Of a DNA stretch of 64,000 nucleotides, positions 1 to 64,000 are shown one piece after another. The position numbers and the translations under genes are program-made. The notes beneath the pieces were generated by a model. That model was not told the origin of the DNA. It made no database searches and saw nothing but the letters and a program-made list of their open reading frames with translations. Within the stretch, counting starts at the first letter, position 1. The number at the start of each line of letters is the position of its first letter. Source of the stretch: Lachnospiraceae bacterium (GTDB lineage Bacteria > Bacillota > Clostridia > Lachnospirales > Lachnospiraceae); NCBI GenBank assembly GCA_024690825.1, contig JAILOK010000056.1, positions 62,001 to 126,000 of the forward strand. The letters run 5' to 3'.

Positions 1-195
1 ATGCAGAGAGAGGAACTCCTTGATTTTATTGCCGAACATCTCCCTGAACTTAATGAAAGACTTGAAAAACGCGGGTACAGGGTGACTTCGGATGTTGCCT
101 TAAACAGGGAACAGAAAAATGTTCCGCAGATAATGTTTCGGACCGTAAAGGATGAGCGTCTTGTCCAGAAGCTCTCCTTTGATGCAAAGGCGTAG
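1..195 (+). CDS. C-terminal fragment, FliK-like (hook-length control type) protein
   Basis: This is the last 64 residues of a protein whose start lies outside the window; the ATG at base 1 may be an internal methionine. The tail reads as a short helix (FIAEHLPELNERLEKRGY) followed by a basic strand-rich end, which resembles the C-terminus of FliK-like proteins. The next gene encodes an FlhB-like C-terminal domain, and in Bacilli and Clostridia that kind of gene commonly follows a FliK-like gene (the ylqG-ylqH arrangement). The assignment rests mainly on that neighbour, because the fragment is too short to identify alone. The gap to the next start is 14 bases, so the two are probably co-transcribed. 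Confidence 0.45.
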   Translation: MQREELLDFIAEHLPELNERLEKRGYRVTSDVALNREQKNVPQIMFRTVKDERLVQKLSFDAKA

Positions 196-209
196 AGGGC
201 GTAAAGATC

Positions 210-506
210 ATGGCTGATGATAAGAAAAAGATAAAAACAGCCGTAGCGCTGAGTTATGATGCCGGCGACGCCGCGCCGAGAGTTGTTGCGAGCGGACGGG
301 GACTGGTTGCCGAAAAGATCATAGAAAAGGCAAAAGAAAGCAATGTTGCAGTCCATGAAGACAGCAAACTGGCTCAGACCCTGGCAAACCTTGAGATAGG
401 TGAAATGATCCCGCCCGAACTGTATGAAGTTGTTGCTGAGGTTCTGGTCTTTGTCAACGACATGGAAAAGATCAGACAGAAGATCGATATGACAGGGAGA
501 AGATAG
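210..506 (+). CDS. FlhB-like C-terminal domain protein (YlqH type)
   Basis: This 98-residue protein matches only the cytoplasmic C-terminal domain of FlhB/EscU, the substrate-specificity switch of flagellar type III export. The strand TAVALSYD, the AEKIIEKAKESNV helix, the LAQTLA motif and the EIGEMIPPELYEVVAEVLVFV stretch all follow the family pattern. The membrane part and the NPTH self-cleavage site that normally precede this domain are absent. The protein should therefore be soluble and not self-cleaving. No other flagellar gene is in the window. The role of stand-alone FlhB C-domains is unclear. The stop codon overlaps a possible upstream start of yraN. Confidence 0.85.
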   Translation: MADDKKKIKTAVALSYDAGDAAPRVVASGRGLVAEKIIEKAKESNVAVHEDSKLAQTLANLEIGEMIPPELYEVVAEVLVFVNDMEKIRQKIDMTGRR

Positions 507-556
507 GGACGGACGGAAAAAAGAATACCCGTAAAAAAGGAAACGCGGGAGAAGAC

Positions 557-874
557 ATGGCGGCGGATTTCCTTCAGGAAAACGGGATAAGGATCATCGA
601 AAGAAATTACAGATGCAGGATGGGTGAGATCGATATCATCGGTTTTGACGGTGACACGCGCGTCTTTTTTGAGGTGAAGTACAGAAAGAACGCCGATTCC
701 GGCCATCCCTGTGAGGCGGTTGGATTTACAAAACAGAGGACTATCTGCAGGACGGCGGACCATTACAGGATGGTAAAAAGACTGCCCGTTGATATGCCTT
801 ACAGATTTGATATAATATCAATCAGTGGCAGCAGTGTGGAATGGTATAAAAATGCATTTGAATATATCGAATGA
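557..874 (+). CDS. yraN: YraN / UPF0102 family nuclease-like protein
   Basis: The protein belongs to the YraN family, which has a restriction-endonuclease-like fold and an unknown physiological role. Family signatures visible are RNYRCRMGEIDII, the FFEVKYRK strand with its E-x-K pair, and the RFDII strand near the end. The annotated ATG at 557 follows a fair ribosome-binding site (GGGAG, 5-base gap). However, the same frame stays open upstream and encodes KKGNAGED, the conserved G-x-x-G-E helix start of the family, with no ATG, GTG or TTG there. Either the protein is N-terminally short or translation begins at a rare codon such as ATA at 503, which overlaps the stop of the FlhB-like gene. Confidence 0.85.
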   Translation: MAADFLQENGIRIIERNYRCRMGEIDIIGFDGDTRVFFEVKYRKNADSGHPCEAVGFTKQRTICRTADHYRMVKRLPVDMPYRFDIISISGSSVEWYKNAFEYIE

Positions 875-889
875 GCGGAGGTAGCTGGT

Positions 890-1438
890 ATGAGCAGGAT
901 AGCAATGTTTCTGGCAGACGGATTTGAGGAGATCGAGGGACTGACATCCGTTGATATGTGCAGGAGAGCCGGAATAGAGGTCGTGACGGTATCGGTCATG
1001 GATGAACTTCTGATAAAGGGATCGCACGGGATCAATGTCTATGCAGATGAGATGTTCGGCGAGGGAAAATACGACGGCTTTGACATGCTCGTTTTGCCGG
1101 GCGGAGGTCTGGGAACAAAGAATCTTGAAGAGCATGCGAAAGTTCTGGCGGAAGTAAAAAAGGCTCATGATGCGGGGCGTTTTATAGCTGCCATCTGCGC
1201 CGCACCGAGGATCATCGGAAGACTCGGATTCCTTGAAGGAAAAAAAGCTACCTGCTATCCCGGTAACGAGGAGCATCTGAAGGGCGCAGAGTACCTGCCG
1301 CAGTGCAAAGCCGTAACGGACGGGAAAATGATCACGGCCAGGGGAATGGGAGCGGCCATGGAATTTGGCAAAGAGATAATAACCGCGCTCGAGGGGAAGG
1401 AAAAAGCAGAGGAAATAATGGATATGATCCGGTTTTAG
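890..1438 (+). CDS. DJ-1/PfpI family protein
   Basis: This 182-residue protein is a typical single-domain DJ-1/ThiJ/PfpI member. It shows the N-terminal strand IAMFLADGFEEIE, with the glutamate that pairs with the reactive cysteine, the glycine-rich VLPGGG turn, and the nucleophile elbow AAICAAP carrying the conserved cysteine. The C-terminal MITARGMGAAMEF stretch closely resembles the DJ-1/YajL clade. Members of this clade act on reactive carbonyl or glycated species, though the precise reaction is debated. The start at 890 follows GGAGG with a 6-7 base gap. It lies 15 bases after yraN and 39 bases before prs, so an operon is likely. Confidence 0.92.
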   Translation: MSRIAMFLADGFEEIEGLTSVDMCRRAGIEVVTVSVMDELLIKGSHGINVYADEMFGEGKYDGFDMLVLPGGGLGTKNLEEHAKVLAEVKKAHDAGRFIAAICAAPRIIGRLGFLEGKKATCYPGNEEHLKGAEYLPQCKAVTDGKMITARGMGAAMEFGKEIITALEGKEKAEEIMDMIRF

Positions 1439-1477
1439 GAAATGATACAGGATCAACCGGTACAGGAGGACTTACAA

Positions 1478-2683
1478 ATGTCAGAAAGAGATATCCTTGC
1501 GGAGCACAGAGTGGTGGCACCGTTAAAGATAGCCGTTATGGATAATATAGGACCGTTCGGGGATATGGTGAACAAGTATCTGGTCGAATACCGCAGGGAC
1601 AGAGACCATGAGCATGCCGATTCTCCGATATTCCAGGGCTATACGGCCGATAATTACAAGATAGACTTTACGCTCTCGCGTTTCGGAACGGGTGAAGGAA
1701 AGTGCATCCTGAATGAATCTGTCAGAGGGAAGGACCTTTATATCATCGGTGACATGACAAACTACTCAATGACCTATAATCTGAATGGGTTCGCTAATCA
1801 TATGTCTCCCGATGATCATTATCAGGATTTAAAAAGGATCATTGCTGCGGTAGGAGGAAAAGCTCACAGACTTACAGTTGTAATGCCTTTCCTGTATGAG
1901 TCCCGACAGCACAAGAGAAGTTCGAGGGAATCTCTTGACTGCGCGATGATGATCGATGAGCTTGCGCAGATGGGCGTGACAAACCTTATGACTTTTGATG
2001 CGCATGATCCGTCGGTGCAGGCCGCATCACAGCTTTGCGGATTTGATAATTTTTCCGCATTTTATCAGTTTATCAGGGCGCTCCTTGATACCGAGGAGGA
2101 TATGATAATCGACAAGGATCATACTGTGATAATAAGCCCGGATGAGGGCGCGCTGAACAGGGCGATCTATTTTGCCACCGTTTTGGGAGTCGATACGGGA
2201 ATGTTCTACAAGAGAAGGGATTATACGCAGATCGTGAATGGCAAGAATCCCATAGTTGCTCATGAATTTTTGGGTGAAGCAGTGGACGGAAAGGATGTCA
2301 TAGTGGTTGATGACATGATAAGCTCCGGCGGATCGATGCTTGATACCGCAAAGCAGCTTAAGTCCATGAACGCCAAAAGGGTATTTATCTGCTGTACCTT
2401 CGGGCTTTTCACTGACGGAATGAAGGAATTTGATGAGGCCTATGAAAAATGCTATTTTGACAAGGTCATTACCACGAACCTCAATTACAGGAGAAAAGAA
2501 CTGCTGACGCGTCCTTATTATGTGGAAGCTGATATGAGCAAATATCTTGCCCAGATAATTGATTATTCCAATCATGATATTTCTATGGACAATGTCCGTA
2601 CTCCTACCGACAGGATCCGTGAGATACTTGTCCGTTACAACAACCGTGAGGATGTACCCATAGCCAAATATCATGATGAATGA
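1478..2683 (+). CDS. prs: Ribose-phosphate pyrophosphokinase (PRPP synthetase)
   Basis: The enzyme makes PRPP from ribose 5-phosphate and ATP for purine, pyrimidine, His, Trp and NAD synthesis. The catalytic flexible loop region (MPFLYESRQHKRSSRESL), the TFDAHDPSVQ segment and the PRPP-binding loop VIVVDDMISSGGS are all present. At about 401 residues it is longer than the ~315-residue classical enzyme, with an extended N-terminus and C-terminus, as in the variant I associate with Lachnospiraceae. The ORF opens at 1442, but the ATG at 1478 has a strong AGGAGG site and begins MSERDILAEH. The gene ends inside the start of the radical SAM gene. Confidence 0.93.
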   Translation: MSERDILAEHRVVAPLKIAVMDNIGPFGDMVNKYLVEYRRDRDHEHADSPIFQGYTADNYKIDFTLSRFGTGEGKCILNESVRGKDLYIIGDMTNYSMTYNLNGFANHMSPDDHYQDLKRIIAAVGGKAHRLTVVMPFLYESRQHKRSSRESLDCAMMIDELAQMGVTNLMTFDAHDPSVQAASQLCGFDNFSAFYQFIRALLDTEEDMIIDKDHTVIISPDEGALNRAIYFATVLGVDTGMFYKRRDYTQIVNGKNPIVAHEFLGEAVDGKDVIVVDDMISSGGSMLDTAKQLKSMNAKRVFICCTFGLFTDGMKEFDEAYEKCYFDKVITTNLNYRRKELLTRPYYVEADMSKYLAQIIDYSNHDISMDNVRTPTDRIREILVRYNNREDVPIAKYHDE

Positions 2684-3995
2684 CGGTTCACGCAAAATTG
2701 TGAAAATAAGACCGAAAAGTCCGGCATCCATGTGTGATATCAGCGTCGGAGACGAACTGATAAGCGTGAACGGTCTTGTCATAAAGGATGTTTTTGATTA
2801 TCAGTATGCGTGCTGTGACGAAAGGTGCATCCTTAAGCTTAAGGACAGCAGCGGCAGGCTTAAAAAAGTGTCCGTCGAAAAGACGGAGGATGAGGATATG
2901 GGGCTTGTCTTCGAAGAAGGCCTCATGGATCATTACCGCTCCTGCCGTAATAAGTGCATTTTCTGCTTTATAGACCAGATGCCGAAAGGCATGAGAAAAA
3001 CGCTGTATTTTAAGGATGATGATTCGAGACTTTCATTTCTTCAGGGAAACTATGTCACTCTTACAAACATGTCGGATGATGATATAGATCGTATCATCAG
3101 GTATAACTTAAGTCCGGTCAACATTTCATTTCAGACCACAAATCCTGAATTACGAATAAAGATGATGGGCAACCGTTTTGCGGGCGAGGCGCTTCTGAAG
3201 GCAAAAAGACTCAATGACGCCGGAATTACCATGAACGGCCAGATCGTGCTGTGCAGGGGTATAAATGACGGGGAAGAACTTGAAAGGAGCATCAGTGACC
3301 TGTCGGCTTATATCCCGAATCTTCAGAGCCTTTCCGTTGTACCGGTGGGACTTTCAAAGTACAGGGAAGGACTGTTTGAACTTGAGCCTTTTGATGAGAA
3401 GGATTCCGGAAAGGTCATAGATTCTATCGAAAAATGGCAGAAAAAACTGTACAGAAAGCACGGGATACATTTTGTTCATGCCTCCGACGAATGGTATGTT
3501 AAGGCCGGAAGGGATCTGCCGGAGGCCGAAACCTATGACGGCTACCCGCAGCTTGAAAACGGGGTCGGGATGCTGAGACTTCTGAAAGAAGGATTTGAGG
3601 AATCCGTCAGGGGTCTTGTGGTATCGGATGTCAGGAGAGAGTTTTCCTGTATAACCGGAAAGATCTCTTATCCGTTCATTGTCAGGATCACGGAGAGGAT
3701 GAAGGAGTATTATCCCAATGTTGCTGCTCATGTATACTGCATAGAAAATGAATTCTTCGGGCCGAACATAACCGTTACGGGGCTTTTGACCGGGAAGGAT
3801 ATAATAAAACAGCTTGAAGGAAAGAAACTGGGAGAACGGCTCTATATCCCGGAAAATGTCCTTCGCGCGGGAGAGGATGTGCTGCTGGATGATGTGACTT
3901 TGGGCGATCTCGAGCAGTCTTTACAAGTCAAAGTCGATATTGTAAAATCAGACGGTACTTCGTTCATAAACATGTATGAGGGTGGAAGATCATGA
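2673..3995 (+). CDS. PDZ / radical SAM / DUF512 protein
   Basis: This 440-residue protein has an N-terminal PDZ-like domain (about residues 5-75, SPASMCDISVGDELISVNG), then a radical SAM core with an atypical cluster motif CRNKCIFCFID near residue 90, then a C-terminal DUF512 domain. The family is conserved in Clostridia next to der, plsY and gpsA. To my knowledge its substrate is unknown. The three cysteines would hold a 4Fe-4S cluster that cleaves S-adenosylmethionine. The start overlaps the prs stop by 11 bases and its own stop overlaps the der start by 4, so translation is coupled on both sides. Confidence 0.9.
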   Translation: MMNDGSRKIVKIRPKSPASMCDISVGDELISVNGLVIKDVFDYQYACCDERCILKLKDSSGRLKKVSVEKTEDEDMGLVFEEGLMDHYRSCRNKCIFCFIDQMPKGMRKTLYFKDDDSRLSFLQGNYVTLTNMSDDDIDRIIRYNLSPVNISFQTTNPELRIKMMGNRFAGEALLKAKRLNDAGITMNGQIVLCRGINDGEELERSISDLSAYIPNLQSLSVVPVGLSKYREGLFELEPFDEKDSGKVIDSIEKWQKKLYRKHGIHFVHASDEWYVKAGRDLPEAETYDGYPQLENGVGMLRLLKEGFEESVRGLVVSDVRREFSCITGKISYPFIVRITERMKEYYPNVAAHVYCIENEFFGPNITVTGLLTGKDIIKQLEGKKLGERLYIPENVLRAGEDVLLDDVTLGDLEQSLQVKVDIVKSDGTSFINMYEGGRS

Positions 3996-5320
3996 GCAGA
4001 GGGCTGGTCGCCATTGTAGGCAGACCGAATGTCGGAAAATCCTCTCTTTTTAATATGCTGGCCGGCGAGCGCATCGCGATCGTAAAAGACGAACCCGGCA
4101 TTACGAGAGACAGGATATATGCCGATGTCGAATGGAACGGCAGAAACTTTACCATAATCGATACGGGCGGGATAGAACCGGAAAGCCGCGATGAGATCCT
4201 GCAGCAGATGCGTCATCAGGCCGGGATAGCCATAGATGCCGCGGATGTGATCATTTTCATGACTGATGTCCAGCTGGGACTTTCGGATGCGGATCACAAG
4301 GTGGCGGATATATTGAGAAAAAGCCGTAAGCCCGTGATACTTGCCGTGAACAAGGTTGACAGTTTCAAAAAATATGAGGCGGATGTTTACGAATTCTATA
4401 ATCTGGGACTCGGGGATCCCATCCCCATCTCTGCCGGAGAAAGACAGGGAATAGGAGAGCTCCTTGACGAGGTCACAAAGAATCTTCCCGACGGAGCCGA
4501 TGACAGGAATGCGGACGAAAGACCGAGGATCGCGATAGTCGGACGGCCCAATGTCGGAAAATCCTCGATGATCAACAGATATCTCGGCAAGGACAGGCTC
4601 ATAGTCTCGGATGTTGCAGGAACAACAAGAGATGCCGTGGATACGGTCGTGAAAAGGAACGGCAGGGAATATATTTTTGTTGATACGGCCGGACTTCGGA
4701 GAAAGAGCAGGGTTAAGGAAGAACTTGAGGCATATATGATCGCAAGGACCGTTTCCGCGGTTGAAAAGGCGGATGTGGTCATCCTTGTGATAGATGCCGT
4801 GGAGGGAGTGTCCGAGCAGGATGCAAAGATCGCGGGTATTGCCCATGAGCGCGGAAAGGGGATAATAATAGCCGTCAATAAGTGGGATGCCGTGGAAAAG
4901 GATGACAAGACGATCTATAAGATGTCCCGCGATATAGAACAGAAGCTGTCATTCATGCCTTATGCCGAGATCCTCTTTGTGTCGGCAAAGACTGGACAGA
5001 GACTTGAGAAGATGTTTGCTTCCATAGATACGGTGATAGAAAACAGATCGCTGCGGGTACAGACCGGTGTATTGAACGAGATCATGGCAGAGGCAGTAGC
5101 CATGCAGCAGCCGCCGTCGGACAAAGGGAGAAGGCTCAGACTTCTCTATATCACCCAGGTGGCCGTAAAACCGCCGACATTTGTAATATTTGTTAATTCT
5201 TCAAAACTCATGCATTATTCATATACAAGATATATCGAAAACAGGATCAGGGAGACTTTTGGATTTTCCGGAACACCGGTCAGGTTTATCATAAGAGAGC
5301 GCGGAGAGGAGAAGGAATAA
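3992..5320 (+). CDS. der: Ribosome biogenesis GTPase Der (EngA)
   Basis: This double GTPase acts in 50S subunit assembly. Two G domains are visible in tandem: the first P-loop GRPNVGKSSLFN near residue 9 with DTGG and NKVD motifs, and the second GRPNVGKSSMIN near residue 180 with DTAG and NKWD. A KH-like domain forms the C-terminal ~100 residues (PPTFVIFVNSS). At 442 residues the length matches the family. The ATGA start overlaps the previous stop, and plsY begins 2 bases after its stop. Confidence 0.97.
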   Translation: MSRGLVAIVGRPNVGKSSLFNMLAGERIAIVKDEPGITRDRIYADVEWNGRNFTIIDTGGIEPESRDEILQQMRHQAGIAIDAADVIIFMTDVQLGLSDADHKVADILRKSRKPVILAVNKVDSFKKYEADVYEFYNLGLGDPIPISAGERQGIGELLDEVTKNLPDGADDRNADERPRIAIVGRPNVGKSSMINRYLGKDRLIVSDVAGTTRDAVDTVVKRNGREYIFVDTAGLRRKSRVKEELEAYMIARTVSAVEKADVVILVIDAVEGVSEQDAKIAGIAHERGKGIIIAVNKWDAVEKDDKTIYKMSRDIEQKLSFMPYAEILFVSAKTGQRLEKMFASIDTVIENRSLRVQTGVLNEIMAEAVAMQQPPSDKGRRLRLLYITQVAVKPPTFVIFVNSSKLMHYSYTRYIENRIRETFGFSGTPVRFIIRERGEEKE

Positions 5321-5322
5321 TA

Positions 5323-6012
5323 ATGTTCAGGCTTATCTGCTTATTGATCGGTTATGCTTTTGGACTTTTTCAGACAAGTTATATCTACGGAAAGGCACAC
5401 GGGATAGATATAAGAGAGCACGGTTCCGGAAATGCCGGGACTACAAATATGCTGCGTACCATGGGTACAAAAGCCGGTCTTATAACATTTGCGGGAGATG
5501 TGTTAAAGACCATGGCGGCGGTGTGGGTATGCCGCCTGATCTTCGGAAGCGCACATCCGGATCAGATTCCTCTGATCATCAGCTGGGCGGGGGTCGGAGC
5601 GATACTCGGCCACAATTTTCCCTTCTATCTCGGATTTAAAGGCGGAAAGGGCATTGCGTGTACAGCGGGATTTATCTTTTCTCTGGATCCTGTCATGTCT
5701 TTGCTCGGATTGACGGTCTTTTTTTCGATCTTTTTTATCACGCACTATGTATCACTGGGTTCGGTGATGGTATATATCACGATCTTTATAGAATTTGTGG
5801 TCTTCGGCGTGCTTCACCTTCTGATGTTCAAGGAGGCTACGAACGCTGAAGTTGTGGAATGCTGCATCCTGGTTGCTTTTCTGACGGCGATGACCATTTT
5901 CAAGCACAGGGAGAATATAAAGAGACTGATGAACGGAACAGAAAAAAAGACTTATCTCAAAAAGAACCGTCCGGAAATTCAAAATGACACCGGAAATGAC
6001 AGTAAGGACTGA
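5323..6012 (+). CDS. plsY: Glycerol-3-phosphate acyltransferase PlsY
   Basis: This membrane enzyme transfers an acyl group from acyl-phosphate to sn-glycerol 3-phosphate, the first step of phospholipid synthesis in most Gram-positive bacteria. The active-site signatures GSGNAGTTNMLR and HNFPFYLGFKGGKGIA are clear, and five or so membrane segments span the protein. The charged C-terminal tail (KKTYLKKNRPEIQND) is longer than in the smallest family members. The gene runs with gpsA, which makes its substrate, so the pair forms a short metabolic unit. Confidence 0.96.
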   Translation: MFRLICLLIGYAFGLFQTSYIYGKAHGIDIREHGSGNAGTTNMLRTMGTKAGLITFAGDVLKTMAAVWVCRLIFGSAHPDQIPLIISWAGVGAILGHNFPFYLGFKGGKGIACTAGFIFSLDPVMSLLGLTVFFSIFFITHYVSLGSVMVYITIFIEFVVFGVLHLLMFKEATNAEVVECCILVAFLTAMTIFKHRENIKRLMNGTEKKTYLKKNRPEIQNDTGNDSKD

Positions 6013-6031
6013 ACACGAAAAGGAGCATGAA

Positions 6032-7027
6032 ATGTCAAAGGTAGGAATGATCGGAGCAGGAAGCTGGGGAACCGCGCTGTCCAGGCTTTTAGACAGGAAC
6101 GGACATGAGGTTACGATATGGTCCGCCATAAAAGATGAAATTGATATGCTCAATAAGTACAGGGAGCATAAGGAAAAACTGCCGGGTGTTCCTTTGGGTG
6201 ACAGGATGAAATTTACCCCGGACCTTGCAGAGGCTGTAAACGGAAAGGATATACTGGTACTTGCCGTGCCGTCGCCTTTTACCAGGAGTACGGCGCGCAT
6301 GATGAAAGAGGTGGTCCCCGAAAATCCTTTGATCGTCAGTGTCGCAAAGGGCATCGAGGAGGACACTCTTCTTACTCTTACCGGTGTAATAGAGGATGAG
6401 ATAAAAGATGCCGCGACAGTCGTGCTGTGCGGACCAAGCCATGCGGAGGAAGTTGCCATAGGCATGCCGACAGCCATAGTCGCCGGAAGCCGGAACAATA
6501 CGGATTCAAAGACGGTTCAGGATATCTTTATGAGTGAGGTGTTCAGAGTCTATACATCCGATGACCCGTACGGAATGGAACTTGGCGGGGCGCTGAAGAA
6601 TGTCATAGCGCTGGCAGCCGGTATTGCGGACGGTCTCGGATACGGCGATAATACAAAAGCCGCCCTTATCACAAGGGGCATACATGAGATATCCGTCCTG
6701 GGCGAGGCGGCAGGCGGGAAAAGAGAGACTTTCCAGGGACTTACCGGCATCGGAGATCTGATAGTGACCTGCGCGTCCATGCATTCCAGAAACAGAAGGG
6801 CCGGCATACTTATCGGACAGGGAAAAAGCTATGACGAGGCCATGAAGGAAGTAAATCAGGTGGTTGAAGGTGTCTACAGCGCAAAAGCTGCGGTTGCTCT
6901 TGCCGCTAAGTATAATGTTCCGCTGCCGATCATAGAGCAGGTGAACGAGATACTCTTCGGAGGCAAATCACCGGCTGATGCGCTTTCCGAACTCATGGGG
7001 CGAGCAAAAAAAGAAGAGTTTGTATAA
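6032..7027 (+). CDS. gpsA: Glycerol-3-phosphate dehydrogenase [NAD(P)+]
   Basis: The soluble enzyme reduces dihydroxyacetone phosphate to glycerol 3-phosphate for the PlsY reaction. The N-terminal dinucleotide fold carries GAGSWGTA, followed by the SVAKGIE and CGPSHAEEV segments. The catalytic lysine region GGALKNVIALAAG and the GLTGIGDLIVTC motif are intact. The ORF opens at 5984 inside plsY, but ATG 6032 has an AGGAG site 6 bases upstream and yields the standard MSKVGMIGAGSWG start with a normal length of 331 residues. Confidence 0.96.
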   Translation: MSKVGMIGAGSWGTALSRLLDRNGHEVTIWSAIKDEIDMLNKYREHKEKLPGVPLGDRMKFTPDLAEAVNGKDILVLAVPSPFTRSTARMMKEVVPENPLIVSVAKGIEEDTLLTLTGVIEDEIKDAATVVLCGPSHAEEVAIGMPTAIVAGSRNNTDSKTVQDIFMSEVFRVYTSDDPYGMELGGALKNVIALAAGIADGLGYGDNTKAALITRGIHEISVLGEAAGGKRETFQGLTGIGDLIVTCASMHSRNRRAGILIGQGKSYDEAMKEVNQVVEGVYSAKAAVALAAKYNVPLPIIEQVNEILFGGKSPADALSELMGRAKKEEFV

Positions 7028-7038
7028 CAGGCTTCGTA

Positions 7039-7905
7039 TTACCGTATGCTTTCAAATATCTGTTTTGCAAGCCACGGTTTGTTCATGATGTAGAGATGAA
7101 TACCGTCAACACCCTCTTTGAGCAGGTTCTCCGCCTGTTTTACGGCATAGGAGATGCCTGCTTCTTTCATGCTTTCGGGATCGTCCCCGTATTTTGCTAT
7201 TATGTCGGAAAGGGCTTTGGGTACGGAAGTGCCCGAGAGCGTTACGGTATTCCCGAGCATCTTTGCGCTTGTTATGGGCATGATGCCCGCCGATACGGGA
7301 ATATCGATCTTTCTTTTCTTTATTCTTTCGAGCATCTTAAGGAAGGTATCATTATCAAAAAACAGCTGAGAGATGAAAAAAGAGCAGCCGGCGTCTGCCT
7401 TTATCTTTAAATTGTCGGCATCGCTTTCAAGATCGGGCGCTTCAAAGTGCTTTTCGGGATAGCAGGCGCCTGCCACGGTAAAGTCCGGGTATTCTTTTGT
7501 GATGAAACTTGCCATGTCGCTTGCGTGTATGAAATCCCTGCGGTCAAATTCTTCGTCAGTCATTGTTTTCGGCCTGTCGCCTCTTAGAGCCAGAACATTT
7601 TCTATGTTGTTCTTTCTGAATGCAAGGAGGCCTTCCTCAAGTCTCTTTCTGTCAAAGCCTACACTTGTTATATGTGAAAGAACCTCAAGACCGCAGGTGT
7701 TTTTTGCGTATGACGCGATCTCAAGAGCCTTTCCGGCATTTGATCCGCCGGCTCCGTAGGTCACGGAGATGAAATCCGGTCCTATGTCCTTAAGATCCTG
7801 AAGTTTGCTGTTGATATCCGTAAATTCAGCCTCTTTTTTCGGCGGATATATCTCGCATGAAAAAACTGGTTTTCTGCCGCCGTAAAGGCCTTTGATAGAA
7901 GCCAT
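7039..7905 (-). CDS. metF: Methylenetetrahydrofolate reductase
   Basis: The flavoenzyme reduces 5,10-methylene-THF to 5-methyl-THF, used in methionine synthesis or one-carbon metabolism. The family core is clear: FSCEIYPPK near the start, FISVTYGAGGS, the LALRGDRP loop, and FFISQLFFDND. At 288 residues it is a compact bacterial MetF. The ORF extends to 8097, but ATG 7905 follows GGGGAGGAATTTTT, a strong ribosome-binding site, and gives the normal N-terminus. It is transcribed convergently towards gpsA with an 11-base gap and no clear hairpin between them. Confidence 0.95.
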   Translation of the reverse strand: MASIKGLYGGRKPVFSCEIYPPKKEAEFTDINSKLQDLKDIGPDFISVTYGAGGSNAGKALEIASYAKNTCGLEVLSHITSVGFDRKRLEEGLLAFRKNNIENVLALRGDRPKTMTDEEFDRRDFIHASDMASFITKEYPDFTVAGACYPEKHFEAPDLESDADNLKIKADAGCSFFISQLFFDNDTFLKMLERIKKRKIDIPVSAGIMPITSAKMLGNTVTLSGTSVPKALSDIIAKYGDDPESMKEAGISYAVKQAENLLKEGVDGIHLYIMNKPWLAKQIFESIR

Positions 7906-7950
7906 AAAAATTCCTCCCCGTTCTTTAAAAAAAGTACTGTATATGTTATG

Positions 7951-7979
7951 ATTATCCCACATATTTATTTTATTATCAA
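7951..7979 (-). promoter_or_regulatory. Sigma-A type promoter of metF
   Basis: On the minus strand TTGATA and GATAAT are separated by exactly 17 bases. The predicted start lies about 40 bases before the metF start codon. This is the best-scoring pair by eye in the divergent gap with the receiver gene. Confidence 0.5.
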
Positions 7980-8014
7980 TTAAAGCAACCAATATTTTCG
8001 GAGAGGGCATACAG

Positions 8015-8404
8015 GTGAAAAAAGTACTTTTGATAGATGATATGGCAACGATCCTTTCGCAGGCAAAGCTGATAATGCAGGACAGGTACGAGCTCATTAC
8101 CTGTGATGATGCAAAGGAGGCCTTAACTCTTGCAGGTGAAAATCATCCCGACATAATACTTGCGGATATGTATCTGGAGGGAGAGGGGGCATACCGTCTG
8201 CTTGAATCGTTAAGACAGCAGGAAGAATTAAAGGATATACCGATGCTCTTTACAGGATGTGATGTATCCGTTATGGCTCTTTCAAAGGCTTTTTCGCTGG
8301 GTGTGTCGGATTTTGTGAAGAAACCCTTTACGGAAAATATTGTTTTCAAAAAGATAGAGGAACAGCTGAAATTATCTGAGATAGGCTATAAATATGGTAA
8401 ATGA
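8015..8404 (+). CDS. Single-domain response regulator (CheY-like receiver)
   Basis: This 129-residue protein is a receiver domain with no output domain. The acidic pocket (LLIDDM), the phospho-acceptor aspartate in IILADMYLEGEG, the Thr in MLFTGCD and the Lys in VKKPFT are all present. The start is GTG at 8015, supported by GGAGAGGG about 8 bases upstream. The following hybrid kinase starts inside this gene's last codons, so the receiver is a likely phosphate partner of that cassette. A weak extended -10 (TG-T-TATGAT at 7944-7952) may drive it. Confidence 0.9.
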   Translation: MKKVLLIDDMATILSQAKLIMQDRYELITCDDAKEALTLAGENHPDIILADMYLEGEGAYRLLESLRQQEELKDIPMLFTGCDVSVMALSKAFSLGVSDFVKKPFTENIVFKKIEEQLKLSEIGYKYGK

Positions 8405-10487
8405 TCTTTTCCGGGCTTATTTCGGCGATGATATACCGCTGGAGGAAAAAAACGTCAATCTGGCAATGGTGTTTTATTTCACCATCATGTTTGCCGCCCT
8501 TATCTACGGGTTGATCATCTCTCTTCCCCTTCCTTTTTTTGTTGTTACGCTGATAGTATTCTTTCTGACGATAATACTGCATACCTACACCGTCAGATAC
8601 AGAATGTACAATGAAGGGGCTTTTATCACATCACTTATAATAAATGTGATCGAGCTCCCCGTGTCTTTTTATTATGATTCGAGACTGATCTGTCCCGCTG
8701 TCATTTTCTTTATAATGAGTTTCTTTTTCTGCATATTCTGTCTGAAAGGAAAGCTTCTTGCCATAGCTTTGGTTTTTTCATCAGTATCCTATCTACTTTC
8801 TGTTTACGGCATTTATTATCTGTACTACAGGACGAGAACCTTTGACCTTGGCAGGGTGAATGTCATTACGGAGGTTCTGCTTCCCCTGGCAGTATGCGCT
8901 TTTTATGCATGCAAGGCCATGGACTACAGGGACAGGATATATGAAAGGGAAGAAAAAAAGGTCGCCGACGGACGCAGTCAGGCGGAAGAAATGGCCAGGA
9001 CAAAGGATCTGTTCCTCATGAACATGTCACATGAGATGCGCACTCCCATGAATACGATAATAACGGCAACGGGTCTTATAGGAGACAAGACCGAAAGCGC
9101 GGCAATGCGGCAGAATGTGGCATATCTTCAGAATGCATGCAATGCGCTGATCTCAAATATTGACGATCTGCTGCTGTTCTCAAAGGCCGAAAACAGCAGC
9201 ATGAGTCTGACGGAAGTGGATTTTGATTCAAGGATACTTTTTGAAGATATAATAAATATCATTTCGGTAAGGCTTCTTGACAGTCCGGTAAGGTTTAAGA
9301 TCGCGATCGATCCTGACATACCGGCAGTTCTTAAGGGCGACAGCGCCAAGATCAGACAGCTTTTCATAAACATCCTGAACAATGCGGTCAAATATACCCC
9401 GGAAGGTTCCATCACCCTTGAGGTTGGATTCGAAAAGGTGTCGGATGAAAAGATCATGATGAAGGCATCCATAAGTGACACCGGAATAGGGATCAGAAAG
9501 GAGGATATTCCGAGGCTTTTTGATGCTTTTGAAAAGTTTGATGACAGGGAGCATGACAGCATGAAGGTGGAAGGAACAGGTCTCGGACTTTCCATCTGCA
9601 GGTCGATCATCGACAACATGGACGGAAAGATAGATGTGGAGAGCACCTACAATGAGGGAAGCCGGTTTACCTTTGAGATACCTGTGCATATAGTCGATGA
9701 ATCTCCGATGGTTTCCGTTGAAAATGCAAAGCACATTTCGGTGCTCCTGTATGAGAAAGATAAAGATACTTCGGATACTTCCGTAAAGGTCTTTGATGAT
9801 CTGGGTGTGGCCTGCACAGCGGTTTACAGTGATGAAGACCTTGATAAGGCGGTAAATGATCCCGGTTTTTCTCATCTGTTCATATCTCTTGATCATTTTG
9901 AGAGGAATCTCGGACATCTTCCGGATAAAGACCTGAAATACGTGGTGATCTCGCATCTTGACGGCTCCGACAGGATACCCCGGGATGTGGACAGGCTGTT
10001 AAGACCCGTAAGCACGATTTCCGCAGCCATGTATTTCAATCATGACAGTTATACAAAGAGACATGATCTGAACCGCGGTTTTATGTGTCCCAAAGCGAAT
10101 GTAATGATAATAGATGATAACAGGACCAATCTTTTCGTTATAGAAAGACTCCTGAAGCGTTACGGCATGAATACCGTGACCGTGCAGCGTGGGCAGGAGG
10201 CTTTGAATCTCATAGGCGATAACAGGTTTGACATGATCTTTATAGACTATATGATGCCGGAGATGGACGGGATAGATACATTAAAAAAGATCAGACAGAC
10301 ACCCAGACAGTGGTGTGCCGAGGTGCCGTGCATAGTACTTACCGCGGATGCTGCCGACGGGGCCAGACAGATGCTCATAAATGCGGGCTTTGATGACTAT
10401 ATATCAAAACCCATACAGGTTGAAAGGCTTGCCGAGGCCATATATGACCAGATAGACCCGGCTCTTATAGAGTGGGTCAGGGACTAA
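8394..10487 (+). CDS. Hybrid sensor histidine kinase
   Basis: A 697-residue membrane kinase. About six hydrophobic segments fill residues 20-185 with no large extracytoplasmic domain, so it probably senses within the membrane or cytoplasm. A dimerisation/phospho-acceptor domain carries NMSHEMRTPMN (His near residue 213). The ATPase domain is complete: N box FINILNNAVKYT, G1 ISDTGIGI, G2 GTGLGLSIC. A receiver-like region of about residues 440-550 lacks acidic-pocket and acceptor residues. A true receiver with MIIDDN and FIDYMMPEMDG ends the protein. It overlaps the upstream receiver by 11 bases and is followed 12 bases later by a second hybrid kinase. Confidence 0.93.
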   Translation: MVNDLFRAYFGDDIPLEEKNVNLAMVFYFTIMFAALIYGLIISLPLPFFVVTLIVFFLTIILHTYTVRYRMYNEGAFITSLIINVIELPVSFYYDSRLICPAVIFFIMSFFFCIFCLKGKLLAIALVFSSVSYLLSVYGIYYLYYRTRTFDLGRVNVITEVLLPLAVCAFYACKAMDYRDRIYEREEKKVADGRSQAEEMARTKDLFLMNMSHEMRTPMNTIITATGLIGDKTESAAMRQNVAYLQNACNALISNIDDLLLFSKAENSSMSLTEVDFDSRILFEDIINIISVRLLDSPVRFKIAIDPDIPAVLKGDSAKIRQLFINILNNAVKYTPEGSITLEVGFEKVSDEKIMMKASISDTGIGIRKEDIPRLFDAFEKFDDREHDSMKVEGTGLGLSICRSIIDNMDGKIDVESTYNEGSRFTFEIPVHIVDESPMVSVENAKHISVLLYEKDKDTSDTSVKVFDDLGVACTAVYSDEDLDKAVNDPGFSHLFISLDHFERNLGHLPDKDLKYVVISHLDGSDRIPRDVDRLLRPVSTISAAMYFNHDSYTKRHDLNRGFMCPKANVMIIDDNRTNLFVIERLLKRYGMNTVTVQRGQEALNLIGDNRFDMIFIDYMMPEMDGIDTLKKIRQTPRQWCAEVPCIVLTADAADGARQMLINAGFDDYISKPIQVERLAEAIYDQIDPALIEWVRD

Positions 10488-10498
10488 AGGAGGAGACA

Positions 10499-12619
10499 AT
10501 GAAAAAGATAAATTCATTCCTCTTAAATGATGATGTTCCTTACAGGGAAAGACTTTTTGTCCTGGTGTCCGTTTATGCCCTGGCAACGATCATGATCGGT
10601 ACGGTCGTTGCGGCGGCGGCAGGGCTTGCCGGAACAGCGGTCCTTGTATTTTCATTCGGGCTGGCATATCTGTGCCTGCTTATTTTCAGTATTCAGTTTG
10701 GCAGATTTGAGTTCGCCTCGATAAGCTTCTGCTATCTGCTGAATTTTCTGATGCTTCCCATAATGTATATGTTCAGCGGAGGTATCAAGGGAGGAATGGA
10801 ATATTTTTTCATTCCGGGTCTCATCGAAACCTTTATTCTCCTTGAAGGCGCGATAAAGGTGATTTCACTGATCTTCTTTTCATGCTGGTATATCTTTATC
10901 ATATGTCTGGAGGTGTCGGGATTAAATCTTGTCAGAAATATTCCGGAGGGAACGGAATTTATCATAAGCAATGCGATAGCGGTATTCTGTTCGGTTGCCC
11001 TTAATCTCTTTATTGTCAGATATCAGGGAATACTTTTGAAAAGACAGAATATCAAGGTCGGGGAAGCCATGGATTCCTGCAGGGAAAGTGCCCGGACAAA
11101 AAGCAGATTTCTGGCAAACATGTCACATGAACTCAGGACGCCGATGAATGCCATCATCGGAATGGCAAAACTCATGGAGAAGGTTGATGAAGGAAACGAG
11201 GTGTCGGATGAGCTCAATGTAATTAAGGATACGGCTGAAACATTGCTTAAACTGATCAATGACATACTGATGTATTCAAAACTTGAATCGGGAAAAGCCG
11301 AGACGGTAAATGAGCAGTTTTATTTTGACAAACTGATCAACAGCATTATCCTTGAAGCCCAGGATGCGGCTTTTGAAAACGGGACCGAGCTGGAAGTTGA
11401 GCTTTCTCCCGATATGCCGTTCATATATTACGGAGACGAGATCAAGATATCAAGGATACTGACGACGCTTCTGATGGGCGCGGTTGAGAATACCGAAAAC
11501 GGAAGAGTGATCATGGCTTTGGGAGCGGAAAGGACGAGAGACGGTTCAAAGGCAAGGATCACCGGCAGGATCACCGATACCGGGGAGGGTCTTTCAAAAG
11601 AGGATCTTGAAAACATATATAACGGCTTTGAAAGCTATGATTCCAAAAAGGACAGCAGGATAAAGATACTGGGGCTCGAACTGACGGTCTGCAGAGGCCT
11701 GCTTGAGATGATGAACGGAGAACTGCATTATGACAGCATAAAGGATGTGGGAAGTTCCGTGACATTTTCATTTGACTGTTTTGTGGCCGATCAGGACAGT
11801 CTGCTTGATACGACAGGCAGGGAAAGCTCCAGGGTTCTGGCTGCGGGTTATTCGGAGTGGGAAGTAAGGGTGTGGTGCAGGAGACTTAATGAATTCAAAA
11901 CAGTTGCGGATCATGCACTGACGGAAGAAGAATTTGCCTCCCAGATCAAAAAGTCGGATTATTCGCATATATTCATAGATGCGGCAATGTATGACAGCGT
12001 GAAAAAGTATCTGGATGAAACGACCGAAAAGGAGAAAACCTATATCGTGGGAGATATCACTCACAGATTCGGAGATTTCAGGAAATGCAGGCTGGTCAGG
12101 AGACCGTTGACTTTGATAAACCTGAGCGATATCTTCTGCGACAGATGGAATGAAAAGGAATATGAAAATGCCGAAGATGTTGGAAATTTTGTCTGCAGGG
12201 ATACGCTGGTTGTGGTCGTGGATGATAACAGGGTCAACTTAAAGGTGGCGCAGAACCTGCTTGAAAGTTACAGGATAAGGGTCATACCGGCTGACAGTGG
12301 ATTTGTGGCGATCGGCATACTCCGGAATGTAAAACCGGATATAATCTTCATGGATCAGGTGATGCCGGGGATCGGCGGAGTGGAAACCATGCAGGAGATC
12401 AAATATGACAAACGTAATGCCGATATTCCCGTCATATGCCTGACTGCGGATCTGGATGACGATATAAAGGAGAATCTGATAGAAAACGGATTTGATGATT
12501 ATCTTCCCAAACCGATCAGGGATAAACAGGTGGAAAAGATCCTTTTGGATTATCTGCCTTCGACAAAGATCGTATACAAGGGAATGGGAAAAACAGGAAG
12601 GCTGAGAGATGAGGCTTAA
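10499..12619 (+). CDS. Hybrid histidine kinase with degenerate ATPase domain
   Basis: A 706-residue paralogue of the preceding kinase with the same order: membrane segments, HisKA, ATPase, pseudo-receiver, receiver. The phospho-acceptor motif NMSHELRTPMNAIIGMA is intact (His near residue 210). The ATPase domain is not: the N box reads TLLMGAVENT, so the Mg-binding Asn of the usual NAxK is Gly, and the G2 box reads ILGLELTVC instead of GTGLGLSIC. The C-terminal receiver keeps VVVDDN and IIFMDQVMPG. It probably cannot phosphorylate itself and may be trans-phosphorylated. ATG 10499 has an excellent AAAGGAGGAG site; the ORF opening at 10472 lies within the previous gene. Confidence 0.9.
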   Translation: MKKINSFLLNDDVPYRERLFVLVSVYALATIMIGTVVAAAAGLAGTAVLVFSFGLAYLCLLIFSIQFGRFEFASISFCYLLNFLMLPIMYMFSGGIKGGMEYFFIPGLIETFILLEGAIKVISLIFFSCWYIFIICLEVSGLNLVRNIPEGTEFIISNAIAVFCSVALNLFIVRYQGILLKRQNIKVGEAMDSCRESARTKSRFLANMSHELRTPMNAIIGMAKLMEKVDEGNEVSDELNVIKDTAETLLKLINDILMYSKLESGKAETVNEQFYFDKLINSIILEAQDAAFENGTELEVELSPDMPFIYYGDEIKISRILTTLLMGAVENTENGRVIMALGAERTRDGSKARITGRITDTGEGLSKEDLENIYNGFESYDSKKDSRIKILGLELTVCRGLLEMMNGELHYDSIKDVGSSVTFSFDCFVADQDSLLDTTGRESSRVLAAGYSEWEVRVWCRRLNEFKTVADHALTEEEFASQIKKSDYSHIFIDAAMYDSVKKYLDETTEKEKTYIVGDITHRFGDFRKCRLVRRPLTLINLSDIFCDRWNEKEYENAEDVGNFVCRDTLVVVVDDNRVNLKVAQNLLESYRIRVIPADSGFVAIGILRNVKPDIIFMDQVMPGIGGVETMQEIKYDKRNADIPVICLTADLDDDIKENLIENGFDDYLPKPIRDKQVEKILLDYLPSTKIVYKGMGKTGRLRDEA

Positions 12620-13310
12620 CAAGATCCTGTCAGAATATGGGATCTGTTCCAGAAGACAGGCGGACAGATATATCGAAGAGGGCAGGGTGAGTGTTAACGG
12701 GCAGACGGCGCAGCATGGCATGCAGGCGGATCCCGAAAAGGATATCATTCTTATTGACGGAAAAGGTCTTGGAGAGAAACCCGAAACCGTGATCCTGGCA
12801 TATAATAAACCTGCAGGCGTTGTCTGTTCGACGGTATCACAGGGAAAAGAAGTAAATGACATAATCTCGGTTCTGGGCCTTAAGATGCACCTTTATCCGG
12901 TTGGACGACTTGACAGGGAAAGCACCGGTCTCATACTTCTTACAAATGACGGTGATCTTACGGACAGTCTGCTGAGATCGGCAAACGGACACGAGAAGGA
13001 ATATACCGTTAAGATCAACGGGGATTTCTCGGACGATGAACTTTCCAGGATACGAAAGGGCGGGATACCGCTGCTTGAAAACAGAAAGACAAAGCCCTGC
13101 AGGATCAAAAGAACAGGAAACGGGGAGTATGATATAGTGCTCACGGAAGGGATGAACAGACAGATAAGGAGACTCTGCGCTCTTTTTGAAAAAGAGGTCA
13201 TATCACTTCACAGGATAAGATTTTTAAGTGTTGAGCTGAACGGACTGAAAACGGGAGAATACAGGATCCTTTCGGAAGAGGAAAAAAATGGACTATACGG
13301 CGGAATATGA
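12609..13310 (+). CDS. RluF/RsuA-family 23S or 16S rRNA pseudouridine synthase
   Basis: The enzyme isomerises a uridine in rRNA. It has an N-terminal S4 RNA-binding domain (RLNKILSEYGICSRRQADRYI), then the catalytic domain with the active-site motif GRLDRESTGLILLTNDG. The NGHEKEYTV stretch and EGMNRQIRRLC most resemble RluF (23S rRNA U2604) rather than RluB or RsuA, but the target base cannot be proven from sequence. The start overlaps the hybrid kinase stop by 11 bases, and the gene overlaps ligA by 23 bases. Confidence 0.88.
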   Translation: MRLNKILSEYGICSRRQADRYIEEGRVSVNGQTAQHGMQADPEKDIILIDGKGLGEKPETVILAYNKPAGVVCSTVSQGKEVNDIISVLGLKMHLYPVGRLDRESTGLILLTNDGDLTDSLLRSANGHEKEYTVKINGDFSDDELSRIRKGGIPLLENRKTKPCRIKRTGNGEYDIVLTEGMNRQIRRLCALFEKEVISLHRIRFLSVELNGLKTGEYRILSEEEKNGLYGGI

Positions 13311-15297
13311 AAAACTGACACGGACAATCAAATATCACATGCGTAAGTATTACGATGAAGATACTCCGGAGATTTCCGACAGGGAATATGACGAACTTAT
13401 GATGAGGCTTAAAGATATGGAAAAGGAACATCCTGAGCTTGTCCGGGACGATTCCCCTACCCGTATCATAGGCGGCAGTACAAAGAGAACGGCAGGCGTC
13501 AGTGTGGAGCACGATGTTCCGATGCTTTCGATCCGGGATGTTTTTTCGAAAGAGGAAGTGTCGGAGTGGGTAAATGAAGTAAAGAGCGTTCATCCCGATG
13601 CCCTGTTTGATGTCGAACAGAAGATAGACGGTCTGTCGATGAGCATCAGATATGAAAAGGGACGGCTTGTCATGGCAGAAACAAGAGGAGACGGCCATAC
13701 AGGTGAGGATGTTACCGAAAATGCGCTTGTGATAGATGATGTGGTGGAGACCCTTCCCGAAAAAGAGGATTATCTCGAGGTAAGGGGCGAAGTCTACATG
13801 AATCATGAAAGCTTTGAAAAGACAAATTCCGAACAGGAGCTGTACGGGAAAAGGTTATTTGCCAATCCCAGGAACTGCGCGGCCGGAACCTTAAGACAGC
13901 TTGACAGCGCCGTGGTCAGACACAGAAACCTGTCCATGTTTGTTTTCAATGTGCAGAAGGGAAGTGATGCCTATATGACATCACATGCCGGTTCCATGCA
14001 GATGCTCGCCGAAAGGCTTGGAATGAAAACGGTTCCCACAAAGCTTTGCAGGGACATCGATGAGATAATGAAGGAGATTGACAGGATAGGCGAAATGCGG
14101 GGAGAACTCCCCTATGATATTGACGGAGCCGTCATAAAAGTTGACAATATCGCCTACAGGGATGATTTCCCTGCCGGGAGTAAATATACTTCGGGTCATA
14201 TAGCATATAAATATCCCCCGGAGGAGAAGGAGAGCGTGATAAGATCGATCGAGCTTTCGGTAGGTATGACCGGAAGGATAAATCCTACCGCTGTTTTTGA
14301 TCCCATAAGGCTGTGCGGTACCTCCGTTTCAAGAGCCACCCTTCACAATCAGGATTTCATAGATGAACTCGGCATAGGAATAGGACAGACCGTGATCGTA
14401 TATAAATCGGGTGAGATCATTCCCAAGATCAAGGGTGTGAATAAAGAAAAAGCTCCGAAGGACGGAGAAGTTTTTAAGATCCCCGACACCTGTCCGATCT
14501 GCGCCTTTCCGGTAAGACGGGAAAAGGACAGTGCGGATCTTCGCTGTATCAATCCTGAATGCAGCGCCAAACTCATGAAGAGGATCGTCAATTTTGTCGG
14601 CCGGGATGCGATGGATATCAAAGGCCTCGGGGCCGAGTCGATAAAAGCCCTGCTTGATGAGGGGTATATCAGGGATATCAGCGACATCTATACCCTGAAG
14701 GAAAAGCGGGATGAACTCATATCAAAGGGGCTGGTCGGTAAGGAAAAAAACACGGCAAAGCTTTTGGAAGCCATTGAAGCATCAAAGGTAAATCCTCCGG
14801 AAAAGCTGCTCACCGGTCTTTCAATAGAAAACGTGGGCAGAACTTCGGCAAGAACGATCATGAAGCACTTCAGGACATTTGATGCCCTCATGAGTGCCTC
14901 GCTGGAAGAACTGACAGATGTAAGAGATGTTGGAGAGATAACAGCGGCATCCATATATGAATTCTTCAGAAATGAAGAGATCGCAAAGCTCATGGAAAGA
15001 CTGAAGGCATACGGCCTTAATATGGCTTCGGACGAGACCGACACGGGAGATGATGTTCTGGCGGGAAGGACTTATGTGATAACGGGAGATCTTGCGCATT
15101 TTTCGAAAAGGGAGGATCTTGTCCTTCTTATAGAAAAGCATGGGGGAAAAGCGGCAGGCAGCGTTTCAAAAAAGACATATGCTCTCATAAACAATGACGC
15201 CATGTCGAACTCCGGAAAAAATAAAAAAGCGAAGGAACTCGGAATACCTGTTATTACCGAGGAAGAGTTCTTAAAAGAACTGGGTGAGACGCCATGA
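13288..15297 (+). CDS. ligA: NAD+-dependent DNA ligase
   Basis: This essential ligase seals nicks in replication and repair using NAD+. At 669 residues it is full length. The N-terminal Ia domain (YYDEDTPEISDREYDELM), the adenylation motif EQKIDGLSMSIRYEKG with the reactive Lys, the OB fold, the four-cysteine zinc finger (CPICAFPV and CINPECSAKL), the helix-hairpin-helix block and a C-terminal BRCT domain appear in order. The start has GGAAGAGG upstream and lies inside rluF. The stop overlaps the next start (ATGA). Confidence 0.97.
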   Translation: MDYTAEYEKLTRTIKYHMRKYYDEDTPEISDREYDELMMRLKDMEKEHPELVRDDSPTRIIGGSTKRTAGVSVEHDVPMLSIRDVFSKEEVSEWVNEVKSVHPDALFDVEQKIDGLSMSIRYEKGRLVMAETRGDGHTGEDVTENALVIDDVVETLPEKEDYLEVRGEVYMNHESFEKTNSEQELYGKRLFANPRNCAAGTLRQLDSAVVRHRNLSMFVFNVQKGSDAYMTSHAGSMQMLAERLGMKTVPTKLCRDIDEIMKEIDRIGEMRGELPYDIDGAVIKVDNIAYRDDFPAGSKYTSGHIAYKYPPEEKESVIRSIELSVGMTGRINPTAVFDPIRLCGTSVSRATLHNQDFIDELGIGIGQTVIVYKSGEIIPKIKGVNKEKAPKDGEVFKIPDTCPICAFPVRREKDSADLRCINPECSAKLMKRIVNFVGRDAMDIKGLGAESIKALLDEGYIRDISDIYTLKEKRDELISKGLVGKEKNTAKLLEAIEASKVNPPEKLLTGLSIENVGRTSARTIMKHFRTFDALMSASLEELTDVRDVGEITAASIYEFFRNEEIAKLMERLKAYGLNMASDETDTGDDVLAGRTYVITGDLAHFSKREDLVLLIEKHGGKAAGSVSKKTYALINNDAMSNSGKNKKAKELGIPVITEEEFLKELGETP

Positions 15298-15926
15298 AAA
15301 AGGTCAATATGTTTTTGCTCGACTGGCTGATCGTACCGGTATGGTGTCTGCTCTTTCCGCTCGGCGAGGTGTTGAGCGCTGTGATAATGATGTTTGTGAC
15401 GGCAGTATTCTGTTACCTGAACTACCGTAACAGCAAAAAAACGGTAACGCTCTTTCTTGAGGACATAAACCTGATGGGGGCGGCTGTTCTGGGCATACTG
15501 TTGAACAATCTCCTTTATATCAGATTTATCTATGCCGACAGGGAAAAAGTCAGCGCGATGGTCCTGATCATATTTCTGGCTCTGGTGTATCTGACTTTTA
15601 TCATGATATTCTCCATGACCGTAAAAGAGATCGGACGCAGGAGAAGGAGAAGGATCATAAATAAACTGGCATCGCCCGATCATACGGAAACTGACGAAAG
15701 CTACCCGGACGATGATGAAGAATACGATGATGATGATGGGTATGATGACGATGACGATGATGCCGGATTTGAAACAGAAAGACGGGTACTTGCAAGTATG
15801 AGCCGTATGAGTGATAATGGAAGGGACGGAAGTGAGATTTCCGAAGATGATGAAGAAGACAGTCCTGAAGAAGACGATGAATCTAAAGGCCCCAAGTTCA
15901 AGGTGATAAAGAAGGCCAGAAAATAA
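15294..15926 (+). CDS. Four-segment membrane protein with Asp-rich tail
   Basis: No family is recognised. The first ~115 residues form four hydrophobic segments, followed by a basic patch (GRRRRRR) that should be cytoplasmic. The rest is strongly acidic low complexity, with runs such as DDDDGYDDDDDDAGF and EDDEEDSPEEDDE, ending in a basic KFKVIKKARK. The layout suggests a membrane anchor with a flexible charged cytoplasmic tail. The ATGA overlap with ligA indicates translational coupling. Repair genes follow, but no function should be inferred from that. Confidence 0.75.
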   Translation: MKKVNMFLLDWLIVPVWCLLFPLGEVLSAVIMMFVTAVFCYLNYRNSKKTVTLFLEDINLMGAAVLGILLNNLLYIRFIYADREKVSAMVLIIFLALVYLTFIMIFSMTVKEIGRRRRRRIINKLASPDHTETDESYPDDDEEYDDDDGYDDDDDDAGFETERRVLASMSRMSDNGRDGSEISEDDEEDSPEEDDESKGPKFKVIKKARK

Positions 15927-15960
15927 AAAAGGGAAAATCTACGGAGAAGGAGGAAAATGA

Positions 15961-16587
15961 ATGGAAGAACAAACGACTGCGGTGGTGAAGGGCAATAACG
16001 AGAATGATTCGAACGGTACCGTGAATGTGACGGGAACGGTATTGCCGGAGACTGCGGCAACATCGGATGATTCGGGCAGCAAAAAGATCGAAAATGAAGC
16101 AAATGGTTCAAACGGAGGTGTGAACATGGCAGAACAGGTAAATAAGAATGAGGTTTCGGCTGTTGATATCGGAAAGATCGAGGAGATGCTTAAAAGGATC
16201 GAAAAATCAAACAAGAAGCAGGTGCGCTGGGCGCGTATAGCAGCTCTCTTTATGATCCTGCTGTTTGTGGTAATAGGCGGAGCCCTTTTCATGGTTGTTC
16301 CGAAAGCCATCAATACACTGGCCAATATCGATGTGGCAGTTAATTCGGCAAACGAGGTATTAAAGCAGGCCGATGCGGCTATCAGCGACATAAATGAGAT
16401 GAGCAGAAGCCTGACGACTACAAGCGATGAGCTTTCTGCCATGCTTTCCGAAAATTCCGAAGCTCTGGCAAGTGCCATATCGCAGATCGAGGCGATCGAT
16501 TTCGACAGCCTGAACGAGGCGATAAAAGATCTTGAGACAACGGTGGGACCTTTGGCAAACTTCATGGGAAGATTTTCAAAGAAATAA
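15961..16587 (+). CDS. Membrane-anchored coiled-coil protein with two possible starts
   Basis: No named family is certain; the architecture resembles DUF948/chemoreceptor-stalk-like proteins. A Thr/Asn/Ser-rich N-terminus of ~55 residues is followed by a basic stretch (EKSNKKQVRWAR), one membrane segment near residues 90-115, and a long C-terminal helix with heptad-like spacing (INEMSRSLTTTSDELSAML). ATG 15961 has GGAGAAGGAGG upstream. An in-frame ATG at 16126 has a better placed GGAGGTG, which would give a 153-residue form lacking the disordered N-terminus. It is followed after 3 bases by addB. Confidence 0.7.
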   Translation: MEEQTTAVVKGNNENDSNGTVNVTGTVLPETAATSDDSGSKKIENEANGSNGGVNMAEQVNKNEVSAVDIGKIEEMLKRIEKSNKKQVRWARIAALFMILLFVVIGGALFMVVPKAINTLANIDVAVNSANEVLKQADAAISDINEMSRSLTTTSDELSAMLSENSEALASAISQIEAIDFDSLNEAIKDLETTVGPLANFMGRFSKK

Positions 16588-16590
16588 TAA

Positions 16591-19500
16591 ATGATAACCG
16601 TACTTAGGGGTCCCGCAGGCGCTGGCAAGACCACGCGCCTGTACGGGATCCTTCTTGAAAAAGCAAAAGAACAGAAGACAAGAGACTTCATCTTAAGTGT
16701 CCCCGAGCAGTTCACTTTGAGCGCCATGAGACATATCATGGAAATGAGTGAGGAAAAGGGGATACTGAATATTGATGTATTAAGTTTTAACAGACTGTCA
16801 CACAGGATCTTTGAAAGCTCCGGAGACGGAAAAGCCCGGATCCTTGATGACACGGCAAAGAATCTTCTGATCAGACTGATCGCATCCGAAAAAAAAGACA
16901 GTCTGAAGATATTTGGAAATAATATGAACAGACAGGGCTATGTCAGCAGCGTAAAATCCGTGATATCGGAGTTTATGCAGTATGGATATGGCCTTTTTGA
17001 TATTGATGACATGATCGCAAAGATTCGGGATACTGAGCCTGCGCTGGCCTGTAAACTGTCCGATATCCGTATCATCTACGAAGAATTCCAAAAGAAACTC
17101 GGAAAAGAATATATGACAAGAGAGGAACTTCTTGTAAGAGCCGCACGGGATGCAAAAAAAGCTCCGTTTTTAAAAGGTACGGCTGTTTTTCTTGATGGTT
17201 TTACGGGCTTTACACCGGTTCAGTATGAATTCATAAGGAGTATCTATGAGATAACCGGAGAAATGTATGTCACTGTCACGGATGACGGGAGCGGGGACCC
17301 GCTTTTTGAACTCGGAAGGTCGACCATAGATCACCTTGAACAGGTTTCAGACGGAGATCTGACGGTCATGGATGTGAATGAAGGTAAAATTGTCCGGCAT
17401 GCGGATCCGGGCGTGTTCGGATTTATCGGTAAAAACATTTTCAGGAGAACGGGGAAGACCGTCGATAATGACGGCTCTGTCAGCTTCTGTGCCGCAAAAA
17501 GCATGGAAGAGGAAGTAGGCTTTGTCCTGTCCGGCATCAGGAGCCTCGTTTCAGACAGGGGATACAGGTACAGGGATATAGCTGTGATCATGGGTGATAC
17601 CGGGCAATATGCTGATATCCTGAAAAAAGAGGCCCTTCGTTTGGATGTGCCGGTATATGTTGACGCCACAAGAGGGATAGAGTTCAATCCTTTTTCACAG
17701 ATGCTGAAAGCGGCCGTGAATTGCGTCAGGGAGGATATGTCATATGAGTCCGTATTCAACTTCTTAAGAACTCAGATGACGGGACTGGATACAGACGATA
17801 TCGATATGGCTGAAAACTATATCAGAGCCTTCAAAATAAGGGGCATGAACCGGTATGCAAAGGAATTTTCGGAAAGCTACGCCGGCATCAGTGAAGAGAT
17901 GAAAGAGGCGGCAAACCGGGTGAGAGTACGCGCGGAAGGTCTCTTAAGACCGCTGTATGATATCAGAAGATCCGCCACGGCGCATGATTATACCGGAAAA
18001 TTATATGAACTGACGGTAAATATGTCATCTGCCGCTTATCTGGAAAAGAGGGCCGCTGAATTTGAAATACAGGGCGATATGGTCCGGAAGATGGAATTTG
18101 AACAGATTTACAGGGAGATCATGGATCTGTTTGACTCGATAGTTTCAACGATCGGGGATTCTGTCATGGATATAGAAGAGTATTACGGCATCCTTGAAGC
18201 CGGACTTTCGGAGATAAAGGTGGGGACGCTTCCTCCTGCGAAAGACTGTGTCAGTGCAGGCGATCTTGAAAGGAGCCGTTTCGGTGATATAAAAGCCCTG
18301 TTCTTCATCGGTCTTTCGGAGAATAATGTCCCCGCGCCCCCGTCAAAGGGCGGGATCATCTCGGATATGGACAGGCAGCTGTTAAAAGACAATGATTTTG
18401 AGCTTGCTCCTACGGCTGTGGAAAAGGCTGCTGTCGGTAAATTTTATTACTACATGAATATACTTAAGCCTTCAGAGAAGCTCTGTCTTTCGTATTCATC
18501 AACCTCCGGAGACGGTTCGTCCCGGAAGATGTCATATTTTATGAAGGAGACCATGCGTCTTTTTAATGAGGCAGAGATCCGGGAATACGATGACAGGAAG
18601 GATTCCGTGATCTTATGCCGGTCGGATGCCCTTAAGACATTTGCGGATTTAATAGGATGTGATGAAAGCGCGGTGCCTTTATACCGGGCACTCAGTCCCG
18701 ATCCGGCTGCGGACAGGATAGTTGACGCACATTTTACCGTTTGGGCAGACAGATTGTCCAAAGACGCGGCAAAGGTGCTTTTCGGCGGGACAAAACAGGA
18801 GAGCCCCAGTCAGCTTGAACGCTTTGCAGCCTGTGCCTACGCGCATTATCTGCAATACGGGCTGAGGCTTAAGGAAAGGATTGATTTTGAATTTGCTTCA
18901 GATAATATAGGAACCCTGCTGCATGATATATTAAAAAGATATTCCGTTGAGCTTGAGAATGAAAAACTTACATTTGTAAATGTTACGGATGAAGAATCTG
19001 AAACGGTTCTGAAAAAAGTTCTTTCGGAAGCAGGGGAGGAAAAGATCGAAAGACTTTATGAGAGCAGTGCCAGAAATGCATATATGAAAAAGCGGATAGA
19101 ACGGATAGCGGGGAGAACGGTTGACACTTTACGGTATCAGGCGCGAAGCGGTGATTTCCTGCCGTCTGCATTTGAAAAGGATTTTCATTTTAACGGACTT
19201 AAGGGCTATATTGACAGAGTGGACAGATACGAAGACGGTCAGGATGTTTATATCAGTATCATCGATTACAAATCCGGGGATAGGAAATTTGATCGTGACA
19301 GGATTTATTACGGTCTGGATCTGCAGCTTTTGATCTATATGTCGGCTGCCATGGACATGGAGATATCCCTTAACGGAAGAGATGGCAGCACGGTTCATCC
19401 CGCAGGCCTCTTTTATTATCATATCGATGATCCCATAGTAGATGAAAAACCGGGTATTTCCGAAGAAGATGTGGAAGAAAAGATCCGGGCCGAACTGCGC

Positions 19501-19854
19501 CTTTCGGGTGTGGTCAATTCGGATGAAAAGATCATTCATGCCTATGACAGGGGTATTACCGCAAACAGAAGCTCGTGCGTCATTCCGGTGCGTGCCGATA
19601 AGAACGGGGAAATACGCGATAATAAGATTGTCCTTGATGAGAACGACATGAAGAAAATGATAGACCGCACCTTGTCCCTGGTAACGGATTTCAGGGAGTC
19701 AATAAAAGATGGAGTCATAAGCAGGGCGCCTTATTATTTTACGAACGGTAATGCCTGTCAGTATTGCAGATATCTGTCCATATGCGACAGGGGAAAAATG
19801 AGAAGGTTGAAAAAGGGAGCATGGAATACACCGGAGAACAACAGCATGTCATAG
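16591..19854 (+). CDS. addB: ATP-dependent nuclease subunit B (AddB)
   Basis: AddB is the partner of AddA in the helicase-nuclease that resects double-strand breaks for recombination. The 1,087-residue chain starts with a UvrD-like P-loop GPAGAGKTTRL and ends with a PD-(D/E)XK nuclease domain holding IIDYKSGDR. The iron-sulphur cluster cysteines are visible: one in FAACAYAHYLQYG before the nuclease motif and three in CQYCRYLSICD near the end. The start follows TAATAA of the previous gene with no clear ribosome-binding site, which suggests coupling. Its 3' end overlaps addA by 34 bases. Confidence 0.95.
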   Translation: MITVLRGPAGAGKTTRLYGILLEKAKEQKTRDFILSVPEQFTLSAMRHIMEMSEEKGILNIDVLSFNRLSHRIFESSGDGKARILDDTAKNLLIRLIASEKKDSLKIFGNNMNRQGYVSSVKSVISEFMQYGYGLFDIDDMIAKIRDTEPALACKLSDIRIIYEEFQKKLGKEYMTREELLVRAARDAKKAPFLKGTAVFLDGFTGFTPVQYEFIRSIYEITGEMYVTVTDDGSGDPLFELGRSTIDHLEQVSDGDLTVMDVNEGKIVRHADPGVFGFIGKNIFRRTGKTVDNDGSVSFCAAKSMEEEVGFVLSGIRSLVSDRGYRYRDIAVIMGDTGQYADILKKEALRLDVPVYVDATRGIEFNPFSQMLKAAVNCVREDMSYESVFNFLRTQMTGLDTDDIDMAENYIRAFKIRGMNRYAKEFSESYAGISEEMKEAANRVRVRAEGLLRPLYDIRRSATAHDYTGKLYELTVNMSSAAYLEKRAAEFEIQGDMVRKMEFEQIYREIMDLFDSIVSTIGDSVMDIEEYYGILEAGLSEIKVGTLPPAKDCVSAGDLERSRFGDIKALFFIGLSENNVPAPPSKGGIISDMDRQLLKDNDFELAPTAVEKAAVGKFYYYMNILKPSEKLCLSYSSTSGDGSSRKMSYFMKETMRLFNEAEIREYDDRKDSVILCRSDALKTFADLIGCDESAVPLYRALSPDPAADRIVDAHFTVWADRLSKDAAKVLFGGTKQESPSQLERFAACAYAHYLQYGLRLKERIDFEFASDNIGTLLHDILKRYSVELENEKLTFVNVTDEESETVLKKVLSEAGEEKIERLYESSARNAYMKKRIERIAGRTVDTLRYQARSGDFLPSAFEKDFHFNGLKGYIDRVDRYEDGQDVYISIIDYKSGDRKFDRDRIYYGLDLQLLIYMSAAMDMEISLNGRDGSTVHPAGLFYYHIDDPIVDEKPGISEEDVEEKIRAELRLSGVVNSDEKIIHAYDRGITANRSSCVIPVRADKNGEIRDNKIVLDENDMKKMIDRTLSLVTDFRESIKDGVISRAPYYFTNGNACQYCRYLSICDRGKMRRLKKGAWNTPENNSMS

Positions 19855-22800
19855 ATATCAGGGGTACAAATGCCCTTGTTTCCGCAGCGGCGGGGTCGGG
19901 AAAGACCGCCGTTATTGTTGAGCGCCTGATACAGAGGGTGATAAAGGACGGGATCGATATCGATCAGATCCTTCTTGTTACATTCACAAAAGCGGCAGCC
20001 GGGGAAATGAAGGAAAGGATAAGGGCTGCTTTTGAAAAGAAGCTTGATGATACCGATCCGGGATCGCCTTCCTTCAGACATATCGAAAAGCAGTTTTCGC
20101 TCCTTTATTCAGCGCCTATCACAACCATAGATTCATTCTGTCTTGATGTCATAAAAAATAACTTTGATGTCATAAGTCTCGATCCGTCATTCCGGGTTGC
20201 GGATGAAGGGGAGATCGCAATGATAAGAGCCGATGTAATGGATGAACTGATGGAAAGGCACTATTCAGTAAAGGAAGATGAGATCGGTTTTTATGATTTT
20301 CTGGAAAGATTTTCCGTAAAAAGAAATGATGATGATATTACGGATGCGATTGTAAAGATACATGATTTTGCCGTAAGCCGTCCGAATCCGGAAAACTTCA
20401 TCGCTTCCACGACATCGGTCTATGAAGCGGAAAGCGCGGAGGATCTTAATAAAAACGGACTGTTTCTGACGGCGCACAGTCTTGTCAGGGATAAGCTTTT
20501 GCGGATCATGGAAGCAATGAAAAGAGCATGTGATCTTGCAATGTCTCCCGGCGGTCCCAAAGCATATCAGGCTTCTTTTGAGGATGATATCAGCATGTTA
20601 AAGGATCTTGCGGATACGGATTCCTTTCTGACTCTCTTTGAAAGATTTTCATCCGCGTCTTTTTCAAGGCTTCCCACCAAAAAATCCCCGGATGAAGACA
20701 AAGACATCAGGGAAGAAGCTAAGGCACTGAGGGCCAAAGCCAAATATGTATTTGACAATATGAAAAAATCTCTTTTCGACGGAAGTATCGATGATATCCT
20801 GGAGGAGTTAAAAACAGGCAGAAAAGATATCGAGGTCCTCTCTGCGCTTGCGCTGGAATATTACAGTGATTACAACAGCGAAAAAAAGAAGAGATCACTT
20901 ATGGATTTTGCGGATCTGGAGCACACTGCGCTTAAGATACTGAAGGACGAAGCGGTTCAGAAAAGATACAGGGAGCATTTTAAGGAGATCATGGTCGATG
21001 AATATCAGGACTGCAACCGTATACAGGAGGAGATATTCAAGAGCGTTTCAAACGGGAACAATCTGTTCTGTGTAGGAGATGTGAAGCAGAGCATCTATTC
21101 CTTCAGGGATGCGTGCCCGGATCTTTTTATAGACAAGTACAGAGATTATGAAAAAGAAAAGGGCGGCAGGCTTCTCCTGCTGTCAAAGAACTTCAGGAGC
21201 AGGAAGAGCATTCTTGATGCCACAAATGTAATATTTAGGAATGTCATGCATGCATCCGTGGGAGGAGTGGAATACGATAAAAATGCATTCCTAAATTATT
21301 CTCATACCTACACTCATGACAACCCCGGTGATATGACAGAGTATCTTCTGACAGAATATGATCATGATTCGGGTCTTTTACAGCAGGAAACCGAAGCGCT
21401 GTCCATTGCAAAAAGGATAAAGGAGCTTGTGGGTAATTATGAAATAGAAGACAGGAAGGCTGGCACCGTCAGGAAGTGCGGATATAAAGATATAGTTATA
21501 CTGATGCGTGCCATGAATGGATATGACAGCGAATATGCCAGGATACTTGGAGACAACGGCATACCGGTATCCCTTGACAACAGGAGCGGATATCTGTTCT
21601 CGGATGAGATAAGAACCCTGATCGCTTTTCTTAATGTGATTGACAATCCGTATCAGGATATACCCCTGGCCGGAACACTTTTAAGCGTTTTCGGGGGATT
21701 TGATGAAAGCGGACTGGCTCTTATAAGGTCGGCCTGTCCGGAAACCGGGCTTTATAAGGCAGTTGTTTCCGCCGCGGAAAACGGTGATGAAAAAGCCTGC
21801 GGATTCTTAAAAAAACTTGAAGACTACAGGCATGCCGCCTCATATCTTTCGATGTTTGAGCTTCTTTCCCTGATAATAAAGGACCATGATTACGACAACA
21901 TCGTAAGAGCCGGGAACGACGGGCAGATAAGGCTTGCAAACCTGAATATGCTCCTGTACAGGGCCTCCGAATTTGAAAAGACTTCATTTAAGGGACTTTT
22001 CAGATTCATACGATACATCGAGTATATGAAAAAGTATGAGATCGACTTAAAGGGACCTTCGGGAGAAGATTCCGAAAGAGACGCCGTCAGGATAATGAGC
22101 ATTCATCATTCCAAGGGACTGGAATTTCCGGTGGTGTTTGTCTGCGGACTCTACAGGCAGTATAATATGATGGATTTAAGGGAAAGGATCATTACGGATG
22201 ATCTTTTCGGAGCCGGGGCGGATATCATAGATGTTATCCGACGGACAAAGAAAAAAACCTTCATCAAAAAACTCATCGCATTCAGAAAGGAAAATTCGAT
22301 ACGGGGCGAGGAACTGAGGATTTTATATGTTGCCATGACAAGAGCCGAACAAAAGCTTATATTGTCAGCGATGGAAGCAAAAGATGACTTTGGGAACGGT
22401 CTTGGAAGATCAAAAAAAGAGATGCCTGCATCAGTTGACGACGCGGGTTCATACAGTACCCTCATAGATCTGGCTTTCAGTATGGATGATGAGGTGGAAA
22501 ATTTCATTAAGAAGGATATAAGGACCACGGAAGAACTTACCCTGAATGTGTTTGATGAGGCGGAAGATGCAATGTTTCAGAAAAAGGATTTTATCCTGAA
22601 GGCTGAAAACTACGAGGGTGATGAAGACAGGGAAATAAGGAAATGCTTCAGGACGGATCCTTCGTCAAAAGCTTTGTCTGCCGTCCCCGAAAAACTTTCG
22701 GTATCCTACATAAAGCATGAAGCCATGGAAGAAGCGGGGGTGGCAATAGCTGCTCTTGCCCCGGAAAAGACGGTGCCGGTACCGCGCTTTTACCTCGGTG

Positions 22801-23342
22801 AGGGGCAGGATGGCGGACAGGCCAACAACGGTGCCCTTAAAGGAACCGCATATCACGCGCTTTTTGAGCATCTGGACTTTGAGCGGATGTCAGATGCGGA
22901 GGATGTAAAAAAGCAGATAGATGATCTTGTATCATCAGGTATCCTTGATGAAAAAGATAAGGGAATGATAAATGCGGAAGATATAGTTGATTTTGCCCGC
23001 TCGGATCTTGCAGACAGGATGCAAAAGGCCGGAAGAGAAGGGAATCTTTACAGAGAAAGGCCGTTTGTCATCCTTGTGAATGCGGATGAGATAGATCCCT
23101 CGTATCCGTCAGATGAGACCGTGATGGTCCAGGGTATAATAGATGCATATTTTATTGAAGACGGTAAGGCCGTTATCATGGATTACAAGACCGATAAGGT
23201 CAGAGACGGCGGAGAACTGGTAAAAAAATACAAAGCCCAGCTTGATTTCTACGCAAGGGCCATAAGGCAGCTTACCGGAATGGAGATCGCGGGAGAAATA
23301 ATATATTCCGTTACACTGGGTGAAGAAATTGTGATAATATAA
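19821..23342 (+). CDS. addA: ATP-dependent helicase/nuclease subunit A (AddA)
   Basis: AddA supplies the UvrD-type helicase motor and one nuclease site of AddAB. Motifs seen in order: VSAAAGSGKTAV (Walker A) near residue 20, VTFTKAAAGEMKERI, the DEYQDCN box, GDVKQSIYSFR, the IMSIHHSKGLEFPVVFV box, LYVAMTRAEQKLIL, and the C-terminal nuclease motif IMDYKTDKV. The length is 1,173 residues. The ORF opens at 19764, but ATG 19821 after AAAAAGGGAGC gives the standard start. The overlap with addB fixes the two subunits' co-expression. Confidence 0.96.
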   Translation: MEYTGEQQHVIDIRGTNALVSAAAGSGKTAVIVERLIQRVIKDGIDIDQILLVTFTKAAAGEMKERIRAAFEKKLDDTDPGSPSFRHIEKQFSLLYSAPITTIDSFCLDVIKNNFDVISLDPSFRVADEGEIAMIRADVMDELMERHYSVKEDEIGFYDFLERFSVKRNDDDITDAIVKIHDFAVSRPNPENFIASTTSVYEAESAEDLNKNGLFLTAHSLVRDKLLRIMEAMKRACDLAMSPGGPKAYQASFEDDISMLKDLADTDSFLTLFERFSSASFSRLPTKKSPDEDKDIREEAKALRAKAKYVFDNMKKSLFDGSIDDILEELKTGRKDIEVLSALALEYYSDYNSEKKKRSLMDFADLEHTALKILKDEAVQKRYREHFKEIMVDEYQDCNRIQEEIFKSVSNGNNLFCVGDVKQSIYSFRDACPDLFIDKYRDYEKEKGGRLLLLSKNFRSRKSILDATNVIFRNVMHASVGGVEYDKNAFLNYSHTYTHDNPGDMTEYLLTEYDHDSGLLQQETEALSIAKRIKELVGNYEIEDRKAGTVRKCGYKDIVILMRAMNGYDSEYARILGDNGIPVSLDNRSGYLFSDEIRTLIAFLNVIDNPYQDIPLAGTLLSVFGGFDESGLALIRSACPETGLYKAVVSAAENGDEKACGFLKKLEDYRHAASYLSMFELLSLIIKDHDYDNIVRAGNDGQIRLANLNMLLYRASEFEKTSFKGLFRFIRYIEYMKKYEIDLKGPSGEDSERDAVRIMSIHHSKGLEFPVVFVCGLYRQYNMMDLRERIITDDLFGAGADIIDVIRRTKKKTFIKKLIAFRKENSIRGEELRILYVAMTRAEQKLILSAMEAKDDFGNGLGRSKKEMPASVDDAGSYSTLIDLAFSMDDEVENFIKKDIRTTEELTLNVFDEAEDAMFQKKDFILKAENYEGDEDREIRKCFRTDPSSKALSAVPEKLSVSYIKHEAMEEAGVAIAALAPEKTVPVPRFYLGEGQDGGQANNGALKGTAYHALFEHLDFERMSDAEDVKKQIDDLVSSGILDEKDKGMINAEDIVDFARSDLADRMQKAGREGNLYRERPFVILVNADEIDPSYPSDETVMVQGIIDAYFIEDGKAVIMDYKTDKVRDGGELVKKYKAQLDFYARAIRQLTGMEIAGEIIYSVTLGEEIVII

Positions 23343-23374
23343 ATAAACAATGTCTGTATAAGGATCTGTAACAG

Positions 23375-24505
23375 ATGAATAATTTCGATCGATCAAAAAA
23401 ATACATAGTTATGGTCTTTCTTGTCATTTCGTGTGCATTATCTGCTGCCTGCGGATCGGATTCCCGTACTGAGGCAGGGGACAGCGAAGAGGCGGAGACG
23501 GCCGTACAGATACCGGAAGAAATACCGGAGCGGGCAATTATTACACCTGTAACCGAAGAAAGCTACAGGGTGTTAAAAAGGGCCGGAGCCGGGCAGGATG
23601 TCTTTTTGCAGGAAGATATAAGCCTGTTAGTGGAGCAGGCAAGAAAGAACGCCTCTGCAGCCGTTCAGCCGTCTGCAGATCCCGGGGATGCCGGGACATC
23701 CGGTGAAACGGAAAACGGATCTGAAGATACGCCGGAGGATGAAGGAGAAAAGCAGGAAGATGCCGGAGATTCTGAAGGATCTTCAGATGAGACATATGTT
23801 GAAGAAGCCGGTGATGAAAAGTCTGAAGAATCCGCCGATCCCGTGCAGGAGGCACCGAAACCCGCAACCGGCGGGGGAAAGGTGGTCTGCATAGATGCGG
23901 GACACCAGAGAAAACAGAATTCCGCAAAAGAACCCGTAGGTCCGGGATCGTCGGAGACAAAGATGAAGGTGACAAGCGGTACATCCGGGACTACCACAGG
24001 AGTACCCGAATATCAGCTGACCCTTGCTGTTGCCTTAAAACTTCAAAGCGTGCTTCAGCAGAGGGGATATACGGTTGTGATGTGCAGATCTTCCCATGAT
24101 GTCGACATCAGCAATGTGGAAAGAGCTCAGGTTGCAAATAATGCCGGAGCCGGTGCCTTCATAAGGATCCACGCGGACGGAGCGCAGAGTGCATCGGCAA
24201 CAGGCGCGTCGACTCTTGCCCCTTCTGCCTCAAATCCATATTGCGCCCAGATATCGTCTTCAAGCCAGTCTCTTGCAAAAAACGTGATCAACTCGTATTG
24301 CGCCAAAACCGGCATGAAGAACAGGGGAATGCAGATAAATGACGGCATGACGGGATTAAACTGGTCACAGGTTCCCGTGACGATAATAGAAATGGGATTT
24401 ATGACCAACCCCTCCGATGACCAGCTCATGGAGACAGAGAGCTTCCAGCAGTCGGCGGCAGAGGGGATCGCGGACGGTATAGATGCTTTTTTTGCAGGAA
24501 GATAG
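23375..24505 (+). CDS. Lipoprotein N-acetylmuramoyl-L-alanine amidase (Amidase_3)
   Basis: The enzyme cleaves the amide between muramic acid and the stem peptide of peptidoglycan. A lipoprotein signal peptide ends at LSAAC (Cys near residue 26). A long acidic, Ser/Glu-rich linker (residues ~80-165) separates the anchor from the catalytic domain, which would let it reach into the wall. The zinc domain begins VVCIDAGHQ and continues with the EYQLTLAVALKLQ helix, FIRIHADG and the catalytic IIEMGFMTNPSDD. The start has AAGGA about 10 bases upstream. Confidence 0.92.
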   Translation: MNNFDRSKKYIVMVFLVISCALSAACGSDSRTEAGDSEEAETAVQIPEEIPERAIITPVTEESYRVLKRAGAGQDVFLQEDISLLVEQARKNASAAVQPSADPGDAGTSGETENGSEDTPEDEGEKQEDAGDSEGSSDETYVEEAGDEKSEESADPVQEAPKPATGGGKVVCIDAGHQRKQNSAKEPVGPGSSETKMKVTSGTSGTTTGVPEYQLTLAVALKLQSVLQQRGYTVVMCRSSHDVDISNVERAQVANNAGAGAFIRIHADGAQSASATGASTLAPSASNPYCAQISSSSQSLAKNVINSYCAKTGMKNRGMQINDGMTGLNWSQVPVTIIEMGFMTNPSDDQLMETESFQQSAAEGIADGIDAFFAGR

Positions 24506-24579
24506 AAATTTTACATGTGTAGTATTTGATGCAGAGACTGATGAAGCACAACAGGCTTTACGGCAGGAAGTGTGTATTT

Positions 24580-25326
24580 ATGTTTGACCCGGAAAAGAAG
24601 TGCAAAGTACTTGGAATCGATATAAATGTAGGTGATCTGAACAGCGCCGCGGATCATGTGATAAAAAACAGGGATGATCTTGCGGGAGCTTATGTCTGTT
24701 TTTCCAATGTCCATACAACCGTCATGGCATTTAAAAATGACGCATACAGGGAAGCCTTAAGAGGAGCAAAACTGGTCTTCCCTGACGGCTTTCCCATAGC
24801 GAAAGAGCAGAGAAGAAAGGGATTTGAGGAAGCTGAACGCATCGCCGGACCTGATTTCATGAAGGAGATTTTTGAAAGAAGCGCAGACGGCTCTATAAGC
24901 CATTATTTTTATGGTTCGACAGATGAGACATTAAAAAAACTTACGGGAAACCTTAAGGAAAAGTATCCCAGGATAAATATCGCAGGGATGTATTCTCCGC
25001 CCTTCAGGAAACTGACGGATGAAGAGATCGATAACGATATAAATATGATCAATGATTCAGACGCGGATTTTGTATGGATAGGTCTTGGCGCTCCCAAGCA
25101 GGAACTGTTCATGCAAAAAACCGGAGGGAGAGTAAATGCCCTGATGTTTGGTGTCGGAGCGGGTTTTGCCTTTCACGCCGGAACAAAAAAAAGAGCCCCA
25201 AAGTTCATGCAAAAGCTGGGACTTGAATGGCTTTTCCGCCTTCTTTCCGATCCAAAGAGGCTCTTTGGAAGATATTTTGTTACAAATACGCAGTTTCTGT
25301 GGTATACAAAGGTGATGAAAAAATAG
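24580..25326 (+). CDS. WecG/TagA/CpsF family glycosyltransferase
   Basis: The family (GT26) transfers an N-acetylated sugar, such as ManNAc, onto a lipid-linked sugar in teichoic acid or polysaccharide synthesis at the membrane face. The core motifs VLGIDINVGD, FSNVHTTVM, FPDGFPIA, GPDFM, WIGLGAPKQELFM and GVGAGFAFHAG are present, with LGLEWLFRLLSDPKRL at the end. The reported ORF begins with TTG at 24526; ATG 24580 with AGGA upstream gives the usual short lead before VLGI, so I prefer it. No other polysaccharide genes are adjacent except a GtrII-like protein on the other strand. Confidence 0.9.
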   Translation: MFDPEKKCKVLGIDINVGDLNSAADHVIKNRDDLAGAYVCFSNVHTTVMAFKNDAYREALRGAKLVFPDGFPIAKEQRRKGFEEAERIAGPDFMKEIFERSADGSISHYFYGSTDETLKKLTGNLKEKYPRINIAGMYSPPFRKLTDEEIDNDINMINDSDADFVWIGLGAPKQELFMQKTGGRVNALMFGVGAGFAFHAGTKKRAPKFMQKLGLEWLFRLLSDPKRLFGRYFVTNTQFLWYTKVMKK

Positions 25327-25335
25327 CGGATACGG

Positions 25336-26820
25336 TCATCTGTCAAAGCACAGGATGATGCTGCTCTCGCGCCTGTACAGCCTGTATACCGAATTAGAAC
25401 TGAAGGGTCTGTTATTCTTTATATAGTCCCTATCCTCATCGGAGATCTCGTTCCACATCAGCTGCTGCTGCAGATAATGATTTAACGGGGCGGTTCCTAT
25501 CCAGTTTTCTTCAAACATATAGACCGGAACTATGGCAGAGAACTGAGGATATTTATCACATAACAGCTTTAATTCCCGGCATTTCGGCATAGAGCCCGTG
25601 AGAACTATTTTTTCGCATTCCCTGTCAGGGTCTGCCTTCTGTATATCCTCTGCCACATCCCTTATTACAAAATCTTCGTATTCCTTCTGGCATTTTAGGG
25701 CATTTCCGTATGAAAAAGCATAGGAATAGTTAAAAATGATGCACGGGATCATGATGATAATGAGCGCTTTTTTTAACATACCCCGGGAAAAGGAGGCTGC
25801 CAGACCGAAAAACAGCATTACGACGCAAAAGCCCGTAAGCATGTGATCGCTTTTGCCGATGGAGTTCAAAAACAGAAGCGGAAGAACGGAAACAAACAGC
25901 AGGCAAAAAGGGGTGATAAACAAAAGTATCACCGATAATACGCATTTTTTTGCGCCGGTATTCTTTTCTTTGCAGAACATGATCAGTGCTGTGAGAGCAA
26001 GGACGATAAACAGGATCAGGGGTATGAGGAGGCTTTTTGTAAGCCCACTGCAATATCTCATGAAAATATTGATGATATTTACAGACTGATCCTTCAGGCT
26101 TTCCGGTGAAAAATCCATCTTCGAGGCCTCTGCGCGCCAGCCTTTTTTGTCAACCGTTGCGGGTGCTATGGCAGCCAGATAACAGAGGATCCCGGCTGCG
26201 CCTCCTACGGCGTATGCGGACAGTGTTCTGATCAGTTTTCCGATACCGTCTTTTCCGGTGACAACGAAAAGAAAGATCTCCATGACAAACAAAGCTGCGT
26301 ACAGACCGATCGAAGGCTGAAACAGGCAGAGTATGGCAAGCGATGCCGCAAAATGCAATAATATGCCGGGGATTATCTTCTTAAAGCTTACGCAGTGGAT
26401 GGCAAATGATAAGCATATCGACAGCACCATGGTCAGACAGTCAAATTTATATGACAGACACGGGAGAAGGAAGGGATTGAACATCACGAGCGCGCCCGCG
26501 TAAACAAGAAGCGGTGATATGTCTGCATCAGGAAGTTTGACCGTGATATATGATGTTATGGCAAACGCCAGAAAGAAAGCGCTCAATATGAGAGGCAGGG
26601 GAGAAATATCCGCAAGAGGCCGCCCGAAATTGATGAAGATCATGATAAATTCGGTTAAAGGCCTTCCGTCGCCGATCCAGCCTGATACGCCTAAAAGGGA
26701 TCTGCTGATGTCGTCGTTATAATATCTGTCGGCCAGCATGATCGGGAGAACATATAACATATATAAAAAGACCAGTATGCAAAAATACCTGATAAACCGT
26801 TTGTCTTTAAATCGCTGCAT
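25336..26820 (-). CDS. GtrII-like polytopic membrane glucosyltransferase family protein
   Basis: A ~494-residue protein with about ten membrane segments. The first loop carries RYYNDDISRSLLGVSGW followed by DGRPLTEFIM, the signature I associate with the GtrII family of O-antigen/lipid-linked glucosyl transferases, with an acidic pair at the start of the first outer loop as in GT-C enzymes. The soluble C-terminal part (residues ~390-494) is probably extracytoplasmic. ATG 26820 is chosen because the ORF upstream of it reads as non-coding, although its ribosome-binding site is weak. The substrate is unknown; the neighbour on the plus strand is a WecG-type transferase transcribed towards it. Confidence 0.78.
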   Translation of the reverse strand: MQRFKDKRFIRYFCILVFLYMLYVLPIMLADRYYNDDISRSLLGVSGWIGDGRPLTEFIMIFINFGRPLADISPLPLILSAFFLAFAITSYITVKLPDADISPLLVYAGALVMFNPFLLPCLSYKFDCLTMVLSICLSFAIHCVSFKKIIPGILLHFAASLAILCLFQPSIGLYAALFVMEIFLFVVTGKDGIGKLIRTLSAYAVGGAAGILCYLAAIAPATVDKKGWRAEASKMDFSPESLKDQSVNIINIFMRYCSGLTKSLLIPLILFIVLALTALIMFCKEKNTGAKKCVLSVILLFITPFCLLFVSVLPLLFLNSIGKSDHMLTGFCVVMLFFGLAASFSRGMLKKALIIIMIPCIIFNYSYAFSYGNALKCQKEYEDFVIRDVAEDIQKADPDRECEKIVLTGSMPKCRELKLLCDKYPQFSAIVPVYMFEENWIGTAPLNHYLQQQLMWNEISDEDRDYIKNNRPFSSNSVYRLYRRESSIILCFDR

Positions 26821-26967
26821 CTTAACCCGTTTCTTTCTCTCTTGCTTAAAGGATGCCCGTGTTTTCACGCGCTGTCCCGGAACGGTTTTATTATAATAGC
26901 ATCCCTGTCTGCTGTCCATATACCGGACATGGTGTATAAATACCATGGGGATTTTGTTACCGAACTG

Positions 26968-26976
26968 TGTTATACT
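26968..26976 (+). promoter_or_regulatory. Extended -10 promoter upstream of glpK
   Basis: TG-T-TATACT lies 48 bases before the glpK start, with no good -35 hexamer at 17 bases. Extended -10 elements can work without a strong -35. Confidence 0.35.
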
Positions 26977-27023
26977 GTAACTGCCGTGTGTTTTCAAAAG
27001 GTATGGATCAAATCGGAGGATTT

Positions 27024-28523
27024 ATGGCTGAATATGTGATGGCCCTTGATCAGGGTACCACCAGTTCCAGATGTATCATCTTTGATAAAAAAGGAAAGGT
27101 CGTATCATCAGCGCAGAAGGAATTTGAGCAGTATTATCCGAAGCCGGGCTGGGTTGAGCACAATCCGAAAGAGATATGGTCGTCCCAGATCTCGGTAGCC
27201 GCCGAGGCGATGGCGGTGATCGGCGCTAAAAGCGGTGATATTGCAGCCTTAGGGATAACAAACCAGCGTGAGACCACAATAGTATGGGACCGGATCACAG
27301 GGGAACCCGTATTCAATGCGATAGTCTGGCAGTGCAGGAGGACCGCGCCTATCATAGACGGCATAATAAAAGCCGGTCATTTTGATATGATCCGTGAAAA
27401 GACAGGTCTTGTCCCTGACGCCTATTTCAGCGCATCAAAGATCAGATGGATACTTGATAATGTGGAGGGTGTACGAAAGCGGGCGGAAGACGGGCAGCTC
27501 CTTTTCGGGACCGTCGATACTTGGCTTATATGGAAGCTGACCAAGGGGCAGGTTCATGCCACGGATTACACTAACGCCTCACGCACCATGCTTTATAACA
27601 TAAAGGAACTGAAGTGGGATGAAGAACTTCTGAAGCTGTTTGATATCCCGGAAAAAATGCTTCCAAAGGTATATCCTTCGGGACATATTTTCGGAACTGT
27701 AGAGGAAAGCATCCTCGGAGGACCGATCCCAATTGCCGGAGCAGCGGGAGACCAGCAGGCGGCAATGTTTGGGCAGTGCTGTTTTGAGAAGGGAGATGTC
27801 AAAAATACCTACGGTACAGGCAGCTTCATTCTCATGAACACCGGAAAGGACAGGATAAGATCGGATAACGGACTCGTGACCACGATAGCGGCAGGATGTG
27901 ACGAAAAACCCGATTATGCCCTTGAAGGAAGCGTATTTGTTGCCGGAGCGGCTGTCCAGTGGCTCAGGGACGGCATGGAGATGATAAGGACTTCTTCTCA
28001 GTCGGAAGACTGCGCAAAAGCGGTAGATGATTCGAACGGAGTCTATGTCGTTCCCGCCTTTACGGGTTTAGGCGCTCCCTACTGGAATCAGTACGCCCTT
28101 GGCAGTATCTTCGGTGTCACGAGAGGATGCAGAAAAGAGCATTTTATCCGCGCGGCTCTTGAATCCATAGCCTATCAGTCTTATGATGTATTTCATGCAA
28201 TGGAGGAGGATGCAGGGGTAACTTTAAGAGAACTTAAAGTGGACGGAGGAGTCAGCGCCAACAATTTTCTGATGCAGTTTCAGGCAGATATAAGCGGTAC
28301 CGTGGCAAGGCGTCCCGAATGCATTGAGACAACGGCTCTGGGCGCGGCATATCTTGCCGGATTGTCGACAGGTTATTTCAAAGATAAGGAAGAGATCAGA
28401 AAAAACTGGCAGGAAGGCAGAAAATTTGTGCCGGGTATGGACGAGGAAAAAAGAAACAGACTGATAAGCGGCTGGAAGAGAGCGGTCAGGGCTGCCATGT
28501 TCTGGGCAGATGATGCCGGGTGA
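27024..28523 (+). CDS. glpK: Glycerol kinase
   Basis: The FGGY kinase phosphorylates glycerol with ATP to glycerol 3-phosphate. The N-terminal [15 protein letters not shown] phosphate loop, [13 protein letters not shown], the DTWLIWKLT stretch, [13 protein letters not shown], the NTYGTGSF motif and [16 protein letters not shown] are all intact. The length of 499 residues is standard. The ORF opens at 26967; ATG 27024 with GGAGGA upstream gives the canonical [10 protein letters not shown] start. It heads a five-gene run and its stop is overlapped by an in-frame GTG of the following gene. Confidence 0.97.
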
Positions 28524-28537
28524 GAAAGGAGAATATT

Positions 28538-28918
28538 GTGAAGGAATCATTACGAAAAAACGGAAAGGGCATAATCCTCATGTCGGTATCGGCGTTGAGC
28601 ATTTCCATAGGCCAGCTTTTGTGGAAACTGGCGGATCTTGGAAGTATCACGGGTGAACTGGGGAGTGTTTCGGGTCTTATTACTCTGTTTTTGAGAGTGC
28701 TGCCGGGATTTATCATATATGCCGTGGGAGCTCTCGTTATGACCATTGCTTTGGGCTACGGGGAATTGTCGGTTCTGCAGCCGGTCAATTCCATGAGCTA
28801 TGTATTTGCGCTTATCCTCTCGGCCATGTTTTTGACTGAACCGATCACGGTGCTCAAGGTTGCGGGAATAATCGTCATCATCGCCGGAGTGATACTGATG
28901 GGAGGGAGCAGCAAATGA
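28538..28918 (+). CDS. EamA/SMR-like small membrane transporter, subunit 1
   Basis: A 126-residue protein with four membrane helices, related to the small multidrug resistance and EamA superfamily. The segment LSVLQPVNSMSYVFALILSA with its Pro-x-x-x-x-S and the following FLTEPITVLKVAGIIVIIAG repeat pattern are typical. The GTG at 28538 has AAAGGAG upstream and is preferred over GTG 28520, which overlaps the glpK stop. The next gene is a second protein of the same kind, overlapping by ATGA, so a heterodimeric exporter or flippase (like ArnE-ArnF or EbrA-EbrB) is likely. The substrate is unknown. Confidence 0.82.
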   Translation: MKESLRKNGKGIILMSVSALSISIGQLLWKLADLGSITGELGSVSGLITLFLRVLPGFIIYAVGALVMTIALGYGELSVLQPVNSMSYVFALILSAMFLTEPITVLKVAGIIVIIAGVILMGGSSK

Positions 28919-29247
28919 AGGTTATAATATGTGTTCTTTCGATGACCTGTATAGCTTCGTTTGCGAGCTATTTCTTAAAAAAATCATCATCAGTGGATAA
29001 TAAATTAAAGATACTGCTTTCGCCCTGGTTTTATCTGGGCGGTATTCTGTATGTGATATCAGCAGGGATAAATATCTATCTTCTGCAGCTCATACCCTAC
29101 ACGGTCGCGATGCCTGTGGGTGCTTTGACTTATGTCTGGACGATGTTCGTTTCAAACAGGCTTCTGCATGAGGCGATCACGAAAAGGAAGATCATCGGAA
29201 TGTTTGTTATCTTCTGCGGCGTGGTTTTAGTGGCATTGGGTCAGTGA
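28915..29247 (+). CDS. EamA/SMR-like small membrane transporter, subunit 2
   Basis: A 110-residue four-helix partner of the preceding protein. It has the same tail pattern, YTVAMPVGALTYVWTMFVSNRLLHEAITKRKIIGMFVIFCGVVL, with one helix Pro conserved. The N-terminus (KVIICVLSMTCIASFASYFLKKSS) lacks the Glu of classical SMR drug pumps, as does subunit 1, so drug/proton exchange is unlikely and lipid or metabolite flipping is more plausible. It starts on the ATGA overlap of subunit 1. Confidence 0.8.
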   Translation: MKVIICVLSMTCIASFASYFLKKSSSVDNKLKILLSPWFYLGGILYVISAGINIYLLQLIPYTVAMPVGALTYVWTMFVSNRLLHEAITKRKIIGMFVIFCGVVLVALGQ

Positions 29248-29249
29248 CC

Positions 29250-30584
29250 ATGGAGATACCGGCAGCTTTTCTTGAAAAGATGAAAGAAAGCCTCGACAGT
29301 GAGTACGGGGCTTTTCTTGACAGTCTGAAAAAAGAAGAGGTAAAGGCACTCAGGTTAAATACTCTGAAGGGTGTCACAGAGCTTTCAAAGGAACTGCAGG
29401 AAATGTGGCACCTTGAGAAGGTTCCCTGGGAGGAGACGGGTTTTTATTATGAAGCGGAAGGCTTGCTGACACCGGGAAAACATCCCTGTCATGATGCGGG
29501 CGCCTACTACATACAGGAAGCATCTGCCATGTATCCGGTAAATCTCCTTTCGCCGCATGAAAATGAAATGATCCTGGATATGTGCGCTTCCCCCGGAGGA
29601 AAGAGTACGCAGATCTCTTCCTATATGCGTAATACAGGCCTTCTGGTCTCAAATGAGATAATCGGATCAAGGGCGCTTGTCCTGTCCTCCAATATTGAAA
29701 GAATGGGAGTAAAAAACGCAGTGGTTACCTCCATGGAGCCTGCAGCGGTCGCAGATGCGTTTCCGTCATGCTTTGACAGGGTTTTGGTTGACGCGCCCTG
29801 TTCAGGCGAGGGCATGATGAGAAGGGGAGATGCCGCAAGGGAAAACTGGAGCATGGAAAATGTCCTCATGTGCGCGGCAAGACAAACCGATATCTTAAAT
29901 GAGGCGGCAAAATGCGTAAGACCGGGAGGAAAGCTTGTCTACTCCACCTGCACCTTTTCAAGGGAAGAGGATGAGGATAATGTGGAATTATTCCTTTCGG
30001 CCCACCCGGATTTTTCGCTCGTCGGCACGGAAAAGCTTTATCCTCATAAGATACGCGGTGAGGGACATTTTGCGGCGCTTTTTGAAAGAGACGGAAATGC
30101 GGACAGTACAGCTGCCTACAAACGTAAGAAAAATATAAAGCCGCCTTCGGGACTGAAAACCGCTCTTGAATTCCTGGAAGGATTTCTGACAGAGGAAGCA
30201 TTTTCAAAGATCGATCCCGAAAAGATCATATCATTTAAGGATGATCTTTATTATCTTCCGGACAAAATAAGCGATATAGGCCGTCTTAGGGTGATAAGGC
30301 CGGGACTGTGTCTTGGAAGCATACAGAAAAACCGCTTTGTCCCGTCTCATTCTCTTGCCATGGCGCTCGTAAGGAGCGATGTGAAAAATTCTGTCGATCT
30401 TCCCTGTGAAAGCAGCGCCGCTTTGTCATATCTTTCGGGCATGTCCGTTGATCCGGGCGCTGTCAACGCAGAAATTACGGACGGCTGGTGTCTTGTTACT
30501 ATCGGCGGTGTTTCGGCGGGTCTTGGAAAAAAGACCGGAAATATCATAAAAAATCATTATCCGAAAGGACTTCGAAGACAATGA
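29250..30584 (+). CDS. RsmF-type rRNA cytosine-C5 methyltransferase (NOL1/NOP2/Sun family)
   Basis: The enzyme methylates a cytosine in 16S rRNA with S-adenosylmethionine. The SAM site ILDMCASPGGKSTQISS, VDAPCSGEGMMRR with the first catalytic Cys, and VYSTCTFSREEDEDNVE with the second are clear. The C-terminal ~150 residues form the RsmF-like PUA/ferredoxin-type extension (FKDDLYYLP, RVIRPGLCLGSI). The first ATG is at 29250; a GTG at 29244 overlaps the previous stop and could also serve. It ends in an ATGA overlap with the ABC ATPase. Confidence 0.93.
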   Translation: MEIPAAFLEKMKESLDSEYGAFLDSLKKEEVKALRLNTLKGVTELSKELQEMWHLEKVPWEETGFYYEAEGLLTPGKHPCHDAGAYYIQEASAMYPVNLLSPHENEMILDMCASPGGKSTQISSYMRNTGLLVSNEIIGSRALVLSSNIERMGVKNAVVTSMEPAAVADAFPSCFDRVLVDAPCSGEGMMRRGDAARENWSMENVLMCAARQTDILNEAAKCVRPGGKLVYSTCTFSREEDEDNVELFLSAHPDFSLVGTEKLYPHKIRGEGHFAALFERDGNADSTAAYKRKKNIKPPSGLKTALEFLEGFLTEEAFSKIDPEKIISFKDDLYYLPDKISDIGRLRVIRPGLCLGSIQKNRFVPSHSLAMALVRSDVKNSVDLPCESSAALSYLSGMSVDPGAVNAEITDGWCLVTIGGVSAGLGKKTGNIIKNHYPKGLRRQ

Positions 30585-31162
30585 CGATATATCTTGAACA
30601 CATCTGCAAGACATTTAAGGGGGTTACGGCTCTTGATGATTTCAGTCTGTCGGTCGAGGATGACAGATGCTATGTGCTCGTGGGTCCGAAAGGGTGCGGA
30701 AAGACCACGGCGCTAAAGATATTCATGGGCCTTATAAAGCCTGATTCCGGGAAGGTGAGCAGGATGGGGGATTACAAATATCCATCCTTAAGGAGTGCCT
30801 ATGTCCCGCAGCTGAGCAGTCTTAATCCAAAAAAGAACGCCGTATGGAATGTGAAAAAAGCCCACCGGACAGCATCAAAGAAAAGAGCCGTCGAAGAACT
30901 CGGAAGGTTTTTAAGCGAGGCGGAAATGAACTGTCAGGCGGGTGAACTGCCGGAGGGAAAGCAGAGGATCATAGAGATCGTAAAGGCGCTGTTTGTTCCT
31001 GCCGATTTCATAGTTTTGGATGAACCGTTTAACGGCATGACCGAAGACGAAAAAAGGGCATCTCTTGAATATATCCTCGGACAGCGGGGCAGCAGACCGC
31101 TTCTTATCGCATCAGTACAGGAACCGGAAAACAGCCGGAATTTCATAGTAAGGCATATGTAA
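30581..31162 (+). CDS. Small ABC-type ATPase with degenerate signature motif
   Basis: A 193-residue ABC ATPase domain. Walker A (GPKGCGKTT), the Q-loop (YVPQLSS) and Walker B with catalytic Glu (FIVLDEPFNGM) are present. The signature LSGGQ is replaced by LPEGKQR, and the helical subdomain is very short, making the protein smaller than usual (~230-250). No permease gene is nearby. The ATGA overlap with the rsmF-type gene fixes the start at 30581. It may not power a transporter; regulatory or translation-associated roles are possible but unproven. Confidence 0.85.
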   Translation: MTIYLEHICKTFKGVTALDDFSLSVEDDRCYVLVGPKGCGKTTALKIFMGLIKPDSGKVSRMGDYKYPSLRSAYVPQLSSLNPKKNAVWNVKKAHRTASKKRAVEELGRFLSEAEMNCQAGELPEGKQRIIEIVKALFVPADFIVLDEPFNGMTEDEKRASLEYILGQRGSRPLLIASVQEPENSRNFIVRHM

Positions 31163-31196
31163 AAAACAGGACAGAGGGATCATCCCCCTGTCCTGT
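31161..31196 (-). terminator. Intrinsic terminator of the rubrerythrin gene
   Basis: Reading the minus strand, a 9-bp perfect stem (ACAGGACAG/CTGTCCTGT, extended by a GGG/CCC core) is followed directly by six T. The T-run overlaps the stop codon of the ABC ATPase gene on the other strand. The hairpin has no T-run in the plus direction. Confidence 0.8.
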
Positions 31197-31217
31197 CGGA
31201 TATTAAGAAGTTTCTTC

Positions 31218-31772
31218 CTAATAATTTTCCGCCTTTACCTGGAAATAACTTTGAGGGTGGTTACAGACGGGACATTCATCCGGCGCTTTAGGCCCTACAA
31301 CGATATGTCCGCAGTTTGCGCACTGCCATATCATGTCGCCGTCTCTTGAGAAAACGATGCCGTCTTCAATATTCTTCAAAAGCTTCCTGTAGCGCTCTTC
31401 ATGTTCCTTTTCGATCGCAGCGACCTGTTCAAAGATCTCCGCTATGTCATCAAAGCCTTCTTCCCTTGCGGTTTTTGCAAAGGCGGGATACATTTCCTTC
31501 CATTCATGTGCTTCACCGTCAGCGGCATCTTTCAGGTTCTGCACGGTGTCGTTTATGCCGTAAAGGATCTTGTACCAGAGTTTTGCATGTTCCTTTTCAT
31601 TGTCGGCAGTCTCCAAAAAAAGATTGCTTATCTGGACATAGCCGTCCTTTTTTGCCTTTGAAGCAAAGTAGGTGTATTTATTGCGCGCCTGTGATTCGCC
31701 GGCAAAAGCTTCCTGCAGGTTTTTTTCGGTTTGGGTCCCCTTGAGTCTGGGATTGGTTTCAAGATTTGCCAT
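31218..31772 (-). CDS. rbr: Rubrerythrin
   Basis: A non-haem diiron peroxidase that protects anaerobes from hydrogen peroxide. The N-terminal four-helix bundle carries the ligand helices [55 protein letters not shown]. The C-terminal rubredoxin domain has CANCGHIV and [11 protein letters not shown] for a single iron. The length of 184 residues is standard. The ribosome-binding site AAGGAGG lies just upstream. It has its own strong promoter and terminator, so it is monocistronic. Confidence 0.97.
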
Positions 31773-31846
31773 ATTTTAAATCCTCCTTATCCTGTGAACC
31801 GCTTTAAGCGGTCTGCCTTTAAAAACGAAAAATTATGAATAACTTT

Positions 31847-31875
31847 ATATTAGCCCAAAGATGCGGGTTTGACAA
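31847..31875 (-). promoter_or_regulatory. Sigma-A type promoter of the rubrerythrin gene
   Basis: Minus-strand TTGTCA and TAATAT are separated by exactly 17 bases. The untranslated leader that follows contains the near-palindrome ACCGCTTTAAGCGGT (31799-31813), a possible small hairpin or operator. I see no convincing PerR box. Confidence 0.7.
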
Positions 31876-31880
31876 GAATG

Positions 31881-31909
31881 GTGACAGGGTTTAAATTGAT
31901 AGGGAATAT
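31881..31909 (+). promoter_or_regulatory. Possible promoter of the DUF975 gene
   Basis: GTGACA and GAATAT are separated by 17 bases, 33 bases before the DUF975 start codon. Both hexamers are imperfect. Confidence 0.35.
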
Positions 31910-31941
31910 ATAAATTTTTAGCTGAAAAAGAGGGAAAATCG

Positions 31942-32868
31942 ATGTATATCAACAGATTGCTTTTAAAGAATAACGCAAGAAAAACATTGTCAAAGAGCTA
32001 TTGGAGCTGCGTGCTGGCAGGTCTTGTCATGGCGCTTGCAGCCGGAGACTTGGGCAGCAGTCCTTCACCCGGAAGGTACAACGTCAATGATATCATAGAA
32101 GGCGGTTTTTCCGGAGAGAGTATATACAGATATGATACAGGCGATCTCTTCGGCGGCATGTTTGGAAGTCTCAATATCCCGGCATATATGATCGGAACCT
32201 CTATCAGCATCCTTACTATCGCGATCGTCGTATCCGCGCTTTTGACGATCTTCCTGCTCCAGCCGTTGGAAGTGGGATGCCGGAAGTTTTTTATCGATGC
32301 CGGAAAGGAAGATTACAATCTGGCAGATCTGGGGGAGGCTTTTTCGGCGTCATATACAAATGTGGTGAAGATCATGTTCTTAAGACAGCTCTATATCTTT
32401 CTGTGGGCGCTGCTCTTTATCATACCCGGAATAATAAAGGCCTACGAGTACAGAATGGTGCCTTATATCCTTGCGGAGAATCCCGGGATCTCCGATCAGG
32501 AAGCATTTATGGAATCAAGGAGGATCATGACCGGATCAAAATTTGATGCCTTCATATTTGATCTGTCATTTTTGGGGTGGTTTCTGCTTGATGCCGTGAC
32601 CCTCGGCGCTGCCGGGATCTTTTTTGTCAATCCCTACTATTACAGTGCATGTGCCGGGCTGTATGAATTTCTGAAAACAAAGCCCGCATATTACAGCGGT
32701 CAATATTCCGGACAGCCCGAATACGGACAGCCCGAATACGGACAGTACGAGTATAAACAGCCTGAATATGGGCAGCCTGAATACGGACAGATCCCGGAAG
32801 CGAAAGAACCCGACAGTACGGTGCCGGCAGATGACGCGAAACCGTTTAATACGCCCTACGGGCAGTGA
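31942..32868 (+). CDS. DUF975 membrane protein with PEYGQ repeat tail
   Basis: The 308-residue protein matches the DUF975 family of Firmicutes. It opens with RLLLKNNARKTLSKSYW, then has about five membrane segments with the family stretches FLRQLYIFLWALLFIIPGI, YEYRMVPYILAENPG and SRRIMTGSKFDAFIFDLSF. Function of the family is unknown to me. The C-terminal ~70 residues are cytoplasmic and low complexity, with five tandem pentapeptides (PEYGQ, one altered to YEYKQ). The start has GAGGG upstream. Confidence 0.85.
   Translation: MYINRLLLKNNARKTLSKSYWSCVLAGLVMALAAGDLGSSPSPGRYNVNDIIEGGFSGESIYRYDTGDLFGGMFGSLNIPAYMIGTSISILTIAIVVSALLTIFLLQPLEVGCRKFFIDAGKEDYNLADLGEAFSASYTNVVKIMFLRQLYIFLWALLFIIPGIIKAYEYRMVPYILAENPGISDQEAFMESRRIMTGSKFDAFIFDLSFLGWFLLDAVTLGAAGIFFVNPYYYSACAGLYEFLKTKPAYYSGQYSGQPEYGQPEYGQYEYKQPEYGQPEYGQIPEAKEPDSTVPADDAKPFNTPYGQ
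32716..32790 (+). repeat. 15-bp tandem coding repeat (PEYGQ x5)
   Basis: Five 15-base units inside the DUF975 gene; units 1 and 2 are identical (CCCGAATACGGACAG), unit 3 is diverged, units 4 and 5 differ by synonymous changes. The array is in frame and codes for a Tyr/Gln/Pro-rich tail. Confidence 0.95.
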
Positions 32869-32969
32869 GAGACAGTTTTATGGATAAGAAATCTTAAAAC
32901 TCCCGCGGCAGGAAAGAAAATACAGACCGGGGACGGGACAAAAACCGTGAAGATGGTGAGTATTCGTAC

Positions 32970-32998
32970 TTCACATGAATCTGATTTTGTGATAAAAT
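32970..32998 (+). promoter_or_regulatory. Promoter of the SPFH gene with extended -10
   Basis: TTCACA and TAAAAT are 17 bases apart, and TG-A precedes the -10, making an extended -10. The predicted start near 33005 leaves a ~99-base leader before the ATG. Confidence 0.6.
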
Positions 32999-33004
32999 AT
33001 GCGG

Positions 33005-33103
33005 GATTGGGTGGATTTGCGCCCATGAAATGCGCCGTTAAGTGCGCAAAGGCAAGTAGACCGGGCGTTTAAGGCGCCCCACAGATTAACGGAGGAGATA
33101 AAT
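33005..33103 (+). promoter_or_regulatory. Structured 5' leader of the SPFH gene
   Basis: The leader has a small hairpin TGGG/CCCA, a hairpin TGCGC (33031) with GCGCA (33044), and GGGCG (33063) with CGCCC (33074). The GCGCAAA strand can alternatively pair with TTTGCGC at 33016-33022, so two forms are possible. GGAGGAG (33091-33097) is the ribosome-binding site. No known riboswitch class is recognised. Confidence 0.35.
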
Positions 33104-34309
33104 ATGGGATTGATCAAGGCCATTACAGGCGCTGCAGGCGGAGTGCTCGCTGATCAGTGGAAAGAGTATTTTTATTGTGAGTCCATCAATGAAGATGTGC
33201 TTGTAGTGAAGGGACAGAAGAGAGTGTCCGGACGTTCTTCGAATACGAAGGGCGAGGATAACATTATCAGCAACGGATCGGTCATAGCCGTAAACGACGG
33301 TCAGTGCATGATCATAGTTGACCAGGGAAAGGTTGCCGAGATCTGCGCGGAACCCGGCGAATTTACATATGATTCGTCTACCGAGCCTTCGATCTTTTCA
33401 GGAAACCTCGGCGAGAGCATCCTTGATACCTTCAAGGCCATAGGAAGGCGTTTTACCTTTGGCGGAGACACGGGCAAGGATCAGAGAGTTTATTATTTCA
33501 ATACAAAAGAGATCATAGGAAATAAATACGGTACTGCCAATGCGGTTCCTTTCAGGGTTGTGGATAACAACATCGGTCTTGACATAGATATCTCCATCAA
33601 GTGTTTCGGAGAGTATTCATACAGGATCGTAGATCCCATCCTTTTCTATACGAATGTCTGCGGAAATGTTGATTACCAGTACGAAAGATCCGAGATCGAT
33701 TCACAGTTAAAGACAGAGCTTTTAACCGCCCTTCAGCCTGCATTCGCAAAAATATCGGAGCAGGGGATCAGATACAGCGCGCTTCCCGGACATACAACCG
33801 AGATCGCCGATGCGTTGAATGAGGTCCTTACCAAGAGTTGGAAGGAAAAGAGAGGAATAGCTGTTGCATCCTTCGGTGTATCATCCGTAAAGGCATCCGA
33901 AGAGGATGAACAGATGATCAAGGAAGCTCAGAGGAATGCAATAAACAGAAATCCCAATATGGCTGCTGCCACACTTGTGGGAGCACAGGCTCAGGCCATG
34001 CAGGATGCCGCAAAGAATCCGAACGGTTCAATGATGGCTTTTGCCGGCATGAACATGGCCGGACAGGCCGGCGGAATGAATGCAGGCCAGCTTTTCAGCA
34101 TGGGAGCAGCACAGGCGCCTCAGCCGGCACCCGCACCCGCACCTGCACCTGCGCAGGGTGGATGGACATGCTCCTGCGGAACGGTAAATACCGGAAAGTT
34201 CTGCTCAAACTGCGGAAGTCCGAATCCGGCCGGTCCCTGGACATGCTCCTGTGGAACGGCAAATACCGGAAAATTCTGCTCAAACTGCGGAAGCCCGAAG
34301 CCGCAGTAA
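33104..34309 (+). CDS. SPFH/Band-7 'virion core protein' family with two zinc ribbons
   Basis: The 401-residue protein resembles the YdjI-type SPFH proteins. It begins with an amphipathic AITGAAGGVLADQW segment, then the SPFH core with FFYCESINEDVLVVKG-like strands, ISNGSVIAVNDGQCMIIVDQG and YYFNTKEIIGNKYGT. A Met/Gln/Ala-rich helix and an Ala-Pro linker precede two near-identical zinc ribbons, each CSCGTxNTGKFCSNCGSP. YdjI-like proteins help recruit PspA-type envelope stress factors in Bacillus; that link is only an analogy here because no PspA gene is in the window. The next gene encodes another likely stress protein. Confidence 0.88.
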   Translation: MGLIKAITGAAGGVLADQWKEYFYCESINEDVLVVKGQKRVSGRSSNTKGEDNIISNGSVIAVNDGQCMIIVDQGKVAEICAEPGEFTYDSSTEPSIFSGNLGESILDTFKAIGRRFTFGGDTGKDQRVYYFNTKEIIGNKYGTANAVPFRVVDNNIGLDIDISIKCFGEYSYRIVDPILFYTNVCGNVDYQYERSEIDSQLKTELLTALQPAFAKISEQGIRYSALPGHTTEIADALNEVLTKSWKEKRGIAVASFGVSSVKASEEDEQMIKEAQRNAINRNPNMAAATLVGAQAQAMQDAAKNPNGSMMAFAGMNMAGQAGGMNAGQLFSMGAAQAPQPAPAPAPAPAQGGWTCSCGTVNTGKFCSNCGSPNPAGPWTCSCGTANTGKFCSNCGSPKPQ

Positions 34310-34351
34310 ATCCTGCGGATCGATTTAAGAAAAAGCAAACCGGGAGATCAG

Positions 34352-34374
34352 CTGCAGGGACGGACTTCCTGCAG
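34352..34374 (+). promoter_or_regulatory. Intergenic hairpin without U-run
   Basis: CTGCAGG and CCTGCAG form a 7-bp stem with a 9-base loop between the SPFH and DUF6465 genes. The absence of a T-run argues against a terminator; it may protect or split the transcript. Confidence 0.4.
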
Positions 34375-34420
34375 TAGTCGACCGGACACAGACTACAGCT
34401 TATTTAAGGAGGATCAAAAA

Positions 34421-34879
34421 ATGGAAGATAAATCATTCACGGATAAATTCAATGAAACAGTAGATAAGGCTGCCGAAAAGGCAAAACCCTATGTAGATAA
34501 GGCTGCTGAAAAAGCAAAGCCCTATGTTGACAAGGCTGCAAAGAAAGCAAAGAGTGCAGTTGACAAAGCGGAAGAAAAGGCAAAGCCCGTTGTCGAAAAG
34601 GCAAAGAAGCAGGTTAAGCCTGTCGTAAAGGCTGCAAAGACAAAGGCAAAGGCGGTAAAAAAGGCAGTAGATAATAAGATCTTTGAACATGAGGTTATCG
34701 TTCAGTTTGGAGGAAATTCCTACTATGCCAAGGATATGAACGAAAGGGCGATCGAGGATTTTGCCTCAAAGGGCGGCAAGAAGGATGCCATCAAACAGGT
34801 TCAGCTCTATGTCAAGCCTGAGGAAAGGGCATGTTACTATGTGATCAACAATAAAGAAACCGGAAGGATAGATATTTAA
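34421..34879 (+). CDS. DUF6465-type protein with 11-residue Lys/Ala repeats
   Basis: A 152-residue protein in two parts. Residues ~10-80 are tandem 11-mers of the form AAEKAKPYVDK, drifting to KAKPVVEK and then a Lys-rich end. Eleven-residue amphipathic repeats are typical of LEA-type and lipid-binding helices. The C-terminal ~65 residues form a compact domain (HEVIVQFGGNSYYAKDM ... VQLYVKPEERACYYVIN) that I assign to DUF6465. The repeat units differ mainly at synonymous sites, implying selection on the protein. AAGGAGG lies 9 bases upstream. It may bind membranes or nucleic acid; neither is shown. Confidence 0.8.
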   Translation: MEDKSFTDKFNETVDKAAEKAKPYVDKAAEKAKPYVDKAAKKAKSAVDKAEEKAKPVVEKAKKQVKPVVKAAKTKAKAVKKAVDNKIFEHEVIVQFGGNSYYAKDMNERAIEDFASKGGKKDAIKQVQLYVKPEERACYYVINNKETGRIDI

Positions 34880-34894
34880 GGGTTTAAGAGCAGT

Positions 34895-35620
34895 ATGGAA
34901 AGATTACTCATCATTTCCTCAAATACACAAAAGATGAGAGAACTGCAGCACTTCTTTGAGGGTGACTACAGGGTTCAGGCTTTGCCGCTAACAAACGGCA
35001 ATATCATGAATGAGCTGACGGTCGCGCCTGACTGCATAGTTGTGCATGCAGAGACACTCACGAGGACCAAGCTTTTTGGCATTATGGATTTCAGGGAGCA
35101 GGAGAGCATCATCAATGTTCCCCTGCTGCTCATTGCGGATGATGCTGATCTTGAGATCTTCAAGCAGAATGTTAAGCCTGCGCCCGATTATGTGGTGCCG
35201 CTTGATGCGTCTATGCGTGATATTCGTCTGGGGATCGAAAGACTGTGCGCTACCTCGGAAAAGATAAAATCCATACTTGTGGTGGATGATGATTCAGTCT
35301 CATTGAAGCTTGTAAAGTCATATCTTGATGAGACTTACAAGGTGAATTGCGTTAAGTCGGGAATGCTTGCATTGAAATTCCTTGAAAAGCAGAGACCCGA
35401 TCTGATACTTCTTGACTGTTATATGCCGGAGATGAACGGCGCTCAAACTTTGCAGCACATAAGAAGTATGCCGAATTTAAAGCGTGTTCCCGTTGTATTT
35501 CTGACAGGCAATTCCGACAGGAATATGGTGATGAACTGCATATCGCTTCATCCCAGCGGATTTCTGGTCAAACCCATCAAAAAAGAAGACCTGCTTGCAA
35601 AGCTGAAGCAGGTGATCTGA
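34895..35620 (+). CDS. Two-receiver response regulator, first receiver degenerate
   Basis: A 241-residue protein. The N-terminal half has the receiver fold pattern (LLIISSNTQKMRELQHFF ... VPLLLIADD) but the acidic pocket and the acceptor Asp are missing. The C-terminal half, from about residue 125, is a canonical receiver: ILVVDDDSVS, LILLDCYMPEMNG, VVFLTGNS and LVKPIKKEDL. No output domain follows. It starts 15 bases after the DUF6465 gene and is probably co-transcribed with it. No kinase is adjacent, so its partner could be a kinase elsewhere, perhaps the 8-12 kb cassette. Confidence 0.88.
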   Translation: MERLLIISSNTQKMRELQHFFEGDYRVQALPLTNGNIMNELTVAPDCIVVHAETLTRTKLFGIMDFREQESIINVPLLLIADDADLEIFKQNVKPAPDYVVPLDASMRDIRLGIERLCATSEKIKSILVVDDDSVSLKLVKSYLDETYKVNCVKSGMLALKFLEKQRPDLILLDCYMPEMNGAQTLQHIRSMPNLKRVPVVFLTGNSDRNMVMNCISLHPSGFLVKPIKKEDLLAKLKQVI

Positions 35621-35623
35621 TCG

Positions 35624-36388
35624 TTATCTGTTTTTATCGTATATTATCTTTAAGCCTTTGAGCAGCAGATCGGGATCGAGGGTTATGTCATGTTTGCAAT
35701 GCGGGATTATGACCGCTGCAAGTCCTCCTGTTGCGACAACGGAAGCTTTTTGGCCCAGTTCCTCTTCGAACCGGTCGATCATGCCGTCTATACGGGAAGC
35801 TTCTCCGTAGATGATACCGCTTTTCATGGCGTCAATCGTATTGGCGCCTATTACTTTTTTAGGGGTGGAATATGAAATCCTTGGCAGAAGAGAAGTCTTT
35901 GAAACAAGCGATTCCAGAGAAACATTCACACCCGGAAATATGATACCGCCGATATACGAACCGTCTTTATCAAGTGCCGTCATTGTTGTCGCTGTTCCCA
36001 TGTCGATAACGATATTCGGAGCACTGTAAAGATTAAGGGCAGCGATTGAGTCAACAGCGATATCCGCGCCCAAAGATCCCGGATCATCTATTCTGATATT
36101 CAGCCCTGTCTTAAGGCCTGCGCCCACAACGAGGGGTTCATTTCCCAGAACCTTCCTGAGGGCGTTTTTTACTACATGAGTAAGAGATGGGATTACCGAA
36201 GAAATAATGCTTCCCGTCACATCTTCTGCAGCTGTTTCATGGATGTCCATCACAGCCTTTATGACCATGGCATATTCAAGTTCGGTATAGTTAAGGTTTG
36301 TAGATATCCTCTCCGTGAAGTGGATCTTCTGATCATCTATGCATCCGACAACAATATTGGTGTTGCCCATGTCGACAGCCATTATCAT
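35624..36388 (-). CDS. coaX: Type III pantothenate kinase
   Basis: The cytoplasmic enzyme phosphorylates pantothenate, the first step of coenzyme A synthesis. It has the N-terminal ASKHA motif AVDMGNTNIVVG, the PLVVGAGLKTGL segment, DPGSLGADIAVD, IDMGTATTMTALD and GGIIFPGV with the family order. The length of 254 residues is typical. TAGGAGG upstream fixes the start. It lies 13 bases downstream of the ECF S-component gene, and the two probably form a pantothenate import-and-use operon. Confidence 0.95.
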   Translation of the reverse strand: MIMAVDMGNTNIVVGCIDDQKIHFTERISTNLNYTELEYAMVIKAVMDIHETAAEDVTGSIISSVIPSLTHVVKNALRKVLGNEPLVVGAGLKTGLNIRIDDPGSLGADIAVDSIAALNLYSAPNIVIDMGTATTMTALDKDGSYIGGIIFPGVNVSLESLVSKTSLLPRISYSTPKKVIGANTIDAMKSGIIYGEASRIDGMIDRFEEELGQKASVVATGGLAAVIIPHCKHDITLDPDLLLKGLKIIYDKNR

Positions 36389-36401
36389 TTTCAGACACCT
36401 C

Positions 36402-36989
36402 CTATGAAGTCTTCTTTACAGCGGAGATTATCCTGATTATTACCGGTGTAAGAATTATGTCGAAGGCAAGCTCGAACAGGAAATTAACGCCTATGAAGGC
36501 AACGAGCAGAAATACGACAGGATTCTGACCCGCGGCGCTTTCCACCAGAAGATTCCTGAATACGGTAAGCATTGCCAAAGCGAAGAGGCCGGTATTGGCA
36601 ATGGGCGCTATCAGAGCGGCAACCGCAACACCGACATATTTATGCTTCTGCAGAGCCTTATAAACGATGCCCGCAAAGAAACCGGCAGCAGCACCCTTGA
36701 CCAGACATGTGGCGACTGTAAATACCGGATTCTGGTTAAACATGATCAGACTGAAAGGTTCCAGACCGGAGACTACCGTGATAACAACTATGATGCCGAA
36801 TATCAGTCCCAGAAGAGCTCCTGCTCCGGGGCCGAAAAGGATCGCTCCGATGATTATGGGAATAAGAGCAAGCGTAGGTGTGAACGGACCGAAATGGATC
36901 CCGGACGCAAAAGCCTGAAGTACTATTACGATACCTACAAGTATTGCAGTGCCCACAAGTTTCTGTACTTTTGAATTTTTACTAAGCAT
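36402..36989 (-). CDS. ECF transporter S component, probably pantothenate-specific
   Basis: A 195-residue protein with about six membrane helices, matching ECF-type vitamin S components (AILVGIVIVLQAF, FGPFTPTLALIPIIIGAILFGPGAGALLG). S components bind the vitamin and dock on a shared EcfAAT module, which is not encoded here. The adjacent coaX gene makes pantothenate the best guess (PanT type). The ribosome-binding site AGGAGGA is perfect, but a leader sequence can pair with it completely, so expression is likely controlled at translation. Confidence 0.85.
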   Translation of the reverse strand: MLSKNSKVQKLVGTAILVGIVIVLQAFASGIHFGPFTPTLALIPIIIGAILFGPGAGALLGLIFGIIVVITVVSGLEPFSLIMFNQNPVFTVATCLVKGAAAGFFAGIVYKALQKHKYVGVAVAALIAPIANTGLFALAMLTVFRNLLVESAAGQNPVVFLLVAFIGVNFLFELAFDIILTPVIIRIISAVKKTS

Positions 36990-37072
36990 TTTATCCTCCT
37001 GCTGACATTCTTCGATGTCCCAAAGGAGGAGTGGCGGTCCCCCTTAGGACTAAAGATACATCGCGTTATAGT
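36990..37072 (-). promoter_or_regulatory. Candidate translational riboswitch in the ECF S-component leader
   Basis: The ~83-base leader can fold in two exclusive ways. Form A: stem CGATGT (37063-37058)/ACATCG (37018-37013) encloses an 8-bp hairpin AAGGGGGA (37045-37038)/TCCTCCTT (37030-37023, one G-U), leaving the ribosome-binding site free. Form B: TCCTCCT (37030-37024) pairs with the ribosome-binding site AGGAGGA (37000-36994), closing an inner stem GACAT/ATGTC that uses the same bases as ACATCG. This is the layout of an on/off switch. I do not recognise its aptamer as a known class; pantothenate, CoA or a precursor is a guess from the genes served. Confidence 0.6.
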
Positions 37073-37078
37073 GGTTGA

Positions 37079-37107
37079 AGTATAACATGAGAGGAAACAA
37101 AACACAA
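37079..37107 (-). promoter_or_regulatory. Promoter of the ECF S-component/coaX unit
   Basis: Minus-strand TTGTGT and TATACT are 17 bases apart with TG-T before the -10 (extended -10). It places the transcript start near 37072, just before the switch-like leader. Confidence 0.6.
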
Positions 37108-37114
37108 GGAATAT

Positions 37115-37143
37115 TTGACCTTTTGGGGGTCCCGGAGTAATAT
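37115..37143 (+). promoter_or_regulatory. Promoter of the Nudix gene
   Basis: TTGACC and TAATAT are separated by exactly 17 bases, giving a start near 37150 and a ~32-base leader. It is divergent from, and does not overlap, the S-component promoter. Confidence 0.7.
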
Positions 37144-37181
37144 ATGATGGATTTAGGGGGATTTTTTACGGAGGAAACGGA

Positions 37182-37721
37182 ATGATACGGGAATTTGAAC
37201 TTATAAAACGGGATGTCGTCGATAAAACAAGGGTATTTGATTACTGCAAGGATACGCTCAGACTTCCCGACGGGAGAACGACGGTTTATGAGACTCTTCT
37301 TCATAAGGGTGCGGCGGCTGTCGTGCCTGTGCTTGATGACGGAAGGATACTCTTAGTCAGACAGTACAGACATGCGATAGGCAGGACTGCACTTGAGATA
37401 CCCGCAGGGGGAAGGGACAGCGTTGATGAACCTTTTATAAATGCGGCGGCAAGGGAACTGGAGGAGGAGACCGGGTACAGAAGCGATGATCTGGAGCCGC
37501 TCATAAGCATCGTCACAGCCATAGCCTACTGCAATGAAGTTATAGAAGTTTTTGTCGCAAAAAATCTGAAACCTTCAAATCAGAATCTGGATCCGGATGA
37601 GTTTATCGAGGTGGAAGCATTTAGCCGGGAAGAACTTTCGGACATGATCTTTGAGGGAAAGATACAGGATTCAAAAACCATAGCTGCGCTCATGAGTTAT
37701 TTTCATAAATCCTTTTCATAA
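37182..37721 (+). CDS. Nudix hydrolase, ADP-ribose pyrophosphatase type
   Basis: A 179-residue hydrolase likely to split ADP-ribose or related nucleoside diphosphate sugars. The Nudix box is complete: G-x5-E in GRDSVDE, then seven residues, then RELEEETGY. The preceding strand ILLVRQYRHAIGRTALEIPAG is the ADPRase signature. GGAGG lies upstream of the ATG. The last codons and stop lie inside a 13-bp tandem repeat. Confidence 0.93.
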   Translation: MIREFELIKRDVVDKTRVFDYCKDTLRLPDGRTTVYETLLHKGAAAVVPVLDDGRILLVRQYRHAIGRTALEIPAGGRDSVDEPFINAAARELEEETGYRSDDLEPLISIVTAIAYCNEVIEVFVAKNLKPSNQNLDPDEFIEVEAFSREELSDMIFEGKIQDSKTIAALMSYFHKSFS

Positions 37722-37750
37722 ATCCTTTTCATAAATCCTTTACATAAAAA
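37700..37750 (+). repeat. 13-bp tandem repeat across the Nudix stop codon
   Basis: Three perfect copies of TTTTCATAAATCC (37700-37738) plus a degenerate fourth. The Nudix stop TAA lies in the second copy. Likely arisen by replication slippage. Confidence 0.95.
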
Positions 37751-37777
37751 CTAAATTTTTTTTTATTATGTGATTTT

Positions 37778-37823
37778 ACAACATGTTGTGAGACGAAAAA
37801 ACGAAGTCAACGACATGTTGTTG
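37778..37823 (+). promoter_or_regulatory. Paired palindromic operator upstream of the xer gene
   Basis: Two related palindromes, ACAACATGTTGT (37778-37789) and CAACGACATGTTGTTG (37808-37823, one mismatch), share the core CAACATGTTG. Their centres are 32 bp apart, three helical turns, so two dimers would sit on one face of the DNA. They lie just upstream of the xer promoter. The cognate regulator is not identified. Confidence 0.55.
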
Positions 37824-37874
37824 TTTTTGCCCAAAAGTGGGGATTTTAGTGCGAAAAACAGGGAAAATATGGCA

Positions 37875-37903
37875 TTGCTTTTCTCAAAAATCGTATATAT
37901 AAT
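37875..37903 (+). promoter_or_regulatory. Promoter of the xer gene
   Basis: TTGCTT and a perfect TATAAT are 17 bases apart. The leader downstream contains the hairpin GTGCTTC/GAAGCAC before the start codon. Confidence 0.65.
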
Positions 37904-37956
37904 GTCATAAGTGGTGCTTCGGGGAAGCACGCGGATGGAGAGGATAAACACGGTTT

Positions 37957-38841
37957 ATGGAACAACTCATCGAAGCATTCATAAATTATTTACATAATGT
38001 GAAGAAGACTTCCAAGAATACTGAGCTGTCATACAGACGTGACCTTATGAAGATGAACTCTTATTTCTCCGCAAGGGGTGTAAAGGATGTTCATGAGGTA
38101 AAGAATGAGGATCTTGTCGGATATGTGCAGCATTTCAATGACGAGAAAGCGGCGCCGGCTTCAGTATCGAGAAGTATCGCATCCATCAGAGCGTTCTTTA
38201 ATTATCTGGAGAAGGAGAGTATCATAGAAACTTCTCCCGCCGACGGGATCAAATCTCCCAAGATAGAAAAAAAACTTCCGCAGATCATGACTCAGGACGA
38301 AGTGATAAGGCTTTTGGAGCAGCCGTCGGGAGACACTCCCAAGGACATCAGGGACAAGGCCATGCTCGAGCTTCTGTATGCTACGGGAATGAGGGTTACG
38401 GAGCTTATCACGCTGAAGGTTTCCGACATAAATCTTCAGATGAACTATGTGGACTGCCATGATCCCAATAAGGACAGGATAATTCCGTTCGGAATAGAAG
38501 CGAGAAATGCCCTGAAGAATTATATAGAGCATTCCAGGGAAGCGATGATAGAGAATAAGAACGAGGAAACGCTCTTTGTCAACTGTTCCGGAGCGCCGAT
38601 GTCCAGGCAGGGCTTCTGGAAGCTGATCAAGTATTACACAAAGAGAGCGGGCATACAGATGGATATAACCCCTCATACCTTAAGACATTCTTTTGCGGCC
38701 CATCTGGTCGAGAACGGAGCAGATTTAAGGTCGGTTCAGGAGATGCTCGGACATTCGGACATATCTACCACACAGATCTATGCGGCATTAAGCCACAATC
38801 ATATCAGAGAAGTATATGAAAAAGCGCACCCCCGTCACTGA
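37957..38841 (+). CDS. xerD: XerC/XerD-type tyrosine recombinase
   Basis: A 294-residue tyrosine recombinase. The N-terminal SAM-like DNA-binding domain spans residues ~1-90. The catalytic residues are visible: Arg in ATGMRVTEL, Lys region of the beta-hairpin, HTLRHSFAAHLVENGADLR, LGHSDISTTQIY with His and the nucleophilic Tyr. The length fits chromosomal XerD for dimer resolution at dif; no mobile element surrounds it. The choice of D over C is tentative. It has its own promoter, an operator-like palindrome pair upstream and a terminator that contains the stop codon. Confidence 0.9.
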   Translation: MEQLIEAFINYLHNVKKTSKNTELSYRRDLMKMNSYFSARGVKDVHEVKNEDLVGYVQHFNDEKAAPASVSRSIASIRAFFNYLEKESIIETSPADGIKSPKIEKKLPQIMTQDEVIRLLEQPSGDTPKDIRDKAMLELLYATGMRVTELITLKVSDINLQMNYVDCHDPNKDRIIPFGIEARNALKNYIEHSREAMIENKNEETLFVNCSGAPMSRQGFWKLIKYYTKRAGIQMDITPHTLRHSFAAHLVENGADLRSVQEMLGHSDISTTQIYAALSHNHIREVYEKAHPRH

Positions 38842-38859
38842 GGGATGCGCTATTTTATT
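38823..38859 (+). terminator. Terminator of the xer gene
   Basis: AGCGCA/TGCGCT with a CCC/GGG core is followed by ATTTTATT. The xer stop codon TGA lies in the loop. Five A precede the stem, so it may also stop transcription from the minus strand. Confidence 0.7.
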
Positions 38860-38932
38860 ACATTGATCTAAGCTGTCCGGCCTTCGCCGGGATCACGCAG
38901 GGTCTTTTGCGTTCAGCGTTAATCCGGCCCGT

Positions 38933-40471
38933 TCATTTTGCGTGTACTTCATCATAAACATCAGTAACTGACTTTTCGGGAGCCGCTGTGATGCTGCTTA
39001 CGATCAGGTTCACGATCAAAGAGATGATGAATGCGGGAAGCAGCTCGTAGATCGCGAATACGCCGCCCATGGGCGCTATCACAAACTTCCATACAAATAC
39101 CATTATACCGCCGGCGATAAGGCCTGCAAGGGTGCCCTGACGGTTTGAACGTCTTCTGAAGAGCGACAGGAGTATGGCAGGACCGAAGGTGGCTCCGAAA
39201 CCGGCCCACGCGAAGGATACCACTCGGAATACCGAACTGTCGGGATTCCAGGCGAGAATGATCGAAATGGCGGCTATGGTTATGACGGTTGCCCTGGCTG
39301 TTATCATGGTAGCGCGCTGGCTTAACTTGATCTTGAAGAAATCCTGCATCAGATCCTGCGATACGCTTGATGCTGCGGCAAGAAGCTGCGAATCGGCAGT
39401 TGACATGGTAGCTGCAAGAATACCCGCAAGGATGATGCCGGCGACAAGAGCAAGGATAAATCCGTTCCGGCTCATGAGGTCGGCTATCTTTATGATGACC
39501 GTCTCTGATTCGGAACTTGATTCAAGCATAGGTATCTTTCCGGCAACTGACATGCTGTAGCCGATGAGTCCGATAAGGATCGCAACCGCCATGGAGACAA
39601 GCGCCCATATGGATGCAATGCGGCGTGATACCTTCAGATCGCTTTCCTTCCTGATAGCCATGAAACGAAGAAGTATATGCGGCATTCCGAAATATCCGAG
39701 TCCCCATGCCATCGTTGAAACGATGGGAAGGAAACCGAAGGATCCGGCTGTGCCCGATGCCGCATCATATCCCTTGAATACGGAAAGGTATCCGGGAAGC
39801 GCTTTTGCGTTTTCCATTACATTTGACATTCCGCCTGCCTGGTTAATGCCGAAGAAGACGACCACGATCAGAGCGATCGTCATGAATATGCTCTGTATGA
39901 GGTCGGTGGTTGATACCGCAAGGAAGCCGCCCAAAGTCGTATAGGTGATTATTATTACGGCTCCGAAGAGCATGGCGATATGGTACTCGACGCCGAAAAG
40001 GCTGTTGAAGAGAGTTCCCACTGCCTTAAAGCCGGATGCCGTATAAGGTATGAAGAATATCAGTATAATAAGCGCCGATATGCATGACAGAGCGTGGCTT
40101 TTGTCTTCATAACGGTTTGAAAAGAATTCGGGTATGGTAAAAGCGTTTATGCGTGCCGAATATCTTCGAAGGAGCCTTGATACGAGCAGGAAATTGAGGT
40201 AGGTTCCCAAAGCCAGTCCTATGACGGTCCAGCTGACCTCGGCCACGCCTGCGATATAGGCAAGTCCGGGCAGACCCATCAAAAGATAGCTGCTCATGTC
40301 GGAGGCTTCCGCGCTCATCGCGGTTACAAGCGGCCCTAAGGACCTTCCGCCGATGTAGAAGCCGTCAGCGGTATCAGCGGCGCCCTTCCTGTTAAAGATG
40401 ACACCTACCATAAGCATTGCAAAAAGGTAGGCTACTATGGTTACAACGATTATGATCTGCGCAGTAGTCAT
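38933..40471 (-). CDS. putP: Sodium/proline symporter PutP
   Basis: A ~512-residue sodium:solute symporter of the SSS family with about 13 membrane helices. The PutP hallmarks are present: the helix-2 region FYIGGRSLGPLVTAMSAEASDMSSYLLMGLPG with its sodium-site residues, and FTIPEFFSNRYED. It imports proline with Na+, for nutrition or osmotic balance. ATG 40471 with GGAAGGAG upstream is preferred to the ORF start at 40513. It carries its own promoter. No proline-degradation genes are adjacent. Confidence 0.94.
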   Translation of the reverse strand: MTTAQIIIVVTIVAYLFAMLMVGVIFNRKGAADTADGFYIGGRSLGPLVTAMSAEASDMSSYLLMGLPGLAYIAGVAEVSWTVIGLALGTYLNFLLVSRLLRRYSARINAFTIPEFFSNRYEDKSHALSCISALIILIFFIPYTASGFKAVGTLFNSLFGVEYHIAMLFGAVIIITYTTLGGFLAVSTTDLIQSIFMTIALIVVVFFGINQAGGMSNVMENAKALPGYLSVFKGYDAASGTAGSFGFLPIVSTMAWGLGYFGMPHILLRFMAIRKESDLKVSRRIASIWALVSMAVAILIGLIGYSMSVAGKIPMLESSSESETVIIKIADLMSRNGFILALVAGIILAGILAATMSTADSQLLAAASSVSQDLMQDFFKIKLSQRATMITARATVITIAAISIILAWNPDSSVFRVVSFAWAGFGATFGPAILLSLFRRRSNRQGTLAGLIAGGIMVFVWKFVIAPMGGVFAIYELLPAFIISLIVNLIVSSITAAPEKSVTDVYDEVHAK

Positions 40472-40512
40472 GATGTATCTCCTTCCTACTAAATAAAAAA
40501 ATTTCAAACGCA

Positions 40513-40541
40513 ATTATATTTGATTATCCATGAATCGTCAA
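40513..40541 (-). promoter_or_regulatory. Promoter of putP
   Basis: Minus-strand TTGACG and a perfect TATAAT are separated by exactly 17 bases, the best sigma-A match in the window. Confidence 0.8.
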
Positions 40542-40568
40542 ATGTGGTATCAGCCCGCTGTTCGTATC

Positions 40569-40597
40569 TGTTCAAAAAACGTAAAAGATGATATAAT
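40569..40597 (+). promoter_or_regulatory. Promoter of the NifX-like gene
   Basis: TGTTCA and TATAAT are 17 bases apart with TG-A before the -10 (perfect extended -10). The start codon is about 32 bases downstream of the expected transcript start. Confidence 0.65.
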
Positions 40598-40635
40598 TAT
40601 CTACCCATTGGCGAAGAAAAAAAAGGAGGCATGTC

Positions 40636-40962
40636 ATGAGAATCACAGTTGCAGATACACAGGGAAATGTGGCGGATTTTAAGGATGCGGAAAGCTTTCT
40701 TTTATTTGATGTTGAAAACGGTACGGTAACGCTCGGACAGAGTGTCACGGTAAGAAAAGACTGGTACATGTCAGCTCCCGAGTTCCTTGCAGAGGAAGAG
40801 GTTGATGCCGTTATATGCGCAGGCATGGGACGCGGAGCCAGAAGCTCCTTTAAGGAGGCCGGCATAGAGGTTTATGCAGGCGTATCCGGAGGATCAAAAG
40901 AAGCCGTAGAGGCATTTATGGACGGCTCTTTAAGTTTTGATCCACTGGCCGGAATGATATAG
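40636..40962 (+). CDS. NifX/NifB-like dinitrogenase cofactor-binding domain protein
   Basis: A 108-residue single-domain protein of the dinitrogenase iron-molybdenum cofactor-binding family. Typical features are the MRITVADTQG start, the FLLFDVENG strand and AVICAGMGRGARSSFKEAGIEVY. In organisms without nitrogenase these proteins are thought to handle Fe-S or other metal clusters. There are no nif genes here. A strong AAAAGGAGG site precedes the ATG, and a DUF4349 gene follows after 53 bases. Confidence 0.88.
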   Translation: MRITVADTQGNVADFKDAESFLLFDVENGTVTLGQSVTVRKDWYMSAPEFLAEEEVDAVICAGMGRGARSSFKEAGIEVYAGVSGGSKEAVEAFMDGSLSFDPLAGMI

Positions 40963-41015
40963 GAAAGAATATTATGGGCACCTCTGGTGCCTCAATATAA
41001 AAGGGGGAATCCAAA

Positions 41016-42182
41016 ATGAATAAAAATGATCTTATCTTCGGGAAACTTCTGCCTGCGCTTATGCTCGTGACCGTGCTTGTGACCGGATGCGGGGGTGCCG
41101 CCGCGGACATGGCGGAACGCGCTTCGGAGGCAGCCTATGATGTGGCGTCAGACCTTGCCGACATGGGCAGCGCTAAAATGGCAGCGCCCATGGCCAAAGC
41201 TTCGGGAGGATATGCAGCAAATGACATGGCTTTTGAGGCTGAGGCGGAAGAGGCATACTATGGTGAAGAATATGATGATGGAGGATATGAGGACGGCTAT
41301 GATGAGTCCGATATTTCGACCATAGGTTCTACGGGGGATTCTCCGGTCCTTGATGCCGACAAGATTGTTTATTATGCAGATATCAACTTAAGTTCCAAGC
41401 ATTTTGACAATGCAAGGAATCAGATAGATGAACTTGCAGAAAAGTACGGCGCGATCCTGGAAAATGAAAATTACAATGAGGGAGATATAGGCTGGTATAC
41501 CAGAGGAGACGAGAACGGTTCCAACCGCAGGTATTACTATGCCGAGTACAGAGTCCCTGCCGAGAACTACAAGGCGCTCCTTTCAGAGGCTTATGATCTT
41601 GATGCAGTCGTCAGCAACTTAAACAGAAGCGCCCGGAACATCACGAGAAGCTATTATGATACGAAAGCTGAGATAGAGTCTCTTGAGACCGAGATGGAAC
41701 AGCTTGAGGAGATCATGAAGGACGCAAGGAAGATCGAGGATGTTCTTTATATCCAGGAAAGGATCACCGAAGTCAGGACACAGTTAAACCGCTGCAAGTC
41801 GGATATCTCGAGAATGGATACGGATGTTGCCTACTCCTATGTCAATATTTCGCTGCAGGAGGTTAAAGAGTACAAGGAACCCGAACCGCCGGCTGACCTG
41901 CCGTTTGAACAGCAGCTGTGGCAGAGCTTCAACAATTCGATCATTGAATTCTACGACTTCTGCGATAAGGCAGCGATCTATATTGCAAGAAACTGGATAA
42001 AGATACTGGCATGGCTTGTTGTCATCCTGATCATCCTGTGCATAATAAGAGGCGGTGGGGCCAGACGCTATGCCAGAAGGGAATTAAAGCGCGAATACAA
42101 GGAAAAGAAGCTTGAGATGAAGAAGAGATATAAAGAGATGAAGCAGGAGATGAAACAGAAAAAGAAAGAAGAAAAAGACTGA
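41016..42182 (+). CDS. DUF4349 lipoprotein
   Basis: A 388-residue lipoprotein with lipobox LVTGC (Cys near residue 25). An acidic Asp/Glu/Tyr-rich linker (residues ~70-105) leads to the DUF4349 domain, which begins IVYYADINLSSKHFDNA and contains a long coiled coil (IESLETEMEQLEEIMKDARKIEDVLYIQERI). A single membrane segment near residue 340 is followed by a strongly basic cytoplasmic tail. The protein therefore appears anchored at both ends. DUF4349 proteins have no established function that I know of. Confidence 0.88.
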   Translation: MNKNDLIFGKLLPALMLVTVLVTGCGGAAADMAERASEAAYDVASDLADMGSAKMAAPMAKASGGYAANDMAFEAEAEEAYYGEEYDDGGYEDGYDESDISTIGSTGDSPVLDADKIVYYADINLSSKHFDNARNQIDELAEKYGAILENENYNEGDIGWYTRGDENGSNRRYYYAEYRVPAENYKALLSEAYDLDAVVSNLNRSARNITRSYYDTKAEIESLETEMEQLEEIMKDARKIEDVLYIQERITEVRTQLNRCKSDISRMDTDVAYSYVNISLQEVKEYKEPEPPADLPFEQQLWQSFNNSIIEFYDFCDKAAIYIARNWIKILAWLVVILIILCIIRGGGARRYARRELKREYKEKKLEMKKRYKEMKQEMKQKKKEEKD

Positions 42183-42200
42183 AGACATAGTTTAAGATTT

Positions 42201-42230
42201 AAGGCCCTGTCAGGTTGACGGGGCCTTTTC
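42201..42230 (+). terminator. Terminator of the DUF4349 gene
   Basis: An 11-bp stem (AAGGCCCTGTC/GACGGGGCCTT, one G-U) with a 5-base loop is followed by TTTTCATTT. Its downstream arm encodes the last codons of the antiporter on the other strand. Confidence 0.8.
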
Positions 42231-43403
42231 ATTTGAAGGGTCTTTTGAATAAACTATCTTTAAAAGTATCGGAGTGATGATGGAGCTTGCTATTATCAGC
42301 AGGATGACCGATGTGAAATAGGTCTGGTCCAAAAGTCCGGCAGCAAGCCCTCGCTGTGCGACTATAAGGGCAACCTCGCCTCTTGTCATCATACCGAGCC
42401 CTATCTTAAGGCTGTCGTTCATGCTATATCCCAGTCCCAAGGAGGCGCCGGTACAGCCTATTATCTTTGAAAGAAGTCCGACAACCACAAAGGCCAGGGA
42501 GAAGACGAGTACACTCATATTCACATTTCTGATGTTTGTCTGCAGACCTATACTGCAAAAGAAGACGGGTCCGAAGAGCATATAGGAATTTACATCCATC
42601 TTTCTTGAAATGTAGGCTGAGTCATCAAGTGAGCTTAGGATAACTCCGGCGATATAGGCTCCGGTAATATCGGCAACACCGAAAAACTCGGCAGCGATCC
42701 AGGCGAGGATGAAAGCCAGAGCCATGCCCATGATCGGAATACGCCTCGTATGCGGATACCTTTTGTCCAGCCGTTTGAACACATGATAGGTGATTATACC
42801 GACTCCTATGGAAAATACAAAGAAAAGGAAGGTGTGAAATACCACATCCCAGATCTTTGCATTCGGATCTCTGAATCCTATCACAACTGTAAGAACGATG
42901 ATTCCTATAACATCATCTATGATCGCGGCGCTCATTATGGTGGTACCGATGGAATCAGACAGCTTTCCCATTTCCTTTAATGTCTGAACCGTGATGCTGA
43001 CAGAGGTCGCTGTAAGGATAGTCCCTATAAAGACCGCCTTCAGAAAATGCGTGGTGCCGGGACCCGAAAAACCGTAAAAGCACATGTAAAGAACCGTTCC
43101 TAATATCAGGGGAACAAATACTCCGGCACAGGCAATGACAGTGGATTTTACTCCGGTTTCTTTAAGCTCCTTTATATCGGTGTTAAGTCCTGCCGAAAAC
43201 ATCAGCATTATCACGCCGATCTCCGCCATACCCTGAAGAAAGTCGGAAGACTGCAAAAGGCCGAGCATTGAGGGGCCTATGATAAGTCCGGCTGCGATCT
43301 CGCCCACTACCATGGGCGCTTTTATCTTTCTTGCCACCAGTCCGAAAAACTTGGCGGCCAGTACTATTATGGCAAGCTGCCTTAAAATTTCTGTTGTATC
43401 CAT
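42210..43403 (-). CDS. CPA2-family Na+(K+)/H+ antiporter
   Basis: A 397-residue cation:proton antiporter with about 12-13 membrane helices. The CPA2 pattern is clear: PMVVGEIAAGLIIGPSMLG near the start, the paired ion-binding Asp in SAAIIDDVIGIIVLTVV, and the MTRGEVALIVAQRGL segment. There is no TrkA/RCK domain, unlike KefB. It probably exports Na+ (or K+) in exchange for protons. AGGAGCAGG precedes the start. The 3' end shares the hairpin used as terminator by the convergent DUF4349 gene. Confidence 0.92.
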   Translation of the reverse strand: MDTTEILRQLAIIVLAAKFFGLVARKIKAPMVVGEIAAGLIIGPSMLGLLQSSDFLQGMAEIGVIMLMFSAGLNTDIKELKETGVKSTVIACAGVFVPLILGTVLYMCFYGFSGPGTTHFLKAVFIGTILTATSVSITVQTLKEMGKLSDSIGTTIMSAAIIDDVIGIIVLTVVIGFRDPNAKIWDVVFHTFLFFVFSIGVGIITYHVFKRLDKRYPHTRRIPIMGMALAFILAWIAAEFFGVADITGAYIAGVILSSLDDSAYISRKMDVNSYMLFGPVFFCSIGLQTNIRNVNMSVLVFSLAFVVVGLLSKIIGCTGASLGLGYSMNDSLKIGLGMMTRGEVALIVAQRGLAAGLLDQTYFTSVILLIIASSIITPILLKIVYSKDPSNEKAPST

Positions 43404-43483
43404 GACCTGCTCCTTTTTTGTGCTTTAAGTGCCGAGAAAATATTTTAGTTTTTCTTTTTTTTTTAGTCAAGATTAAATTTTTG

Positions 43484-43492
43484 TGATAAAAT
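43484..43492 (+). promoter_or_regulatory. Extended -10 directly before the PAP2 gene
   Basis: TG-A-TAAAAT ends 9 bases before the ATG at 43502, so the transcript should start at about 43499-43500. A T-rich tract precedes it. The same TTTTGTGATAAAATA string occurs in the SPFH gene promoter. Confidence 0.5.
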
Positions 43493-43501
43493 ACAGTTAA
43501 T

Positions 43502-44074
43502 ATGGAAGTTCAATTATTACTTTTTTTACAAAACTGTGTCAGAAATCCGATCCTCGATCCTTTGATGATGTTTATCACGAAGCTGGGTGATGGAGGGGTT
43601 TTCTGGCTGATCTTTACGGCAGTTCTTTTAGTGTTTAAGAAGACGAGGCGCATCGGGCTGTACTGTATGGCTGCGATCGTCTTTGATGTACTGATCGTAA
43701 ATGTCCTGGTTAAGCCCATAGTAGGGAGGATACGGCCCTATGAGGTCATAGAGGGGCTTATATGCATGGTCGGACCACAGAAGGATCCGTCCTTTCCGTC
43801 GGGTCATACCGCTTTTTCCTTTGCGGCCGGTTTTGCTTTCTTTTTGAAGGCTCCGAAAAAATTCGGGATACCGGCTCTGATACTTGCTGTTCTGATAGGT
43901 TTTTCAAGACTCTATGTGGGAGTCCATTATCCCACTGATGTCATTGCGGGTTTGATCTTCGGTATTATCTGCGCGCTGCTTTCGGTATTTGTCATGGACA
44001 GGATATTTGCCGGGATCGAAAGAAAGAAGAACGACGCTGCCGGGCAGAACAATGAGCAGACAGACCGGCAATGA
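43502..44074 (+). CDS. PAP2-family membrane phosphatase
   Basis: A 190-residue membrane phosphatase with about five or six membrane segments. The catalytic signature is complete: K-x6-RP in KPIVGRIRPY, PSGH, and SRLYVGVHYPTD. It may dephosphorylate undecaprenyl pyrophosphate or phosphatidic-type lipids. The N-terminus (FLQNCVRNPILDPLMMFITKLGDGG) matches the family start, supporting ATG 43502, yet no ribosome-binding site precedes it and the promoter is only 9 bases away, suggesting a leaderless transcript. Confidence 0.92.
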   Translation: MEVQLLLFLQNCVRNPILDPLMMFITKLGDGGVFWLIFTAVLLVFKKTRRIGLYCMAAIVFDVLIVNVLVKPIVGRIRPYEVIEGLICMVGPQKDPSFPSGHTAFSFAAGFAFFLKAPKKFGIPALILAVLIGFSRLYVGVHYPTDVIAGLIFGIICALLSVFVMDRIFAGIERKKNDAAGQNNEQTDRQ

Positions 44075-44136
44075 TTACAATATTATTAAGATCTTATTGA
44101 GGAGATTATTAAGATTATATTAAGGAGGGACAGGTA

Positions 44137-44835
44137 ATGAAAAAGTATGTTGCGGAGTTTATCGGTACATGCGTACTGACACTGTTTGGCTGCGGCGCCG
44201 CTGCGGTATCCGGAGGAGTGGAGGGTGAACTCGGAGTACTCGGGATAGCCCTTGCATTCGGACTTGCGGTTGTGGCCATGGCCTTCGCGATCGGGGATAT
44301 CTCGGGGTGCCATATCAATCCCGCGGTTTCTCTGGGCGTATTCGTTGCAGGAGGCATGTCGGCCGGCGATCTTATCGGCTATATCATATCACAGTTTCTG
44401 GGAGGCGCTGCAGGCGCCGGGCTTCTGTACATCATTGAGATCATGACGGATTCGGTGGATGTTTCGTCAAACGGACTCGGAGCCAACGGATACGGTGATT
44501 TTTCCTATGTGGGAATAAACCTCGGGGGAGCGATCCTTGTTGAGATCATCCTGACCTTTGTTTTTGTCCTCGTGGTGCTTGCAGTTATATCAAAGGCCGA
44601 TAATTCGATCATAGGCGGAGTGATCATAGGTCTTACTCTTACATTTGTACACATTTTCGGTATCCCGCTTACGGGTACCTCGGTCAATCCGGCAAGAAGC
44701 CTCGGACCGGCTCTTTTCTCCGGTGTTGATTATATCGTCCAGTCATGGGTGTTTATTGTTGCTCCACTGGTCGGCGCAGTACTTGCCGCTGTGATCTTCA
44801 AACTGCTTTACAGCGGGAGCTCGGAAGAGGAATGA
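44137..44835 (+). CDS. MIP-family aquaporin / glycerol facilitator
   Basis: A 232-residue channel with six membrane helices and two half-helices. Both NPA boxes are intact, GCHINPAVSLG and SVNPARSLGPAL. The short loop E and overall length fit an AqpZ-like water channel better than GlpF, but selectivity is not certain. AAGGAGG precedes the ATG. Two copies of ATTATTAAGAT (44082 and 44105) lie in the 62-base upstream gap. Its stop overlaps the next start (ATGA). Confidence 0.93.
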   Translation: MKKYVAEFIGTCVLTLFGCGAAAVSGGVEGELGVLGIALAFGLAVVAMAFAIGDISGCHINPAVSLGVFVAGGMSAGDLIGYIISQFLGGAAGAGLLYIIEIMTDSVDVSSNGLGANGYGDFSYVGINLGGAILVEIILTFVFVLVVLAVISKADNSIIGGVIIGLTLTFVHIFGIPLTGTSVNPARSLGPALFSGVDYIVQSWVFIVAPLVGAVLAAVIFKLLYSGSSEEE

Positions 44836-45518
44836 AGCCTCTCATCTGTTCCTTTTCGGGAGTATATGAAGGACAGAGGATAACGGCGGTCTCGGATATC
44901 GTGGATTTTTCGGATATGAGGGGCTGCAGCATGTATGTGGACGAAGAGGCGGAAAAGATCATTTTGGACAGGCTGTCCGGGCATTCGTTTACGGGTCTGC
45001 ATTTCATCGATAACGGAAACTATCATTATATGACAAGGCTTTTTCTTTCTTTTGTAAGAGATGAATTTGACCTGTGTCTTTTTGATCATCATACGGATGA
45101 CAAGCCGCCCGCCTTTGGCGGATTGAAATCCTGCGGTTCATGGGTTTACGATATCAGAAACGAGAACGCATTTCTGCGCGATCTTGTCCATATCAGAAAA
45201 AAAGGTGATGAAACAGGTCTTTTCCCGGGGGAAAGACCTGTTTATATTTCGGTTGACAAGGATGTTCTTTCTGCCGATGTTCTTCATACGAACTGGGATC
45301 AGGGTGATATGACAAAGGAAGAGTTCTTTGAGATCTTCACGGGTATAATAAAAACGCGGCCCGTCCTCGGCATTGACATATGCGGGGAGGACGAGCCGGA
45401 TAAAAGCCGGGTCGAAAATGATGCCTTTAACATGGAGATCATTGACACGCTCAGACGATCTTTTTCGTCCGTGAACGGTCTTTTTTCGCCAGATTCTCCC
45501 TGGCCGTTGAAAGCATGA
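44832..45518 (+). CDS. Arginase-family (ureohydrolase-like) protein
   Basis: A 228-residue protein with the ureohydrolase metal-site pattern: GNYHY in place of GGDHS, FDHHTD for the DAHxD motif, [10 protein letters not shown] for the second metal Asp pair, and GIDICGED near the end. This suggests a binuclear Mn2+ hydrolase of the arginase/agmatinase/formiminoglutamase fold. It is shorter than known arginases (~300), so the substrate is open. It starts on the aquaporin stop codon (ATGA) and its last 68 bases overlap the convergent BadF-like gene. Confidence 0.8.
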
Positions 45519-48500
45519 GTTTGATCCTGTTCAGCTGGTTTACCTCGGACGCTCCGGGGTCATAGTCTATGGCAACTATATTTGCCCTGCGGTATTCCTG
45601 ACGTATGCGTTTTATTACTCCTTTTCCCACGACATGATTAGGCAGACATCCGAAAGGCTGCGTACAGACGATATTATAAACGCCCATATGTATGAGCTCG
45701 AGCATCTCGCCGGTCAGGAACCATCCTTCACCCGTCTGATTTCCGATCGAAACGATACTTTCGGCAAGATCTGCTATATCCTTTATGTGGGAATGAGGTA
45801 CAAAGTGCTCGGAATGCACAAGTTCGCGTGAAGCTGTCTTTCGCATCGTTTCTATTGCCTTAATGCCGAGCTTTGAGATACGGCTTGCTTTTTTGGAAGT
45901 GCCAAGCTTGTCGGCCTTGTATATCTGGTTGTAAAAACAGTAGAGCATGAAATCCAAAAGGTCGGGAACAACGGCTTCCGCACCTTCGCTTTCAAGGAGT
46001 TCGACGAGATGGTTGTTTGCCGCGGGCATGAATTTCACCAATATCTCCCCTACGACGCCGACACGGGGCTTTTGCATCCGTTCGTCTATGGGAAGCATGT
46101 CAAATTCCCGGACTATCCTTTTGCAAAGGCGTTTATAGCGTGAATATGAGACTGAACCGCTCGTCAGGAACTGCAGACACTCATTGGTGAGTTTTCTGTG
46201 CAGCGAATTGGCTGAACCTGCCTTAAGTTCATAGGGACGCATCCTGTACAGGCATCTCATAAAAAGATCTCCGAATTCGGCGGCATATGCCAGTCTTATG
46301 AGGAGAGAGGGACTGAGCTTAAATCCGGGATTGGGCTCGAATCCGGACATGTTAAGAGATATCACGGGAACCTGTTCCATGCCGGCCATTTTAAGCGCCC
46401 TTCTTATGAAAGCGACATAATTTGTGGCTCTGCAGCCGCCGCCTGTCTGACTCATGACGACAGCGGTGCGGTCGAGATCAAATCTTCCCGAGAGAAGGCT
46501 TTCCATGATCTGTCCGACCACCATCAGAGAGGGATAGCAGGCATCATTATTGACATATTTAAGTCCGACATCTACAGCGATATGCCCGTCGTTTTCCATG
46601 ACCTCCAGGTTATATCCGCAGGCTCTGAATGCCGGTTCGAGAAGGTTGAAATGTATGGGTGACATCTGCGGACAGAGGATGGTATACCCTTTTTTGTTCA
46701 TCTCTTCTGTATAGATCACTCTTTTATTAGCGCTTGGACGGATCCTGCGTTTTACATCACGCATCTCCCTGACGCGTATGGCGGCAAGCAGAGAGCGTAT
46801 CCTGATCCTTGCCGCTCCCAGATTATTAACCTCATCTATCTTCAGACAGGTATATATCTTGTCTGCGCTGTCGAGTATCTCCATGACCTGATCGGTGGTC
46901 ACCGCATCAAGTCCGCATCCGAAGCTGTTCAGCTGGATGAGGTCAAGATCGTCCCTTGTCCTTACAAACTGGGCTGCGGCGTAGAGCCTTGAATGGTACA
47001 TCCACTGGTCCATTACCCTGATGGGACGGTCGACCTTTGCAAGGTGCGAGACCGAATCCTCGGTAAGGACGGCGACTCCGAAGGATGTGATCAGTTCGGG
47101 AATGCCGTGATTTATCTCCTGATCGATATGATAGGGACGTCCGGCCAGAACTATTCCGTGTCTGTCGTTTTCCCTCATCCACTGCAGGGTTTCCTCACCC
47201 CTGATCCGTATATCTTCACGCGCCCTTTGCTGTTCGTCCCAAGCGGCAAAGACTGCCTTTATTATGCTTTCCGGTTCGATCTCGGGGAAGGCTTCCATGA
47301 GGCGGGGATATATATGATCCGGATCATCAAAGGCTATGAACGGATTTCTGAAGTCTATGTCCCTCAGCGGCAGGTCCTCAACATTGTTTTTGATATTCTC
47401 GGGATAGGATGTAACGATCGGACAGTTGTAATGATTGCCGGCATCCTCAAATTCATTGCGTTCATAGAAGAGTGAAGGATAGAAAATGAGCCCGATACCC
47501 TGATTTATGAGCCATTCGATATGACCGTGAACAAGCTTTGCGGGATAGCATTCCGATTCCGAAGGGATCGATTCGATCCCCAGCTCATATATGGCATGTG
47601 TCGAAGCCGGAGACAGCACGACGGTAAAGCCGAGTTTTGTGAAAAATGTGAACCAGAAAGGATAGTTCTCATACATGTTGAGAACCCGGGGTATGCCGAT
47701 CCTTCCAAAGGGTGCTTCGTCCGCCGGCAGGGGCGTGTATCCGAAGATCCGCTTAAGTTTATAATCAAAAAGATTCGGCACATCGGTATTTGTTTTGGGC
47801 TTTCCCGCTCCTTTTTCACAGCGGTTCCCCGATATATAGGTTCTGCCGCCGCTGAATCTGTTGATGGTCAGACGGCAGTGATTAAGGCATCCCTGACACT
47901 TGGCCATGGAAGTGGTGAACTGAAGCTCATTTATATCCTTTATTGAAAGCATGGAGGACCCGGTCCCCTGCACATGACGTTCGCGCGCGATCAGTGCAGC
48001 GCCGAAAGCTCCCATGATGCCGGCTATGTCGGGCCTGATAACCTCGAAATTTCCGATCTTTTCAAGAGAACGCAGAACGGCGTTATTATAAAAGGTTCCG
48101 CCCTGTACGACTATGGTGGATCCCAAAGATGCGGCATCGGATACCTTGATGACCTTGAAAAGCGCGTTTTTTATTACGGAATAAGCCAGTCCCGCGGAAA
48201 TATCATCAACACCGGCGCCTTCCTTCTGAGCCTGCTTTACCTTTGAATTCATGAATACGGTGCAGCGGGTTCCGAGATCTATGGGATGTTTGGCAAAGAG
48301 CGCTTTTTCGGCAAAATCTTCAACCGACATGTTAAGCGATTTGGCGAAGGTCTCAAGAAAGGAACCGCAGCCGGAGGAGCAGGCTTCGTTAAGCTGAACC
48401 GAATCAACGGTGTTATTCTTTATCTTTATGCACTTCATATCCTGACCGCCGATATCGAGGATACAGTCCACATCAGGGTTAAAGAAGGAGGCGGCATAAT

Positions 48501-49707
48501 AGTGCGCCACTGTCTCGACCTCGCCCTCATCGAGCATAAGAGCAGACTTTATCAGCGCTTCTCCGTACCCGGTAGAGCAGGCTCCGGCAATGGAGACGCT
48601 TTTGGGCATGAGATCATAGATCTCCTTTATGGATCTGATCGCCGTGAGAAGAGGCGATCCGTTATTATTGGAATAAAAAGAATAGAGAAGCTCGCCGTTT
48701 TCGGAAATAAGGGCGCATTTGGTCGTCGTGGAGCCTGCGTCTATGCCGAGATAGGCACGCCCCCTGTAGGAAGAGAGAGGCTTCTTTTTTACCTTTGCCC
48801 TGGCATGGCGTCTGGAAAAGGCCCTGTATTCGGTGATGTTTGCGAAAAGAGGTTCCATCCGCGCAACCTCGAAGTCCATATGGATCGGACCTGAGAGGAT
48901 CCCGACCATGCTGCTCAAGGGTCTTACATGAACGCCGTCATGATTCATTGCCGAGCCTATGGCTGCGAAAAGGTGAGAGTTTTCGGGAACGATCGCATGC
49001 TCATCATCGAGTTTTAATGTTCTGATAAATGATGAACGCAGCTCGGAAAGAAAATGCAAAGGACCACCCAGAAACGCGACATGTCCTCTTATGGGTTTTC
49101 CGCAGGCAAGTCCCGATATGGTCTGGTTTACAACAGCCTGAAAAATGGATGCGGCAAGATCTTCTTTGGTGGCGCCTTCATTGATGAGAGGCTGGATATC
49201 GGATTTCGCAAAGACTCCGCATCTGGCAGCTATGGTATAGAGGCTGCTGTATTGTTTTGCATATTCGTTGAGTCCGGCCGAGTCCGTCTGGAGGAGGGAG
49301 GCCATCTGGTCGATGAACGATCCGGTGCCGCCGGCGCAGATGCCGTTCATGCGCTGTTCGACATTCCCGTCCTCGAAATAAATGATCTTTGCGTCTTCGC
49401 CGCCGAGTTCTATGGCAACATCGGTCAGAGGGGCAAAGTATTTCAGGGCCTTTGAAACGGCAATGACTTCCTGAACAAAGGGCACATTAAGGGCATTGGC
49501 CAGTGTCAGTCCGCCGGATCCGGTTATTACCGGATCGACATCCACATCACCGGTGACCTTGAAAGCATCATCTAACAGGGAATGAAGAGTTTCCTTTATA
49601 TTGGCAAAGTGACGCCTGTAATCCGAGAAAAGGATGTCCATATCCTCATTGAGGAGCGCCACCTTGACGGTCGTTGAACCTATATCTATACCAAGCATGC
49701 ATGACAT
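45451..49707 (-). CDS. Giant double BadF/HgdC-type ATPase with dehydratase-like domain
   Basis: A ~1,418-residue protein. Two ASKHA ATPase modules lie in tandem: the first starts [16 protein letters not shown], with cluster cysteines in [10 protein letters not shown] and AARCGVF; the second starts [15 protein letters not shown], with [10 protein letters not shown] and [15 protein letters not shown]2229-type region follows (residues ~630-870), then a part resembling 2-hydroxyacyl-CoA dehydratase subunits. Such activases drive one-electron reduction with ATP; this fused form has no assigned substrate that I know of. ATG 49707 has AAGAGG upstream. Its leader carries a palindrome-rich element. 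Confidence 0.92.
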
Positions 49708-49731
49708 AATAAAAAACCTCTTATGGATCAA

Positions 49732-49890
49732 ATGATGTCACGAATCGCTCAGCTGCCGGGGCAGCTTCCGCGATTCCAAAACACTCGCAATCGGTGCAGC
49801 TGCACCGATTGCTTGTGTTTTACGGGTCACAAGGACATAATGCTTATCATGCAAGCATGAAGCATTATGTCCTTCTGACCCTGACATCAT
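49732..49890. repeat. 159-bp nested palindrome element (four-way-junction shape)
   Basis: An outer inverted repeat ATGATGTCA (49732) / TGACATCAT (49882) encloses three consecutive large hairpins. H1 49742-49776: GAATCGC/GCGATTC plus AGCTGCC/GGCAGCT. H2 49778-49821: AAAACAC/GTGTTTT plus a 26-base perfect palindrome centred on CAGCTG. H3 49824-49881: GGGTCA/TGACCC plus 14 bp plus 6 bp with a 2-base loop. Nearly every base is paired. It lies between divergent genes. No clear target-site duplication is seen. It could be a mobile palindromic element, a cruciform-forming regulator, or a structured leader of the minus-strand transcript. Confidence 0.9.
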
Positions 49891-49919
49891 ATTATAGTGT
49901 TATTATTATAAATAGACAA
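49891..49919 (-). promoter_or_regulatory. Promoter of the BadF-like gene
   Basis: Minus-strand TTGTCT and a perfect TATAAT are 17 bases apart. The start near 49884 makes the palindrome element part of a ~177-base leader. Confidence 0.65.
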
Positions 49920-49941
49920 GATAAAGATTTTAAGGTATTAT
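49913..49941 (+). promoter_or_regulatory. Promoter of the ArsB/NhaD-type carrier gene
   Basis: TAGACA and TATTAT are 17 bases apart on the plus strand. The -35 overlaps that of the divergent BadF promoter, so the two may compete for polymerase. Confidence 0.45.
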
Positions 49942-49975
49942 CCGTAATAGTGTCTGTCTGATAAAGGAGTGCAAA

Positions 49976-51250
49976 ATGGGAGATAAGCAGATAGTCATAG
50001 CGGTTTTCATTCTGATGTACATCGTTATGATCTTTTTTCAAAAATTCAGGGTGCATGCGGCTTTGGGGGCCGCTCTGATCCTTATCGTCACAAAGGTGAT
50101 CCCGCTTTCGGCCCTTCCTTCGGCCATAAACTGGAATGTCCTTATGATGATAGCCGGGACCATGGTTGTGGTGTTTTTCTTTATCGACTCGGGAATGCCT
50201 TCAAGGATAGCGGACGGTCTGATGGAAAAATCCGCCAATGTTATGTGGCTGATAGTATCAATATCGCTGTTTTCCGGCCTTGTATCGGCTTTTATCGATA
50301 ATGTCGCAACCGTTCTGATGATCGCGCCTGTCGGTCTTGCGATCTGTAAAAAGATCGATATCGATCCGGTTCCGGTGATCATTTCCATAGCCGTAAGCTC
50401 CAATCTTCAGGGCGCGGCAACTCTTGTGGGTGACACGACATCCATACTGCTCGGCGGATATGCGGGTATGAATTTCCTTGATTTCTTCTGGATGAACGGA
50501 AGGCCGGGAATGTTCTTTACAGTCGAATTAGGCGCGCTGGCAACCATTCTTGTGATGTTTATCCTCTTTAAGAAATACAGGGATAAGGTAGAGGTCAGGG
50601 AGAAAACGGAGGTTAAGGATATAGTCCCTTCGATCATGCTGCTTCTTATTGTGATACTTCTCATTGCGGTTTCGTTCATACCGGGCAAGCCCGAGATGAT
50701 AAACGGCATCATCTGCATGAGCATAGCTCTTGTAACGATCCTGCAGGATCTTATCAGGCACAGGGACAAAGAGAGATTTGTCAGGGCGCTTAAAGATGTG
50801 GATTATCAGACACTGCTGCTTTTAGTGGGTATTTTTGTGGTCGTTCAGTCACTTACCGAGACGGGACTTATCGATGATATGGCATCCGGCATAATAAAAG
50901 CAGGGGGCGGCAGCACCTTCCTTCTCTATACGATACTGGTGTGGGCTTCCGTTCTGATATCGGCCTTTGTTGATAATATACCTTATGTGGCAACCATGCT
51001 TCCCGTGGTCAGATCGATATCACTTTCCATGGGGGCGTCGCCGTATCTGCTCTATTTCGGACTTCTTACCGGAGCGACGCTCGGCGGTAATCTGACACCG
51101 GTAGGAGCATCTGCGAACATAACAGCCATAGGTATTTTAAAGAAGGAAGGGTGTGAGGTCTCGTTTGCGGATTTTGCAAAGATAGGCATACCTTTTACCC
51201 TGATCGCGGTTTTTGTGGGATATGTTTTTGTCTGGTTCGTATGGAAATGA
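49976..51250 (+). CDS. ArsB/NhaD/SLC13-type ion transporter superfamily carrier
   Basis: A 424-residue membrane protein with about 11-12 helices and internal two-fold repeat. The duplicated signatures SAFIDNVATVLMIAPVGLA and SAFVDNIPYVATMLPVV mark the ion transporter superfamily, as does GATLGGNLTPVGASANI. It could move arsenite, Na+/H+ or a dicarboxylate; no ars or nha genes are adjacent to decide. AAAGGAG precedes the start, and a rhomboid-like gene follows after 13 bases. Confidence 0.88.
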   Translation: MGDKQIVIAVFILMYIVMIFFQKFRVHAALGAALILIVTKVIPLSALPSAINWNVLMMIAGTMVVVFFFIDSGMPSRIADGLMEKSANVMWLIVSISLFSGLVSAFIDNVATVLMIAPVGLAICKKIDIDPVPVIISIAVSSNLQGAATLVGDTTSILLGGYAGMNFLDFFWMNGRPGMFFTVELGALATILVMFILFKKYRDKVEVREKTEVKDIVPSIMLLLIVILLIAVSFIPGKPEMINGIICMSIALVTILQDLIRHRDKERFVRALKDVDYQTLLLLVGIFVVVQSLTETGLIDDMASGIIKAGGGSTFLLYTILVWASVLISAFVDNIPYVATMLPVVRSISLSMGASPYLLYFGLLTGATLGGNLTPVGASANITAIGILKKEGCEVSFADFAKIGIPFTLIAVFVGYVFVWFVWK

Positions 51251-51263
51251 TAAAGGAGATGCG

Positions 51264-52184
51264 ATGAACGCTTTTTTGAACAGGATAGAAAGAAAATTCG
51301 GCAGGTACAGCGTGCCTCAGCTTACCAAATTCATAATCCTTACCTATATCATAGGATATCTTCTGTACTTTACCGAAGCCCTGACCCATGTGAAGGTCTT
51401 AAGCCTGATCTATTTAAGTCCGAGACTGATCATTTCGGGAGGACAGGTGTGGAGGATATTTACATGGATATTCATGCCTCCCACAAGACCCGATATATTT
51501 ACAGTCATAATGCTTTTTTTCTATTACCGGATAGGCACGGCTTTAGAGCAGACCTGGGGGGATTTCAGGTATAATCTCTATATTTTCTCGGGACTGTTTT
51601 TCATGCTCGCCGGTGCCTTCGTGCTTTACTTTTTCGGCATAAACGTGGACGGGATGTTCACGACTTATTATATTACGATGTCGATCTTTCTTGCTTTTGC
51701 GGCCTGTTACCCTGATATGCAGGTGCTGCTGTATTTTCTGATACCGCTGAAGATCAAGTATCTGGCGTTTCTTGATGTGGGACTGATCGCAGTCAATGCG
51801 ATCTATGCTACCGTGCCTGAAAGGCTTGCCATCGTCTTTTCACTCCTTAACTTTGTGATATTTTTCTTTACGACCAGAAACTATAAATCAATATCACCTG
51901 CAGAGAGAGCCAGAAAGAACAACTTCAGAAGGGCAATGGAACAGGGACCTTATCATACGGAAAGCAAAGGAGGACCCGGATTTTTTTCGGAGACAAAACA
52001 GAGCGTGAACTACAATGCCGGAGAGACCATGAAAAAAGGACAGATATCCAAACACAAGTGCGCGATCTGCGGCCGGACGGAGATAGATCATCCGGAACTC
52101 GAATTCAGGTTCTGTTCAAAATGTGAAGGAAATTATGAGTATTGCAACGATCATCTCTTTACGCATAAACACATTAAAGTATAA
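51264..52184 (+). CDS. Rhomboid-like membrane pseudoprotease with C-terminal zinc-binding segment
   Basis: A 306-residue protein with six membrane segments in rhomboid/derlin order. The first loop keeps the GGQVWRIFTWIF pattern (the conserved WR), and TALEQTWGDFRYNLYIFSG matches the family. The catalytic GxSG is missing (VDGMFTTYYITMSIF) and no catalytic His is seen, so it is probably inactive. The C-terminus adds a cysteine/histidine segment, CAICGRTEID then CSKCEGNYEYC and HLFTHKH, likely binding zinc. ATG 51264 after AAAGGAG is chosen over the ORF start at 51213, which lies in the previous gene. Confidence 0.82.
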   Translation: MNAFLNRIERKFGRYSVPQLTKFIILTYIIGYLLYFTEALTHVKVLSLIYLSPRLIISGGQVWRIFTWIFMPPTRPDIFTVIMLFFYYRIGTALEQTWGDFRYNLYIFSGLFFMLAGAFVLYFFGINVDGMFTTYYITMSIFLAFAACYPDMQVLLYFLIPLKIKYLAFLDVGLIAVNAIYATVPERLAIVFSLLNFVIFFFTTRNYKSISPAERARKNNFRRAMEQGPYHTESKGGPGFFSETKQSVNYNAGETMKKGQISKHKCAICGRTEIDHPELEFRFCSKCEGNYEYCNDHLFTHKHIKV

Positions 52185-52224
52185 AGTCATTGGGTTAATC
52201 TAATCTGTACAGAAAGGGTAGAAA

Positions 52225-55149
52225 ATGAAGATCGAAGATGTAAAGGAATATGAGGTGATAAAAAAGCAGGACATAAAGGATCTGCGCTCAAAAGGATATC
52301 TTCTGAGACACAAAAAGAGCGGCGCGAGGATATGCATCCTGCAGAATGATGACAGGAACAAGGTTTTTTATACGGCATTCAGGACCCCGCCGTCGGATTC
52401 CTGCGGAACGCCTCACATACTTGAGCATACCGTGCTCTGCGGATCAAAGAAGTACCGCGCCAAGGATCCCTTTATCGAACTTGCAAAGGGATCTCTCAAT
52501 ACCTTCTTAAATGCCATGACATATCCGGACAAGACGGTTTTTCCGGTGGCCAGTACCAATGATACGGATTTCAAAAACCTCAGCGATGTTTATATGGATG
52601 CGGTACTCCATCCGAATATTTATGAAAACGAAAAGATCTTCAGGCAGGAAGGCTGGCACTATGAACTTGATGCCCCCGACGGGGAACTGACATATAACGG
52701 AGTGGTCTATAATGAAATGAAGGGCGCCTTTTCGTCACCTGATGATGTTCTTGAAAGGTTTGTGTTTAATTCCCTGTATCCGGATACGGCCTATGCACTT
52801 GAATCCGGCGGGGATCCGGACGATATTCCTGATCTTACATATGAAAGATTTCTGGAGCTTCATAAAAAATACTATCACCCTTCCAATTCCTATATCTACA
52901 TATACGGCAACTGCGACATGGCAGAAAGGCTTAAGTGGCTCGACAGGGAGTATCTGTCGGAGTACGGGAAAGAGGAGATCGATTCAAAGATAAGAAAACA
53001 GAAGCCTTTTTCATCCATGCTCAGGACGGAAAAGAAATATTCGCTTTCAGATTCAGAGGATCTGTCAGATAATACCTATCTTTCCTTAAACTATGTGACT
53101 GACGGGGATCTTGATCCGAAACTGAAGGTTTCATTCCAGATACTCCAGTACGCGCTTCTTGAGTCCCAGGGCGCACCCTTAAAGCAGGCTGTACTTGACG
53201 CCGGAATCTGCAAGGATGTGGAGAGCGTTTATGAGGGAGGCATACTTCAGCCGTATTTTTCGATCGTTGCAAAATATTCTGACGAAAAACATTCTGATAC
53301 TTTTATAAAGATCATCAATGAAAAGATAACGGAACTGATAAAAAACGGAATAGACCGGCAGTCTCTGCTGGCAGGCTTAAATATCTTTGAGTTCAAATAC
53401 AGGGAAGCGGATTTCGGCAATTATCCCAAGGGACTGATGTACGGTCTTGAGTGCCTTGACAGCTGGCTTTACGACGACTCTGATCCTTTTTCACATATCG
53501 AACTTAACGGGGTTTTCGAAGCATTAAGGGCAGAGATAGAATCGGACAGCCGTTATTTTGAGAAGATCCTGGAAAGGTTCTTTGTAAAAAACACGCACTC
53601 CTCATTTGTCATGCTTAAACCGGAGAAAGGCCTTTCGACGAGGAAGGAAGAGGAAACTGCAAAAAAACTTGCGAAGCTTAAAGAAAAGCTTTCGCCGGAA
53701 GAGACTGCAAGGATCATAAAAGAAACGAAGGAGCTGAAAGAATACCAGTCAGGTCCCAGTACGCAGGAGGAGCTTAAGACGATCCCCATACTTGATATAA
53801 AGGACATAGAAAAGCAGGCTCTGCCGATCAAAAATGATGAAAAACGGGTCGACGGAAGTATCTTTCTTCACCATGATATCTACACCAACGGCATCGCCTA
53901 TATCGGCCTTATGTTTTCGATGCAGAGCATTCCGGAGGAACTGGTAACGGCGGTCGGGCTGTTGAAATCGGTTCTCGGCGCCGTCAATACAAAGGAACAT
54001 ACTTATAAGGAACTGAACAATCTCGTAAATATCGAGACCGGAGGACTGAGTTTCGAGACAGCCTTCTACAGCTGCAGCGAATCCTTCCGGGATTTTGATG
54101 AAGAGTTTGAGATCAGGGTCAGGGTGAAGGAGGACAGGATCGGGAAAGCCTTTGATCTGATAAGGGAAATTCTATTTGATTCCGATTTTTCGGATAAAAA
54201 GAGACTTAAAGAACTTGTCGGGATAATGAAATCCAGGGCACAGTCAGTGATGCAGTCCTCAGGACATGTCGTCTCATCCACCAGGGCTCTTTCATACATA
54301 AGCGATCAGATGTATTACAACGACAAACTTTCCGGTATAGAGTTCTACCGTTATGTTGATGAGCTTGAACGCGATTTTGAAAACAGGATAGACAAAGCGG
54401 TAAAAGACATGAAGAAGGTGCTTGAGATACTGCTTCACGGTGACAATCTCATGACGGATGTGACATCCTCAAAGAAGGCTTTTGACGAGACGGTTAAGAG
54501 CACGCTTGAGCTTAAAAAGCTGCTTTCAAAGAAAGCATCGGTGCCTGCGAAGATCAGATTTGCAAGGCATAAGGCAAATGAAGGGTTCAGAAGCCCCGGA
54601 CAGGTGCAGTATGTTGCGAAGGCCGGAAACTTCTTTGAAAAGGGCCTTCCCTACAGAGGAGAACTCAGGGTACTTAAAGTTATCATGGGATATGATTATC
54701 TGTGGAATAATGTGAGGGTTTTGGGCGGTGCGTACGGATGCATGTCGGGCTTTTCGAGAAACGGGAACATGTTCTTTGTTTCATACAGAGATCCTCATCT
54801 TAAACATACCCTTAAAGTTTTTGATGAGGCTGCGGAATTTGTGAAAAAATTCAAAGTCAGCAAAAGGGATATGAACAAATTTATAATAGGTACGATCTCT
54901 GATCTGGATACTCCCTTAACTCCCAAGGCGGAAGGCTTAAGGTCGCTCGGAGCCTATATGTCCCGCGTGACTTTTGAGGAGTTGCAGGAAGAAAGGGACA
55001 GCATTCTTTCCTGCAGCCAGAAAAGCATAAGGGAACTGGCACAGTATCTTGAACTGACAATGAAGGATGATGTCATCTGTGTTGTCGGCTCCGAGGAGAA
55101 GATCGATGAGAACAGCAAACTGTTCGGGGAAGTGAGGAACCTTCTGTAA
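52225..55149 (+). CDS. M16C-family zinc metallopeptidase (PreP/Cym1-like)
   Basis: A 974-residue two-lobed inverzincin. The catalytic HxxEH motif is in PHILEHTVLCGS near residue 68, with the downstream Glu in YNEMKGAFSSPDD. Domain order follows the presequence-protease type, with M16C linker (DGSIFLHHDIYTNGIAYIGLMF) and a second half lacking the zinc site. It degrades peptides in the cytoplasm. The start has AGAAAGGG upstream. Era begins on the base after its stop. Confidence 0.94.
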   Translation: MKIEDVKEYEVIKKQDIKDLRSKGYLLRHKKSGARICILQNDDRNKVFYTAFRTPPSDSCGTPHILEHTVLCGSKKYRAKDPFIELAKGSLNTFLNAMTYPDKTVFPVASTNDTDFKNLSDVYMDAVLHPNIYENEKIFRQEGWHYELDAPDGELTYNGVVYNEMKGAFSSPDDVLERFVFNSLYPDTAYALESGGDPDDIPDLTYERFLELHKKYYHPSNSYIYIYGNCDMAERLKWLDREYLSEYGKEEIDSKIRKQKPFSSMLRTEKKYSLSDSEDLSDNTYLSLNYVTDGDLDPKLKVSFQILQYALLESQGAPLKQAVLDAGICKDVESVYEGGILQPYFSIVAKYSDEKHSDTFIKIINEKITELIKNGIDRQSLLAGLNIFEFKYREADFGNYPKGLMYGLECLDSWLYDDSDPFSHIELNGVFEALRAEIESDSRYFEKILERFFVKNTHSSFVMLKPEKGLSTRKEEETAKKLAKLKEKLSPEETARIIKETKELKEYQSGPSTQEELKTIPILDIKDIEKQALPIKNDEKRVDGSIFLHHDIYTNGIAYIGLMFSMQSIPEELVTAVGLLKSVLGAVNTKEHTYKELNNLVNIETGGLSFETAFYSCSESFRDFDEEFEIRVRVKEDRIGKAFDLIREILFDSDFSDKKRLKELVGIMKSRAQSVMQSSGHVVSSTRALSYISDQMYYNDKLSGIEFYRYVDELERDFENRIDKAVKDMKKVLEILLHGDNLMTDVTSSKKAFDETVKSTLELKKLLSKKASVPAKIRFARHKANEGFRSPGQVQYVAKAGNFFEKGLPYRGELRVLKVIMGYDYLWNNVRVLGGAYGCMSGFSRNGNMFFVSYRDPHLKHTLKVFDEAAEFVKKFKVSKRDMNKFIIGTISDLDTPLTPKAEGLRSLGAYMSRVTFEELQEERDSILSCSQKSIRELAQYLELTMKDDVICVVGSEEKIDENSKLFGEVRNLL

Positions 55150-56052
55150 ATGAGTGAACAGGGATTCAGATGCGGCTTTGTAACGCTCATGGGAAGATCA
55201 AATGTGGGAAAGTCCACGCTTATGAACAGGATCATAGGCATGAAGATAGCGATAACCTCCCCCCGCGTGCAGACCACGAGGAAAAGGATCAGGACGGTAT
55301 ATACAAATGACAGGGGCCAGGCTATTTTTGTCGACACGCCGGGTGTTCATACGGCAAAGACAAAGCTGGGAGAATATATGGACAGGGCGGCGCTTGAAAG
55401 CCTTACGGGCGTCGATGTATGTCTGTGGGTAGTCGAGCCGTCATTAAAGATAAACGAAAATGACAGCCGGATCGCAAAGGCTCTCTGCGATTTTGGTAAA
55501 AAGATAATCATAGTGATCAATAAATGCGATACCGTAAAAAAAGAGGAGCTTCTTCCGGTTACCGGCGCTTTTTCGAAAATGGCCCCCTTTGAAGCGATAA
55601 TCCCTGTATCCGCCCTGACCGGAGAGGGCGTGGATGAACTGACGGAGGAAATAATAAACAGCCTTCCCGAAGGTCCGGCTCTTTATGATGAGGAAACCGT
55701 GACGGAAGAAACCGTTCGCTTTCTGGCATCCGAGATGATACGGGAAAAGGCATTGAAAAACTTAAAGGAAGAAGTGCCCCACGGCATTGCGGTGGAGATC
55801 CTGTCAATGAAGGAAGAGAAGGATATCACAAGGATCGATGCCGAGATCATCTGCGAAAAGGATTCGCATAAAGGGATAATAATAGGGCGCGGCGGCTTGA
55901 TGCTTAAAAAAATAGGTTCACAGGCAAGATATGACATAGAAAAAATGCTTGACCAGCATGTGGCATTAAAACTGTTTGTCAAGGTCAGAAGCAACTGGCG
56001 GGACAATGAAAAACTGATGAAGAGTTACGGATATGATACCGGAGATCTTTGA
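55150..56052 (+). CDS. era: GTPase Era
   Basis: Era binds the 3' end of 16S rRNA in 30S assembly. The P-loop GRSNVGKSTLMN, switch region PRVQTTRKRI, DTPGVH, NKCD and SALTGEG are all present, followed by the C-terminal KH domain with IIGRGGLMLKKIGSQAR. The length of 300 residues is standard. The era-recO pair is translationally coupled, since recO starts on TTG overlapping the era stop. Confidence 0.97.
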   Translation: MSEQGFRCGFVTLMGRSNVGKSTLMNRIIGMKIAITSPRVQTTRKRIRTVYTNDRGQAIFVDTPGVHTAKTKLGEYMDRAALESLTGVDVCLWVVEPSLKINENDSRIAKALCDFGKKIIIVINKCDTVKKEELLPVTGAFSKMAPFEAIIPVSALTGEGVDELTEEIINSLPEGPALYDEETVTEETVRFLASEMIREKALKNLKEEVPHGIAVEILSMKEEKDITRIDAEIICEKDSHKGIIIGRGGLMLKKIGSQARYDIEKMLDQHVALKLFVKVRSNWRDNEKLMKSYGYDTGDL

Positions 56053-56708
56053 AATTGAGTGAATTGCTGCAATTTTCCGGCATGGTATTAAAATCCTTTG
56101 ATCATGCCGAATTTGATAAAAGAATGATCGTATTGACACGTGAGACCGGAAAGATCACTGTTTTTGCGAAGGGAGTAAAAAGACAGGGGTCAAAAAATAT
56201 GGCGGCGTCAATGCCTTTTGTTTACGGCACTTTTAAGCTTTTTGAAGGAAAAAGGGCATATAATCTGGCAGAGGCCGATATATCCAATTATTTTGAAGAA
56301 CTTCGGCTTGATATGGAAAAGATGTGCTACGCATCTTTTTTTACTGATATTGCCGACCGTACTACAAGAGAGAATAATGATGAGGCCCAAATCTTAAGGC
56401 TGTTATACCGGTCGATGCAGGCTCTGCTGACGCCCGGCCTTGAAAACAGATTCGTGAGCACGGTATTCCAGCTTAAGCTTCTGATGCTCAACGGTGTTTA
56501 TGACGGATCCGTGGATGATGATGTTGAAGGCGCGGCAAGGCATGCCGTGGATTATATAATGAAAACCGATATCAGAGACATCTTTGCTTTCAGGGTCAAC
56601 GATACTTCGGCCTCTCAGCTTGAAAGTTTAGCGGAAAAACACCGCCGGGAGTTTGTCGGCGGCACTCTAAAAAGCCTTGAAGTGATGAAGGATATGGGAT
56701 ATAATTAA
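56049..56708 (+). CDS. recO: DNA repair protein RecO, no zinc finger
   Basis: RecO loads RecA through the RecFOR pathway. It has the N-terminal OB fold (GMVLKSFDHAEFDKRMIVLTRETGKITVFAKGVKR) and the helical domain. The family's usual four-cysteine zinc finger in the C-terminal half is absent; the chain has no Cys pair there and is only 219 residues (usual ~240-260). The start is TTG at 56049 overlapping the era stop. Identification rests on the OB fold and the era neighbour. Confidence 0.88.
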   Translation: MKLSELLQFSGMVLKSFDHAEFDKRMIVLTRETGKITVFAKGVKRQGSKNMAASMPFVYGTFKLFEGKRAYNLAEADISNYFEELRLDMEKMCYASFFTDIADRTTRENNDEAQILRLLYRSMQALLTPGLENRFVSTVFQLKLLMLNGVYDGSVDDDVEGAARHAVDYIMKTDIRDIFAFRVNDTSASQLESLAEKHRREFVGGTLKSLEVMKDMGYN

Positions 56709-56770
56709 AAGCCGCGTGTGATGGGATTTTAGGCCTTTGGCGCAAATGAGAGTATAACGGCGGGATCATA

Positions 56771-57373
56771 ATGAGTAAAAAAAGAAAAAGACGCAGACAA
56801 AAGGTTTTGATCGCCAGATTTATATTTGCAATGTTCGTTGTCTTGATAATGGGGCTTTTGGTGGTTGGCGGCTTCAGCATGGTAAAGAAGTTCTCGGAAT
56901 CGAAGGACAGGGATATAGAGGTTTCGACACTGATATTCGAAAAGAACGGCGGCATTAAGCAGGTGATAGTCGAGGATTTTGATCCCTCGCTTTATGATGA
57001 AGCCGGACTCAGAGCCATGATAGAAGAGGAACTGTCCAGATTCGGCAAAGCGATCGATATGGATTCACTTGAAGTGGAGGACGGAAAAGCAAAACTTACC
57101 CTGCTCTATGATGATGTACAGGTCTGTGCAAATTTCAACGGCATCAGCCTGTACGCGGATACGATAGATGACCTGAAAAAGAAGGGCGTTAACTTTCCGG
57201 GAGATGCGCTTTTGGCTGAGGGAAAGAATGCCGTGATACTGTCGGCCTCGACTGATGTGATAGTACCGAAAAAGATAAGGTATTCTTCACCCGGCGTGAC
57301 GGTGGATCAGGATGATGAAAGACATGCCTCGGTGATCGTTGAAAGCGGCAAGAACGCCCTTATAATATACTGA
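56771..57373 (+). CDS. Single-pass membrane protein of unknown function
   Basis: No family is recognised. The 200-residue protein has a very basic start ([13 protein letters not shown]), one membrane helix at about residues 15-40, and an extracytoplasmic domain of ~155 residues with alternating strands and helices ([52 protein letters not shown]). It has one Cys. It sits 62 bases after recO and 17 bases before glyQS. The N-terminal anchor predicts a cell-surface globular domain. Confidence 0.75.
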
Positions 57374-57390
57374 AAGAGGAGATTTTTATT

Positions 57391-58788
57391 ATGGAAAAGA
57401 CAATGGAAAAGATCGTGGCTCTTGCCAAAAACAGAGGTTTTGTTCATCCGGGCAGCGAGATCTACGGCGGACTTGCAAACACCTGGGATTACGGAATCCT
57501 TGGCGTTGAACTGAAAAATAATATCAAAAAGGCATGGTGGCAGAAGTTTGTTACCGAAAGCCCGACCAATGTCGGCGTGGACTGCGCTATCCTTATGAAC
57601 CCCCAGACCTGGGTGGCGTCGGGACATCTCGGAAGCTTTTCCGATCCGCTCATGGACTGCAGGGAATGCCATGAACGCTTCAGGGCTGACAAGATAATAG
57701 AAGATTTTGCGGCGGAAAAGGGCATCACTCTTGAATCGAGCGTGGACGGCTGGACACAGGAGCAGATGAAAAATTTCATCGAGGAAAACAATATCCCCTG
57801 CCCCTCCTGCGGGAAGCACAACTTTACCGATATCAGACAGTTCAATCTGATGTTCAAGACCTTCCAGGGCGTTACGGAGGATGCAAAATCCACTGTGTAT
57901 TTGAGACCCGAGACGGCGCAGGGCATCTTTGTCAATTTCAAGAATGTCCAGAGAACATCCCGCAAGAAGATCCCCTTCGGCATATGCCAGATCGGAAAGT
58001 CTTTCAGAAACGAGATCACTCCCGGAAATTTCATATTCCGCGTAAGGGAGTTTGAGCAGATGGAGATGGAGTTCTTCTGCGAACCCGATACGGATCTTGA
58101 GTGGTTTGCCTATTGGAAGAAATACTGTATAGATTTTCTGAAGAACCTTGGAATGAAGGAAGAGGAGATGAGAGTCAGGGATCATGATCCGGAAGAACTT
58201 TCATTCTATTCGAAGGCAACCACCGATATAGAATTCCTTTTCCCGTTCGGATGGGGAGAGCTCTGGGGCATAGCCGACAGAACCGATTATGACCTCACGC
58301 AGCATCAGAATGTTTCGGGTGAGGACATGACCTACTTTGACGATGAGAAGAGGATCAAGTATCTTCCTTTCGTTATCGAGCCTTCACTCGGTGTCGAAAG
58401 ACTGTTCCTTGCGATGCTGTGCGGTGCATATGATGAGGAGAATATCGGAACGGATGAAAATCCCGATGTCAGGACAGTACTCCGGTTCCATCCCGCGCTT
58501 GCGCCTGTCAAGATCGGCATACTTCCTCTTTCCAAAAAGCTTAACGAGGGTGCGGAGAAGATCTATGCCGAGCTCTCAAAGAAGTATAACTGCGAGTTCG
58601 ACGACAGAGGAAATATCGGCAAGAGATACCGCCGTCAGGATGAGATCGGTACGCCTTTCTGCGTAACCTATGATTTCGATTCCGAGACGGATAACATGGT
58701 GACCGTGCGCTTCCGTGATTCCATGGAGCAGGAAAGAGTGTCCATTGAAGGTCTGTCGGATTATTTCTCTGACAAGTTCACATTCTGA
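57391..58788 (+). CDS. glyQS: Glycyl-tRNA synthetase (single-chain dimeric type)
   Basis: The class II enzyme attaches glycine to tRNA-Gly. It begins [23 protein letters not shown], has motif 2 in [26 protein letters not shown], and motif 3 in [14 protein letters not shown], ending with the anticodon-binding domain. The length of 465 residues fits the bacterial alpha2 GlyRS of Firmicutes. AAAGAGGAG precedes the ATG. The preferred use of tandem glyQS-alaS ordering is not regulated by any T-box that I can see. Confidence 0.96.
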
Positions 58789-58800
58789 AAAATAATCAGA

Positions 58801-58821
58801 TGTCCCGGAATTTCCGGGACA
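58801..58821 (+). promoter_or_regulatory. Hairpin between glyQS and alaS
   Basis: TGTCCCGGAA/TTCCGGGACA is a 10-bp inverted repeat around one T. There is no T-run in the plus direction, so it is not a normal terminator; it may trim or attenuate the transcript. It lies 21 bases before the alaS start. Confidence 0.6.
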
Positions 58822-58842
58822 AATGCCTGTTTGGAGATGTTT

Positions 58843-61500
58843 ATGATGAAAAAAATTACCTACAACGAATTAAGAAATGCATGGCTTGATTTCTACAAGG
58901 AAAGGGGACATGTCGATATCGGGGCGGTATCGCTCGTATCTGACGGATCTACCGGCGTCATGTTCAATGTCGCGGGAATGCAGCCCCTTATGCCCTATCT
59001 TTTGGGTGAAAAGCATCCGAAGGGAACAAGACTCTGCAACATACAGGGCTGCGTACGCACCAATGATATAGATTCCGTGGGAGACAAGAGCCACCTTACC
59101 TTTTTTGAGATGATGGGAAGCTGGAGCCTCGGAGACTACTTCAAGGAAGAACGCTGTAAGTGGAGCTTTGAGCTTCTTACGCAGGTTTTCGGGTTTGACG
59201 CGGATCATCTTGCGGCCACGGTATTCGAAGGCAATGAGAATGCACCCAGAGATGAAGAAGGAGCAGCCTTCCGCGAAAAATCGGGGTTCAAAAAAGAAAA
59301 TATTTTCTTCCTTCCCGCCGAAGATAACTGGTGGGGACTTGAGTACGGCCCCTGCGGACCCGACTCTGAAATGTTCTTTATTGACGATACAAAGGCACCC
59401 TGCGGACCGGATTGCAAGCCCGGATGTCACTGCGGAAGATATACCGAGGTGGGCAATGATGTTTTCATGCAGTATGAGAAGCATCATGACGGACATCTCA
59501 CACCGCTTAAGCAGAAGAATGTCGATACCGGGTGGGGACTTGAGAGAAATTTTGCGTTCCTTAACGGGATAGATGATGTTTATAAGACTGAGCTTTTTGC
59601 ATCCGTTATCGCAAAGATCGAAAGTTTAAGCGGATTTATATATGATGCGGAAGACAAAAATACCCGCTCGATGAGAATAATAGCCGATCACCTCCGTACC
59701 GGAGTGATGCTCATCGGAGACGAAGCGAGGCTTCTTCCGGACAATACGGGAGCGGGATATATCTTAAGAAGACTCATCCGCCGTGCCGTGCGTCACGGCA
59801 GATCCCTCGGGCTCGATGCCGAAAAACTCCTCCTTATTGCAAGCATCTATATCGATGATATTTACAGCGAAGGATATCCGCTTCTGGTCAAGAACAAGGA
59901 TTATATCCTCGGTGAACTGAAAAAGGAGATAAAGCGTTTCGAGGCAACCCTGGAAAACGGCATGGCAGAGTATAAAAAGATCCTTGATGCCACAGGGAAT
60001 GCCGGATCGGGTGAGATCGAAGGAAAGGATGCATTTTATCTCTATGATACATTTGGTTTCCCTGTTGAACTGACGGTCGAGCTTGCAGAAGAAGCGGGTC
60101 TTAAGGTTGACATGGACGGATTTAAGGCGGCGATGGAAGGGCAGAAGGCCAAGGCAAGGGAGAATGCAAACTTCTCTGCAAAGCTCACAGACTCTGCCGT
60201 TTACGATAAACTTGATGAAAATCTTACAAGCGAATTCATCGGATATGAAACACTCAAAGGTGAAGAAGTGATCGCAGCCATTGCAGGAGAGGAATCCCTT
60301 CTTGATTCTCTTTCGGAAGGGAAGGAGGGTACGATCATCACCTCAAAAACTCCCTTCTATGCAACAATGGGTGGTCAGAAGGGCGATACCGGCATCATAA
60401 AGACTTCTTCTGCCGAGTTTAAGGTAAGCGAAGCCGTAAAGCTTCCCGGAGGAAGGATCGGACATGTAGGCAAAGTGATGAAAGGCACGATAAGCAAAGG
60501 CGATAAGGCAGAACTTCTTGTCGACAAAGCAAACAGAGATGCAACCTGCAGGAACCATACCGCTACACACCTTCTTCAGAAGGCTCTTCAGGAGATCCTC
60601 GGAGACGGAGCTCATCAGAAGGGTTCATACCAGGATGGGACAAGGACGCGTTTCGATTTCAGCTACGGTCAGGCTATGACTGCCGAACAGATAGCTGCAG
60701 CCGAAAAAAAGGTCAATGAGAAGATCGCTGAAGATATAGATGTTGTGACCTCTGTTATGGGAATAGAAGAAGCCAAGGCGACCGGAGCCATGGCTCTCTT
60801 CGGAGAAAAGTACGGTGATACCGTGCGGGTTGTAAATGTGGGTGACTGGTCTGTTGAACTTTGCGGTGGAACCCATGTAAAGAAGACGGGTCAGATCGCA
60901 TTCTTCAAGATCCTGTCAGAGAGCGGGATCGCAGCGGGAGTCAGAAGGATCGAGGCTGTAACCGGTTCCAATGTGCTTGAATATTACAGAAAGATAGAAG
61001 AAAGGCTTGAGGATGCGGCAAAGGCTGCAAAGACAACTCCGGATGCCCTTGTCGACAGGATAGGAAAGCTTCATGATGAGATAAGGGCATTAAAGTCCGA
61101 AAACGAATCGCTGAAGTCAAAGGCTGCAAATGAAGCTCTTTCAGATGTGACCGATATGGTTAAGGAAATAAAGGGGGTTAAACTTCTTGCAGCCTCCTTA
61201 AAGGGAGTGGATATGAACGGGCTTCGTGAACTTTCGGATAATATGAAGACGAAGCTTGAAGAAGGAGTTGTAGTCCTTCTTTCCGAGAATGACGGAAAAG
61301 TGAACATGGTGGTATCCGCAACCGACAAAGTGATAAAGAAAGGTGCTCATGCGGGAAACCTCATAAAAGAGATCGCTTCGCTTGTAGGAGGAGGCGGCGG
61401 CGGACGCCCGAATATGGCTCAGGCCGGAGGCAAGGATCCGTCCGGCATTGAAAAGGCGCTGAAAAAGGCTGAAGAGGTTCTTGAGGCGCAGCTGGGGTAA
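58843..61500 (+). CDS. alaS: Alanyl-tRNA synthetase
   Basis: The enzyme charges tRNA-Ala and edits mischarged Ser/Gly. The class II core starts MMKKITYNELRNAWLDFYKERGH and shows motif 1 and 2 (TFFEMMGSWSLGDYFKEE), with DHLRTGVMLIGDEARL. The editing domain has RNHTATHLLQKAL and CGGTHV. The C-terminal glycine-rich GGGGGGRPNMAQAGG motif precedes the oligomer helix. The length of 885 residues is normal. The ORF opens with TTG at 58831, but ATG 58843 has GGAG 6 bases upstream. Confidence 0.97.
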   Translation: MMKKITYNELRNAWLDFYKERGHVDIGAVSLVSDGSTGVMFNVAGMQPLMPYLLGEKHPKGTRLCNIQGCVRTNDIDSVGDKSHLTFFEMMGSWSLGDYFKEERCKWSFELLTQVFGFDADHLAATVFEGNENAPRDEEGAAFREKSGFKKENIFFLPAEDNWWGLEYGPCGPDSEMFFIDDTKAPCGPDCKPGCHCGRYTEVGNDVFMQYEKHHDGHLTPLKQKNVDTGWGLERNFAFLNGIDDVYKTELFASVIAKIESLSGFIYDAEDKNTRSMRIIADHLRTGVMLIGDEARLLPDNTGAGYILRRLIRRAVRHGRSLGLDAEKLLLIASIYIDDIYSEGYPLLVKNKDYILGELKKEIKRFEATLENGMAEYKKILDATGNAGSGEIEGKDAFYLYDTFGFPVELTVELAEEAGLKVDMDGFKAAMEGQKAKARENANFSAKLTDSAVYDKLDENLTSEFIGYETLKGEEVIAAIAGEESLLDSLSEGKEGTIITSKTPFYATMGGQKGDTGIIKTSSAEFKVSEAVKLPGGRIGHVGKVMKGTISKGDKAELLVDKANRDATCRNHTATHLLQKALQEILGDGAHQKGSYQDGTRTRFDFSYGQAMTAEQIAAAEKKVNEKIAEDIDVVTSVMGIEEAKATGAMALFGEKYGDTVRVVNVGDWSVELCGGTHVKKTGQIAFFKILSESGIAAGVRRIEAVTGSNVLEYYRKIEERLEDAAKAAKTTPDALVDRIGKLHDEIRALKSENESLKSKAANEALSDVTDMVKEIKGVKLLAASLKGVDMNGLRELSDNMKTKLEEGVVVLLSENDGKVNMVVSATDKVIKKGAHAGNLIKEIASLVGGGGGGRPNMAQAGGKDPSGIEKALKKAEEVLEAQLG

Positions 61501-61524
61501 AGCTTGAATAAAGGTAAAGAAAAA

Positions 61525-62469
61525 ATGACAATGCTGAAACTTGATCCCTCGGTAAAAGACTATGTCTGGGGAGGAAGGCGGCTTATAGATGAATACGGGA
61601 AAAGAGCGCCGGGCGGGACGATAGCCGAAACATGGGAACTGTCGTGTTATCCGGGAAGTGAATCGGTCATCCAAAACGGGGAGTATGCAGGAAAGACCTT
61701 AAGCGAATACATGGATATCGCAGGCAGGAAAGTATGGGGGAAAAACTGCGCGCACCTCGATCATTTCCCGGTGCTTGTAAAGCTTATAGACGCGAAGGGA
61801 GATCTTTCGATCCAGGTCCACCCGAACGATGAATATGCCAGGCTTCACGGACATAATTACGGCAAGAGCGAGATGTGGTACATCATAGATGCGAAGGAAG
61901 GAGCAGCTCTCTGCCACGGACTTAATAAAAAGATCACAAAAAAAGAATTTAAGCAGAGGATAAAGGACGGTACGCTGATGGAGGTCCTTAACAGAGTCCC
62001 TGTAAAGAAGGGGGATGTTTTTTTTATCGGCGCCGGAACCATACACTCCATAGGAAAGGGCATTCTGCTCGCGGAAGTTCAGCAGAGCTCAAATGTAACC
62101 TACCGGGTATTTGATTACAAACGTAAGGATAAGGACGGTAAGGAAAGAAAGCTTCATATCAAAGAAGCGCTGGATGTTGCCAAACTTGAACCGGAGGGAG
62201 AGCGCTATCAGGGCGTTTTCAGTTCCTTTGACTGTGCATATTTCACGGTGGACAGGAAGGATACGATCGATGGAGACAGTGATGAGATAACTGTGACTGC
62301 CGGAGAGGATTCTTTCAGACATCTCCTTTTTACACGCGGGAGCGGAAAGATACGAAACGGCAGTGAAGAGATGGAGTTCAAAATAGGTGACAGTATCTTT
62401 TTACCGGCTTCAAGCGGTGAACATGTTATCACAGGGAAGTTTGAGGTTATTATTACACATGTCGGATAA
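61525..62469 (+). CDS. manA: Mannose-6-phosphate isomerase, class I
   Basis: This zinc enzyme interconverts mannose 6-phosphate and fructose 6-phosphate. Zinc-ligand motifs are seen in LSIQVHPND and KSEMWYII, with FIGAGTIHSIGKGILLAEVQQSSNVTYRVFDY further on. ATG 61525 is preferred; the ORF track starts at TTG 61504. The length of ~314 residues fits the compact bacterial form. The next gene overlaps its stop by 11 bases and encodes a GH31-type protein, so sugar metabolism is shared context. Confidence 0.93.
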   Translation: MTMLKLDPSVKDYVWGGRRLIDEYGKRAPGGTIAETWELSCYPGSESVIQNGEYAGKTLSEYMDIAGRKVWGKNCAHLDHFPVLVKLIDAKGDLSIQVHPNDEYARLHGHNYGKSEMWYIIDAKEGAALCHGLNKKITKKEFKQRIKDGTLMEVLNRVPVKKGDVFFIGAGTIHSIGKGILLAEVQQSSNVTYRVFDYKRKDKDGKERKLHIKEALDVAKLEPEGERYQGVFSSFDCAYFTVDRKDTIDGDSDEITVTAGEDSFRHLLFTRGSGKIRNGSEEMEFKIGDSIFLPASSGEHVITGKFEVIITHVG

Positions 62470-64000
62470 TTTATCTTGCTCTTCAAGAGTTGTTTCTACA
62501 GTCGAAATACCCCATGGTATCAGAATACAGACGGATAATACGCTCACCCTTGATATCGCAAGCTTTTCAAAGGGCGATGTAGTCTTTAATCTTACGCGTC
62601 TTCTGGGATATGAGGGTGAAGACAGGGGATTTGACTTAAACAGTGCCCCCGAGGAGACTTTTTATGAGGCGGGCGCTGATGAGATCACCTTAAATGCGGG
62701 CGCTTTTACCGTAAGAGCCGGAAAGACCGTTCCGGAAATCAGGATCGAAAGAGAAGGCAGGCTTCTGACATCAATAAAGCCGGGTGATCTGGGCTTTGAA
62801 CGAAATCCGGCCGGAGAGGCAGATGAGTATCCCGTATCGATGACGGTAGGACTTTCTTTCGGAGCATCCGAAATAATATGGGGCTTTGGAGGGACAAAGG
62901 CTCCGTTTGTAAAGAACGGACAGACGATAAAAGGAACATTTCCCATATATTTTTCGGATAAGGGATATGCTCTGCTCTGTGATCATAAAGAAAGCGTAAG
63001 TTTCAGCGTGGGAGGTGAGGACCCCGGAAGGATGGTCATACGGGTTCCGGGCGAGCAGCTCTCATTTCATCTGATCAGCGGAAAGGATATAAGGGAGATA
63101 TCGGCAAATCTTAAAAATCTTACAGGAATGCCGGGCCTTGTTCCCGCCGCTGATTTCAGCCCGTGGATCTTTGCCGATCCCTCAATAGTCTGTGACAGCA
63201 CATATATCGGCACGCTTCACGGAGAGGGCTTCAGGATATGCATGAATGCGGGACCTTTTGTCAGACAGGATGACATCCTTTTTGCCGAGGGACTCGAAAA
63301 AGGATATTTTACCAAAAGGGAAGACGGCCGTGGAATAAAACAGGAGGACAGGCTTCCCGGCGCACCCGCTCTTATAGATGTTGAGGATCCTTCAGCTGTG
63401 AAGTGGTACTCCGAGAAGGTGAAGGAACTCCTTGATAACGGAGTCGACGGTTTAAGTTCTTATTATCCGGAACTGCTCACGGACCTTTTGCCGGACGCTT
63501 CAGTCTCTCTTTTTTCCGGGAATCCGGATCCGGACAGCAGCTTTGTTGTTTACAGGATTCCGGATGCGGATAAGAACTTTTCGCATATGGCAAGGACCTT
63601 AAGATCGGGCCTTTCGATGACCTTCGGCGGAGCGGCTTATTTCTGTCATGAGATATCTCCTGATATGGCAGACAGGGATCCGGAACTTTTCAAAAGATGG
63701 ATCCAGTTTGGATGTTTCTCAACGCATTTCGGCCTGAGGCTTCCGGAGACAAGACAGAACGGAGTTTTCTTTGAAGGTGAGGAACTTGAGGTCTTTAAGA
63801 AGTTTTCGGGGATCAAGAACATGCTCATGCCGTATCTTTATGAGCAGGCATGTATTTCCCATGAAACCGGTCTTCCGGTTGCAAGACCGATGGCCATGGC
63901 TTTCCCAGAGGATCCGGCATGCTTTTATCTCGACCGTCAGTATATGCTCGGTGAGAGCATACTTGTGGCACCGGTATTTGAAGAAAAAGGAAAGAGCAGG
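62459..64000 (+). CDS. GH31-family protein (alpha-xylosidase-like), partial, probably inactive
   Basis: The frame stays open from ATG 62459 to the window end (over 510 residues). It is missing from the ORF track because it has no stop here. The N-terminal beta domain (WGFGGTKAPFVKNGQT, SDKGYALLCDHKESVSF) and the C-terminal part (MPYLYEQACISHETGLPVARP, YLDRQYMLGESILVAPVF) match YicI-type GH31. The catalytic barrel is shortened. Where YicI has TDFGE with the nucleophile Asp, this protein has SYYPE (Tyr 335). The loop carrying WNxD..GT after NGQT is absent. It overlaps manA by 11 bases. Confidence 0.85.
   Translation, partial: MSDNLSCSSRVVSTVEIPHGIRIQTDNTLTLDIASFSKGDVVFNLTRLLGYEGEDRGFDLNSAPEETFYEAGADEITLNAGAFTVRAGKTVPEIRIEREGRLLTSIKPGDLGFERNPAGEADEYPVSMTVGLSFGASEIIWGFGGTKAPFVKNGQTIKGTFPIYFSDKGYALLCDHKESVSFSVGGEDPGRMVIRVPGEQLSFHLISGKDIREISANLKNLTGMPGLVPAADFSPWIFADPSIVCDSTYIGTLHGEGFRICMNAGPFVRQDDILFAEGLEKGYFTKREDGRGIKQEDRLPGAPALIDVEDPSAVKWYSEKVKELLDNGVDGLSSYYPELLTDLLPDASVSLFSGNPDPDSSFVVYRIPDADKNFSHMARTLRSGLSMTFGGAAYFCHEISPDMADRDPELFKRWIQFGCFSTHFGLRLPETRQNGVFFEGEELEVFKKFSGIKNMLMPYLYEQACISHETGLPVARPMAMAFPEDPACFYLDRQYMLGESILVAPVFEEKGKSR

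Follow-up and report, generated by a model that had tools for sequence, protein, structure and literature searches.

Gene context of the panT leader

The window, that is, the whole 64,000-nt stretch of DNA analysed here, carries on its minus strand panT, which encodes the S component of an ECF transporter, probably for pantothenate, and coaX, which encodes a type III pantothenate kinase (Table 1). A PDB search with a profile of the closest panT relatives (A1) matched only 4RFS_S and 6ZG3_C, both of which are ECF-PanT (PMC7755397); therefore, panT is a sound name for the gene. Of 140 panT loci, 93 had coaX in the flanking sequence that was retrieved. Besides the panT-linked copy, the genome of the window has a second coaX (G000:C67:4687-5301).

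Upstream of the ATG start codon of panT at 36989, a promoter with an extended −10 string (TGTTATACT, minus strand) was read from the window sequence, and the predicted promoter would place the transcription start near 37072. A consensus promoter scan did not pick up this TTGTGT/TATACT promoter. In homologous leaders, −10-like boxes were found ca. 6–20 nt upstream of the hairpin described below, and the hairpin is predicted to lie at or near the 5′ end of the panT mRNA.

Table 1 Features of the panT leader and its genes, with window positions.
Feature	Position	Strand	Basis
Predicted promoter, TTGTGT-17 nt-TATACT with extended TG (−35, 37107-37102; TG, 37087-37086; −10 TATACT, 37084-37079)	37079..37107	−	Read from sequence
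Hairpin 5′ arm: lower stem GC (37064-37063) and GAUGU (37062-37058)	37058..37064	−	R1 match, minimum fold, covariation in homologues
Bulged A, 5′ side	37057	−	Invariant in alignment A2 and pan hairpins A3
Apical stem (UCUUU 37056-37052 with GAAGA 37013-37009) and variable loop/insert (37051-37014)	37009..37056	−	Minimum fold
3′ arm of 5-bp stem, AUGUC	37004..37008	−	Minimum fold, covariation, R1 match, pair probabilities
Bulged A, 3′ side	37003	−	Invariant in A2 and A3
Lower stem GC, 3′ side, followed directly by the Shine-Dalgarno sequence	37001..37002	−	Covariation, R1 match
Shine-Dalgarno sequence AGGAGGA	36994..37000	−	Zero gap to hairpin; read from sequence
panT, ECF transporter S component, probably pantothenate	36402..36989	−	PF12822, 2.1e-14
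coaX, type III pantothenate kinase	35624..36388	−	PF03309, 5.2e-61; 13 nt downstream of panT

A covarying hairpin abuts the Shine-Dalgarno sequence

The minimum fold of the leader (−27.1 kcal/mol) pairs GCGAUGU(A)UCUUU with GAAGAAUGUC(A)GC, so that GAUGU is paired with AUGUC and a single A is bulged on each side. In the window, the apical part of the hairpin spans 48 nt, and two of the pairs in the 5-bp stem are G-U.

Leaders of panT were gathered solely through protein homology, the sources being close relatives, a GTDB species set, and the family. Most of them share the layout GC-N5-A-YC..loop..GR-N5′-A-GC, followed after 0–3 nt by GGAGG. N5 and N5′ co-vary (GAUGU/AUGUC, GCUGU/ACAGC, GCUGC/GCGGC, AUUGU/ACAGU, GUUGC/GCGAC, GUUUC/GAAAC, and GGUAC/GUGCC); the hairpin of locus L203, for instance, is GCGCUGUAUCCGUAAGGAACGGCAGC. 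For the alignment of short-loop leaders (A2), 37 leaders were selected by sequence anchors and not by pairing, with those of ambiguous anchors excluded. Two-sided changes were found at all 11 pairs, and 95.1% of cells were paired, compared with 73.2% after shuffling and 29–52% in slid registers. The covariation score was 0.738 against 0.289 in shuffled alignments, and none of 500 shuffles reached it. Among these 11 covarying pairs, both bulged As were invariant in the 37 leaders. At pairs 3-38 and 6-35 of A2, the non-pairing cells were nearly all A-C (AAUGU/ACGUC in one leader group and ACUAU/ACAGU in another); A-C pairs are able to mimic G-U wobble and may be tolerated or meaningful.

In a further test made without the anchor choice behind the 37-leader set, a full complementary 5′ arm was found upstream of the 3′ arm anchored on the Shine-Dalgarno sequence in 44 of 97 non-redundant leaders. 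Dinucleotide shuffles gave 0.4 leaders (maximum 3 in 50 runs), and differing arms taken from other loci gave 2.5%. These results support the proposal of the sequence-only reading that a cis-regulatory RNA lies in the leader of this pantothenate ECF S-component gene, since a conserved structured hairpin occupies the same interval.

The hairpin could be parsed in 78 of 112 leaders; the remaining 34 were not parsed, and they include a few leaders whose loop is very long or whose hairpin takes a variant form. In the parsed leaders, the loop is 8–99 nt long, the loop of the window being among the long ones, and the distance from the hairpin end to the start codon is 10–17 nt with a mode of 13. The leaders of L007 and L009 retain the arms around a loop of >110 nt. 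Erysipelotrichaceae leaders (L074, L081, L083, L084, and L101) show a variant, GUCAU A UCCC .. GGGA AUGA A, which was missed by the descriptor.

Covariance-model searches recover panT leaders

We built a covariance model (R1) from the 37 panT leaders, with the window left out of training. The best R1 match in the genome of the window was the window leader itself (37064-36996; 30.6 bits), with E-values of 9.5e-7 for the window alone and 4.4e-5 for the entire genome. Weak matches (E 0.77 and 2.6), both inside unrelated sequence, were the only candidates for a second copy in this genome.

R1 was then run on related genomes, with about 0.2 chance matches expected per search at E<1e-3. In 196 genomes of the order, 21 matches were obtained at this threshold, 20 of them before ECF S-component genes: 19 lie 3–12 nt before the ORF and one (L199) ca. 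150 nt before it. We have no explanation for the remaining match (L219). The 200 genomes of the family gave 30 matches, 27 of which stand directly before an ECF S-component ORF. Since some family genomes contributed to the training of R1, the cleaner of the two tests is the search in the order. In total, R1 gave 51 matches at E<1e-3 in 396 related genomes, of which 47 precede an ECF S-component gene and one precedes coaX. The latter, from the family search (L244; G694:C63:32320-32351), is a hairpin abutting the Shine-Dalgarno sequence directly before coaX instead of panT. In 300 genomes of the phylum, the best match (L178) fell once more in the leader of an ECF S-component gene; the weaker matches appear to be due to chance. 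The copy before coaX, together with the coaX linkage and the ECF-PanT relatives in the PDB, agrees with the earlier assignment of the leader to the vitamin B5/CoA pathway.

Relation to the pan RNA

The pan RNA (RF01749) was described as a stem that carries two bulged As of high conservation; most examples come in tandem, and they precede operons for panB, panC, or aspartate decarboxylase (Weinberg et al. 2010, PMC2864571). Rfam 15 gave nothing at the window leader, either at the gathering thresholds or at E≤10, and none of its covariance models, known riboswitch classes included, covers the panT leaders. RF01749, a 92-position model of two hairpins, finds no panT leader: its gathering score of 36.2 bits was not reached by any of them, the window leader included. 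Its matches in 41 relatives were all sub-threshold; the one on the contig of the window (G000:C22:100399-100482, plus strand) is not in the leader, and we regarded it as a chance match. The sole Rfam match at gathering level in the window was a Clostridiales-1 sRNA (RF01699; 49733-49889, minus strand; 101.7 bits).

The sequence-only reading had not matched the leader to the pan motif, while allowing for a variant. The Rfam model indeed misses the leader, yet the architecture of the pan hairpin is present. We extracted 32 hairpins from RF01749 matches in other Firmicutes, at loci that precede genes whose protein sequences indicate panB, panC, or a dehydropantoate-reductase-like function, and all have the layout of the panT-leader hairpin (e.g. 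GG-GCAGU-A-UC..GA-ACUGC-A-CC and CG-CUUGG-A-UCC..GGA-CCGAG-A-CG). The plan common to both is a base stem, an A on the 3′ side, exactly five pairs, an A on the 5′ side, and UC/GA above. Because the descriptor used for the pan hairpins required pairing, their covariation counts are not independent evidence, whereas their layout is. A model trained on pan hairpins alone (R2) also recognised many homologues of the leader. In 20 panT loci (57 kb), it gave five matches, all of which were the leader hairpin; with filters off, in a further set of 18 panT loci, the leader hairpin accounted for the best nine matches and for 12 of 18 overall. R2 missed the copy of the window, also with filters off.

Both RNAs belong to the vitamin B5 pathway of Firmicutes and lie upstream of the genes that they would control. 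They differ in several respects. The panT leader has one hairpin, while most pan RNAs have two in tandem (PMC2864571); it ends 0–3 nt before the Shine-Dalgarno sequence, while pan RNAs lie tens of nt or more upstream; and it precedes panT or coaX instead of panB, panC, or panD. The lower stem is GC/GC in panT leaders and mainly GG/CC or CG/CG in pan RNAs, and the panT-leader RNA scores below the Rfam cut-off for pan.

panB was absent from the genome of the window (99.4% complete) and from 23 of the 26 genomes examined. All three panB-bearing genomes with the motif also carry pan hairpins, located at panB or upstream of it: G018 has a single hairpin (L221), G524 has one about 1 kb upstream of panB (L220), and G528 has a tandem followed by an apparent terminator (L222). 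Therefore, the same hairpin type occurs at uptake and synthesis genes in the same cells, which suggests that one shared regulator reads B5 uptake and B5 synthesis. In G528, the tandem pan RNA with its apparent intrinsic terminator before panB and the single form abutting the Shine-Dalgarno sequence at panT (L190) would represent two ways of control by a hairpin of one type.

Weighing the readings of the leader

We consider the leader hairpin to be a pan-type RNA, namely a single-hairpin, transporter-linked variant of pan that abuts the Shine-Dalgarno sequence, and most likely to act as a feedback switch on the initiation of panT translation; we put the probability of the two statements jointly at about 0.7. 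The sequence-only reading had instead proposed a switch in which the anti-SD UCCUCCU pairs either within an internal hairpin or with the Shine-Dalgarno sequence AGGAGGA, the ligand being pantothenate or a CoA compound. Its strings (CGATGT, AAGGGGGA, TCCTCCTT, ACATCG, ATGTC, and AGGAGGA) were all located where described on the minus strand, and the two structures are sterically possible and can both form. Neither is preferred by the fold: constrained folding gave −21.5 kcal/mol for the form with a free ribosome-binding site and −22.8 kcal/mol for the anti-SD form, 4–6 kcal/mol worse than the pan-type fold, and the proposed stems had pair probabilities of about 0.00 and 0.001–0.007 against 0.91–0.96 for the alternative 5-bp stem. 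The conserved hairpin reuses the 5′ arm of the proposed structure, and the AAGGGGGA hairpin and UCCUCCU (37030-37024) fall within the insert of its apical part. Neither structure is conserved. The exact closing-stem partner, which is the reverse complement of C+N5 in the loop, is private to the window among the 78 parsed leaders. Apart from the window, L094 is the only parsed leader with an anti-SD of the CCUCC/CUCCU type in the loop, and there it lies within a short apical stem. Both elements are absent from L065, the closest homologue (protein 85% identical). Because homologous leaders do not keep these segments, the anti-SD/anti-anti-SD layout is a property of one sequence, and we regard such a switch as very improbable.

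Convergence on a hairpin not homologous to pan, with the two bulged As as a common geometry of protein recognition, would fit the failure of the Rfam pan model at the window leader and most panT leaders as well as the different base pairs. This reading is improbable to us, since the exact five-pair spacing, the sides of the bulges, the UC/GA closing pairs, and the pathway are all the same, the model of pan hairpins alone cross-detects the leaders, and pan RNAs stand at panB in the same genomes. A metabolite riboswitch, in which the hairpin binds pantothenate, 4′-phosphopantetheine, or CoA directly through the two bulged As, is unlikely, if less so than convergence. The element is small, compact, and tightly tied to one pathway, it abuts the Shine-Dalgarno sequence, and its two invariant As are flanked by strong pairs. 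Vitamin riboswitches also control other ECF S-component genes from the leader (TPP-thiT, FMN-ribU, THF-folT, and preQ1-queT); however, the aptamers of these riboswitches are large or nucleotide-rich and their ligands are known, and no Rfam match to them was found here. Known aptamers carry more conserved unpaired nucleotides than the panT-leader hairpin, in which almost none is conserved beyond the two As and the loop is not conserved. The authors of the pan study, too, favoured a dimeric protein-binding element (PMC2864571).

Possible mode of control and effector

With the pan-type hairpin as a feedback switch, high pantothenate or CoA-pathway supply would let an effector recognise the two bulged As and stabilise or occupy the hairpin. 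The 30S subunit could then not load on the adjacent Shine-Dalgarno sequence, and less PanT, and less of the product of coaX behind it, would be made. At low supply, the hairpin would be free and PanT would be made. Action on translation, as the sequence-only reading had proposed, is probable, since the conserved hairpin ends 0–3 nt before the Shine-Dalgarno sequence; we infer both this mode and the direction of control. Since panB is missing, uptake is probably the source of B5 in such genomes, which makes feedback control of panT reasonable.

Sequestration of the Shine-Dalgarno sequence by a longer base stem was considered and rejected, as extension of the base stem into it was no commoner than chance (46 observed against 47.8 expected of 78 leaders). 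Since a longer stem hiding the Shine-Dalgarno sequence is not selected, occupancy by an effector is favoured over simple sequestration. Because so few unpaired bases are conserved, the effector is somewhat likely to be an RNA-binding protein, and a directly bound metabolite is considerably less so. The operator of the MS2 coat protein is a translational operator of this kind, a short hairpin with a bulged A that is read by a protein and overlaps or abuts the ribosome-binding site; it differs in that the loop sequence of the panT-leader hairpin is not conserved and its binding protein is putative. We tentatively propose, as a possibility short of an even chance, that one B5/CoA-sensing factor reads the hairpin singly at panT and coaX and in tandem at panBCD, which would constitute a pantothenate RNA regulon of gut Clostridia. 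Such a factor could be an RNA-binding protein, conceivably CoaX itself. coaX was present in all 26 motif genomes tested; because coaX is common, this co-presence is uninformative on CoaX as the binder.

A survey of vitamin regulons in the gut lists riboswitches for B1, B2, B9, and B12 and no regulator for B5 (PMC6593275). Our literature search, which extended to few of the subscription journals, returned the 2010 paper and passing mentions only, with no link between a pan-type RNA and panT. Since its description in 2010, pan has stayed an orphan RNA, previously known at biosynthesis genes only, and the present assignment would extend pan-type control to vitamin B5 uptake and coaX. For gut Clostridia, which are mostly unable to make B5, the hairpin could serve as a regulatory signal for PanT annotation. 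The minimal single-hairpin form (ca. 30 nt) next to the Shine-Dalgarno sequence of a transporter gene would be a much simpler reporter in the search for the effector.
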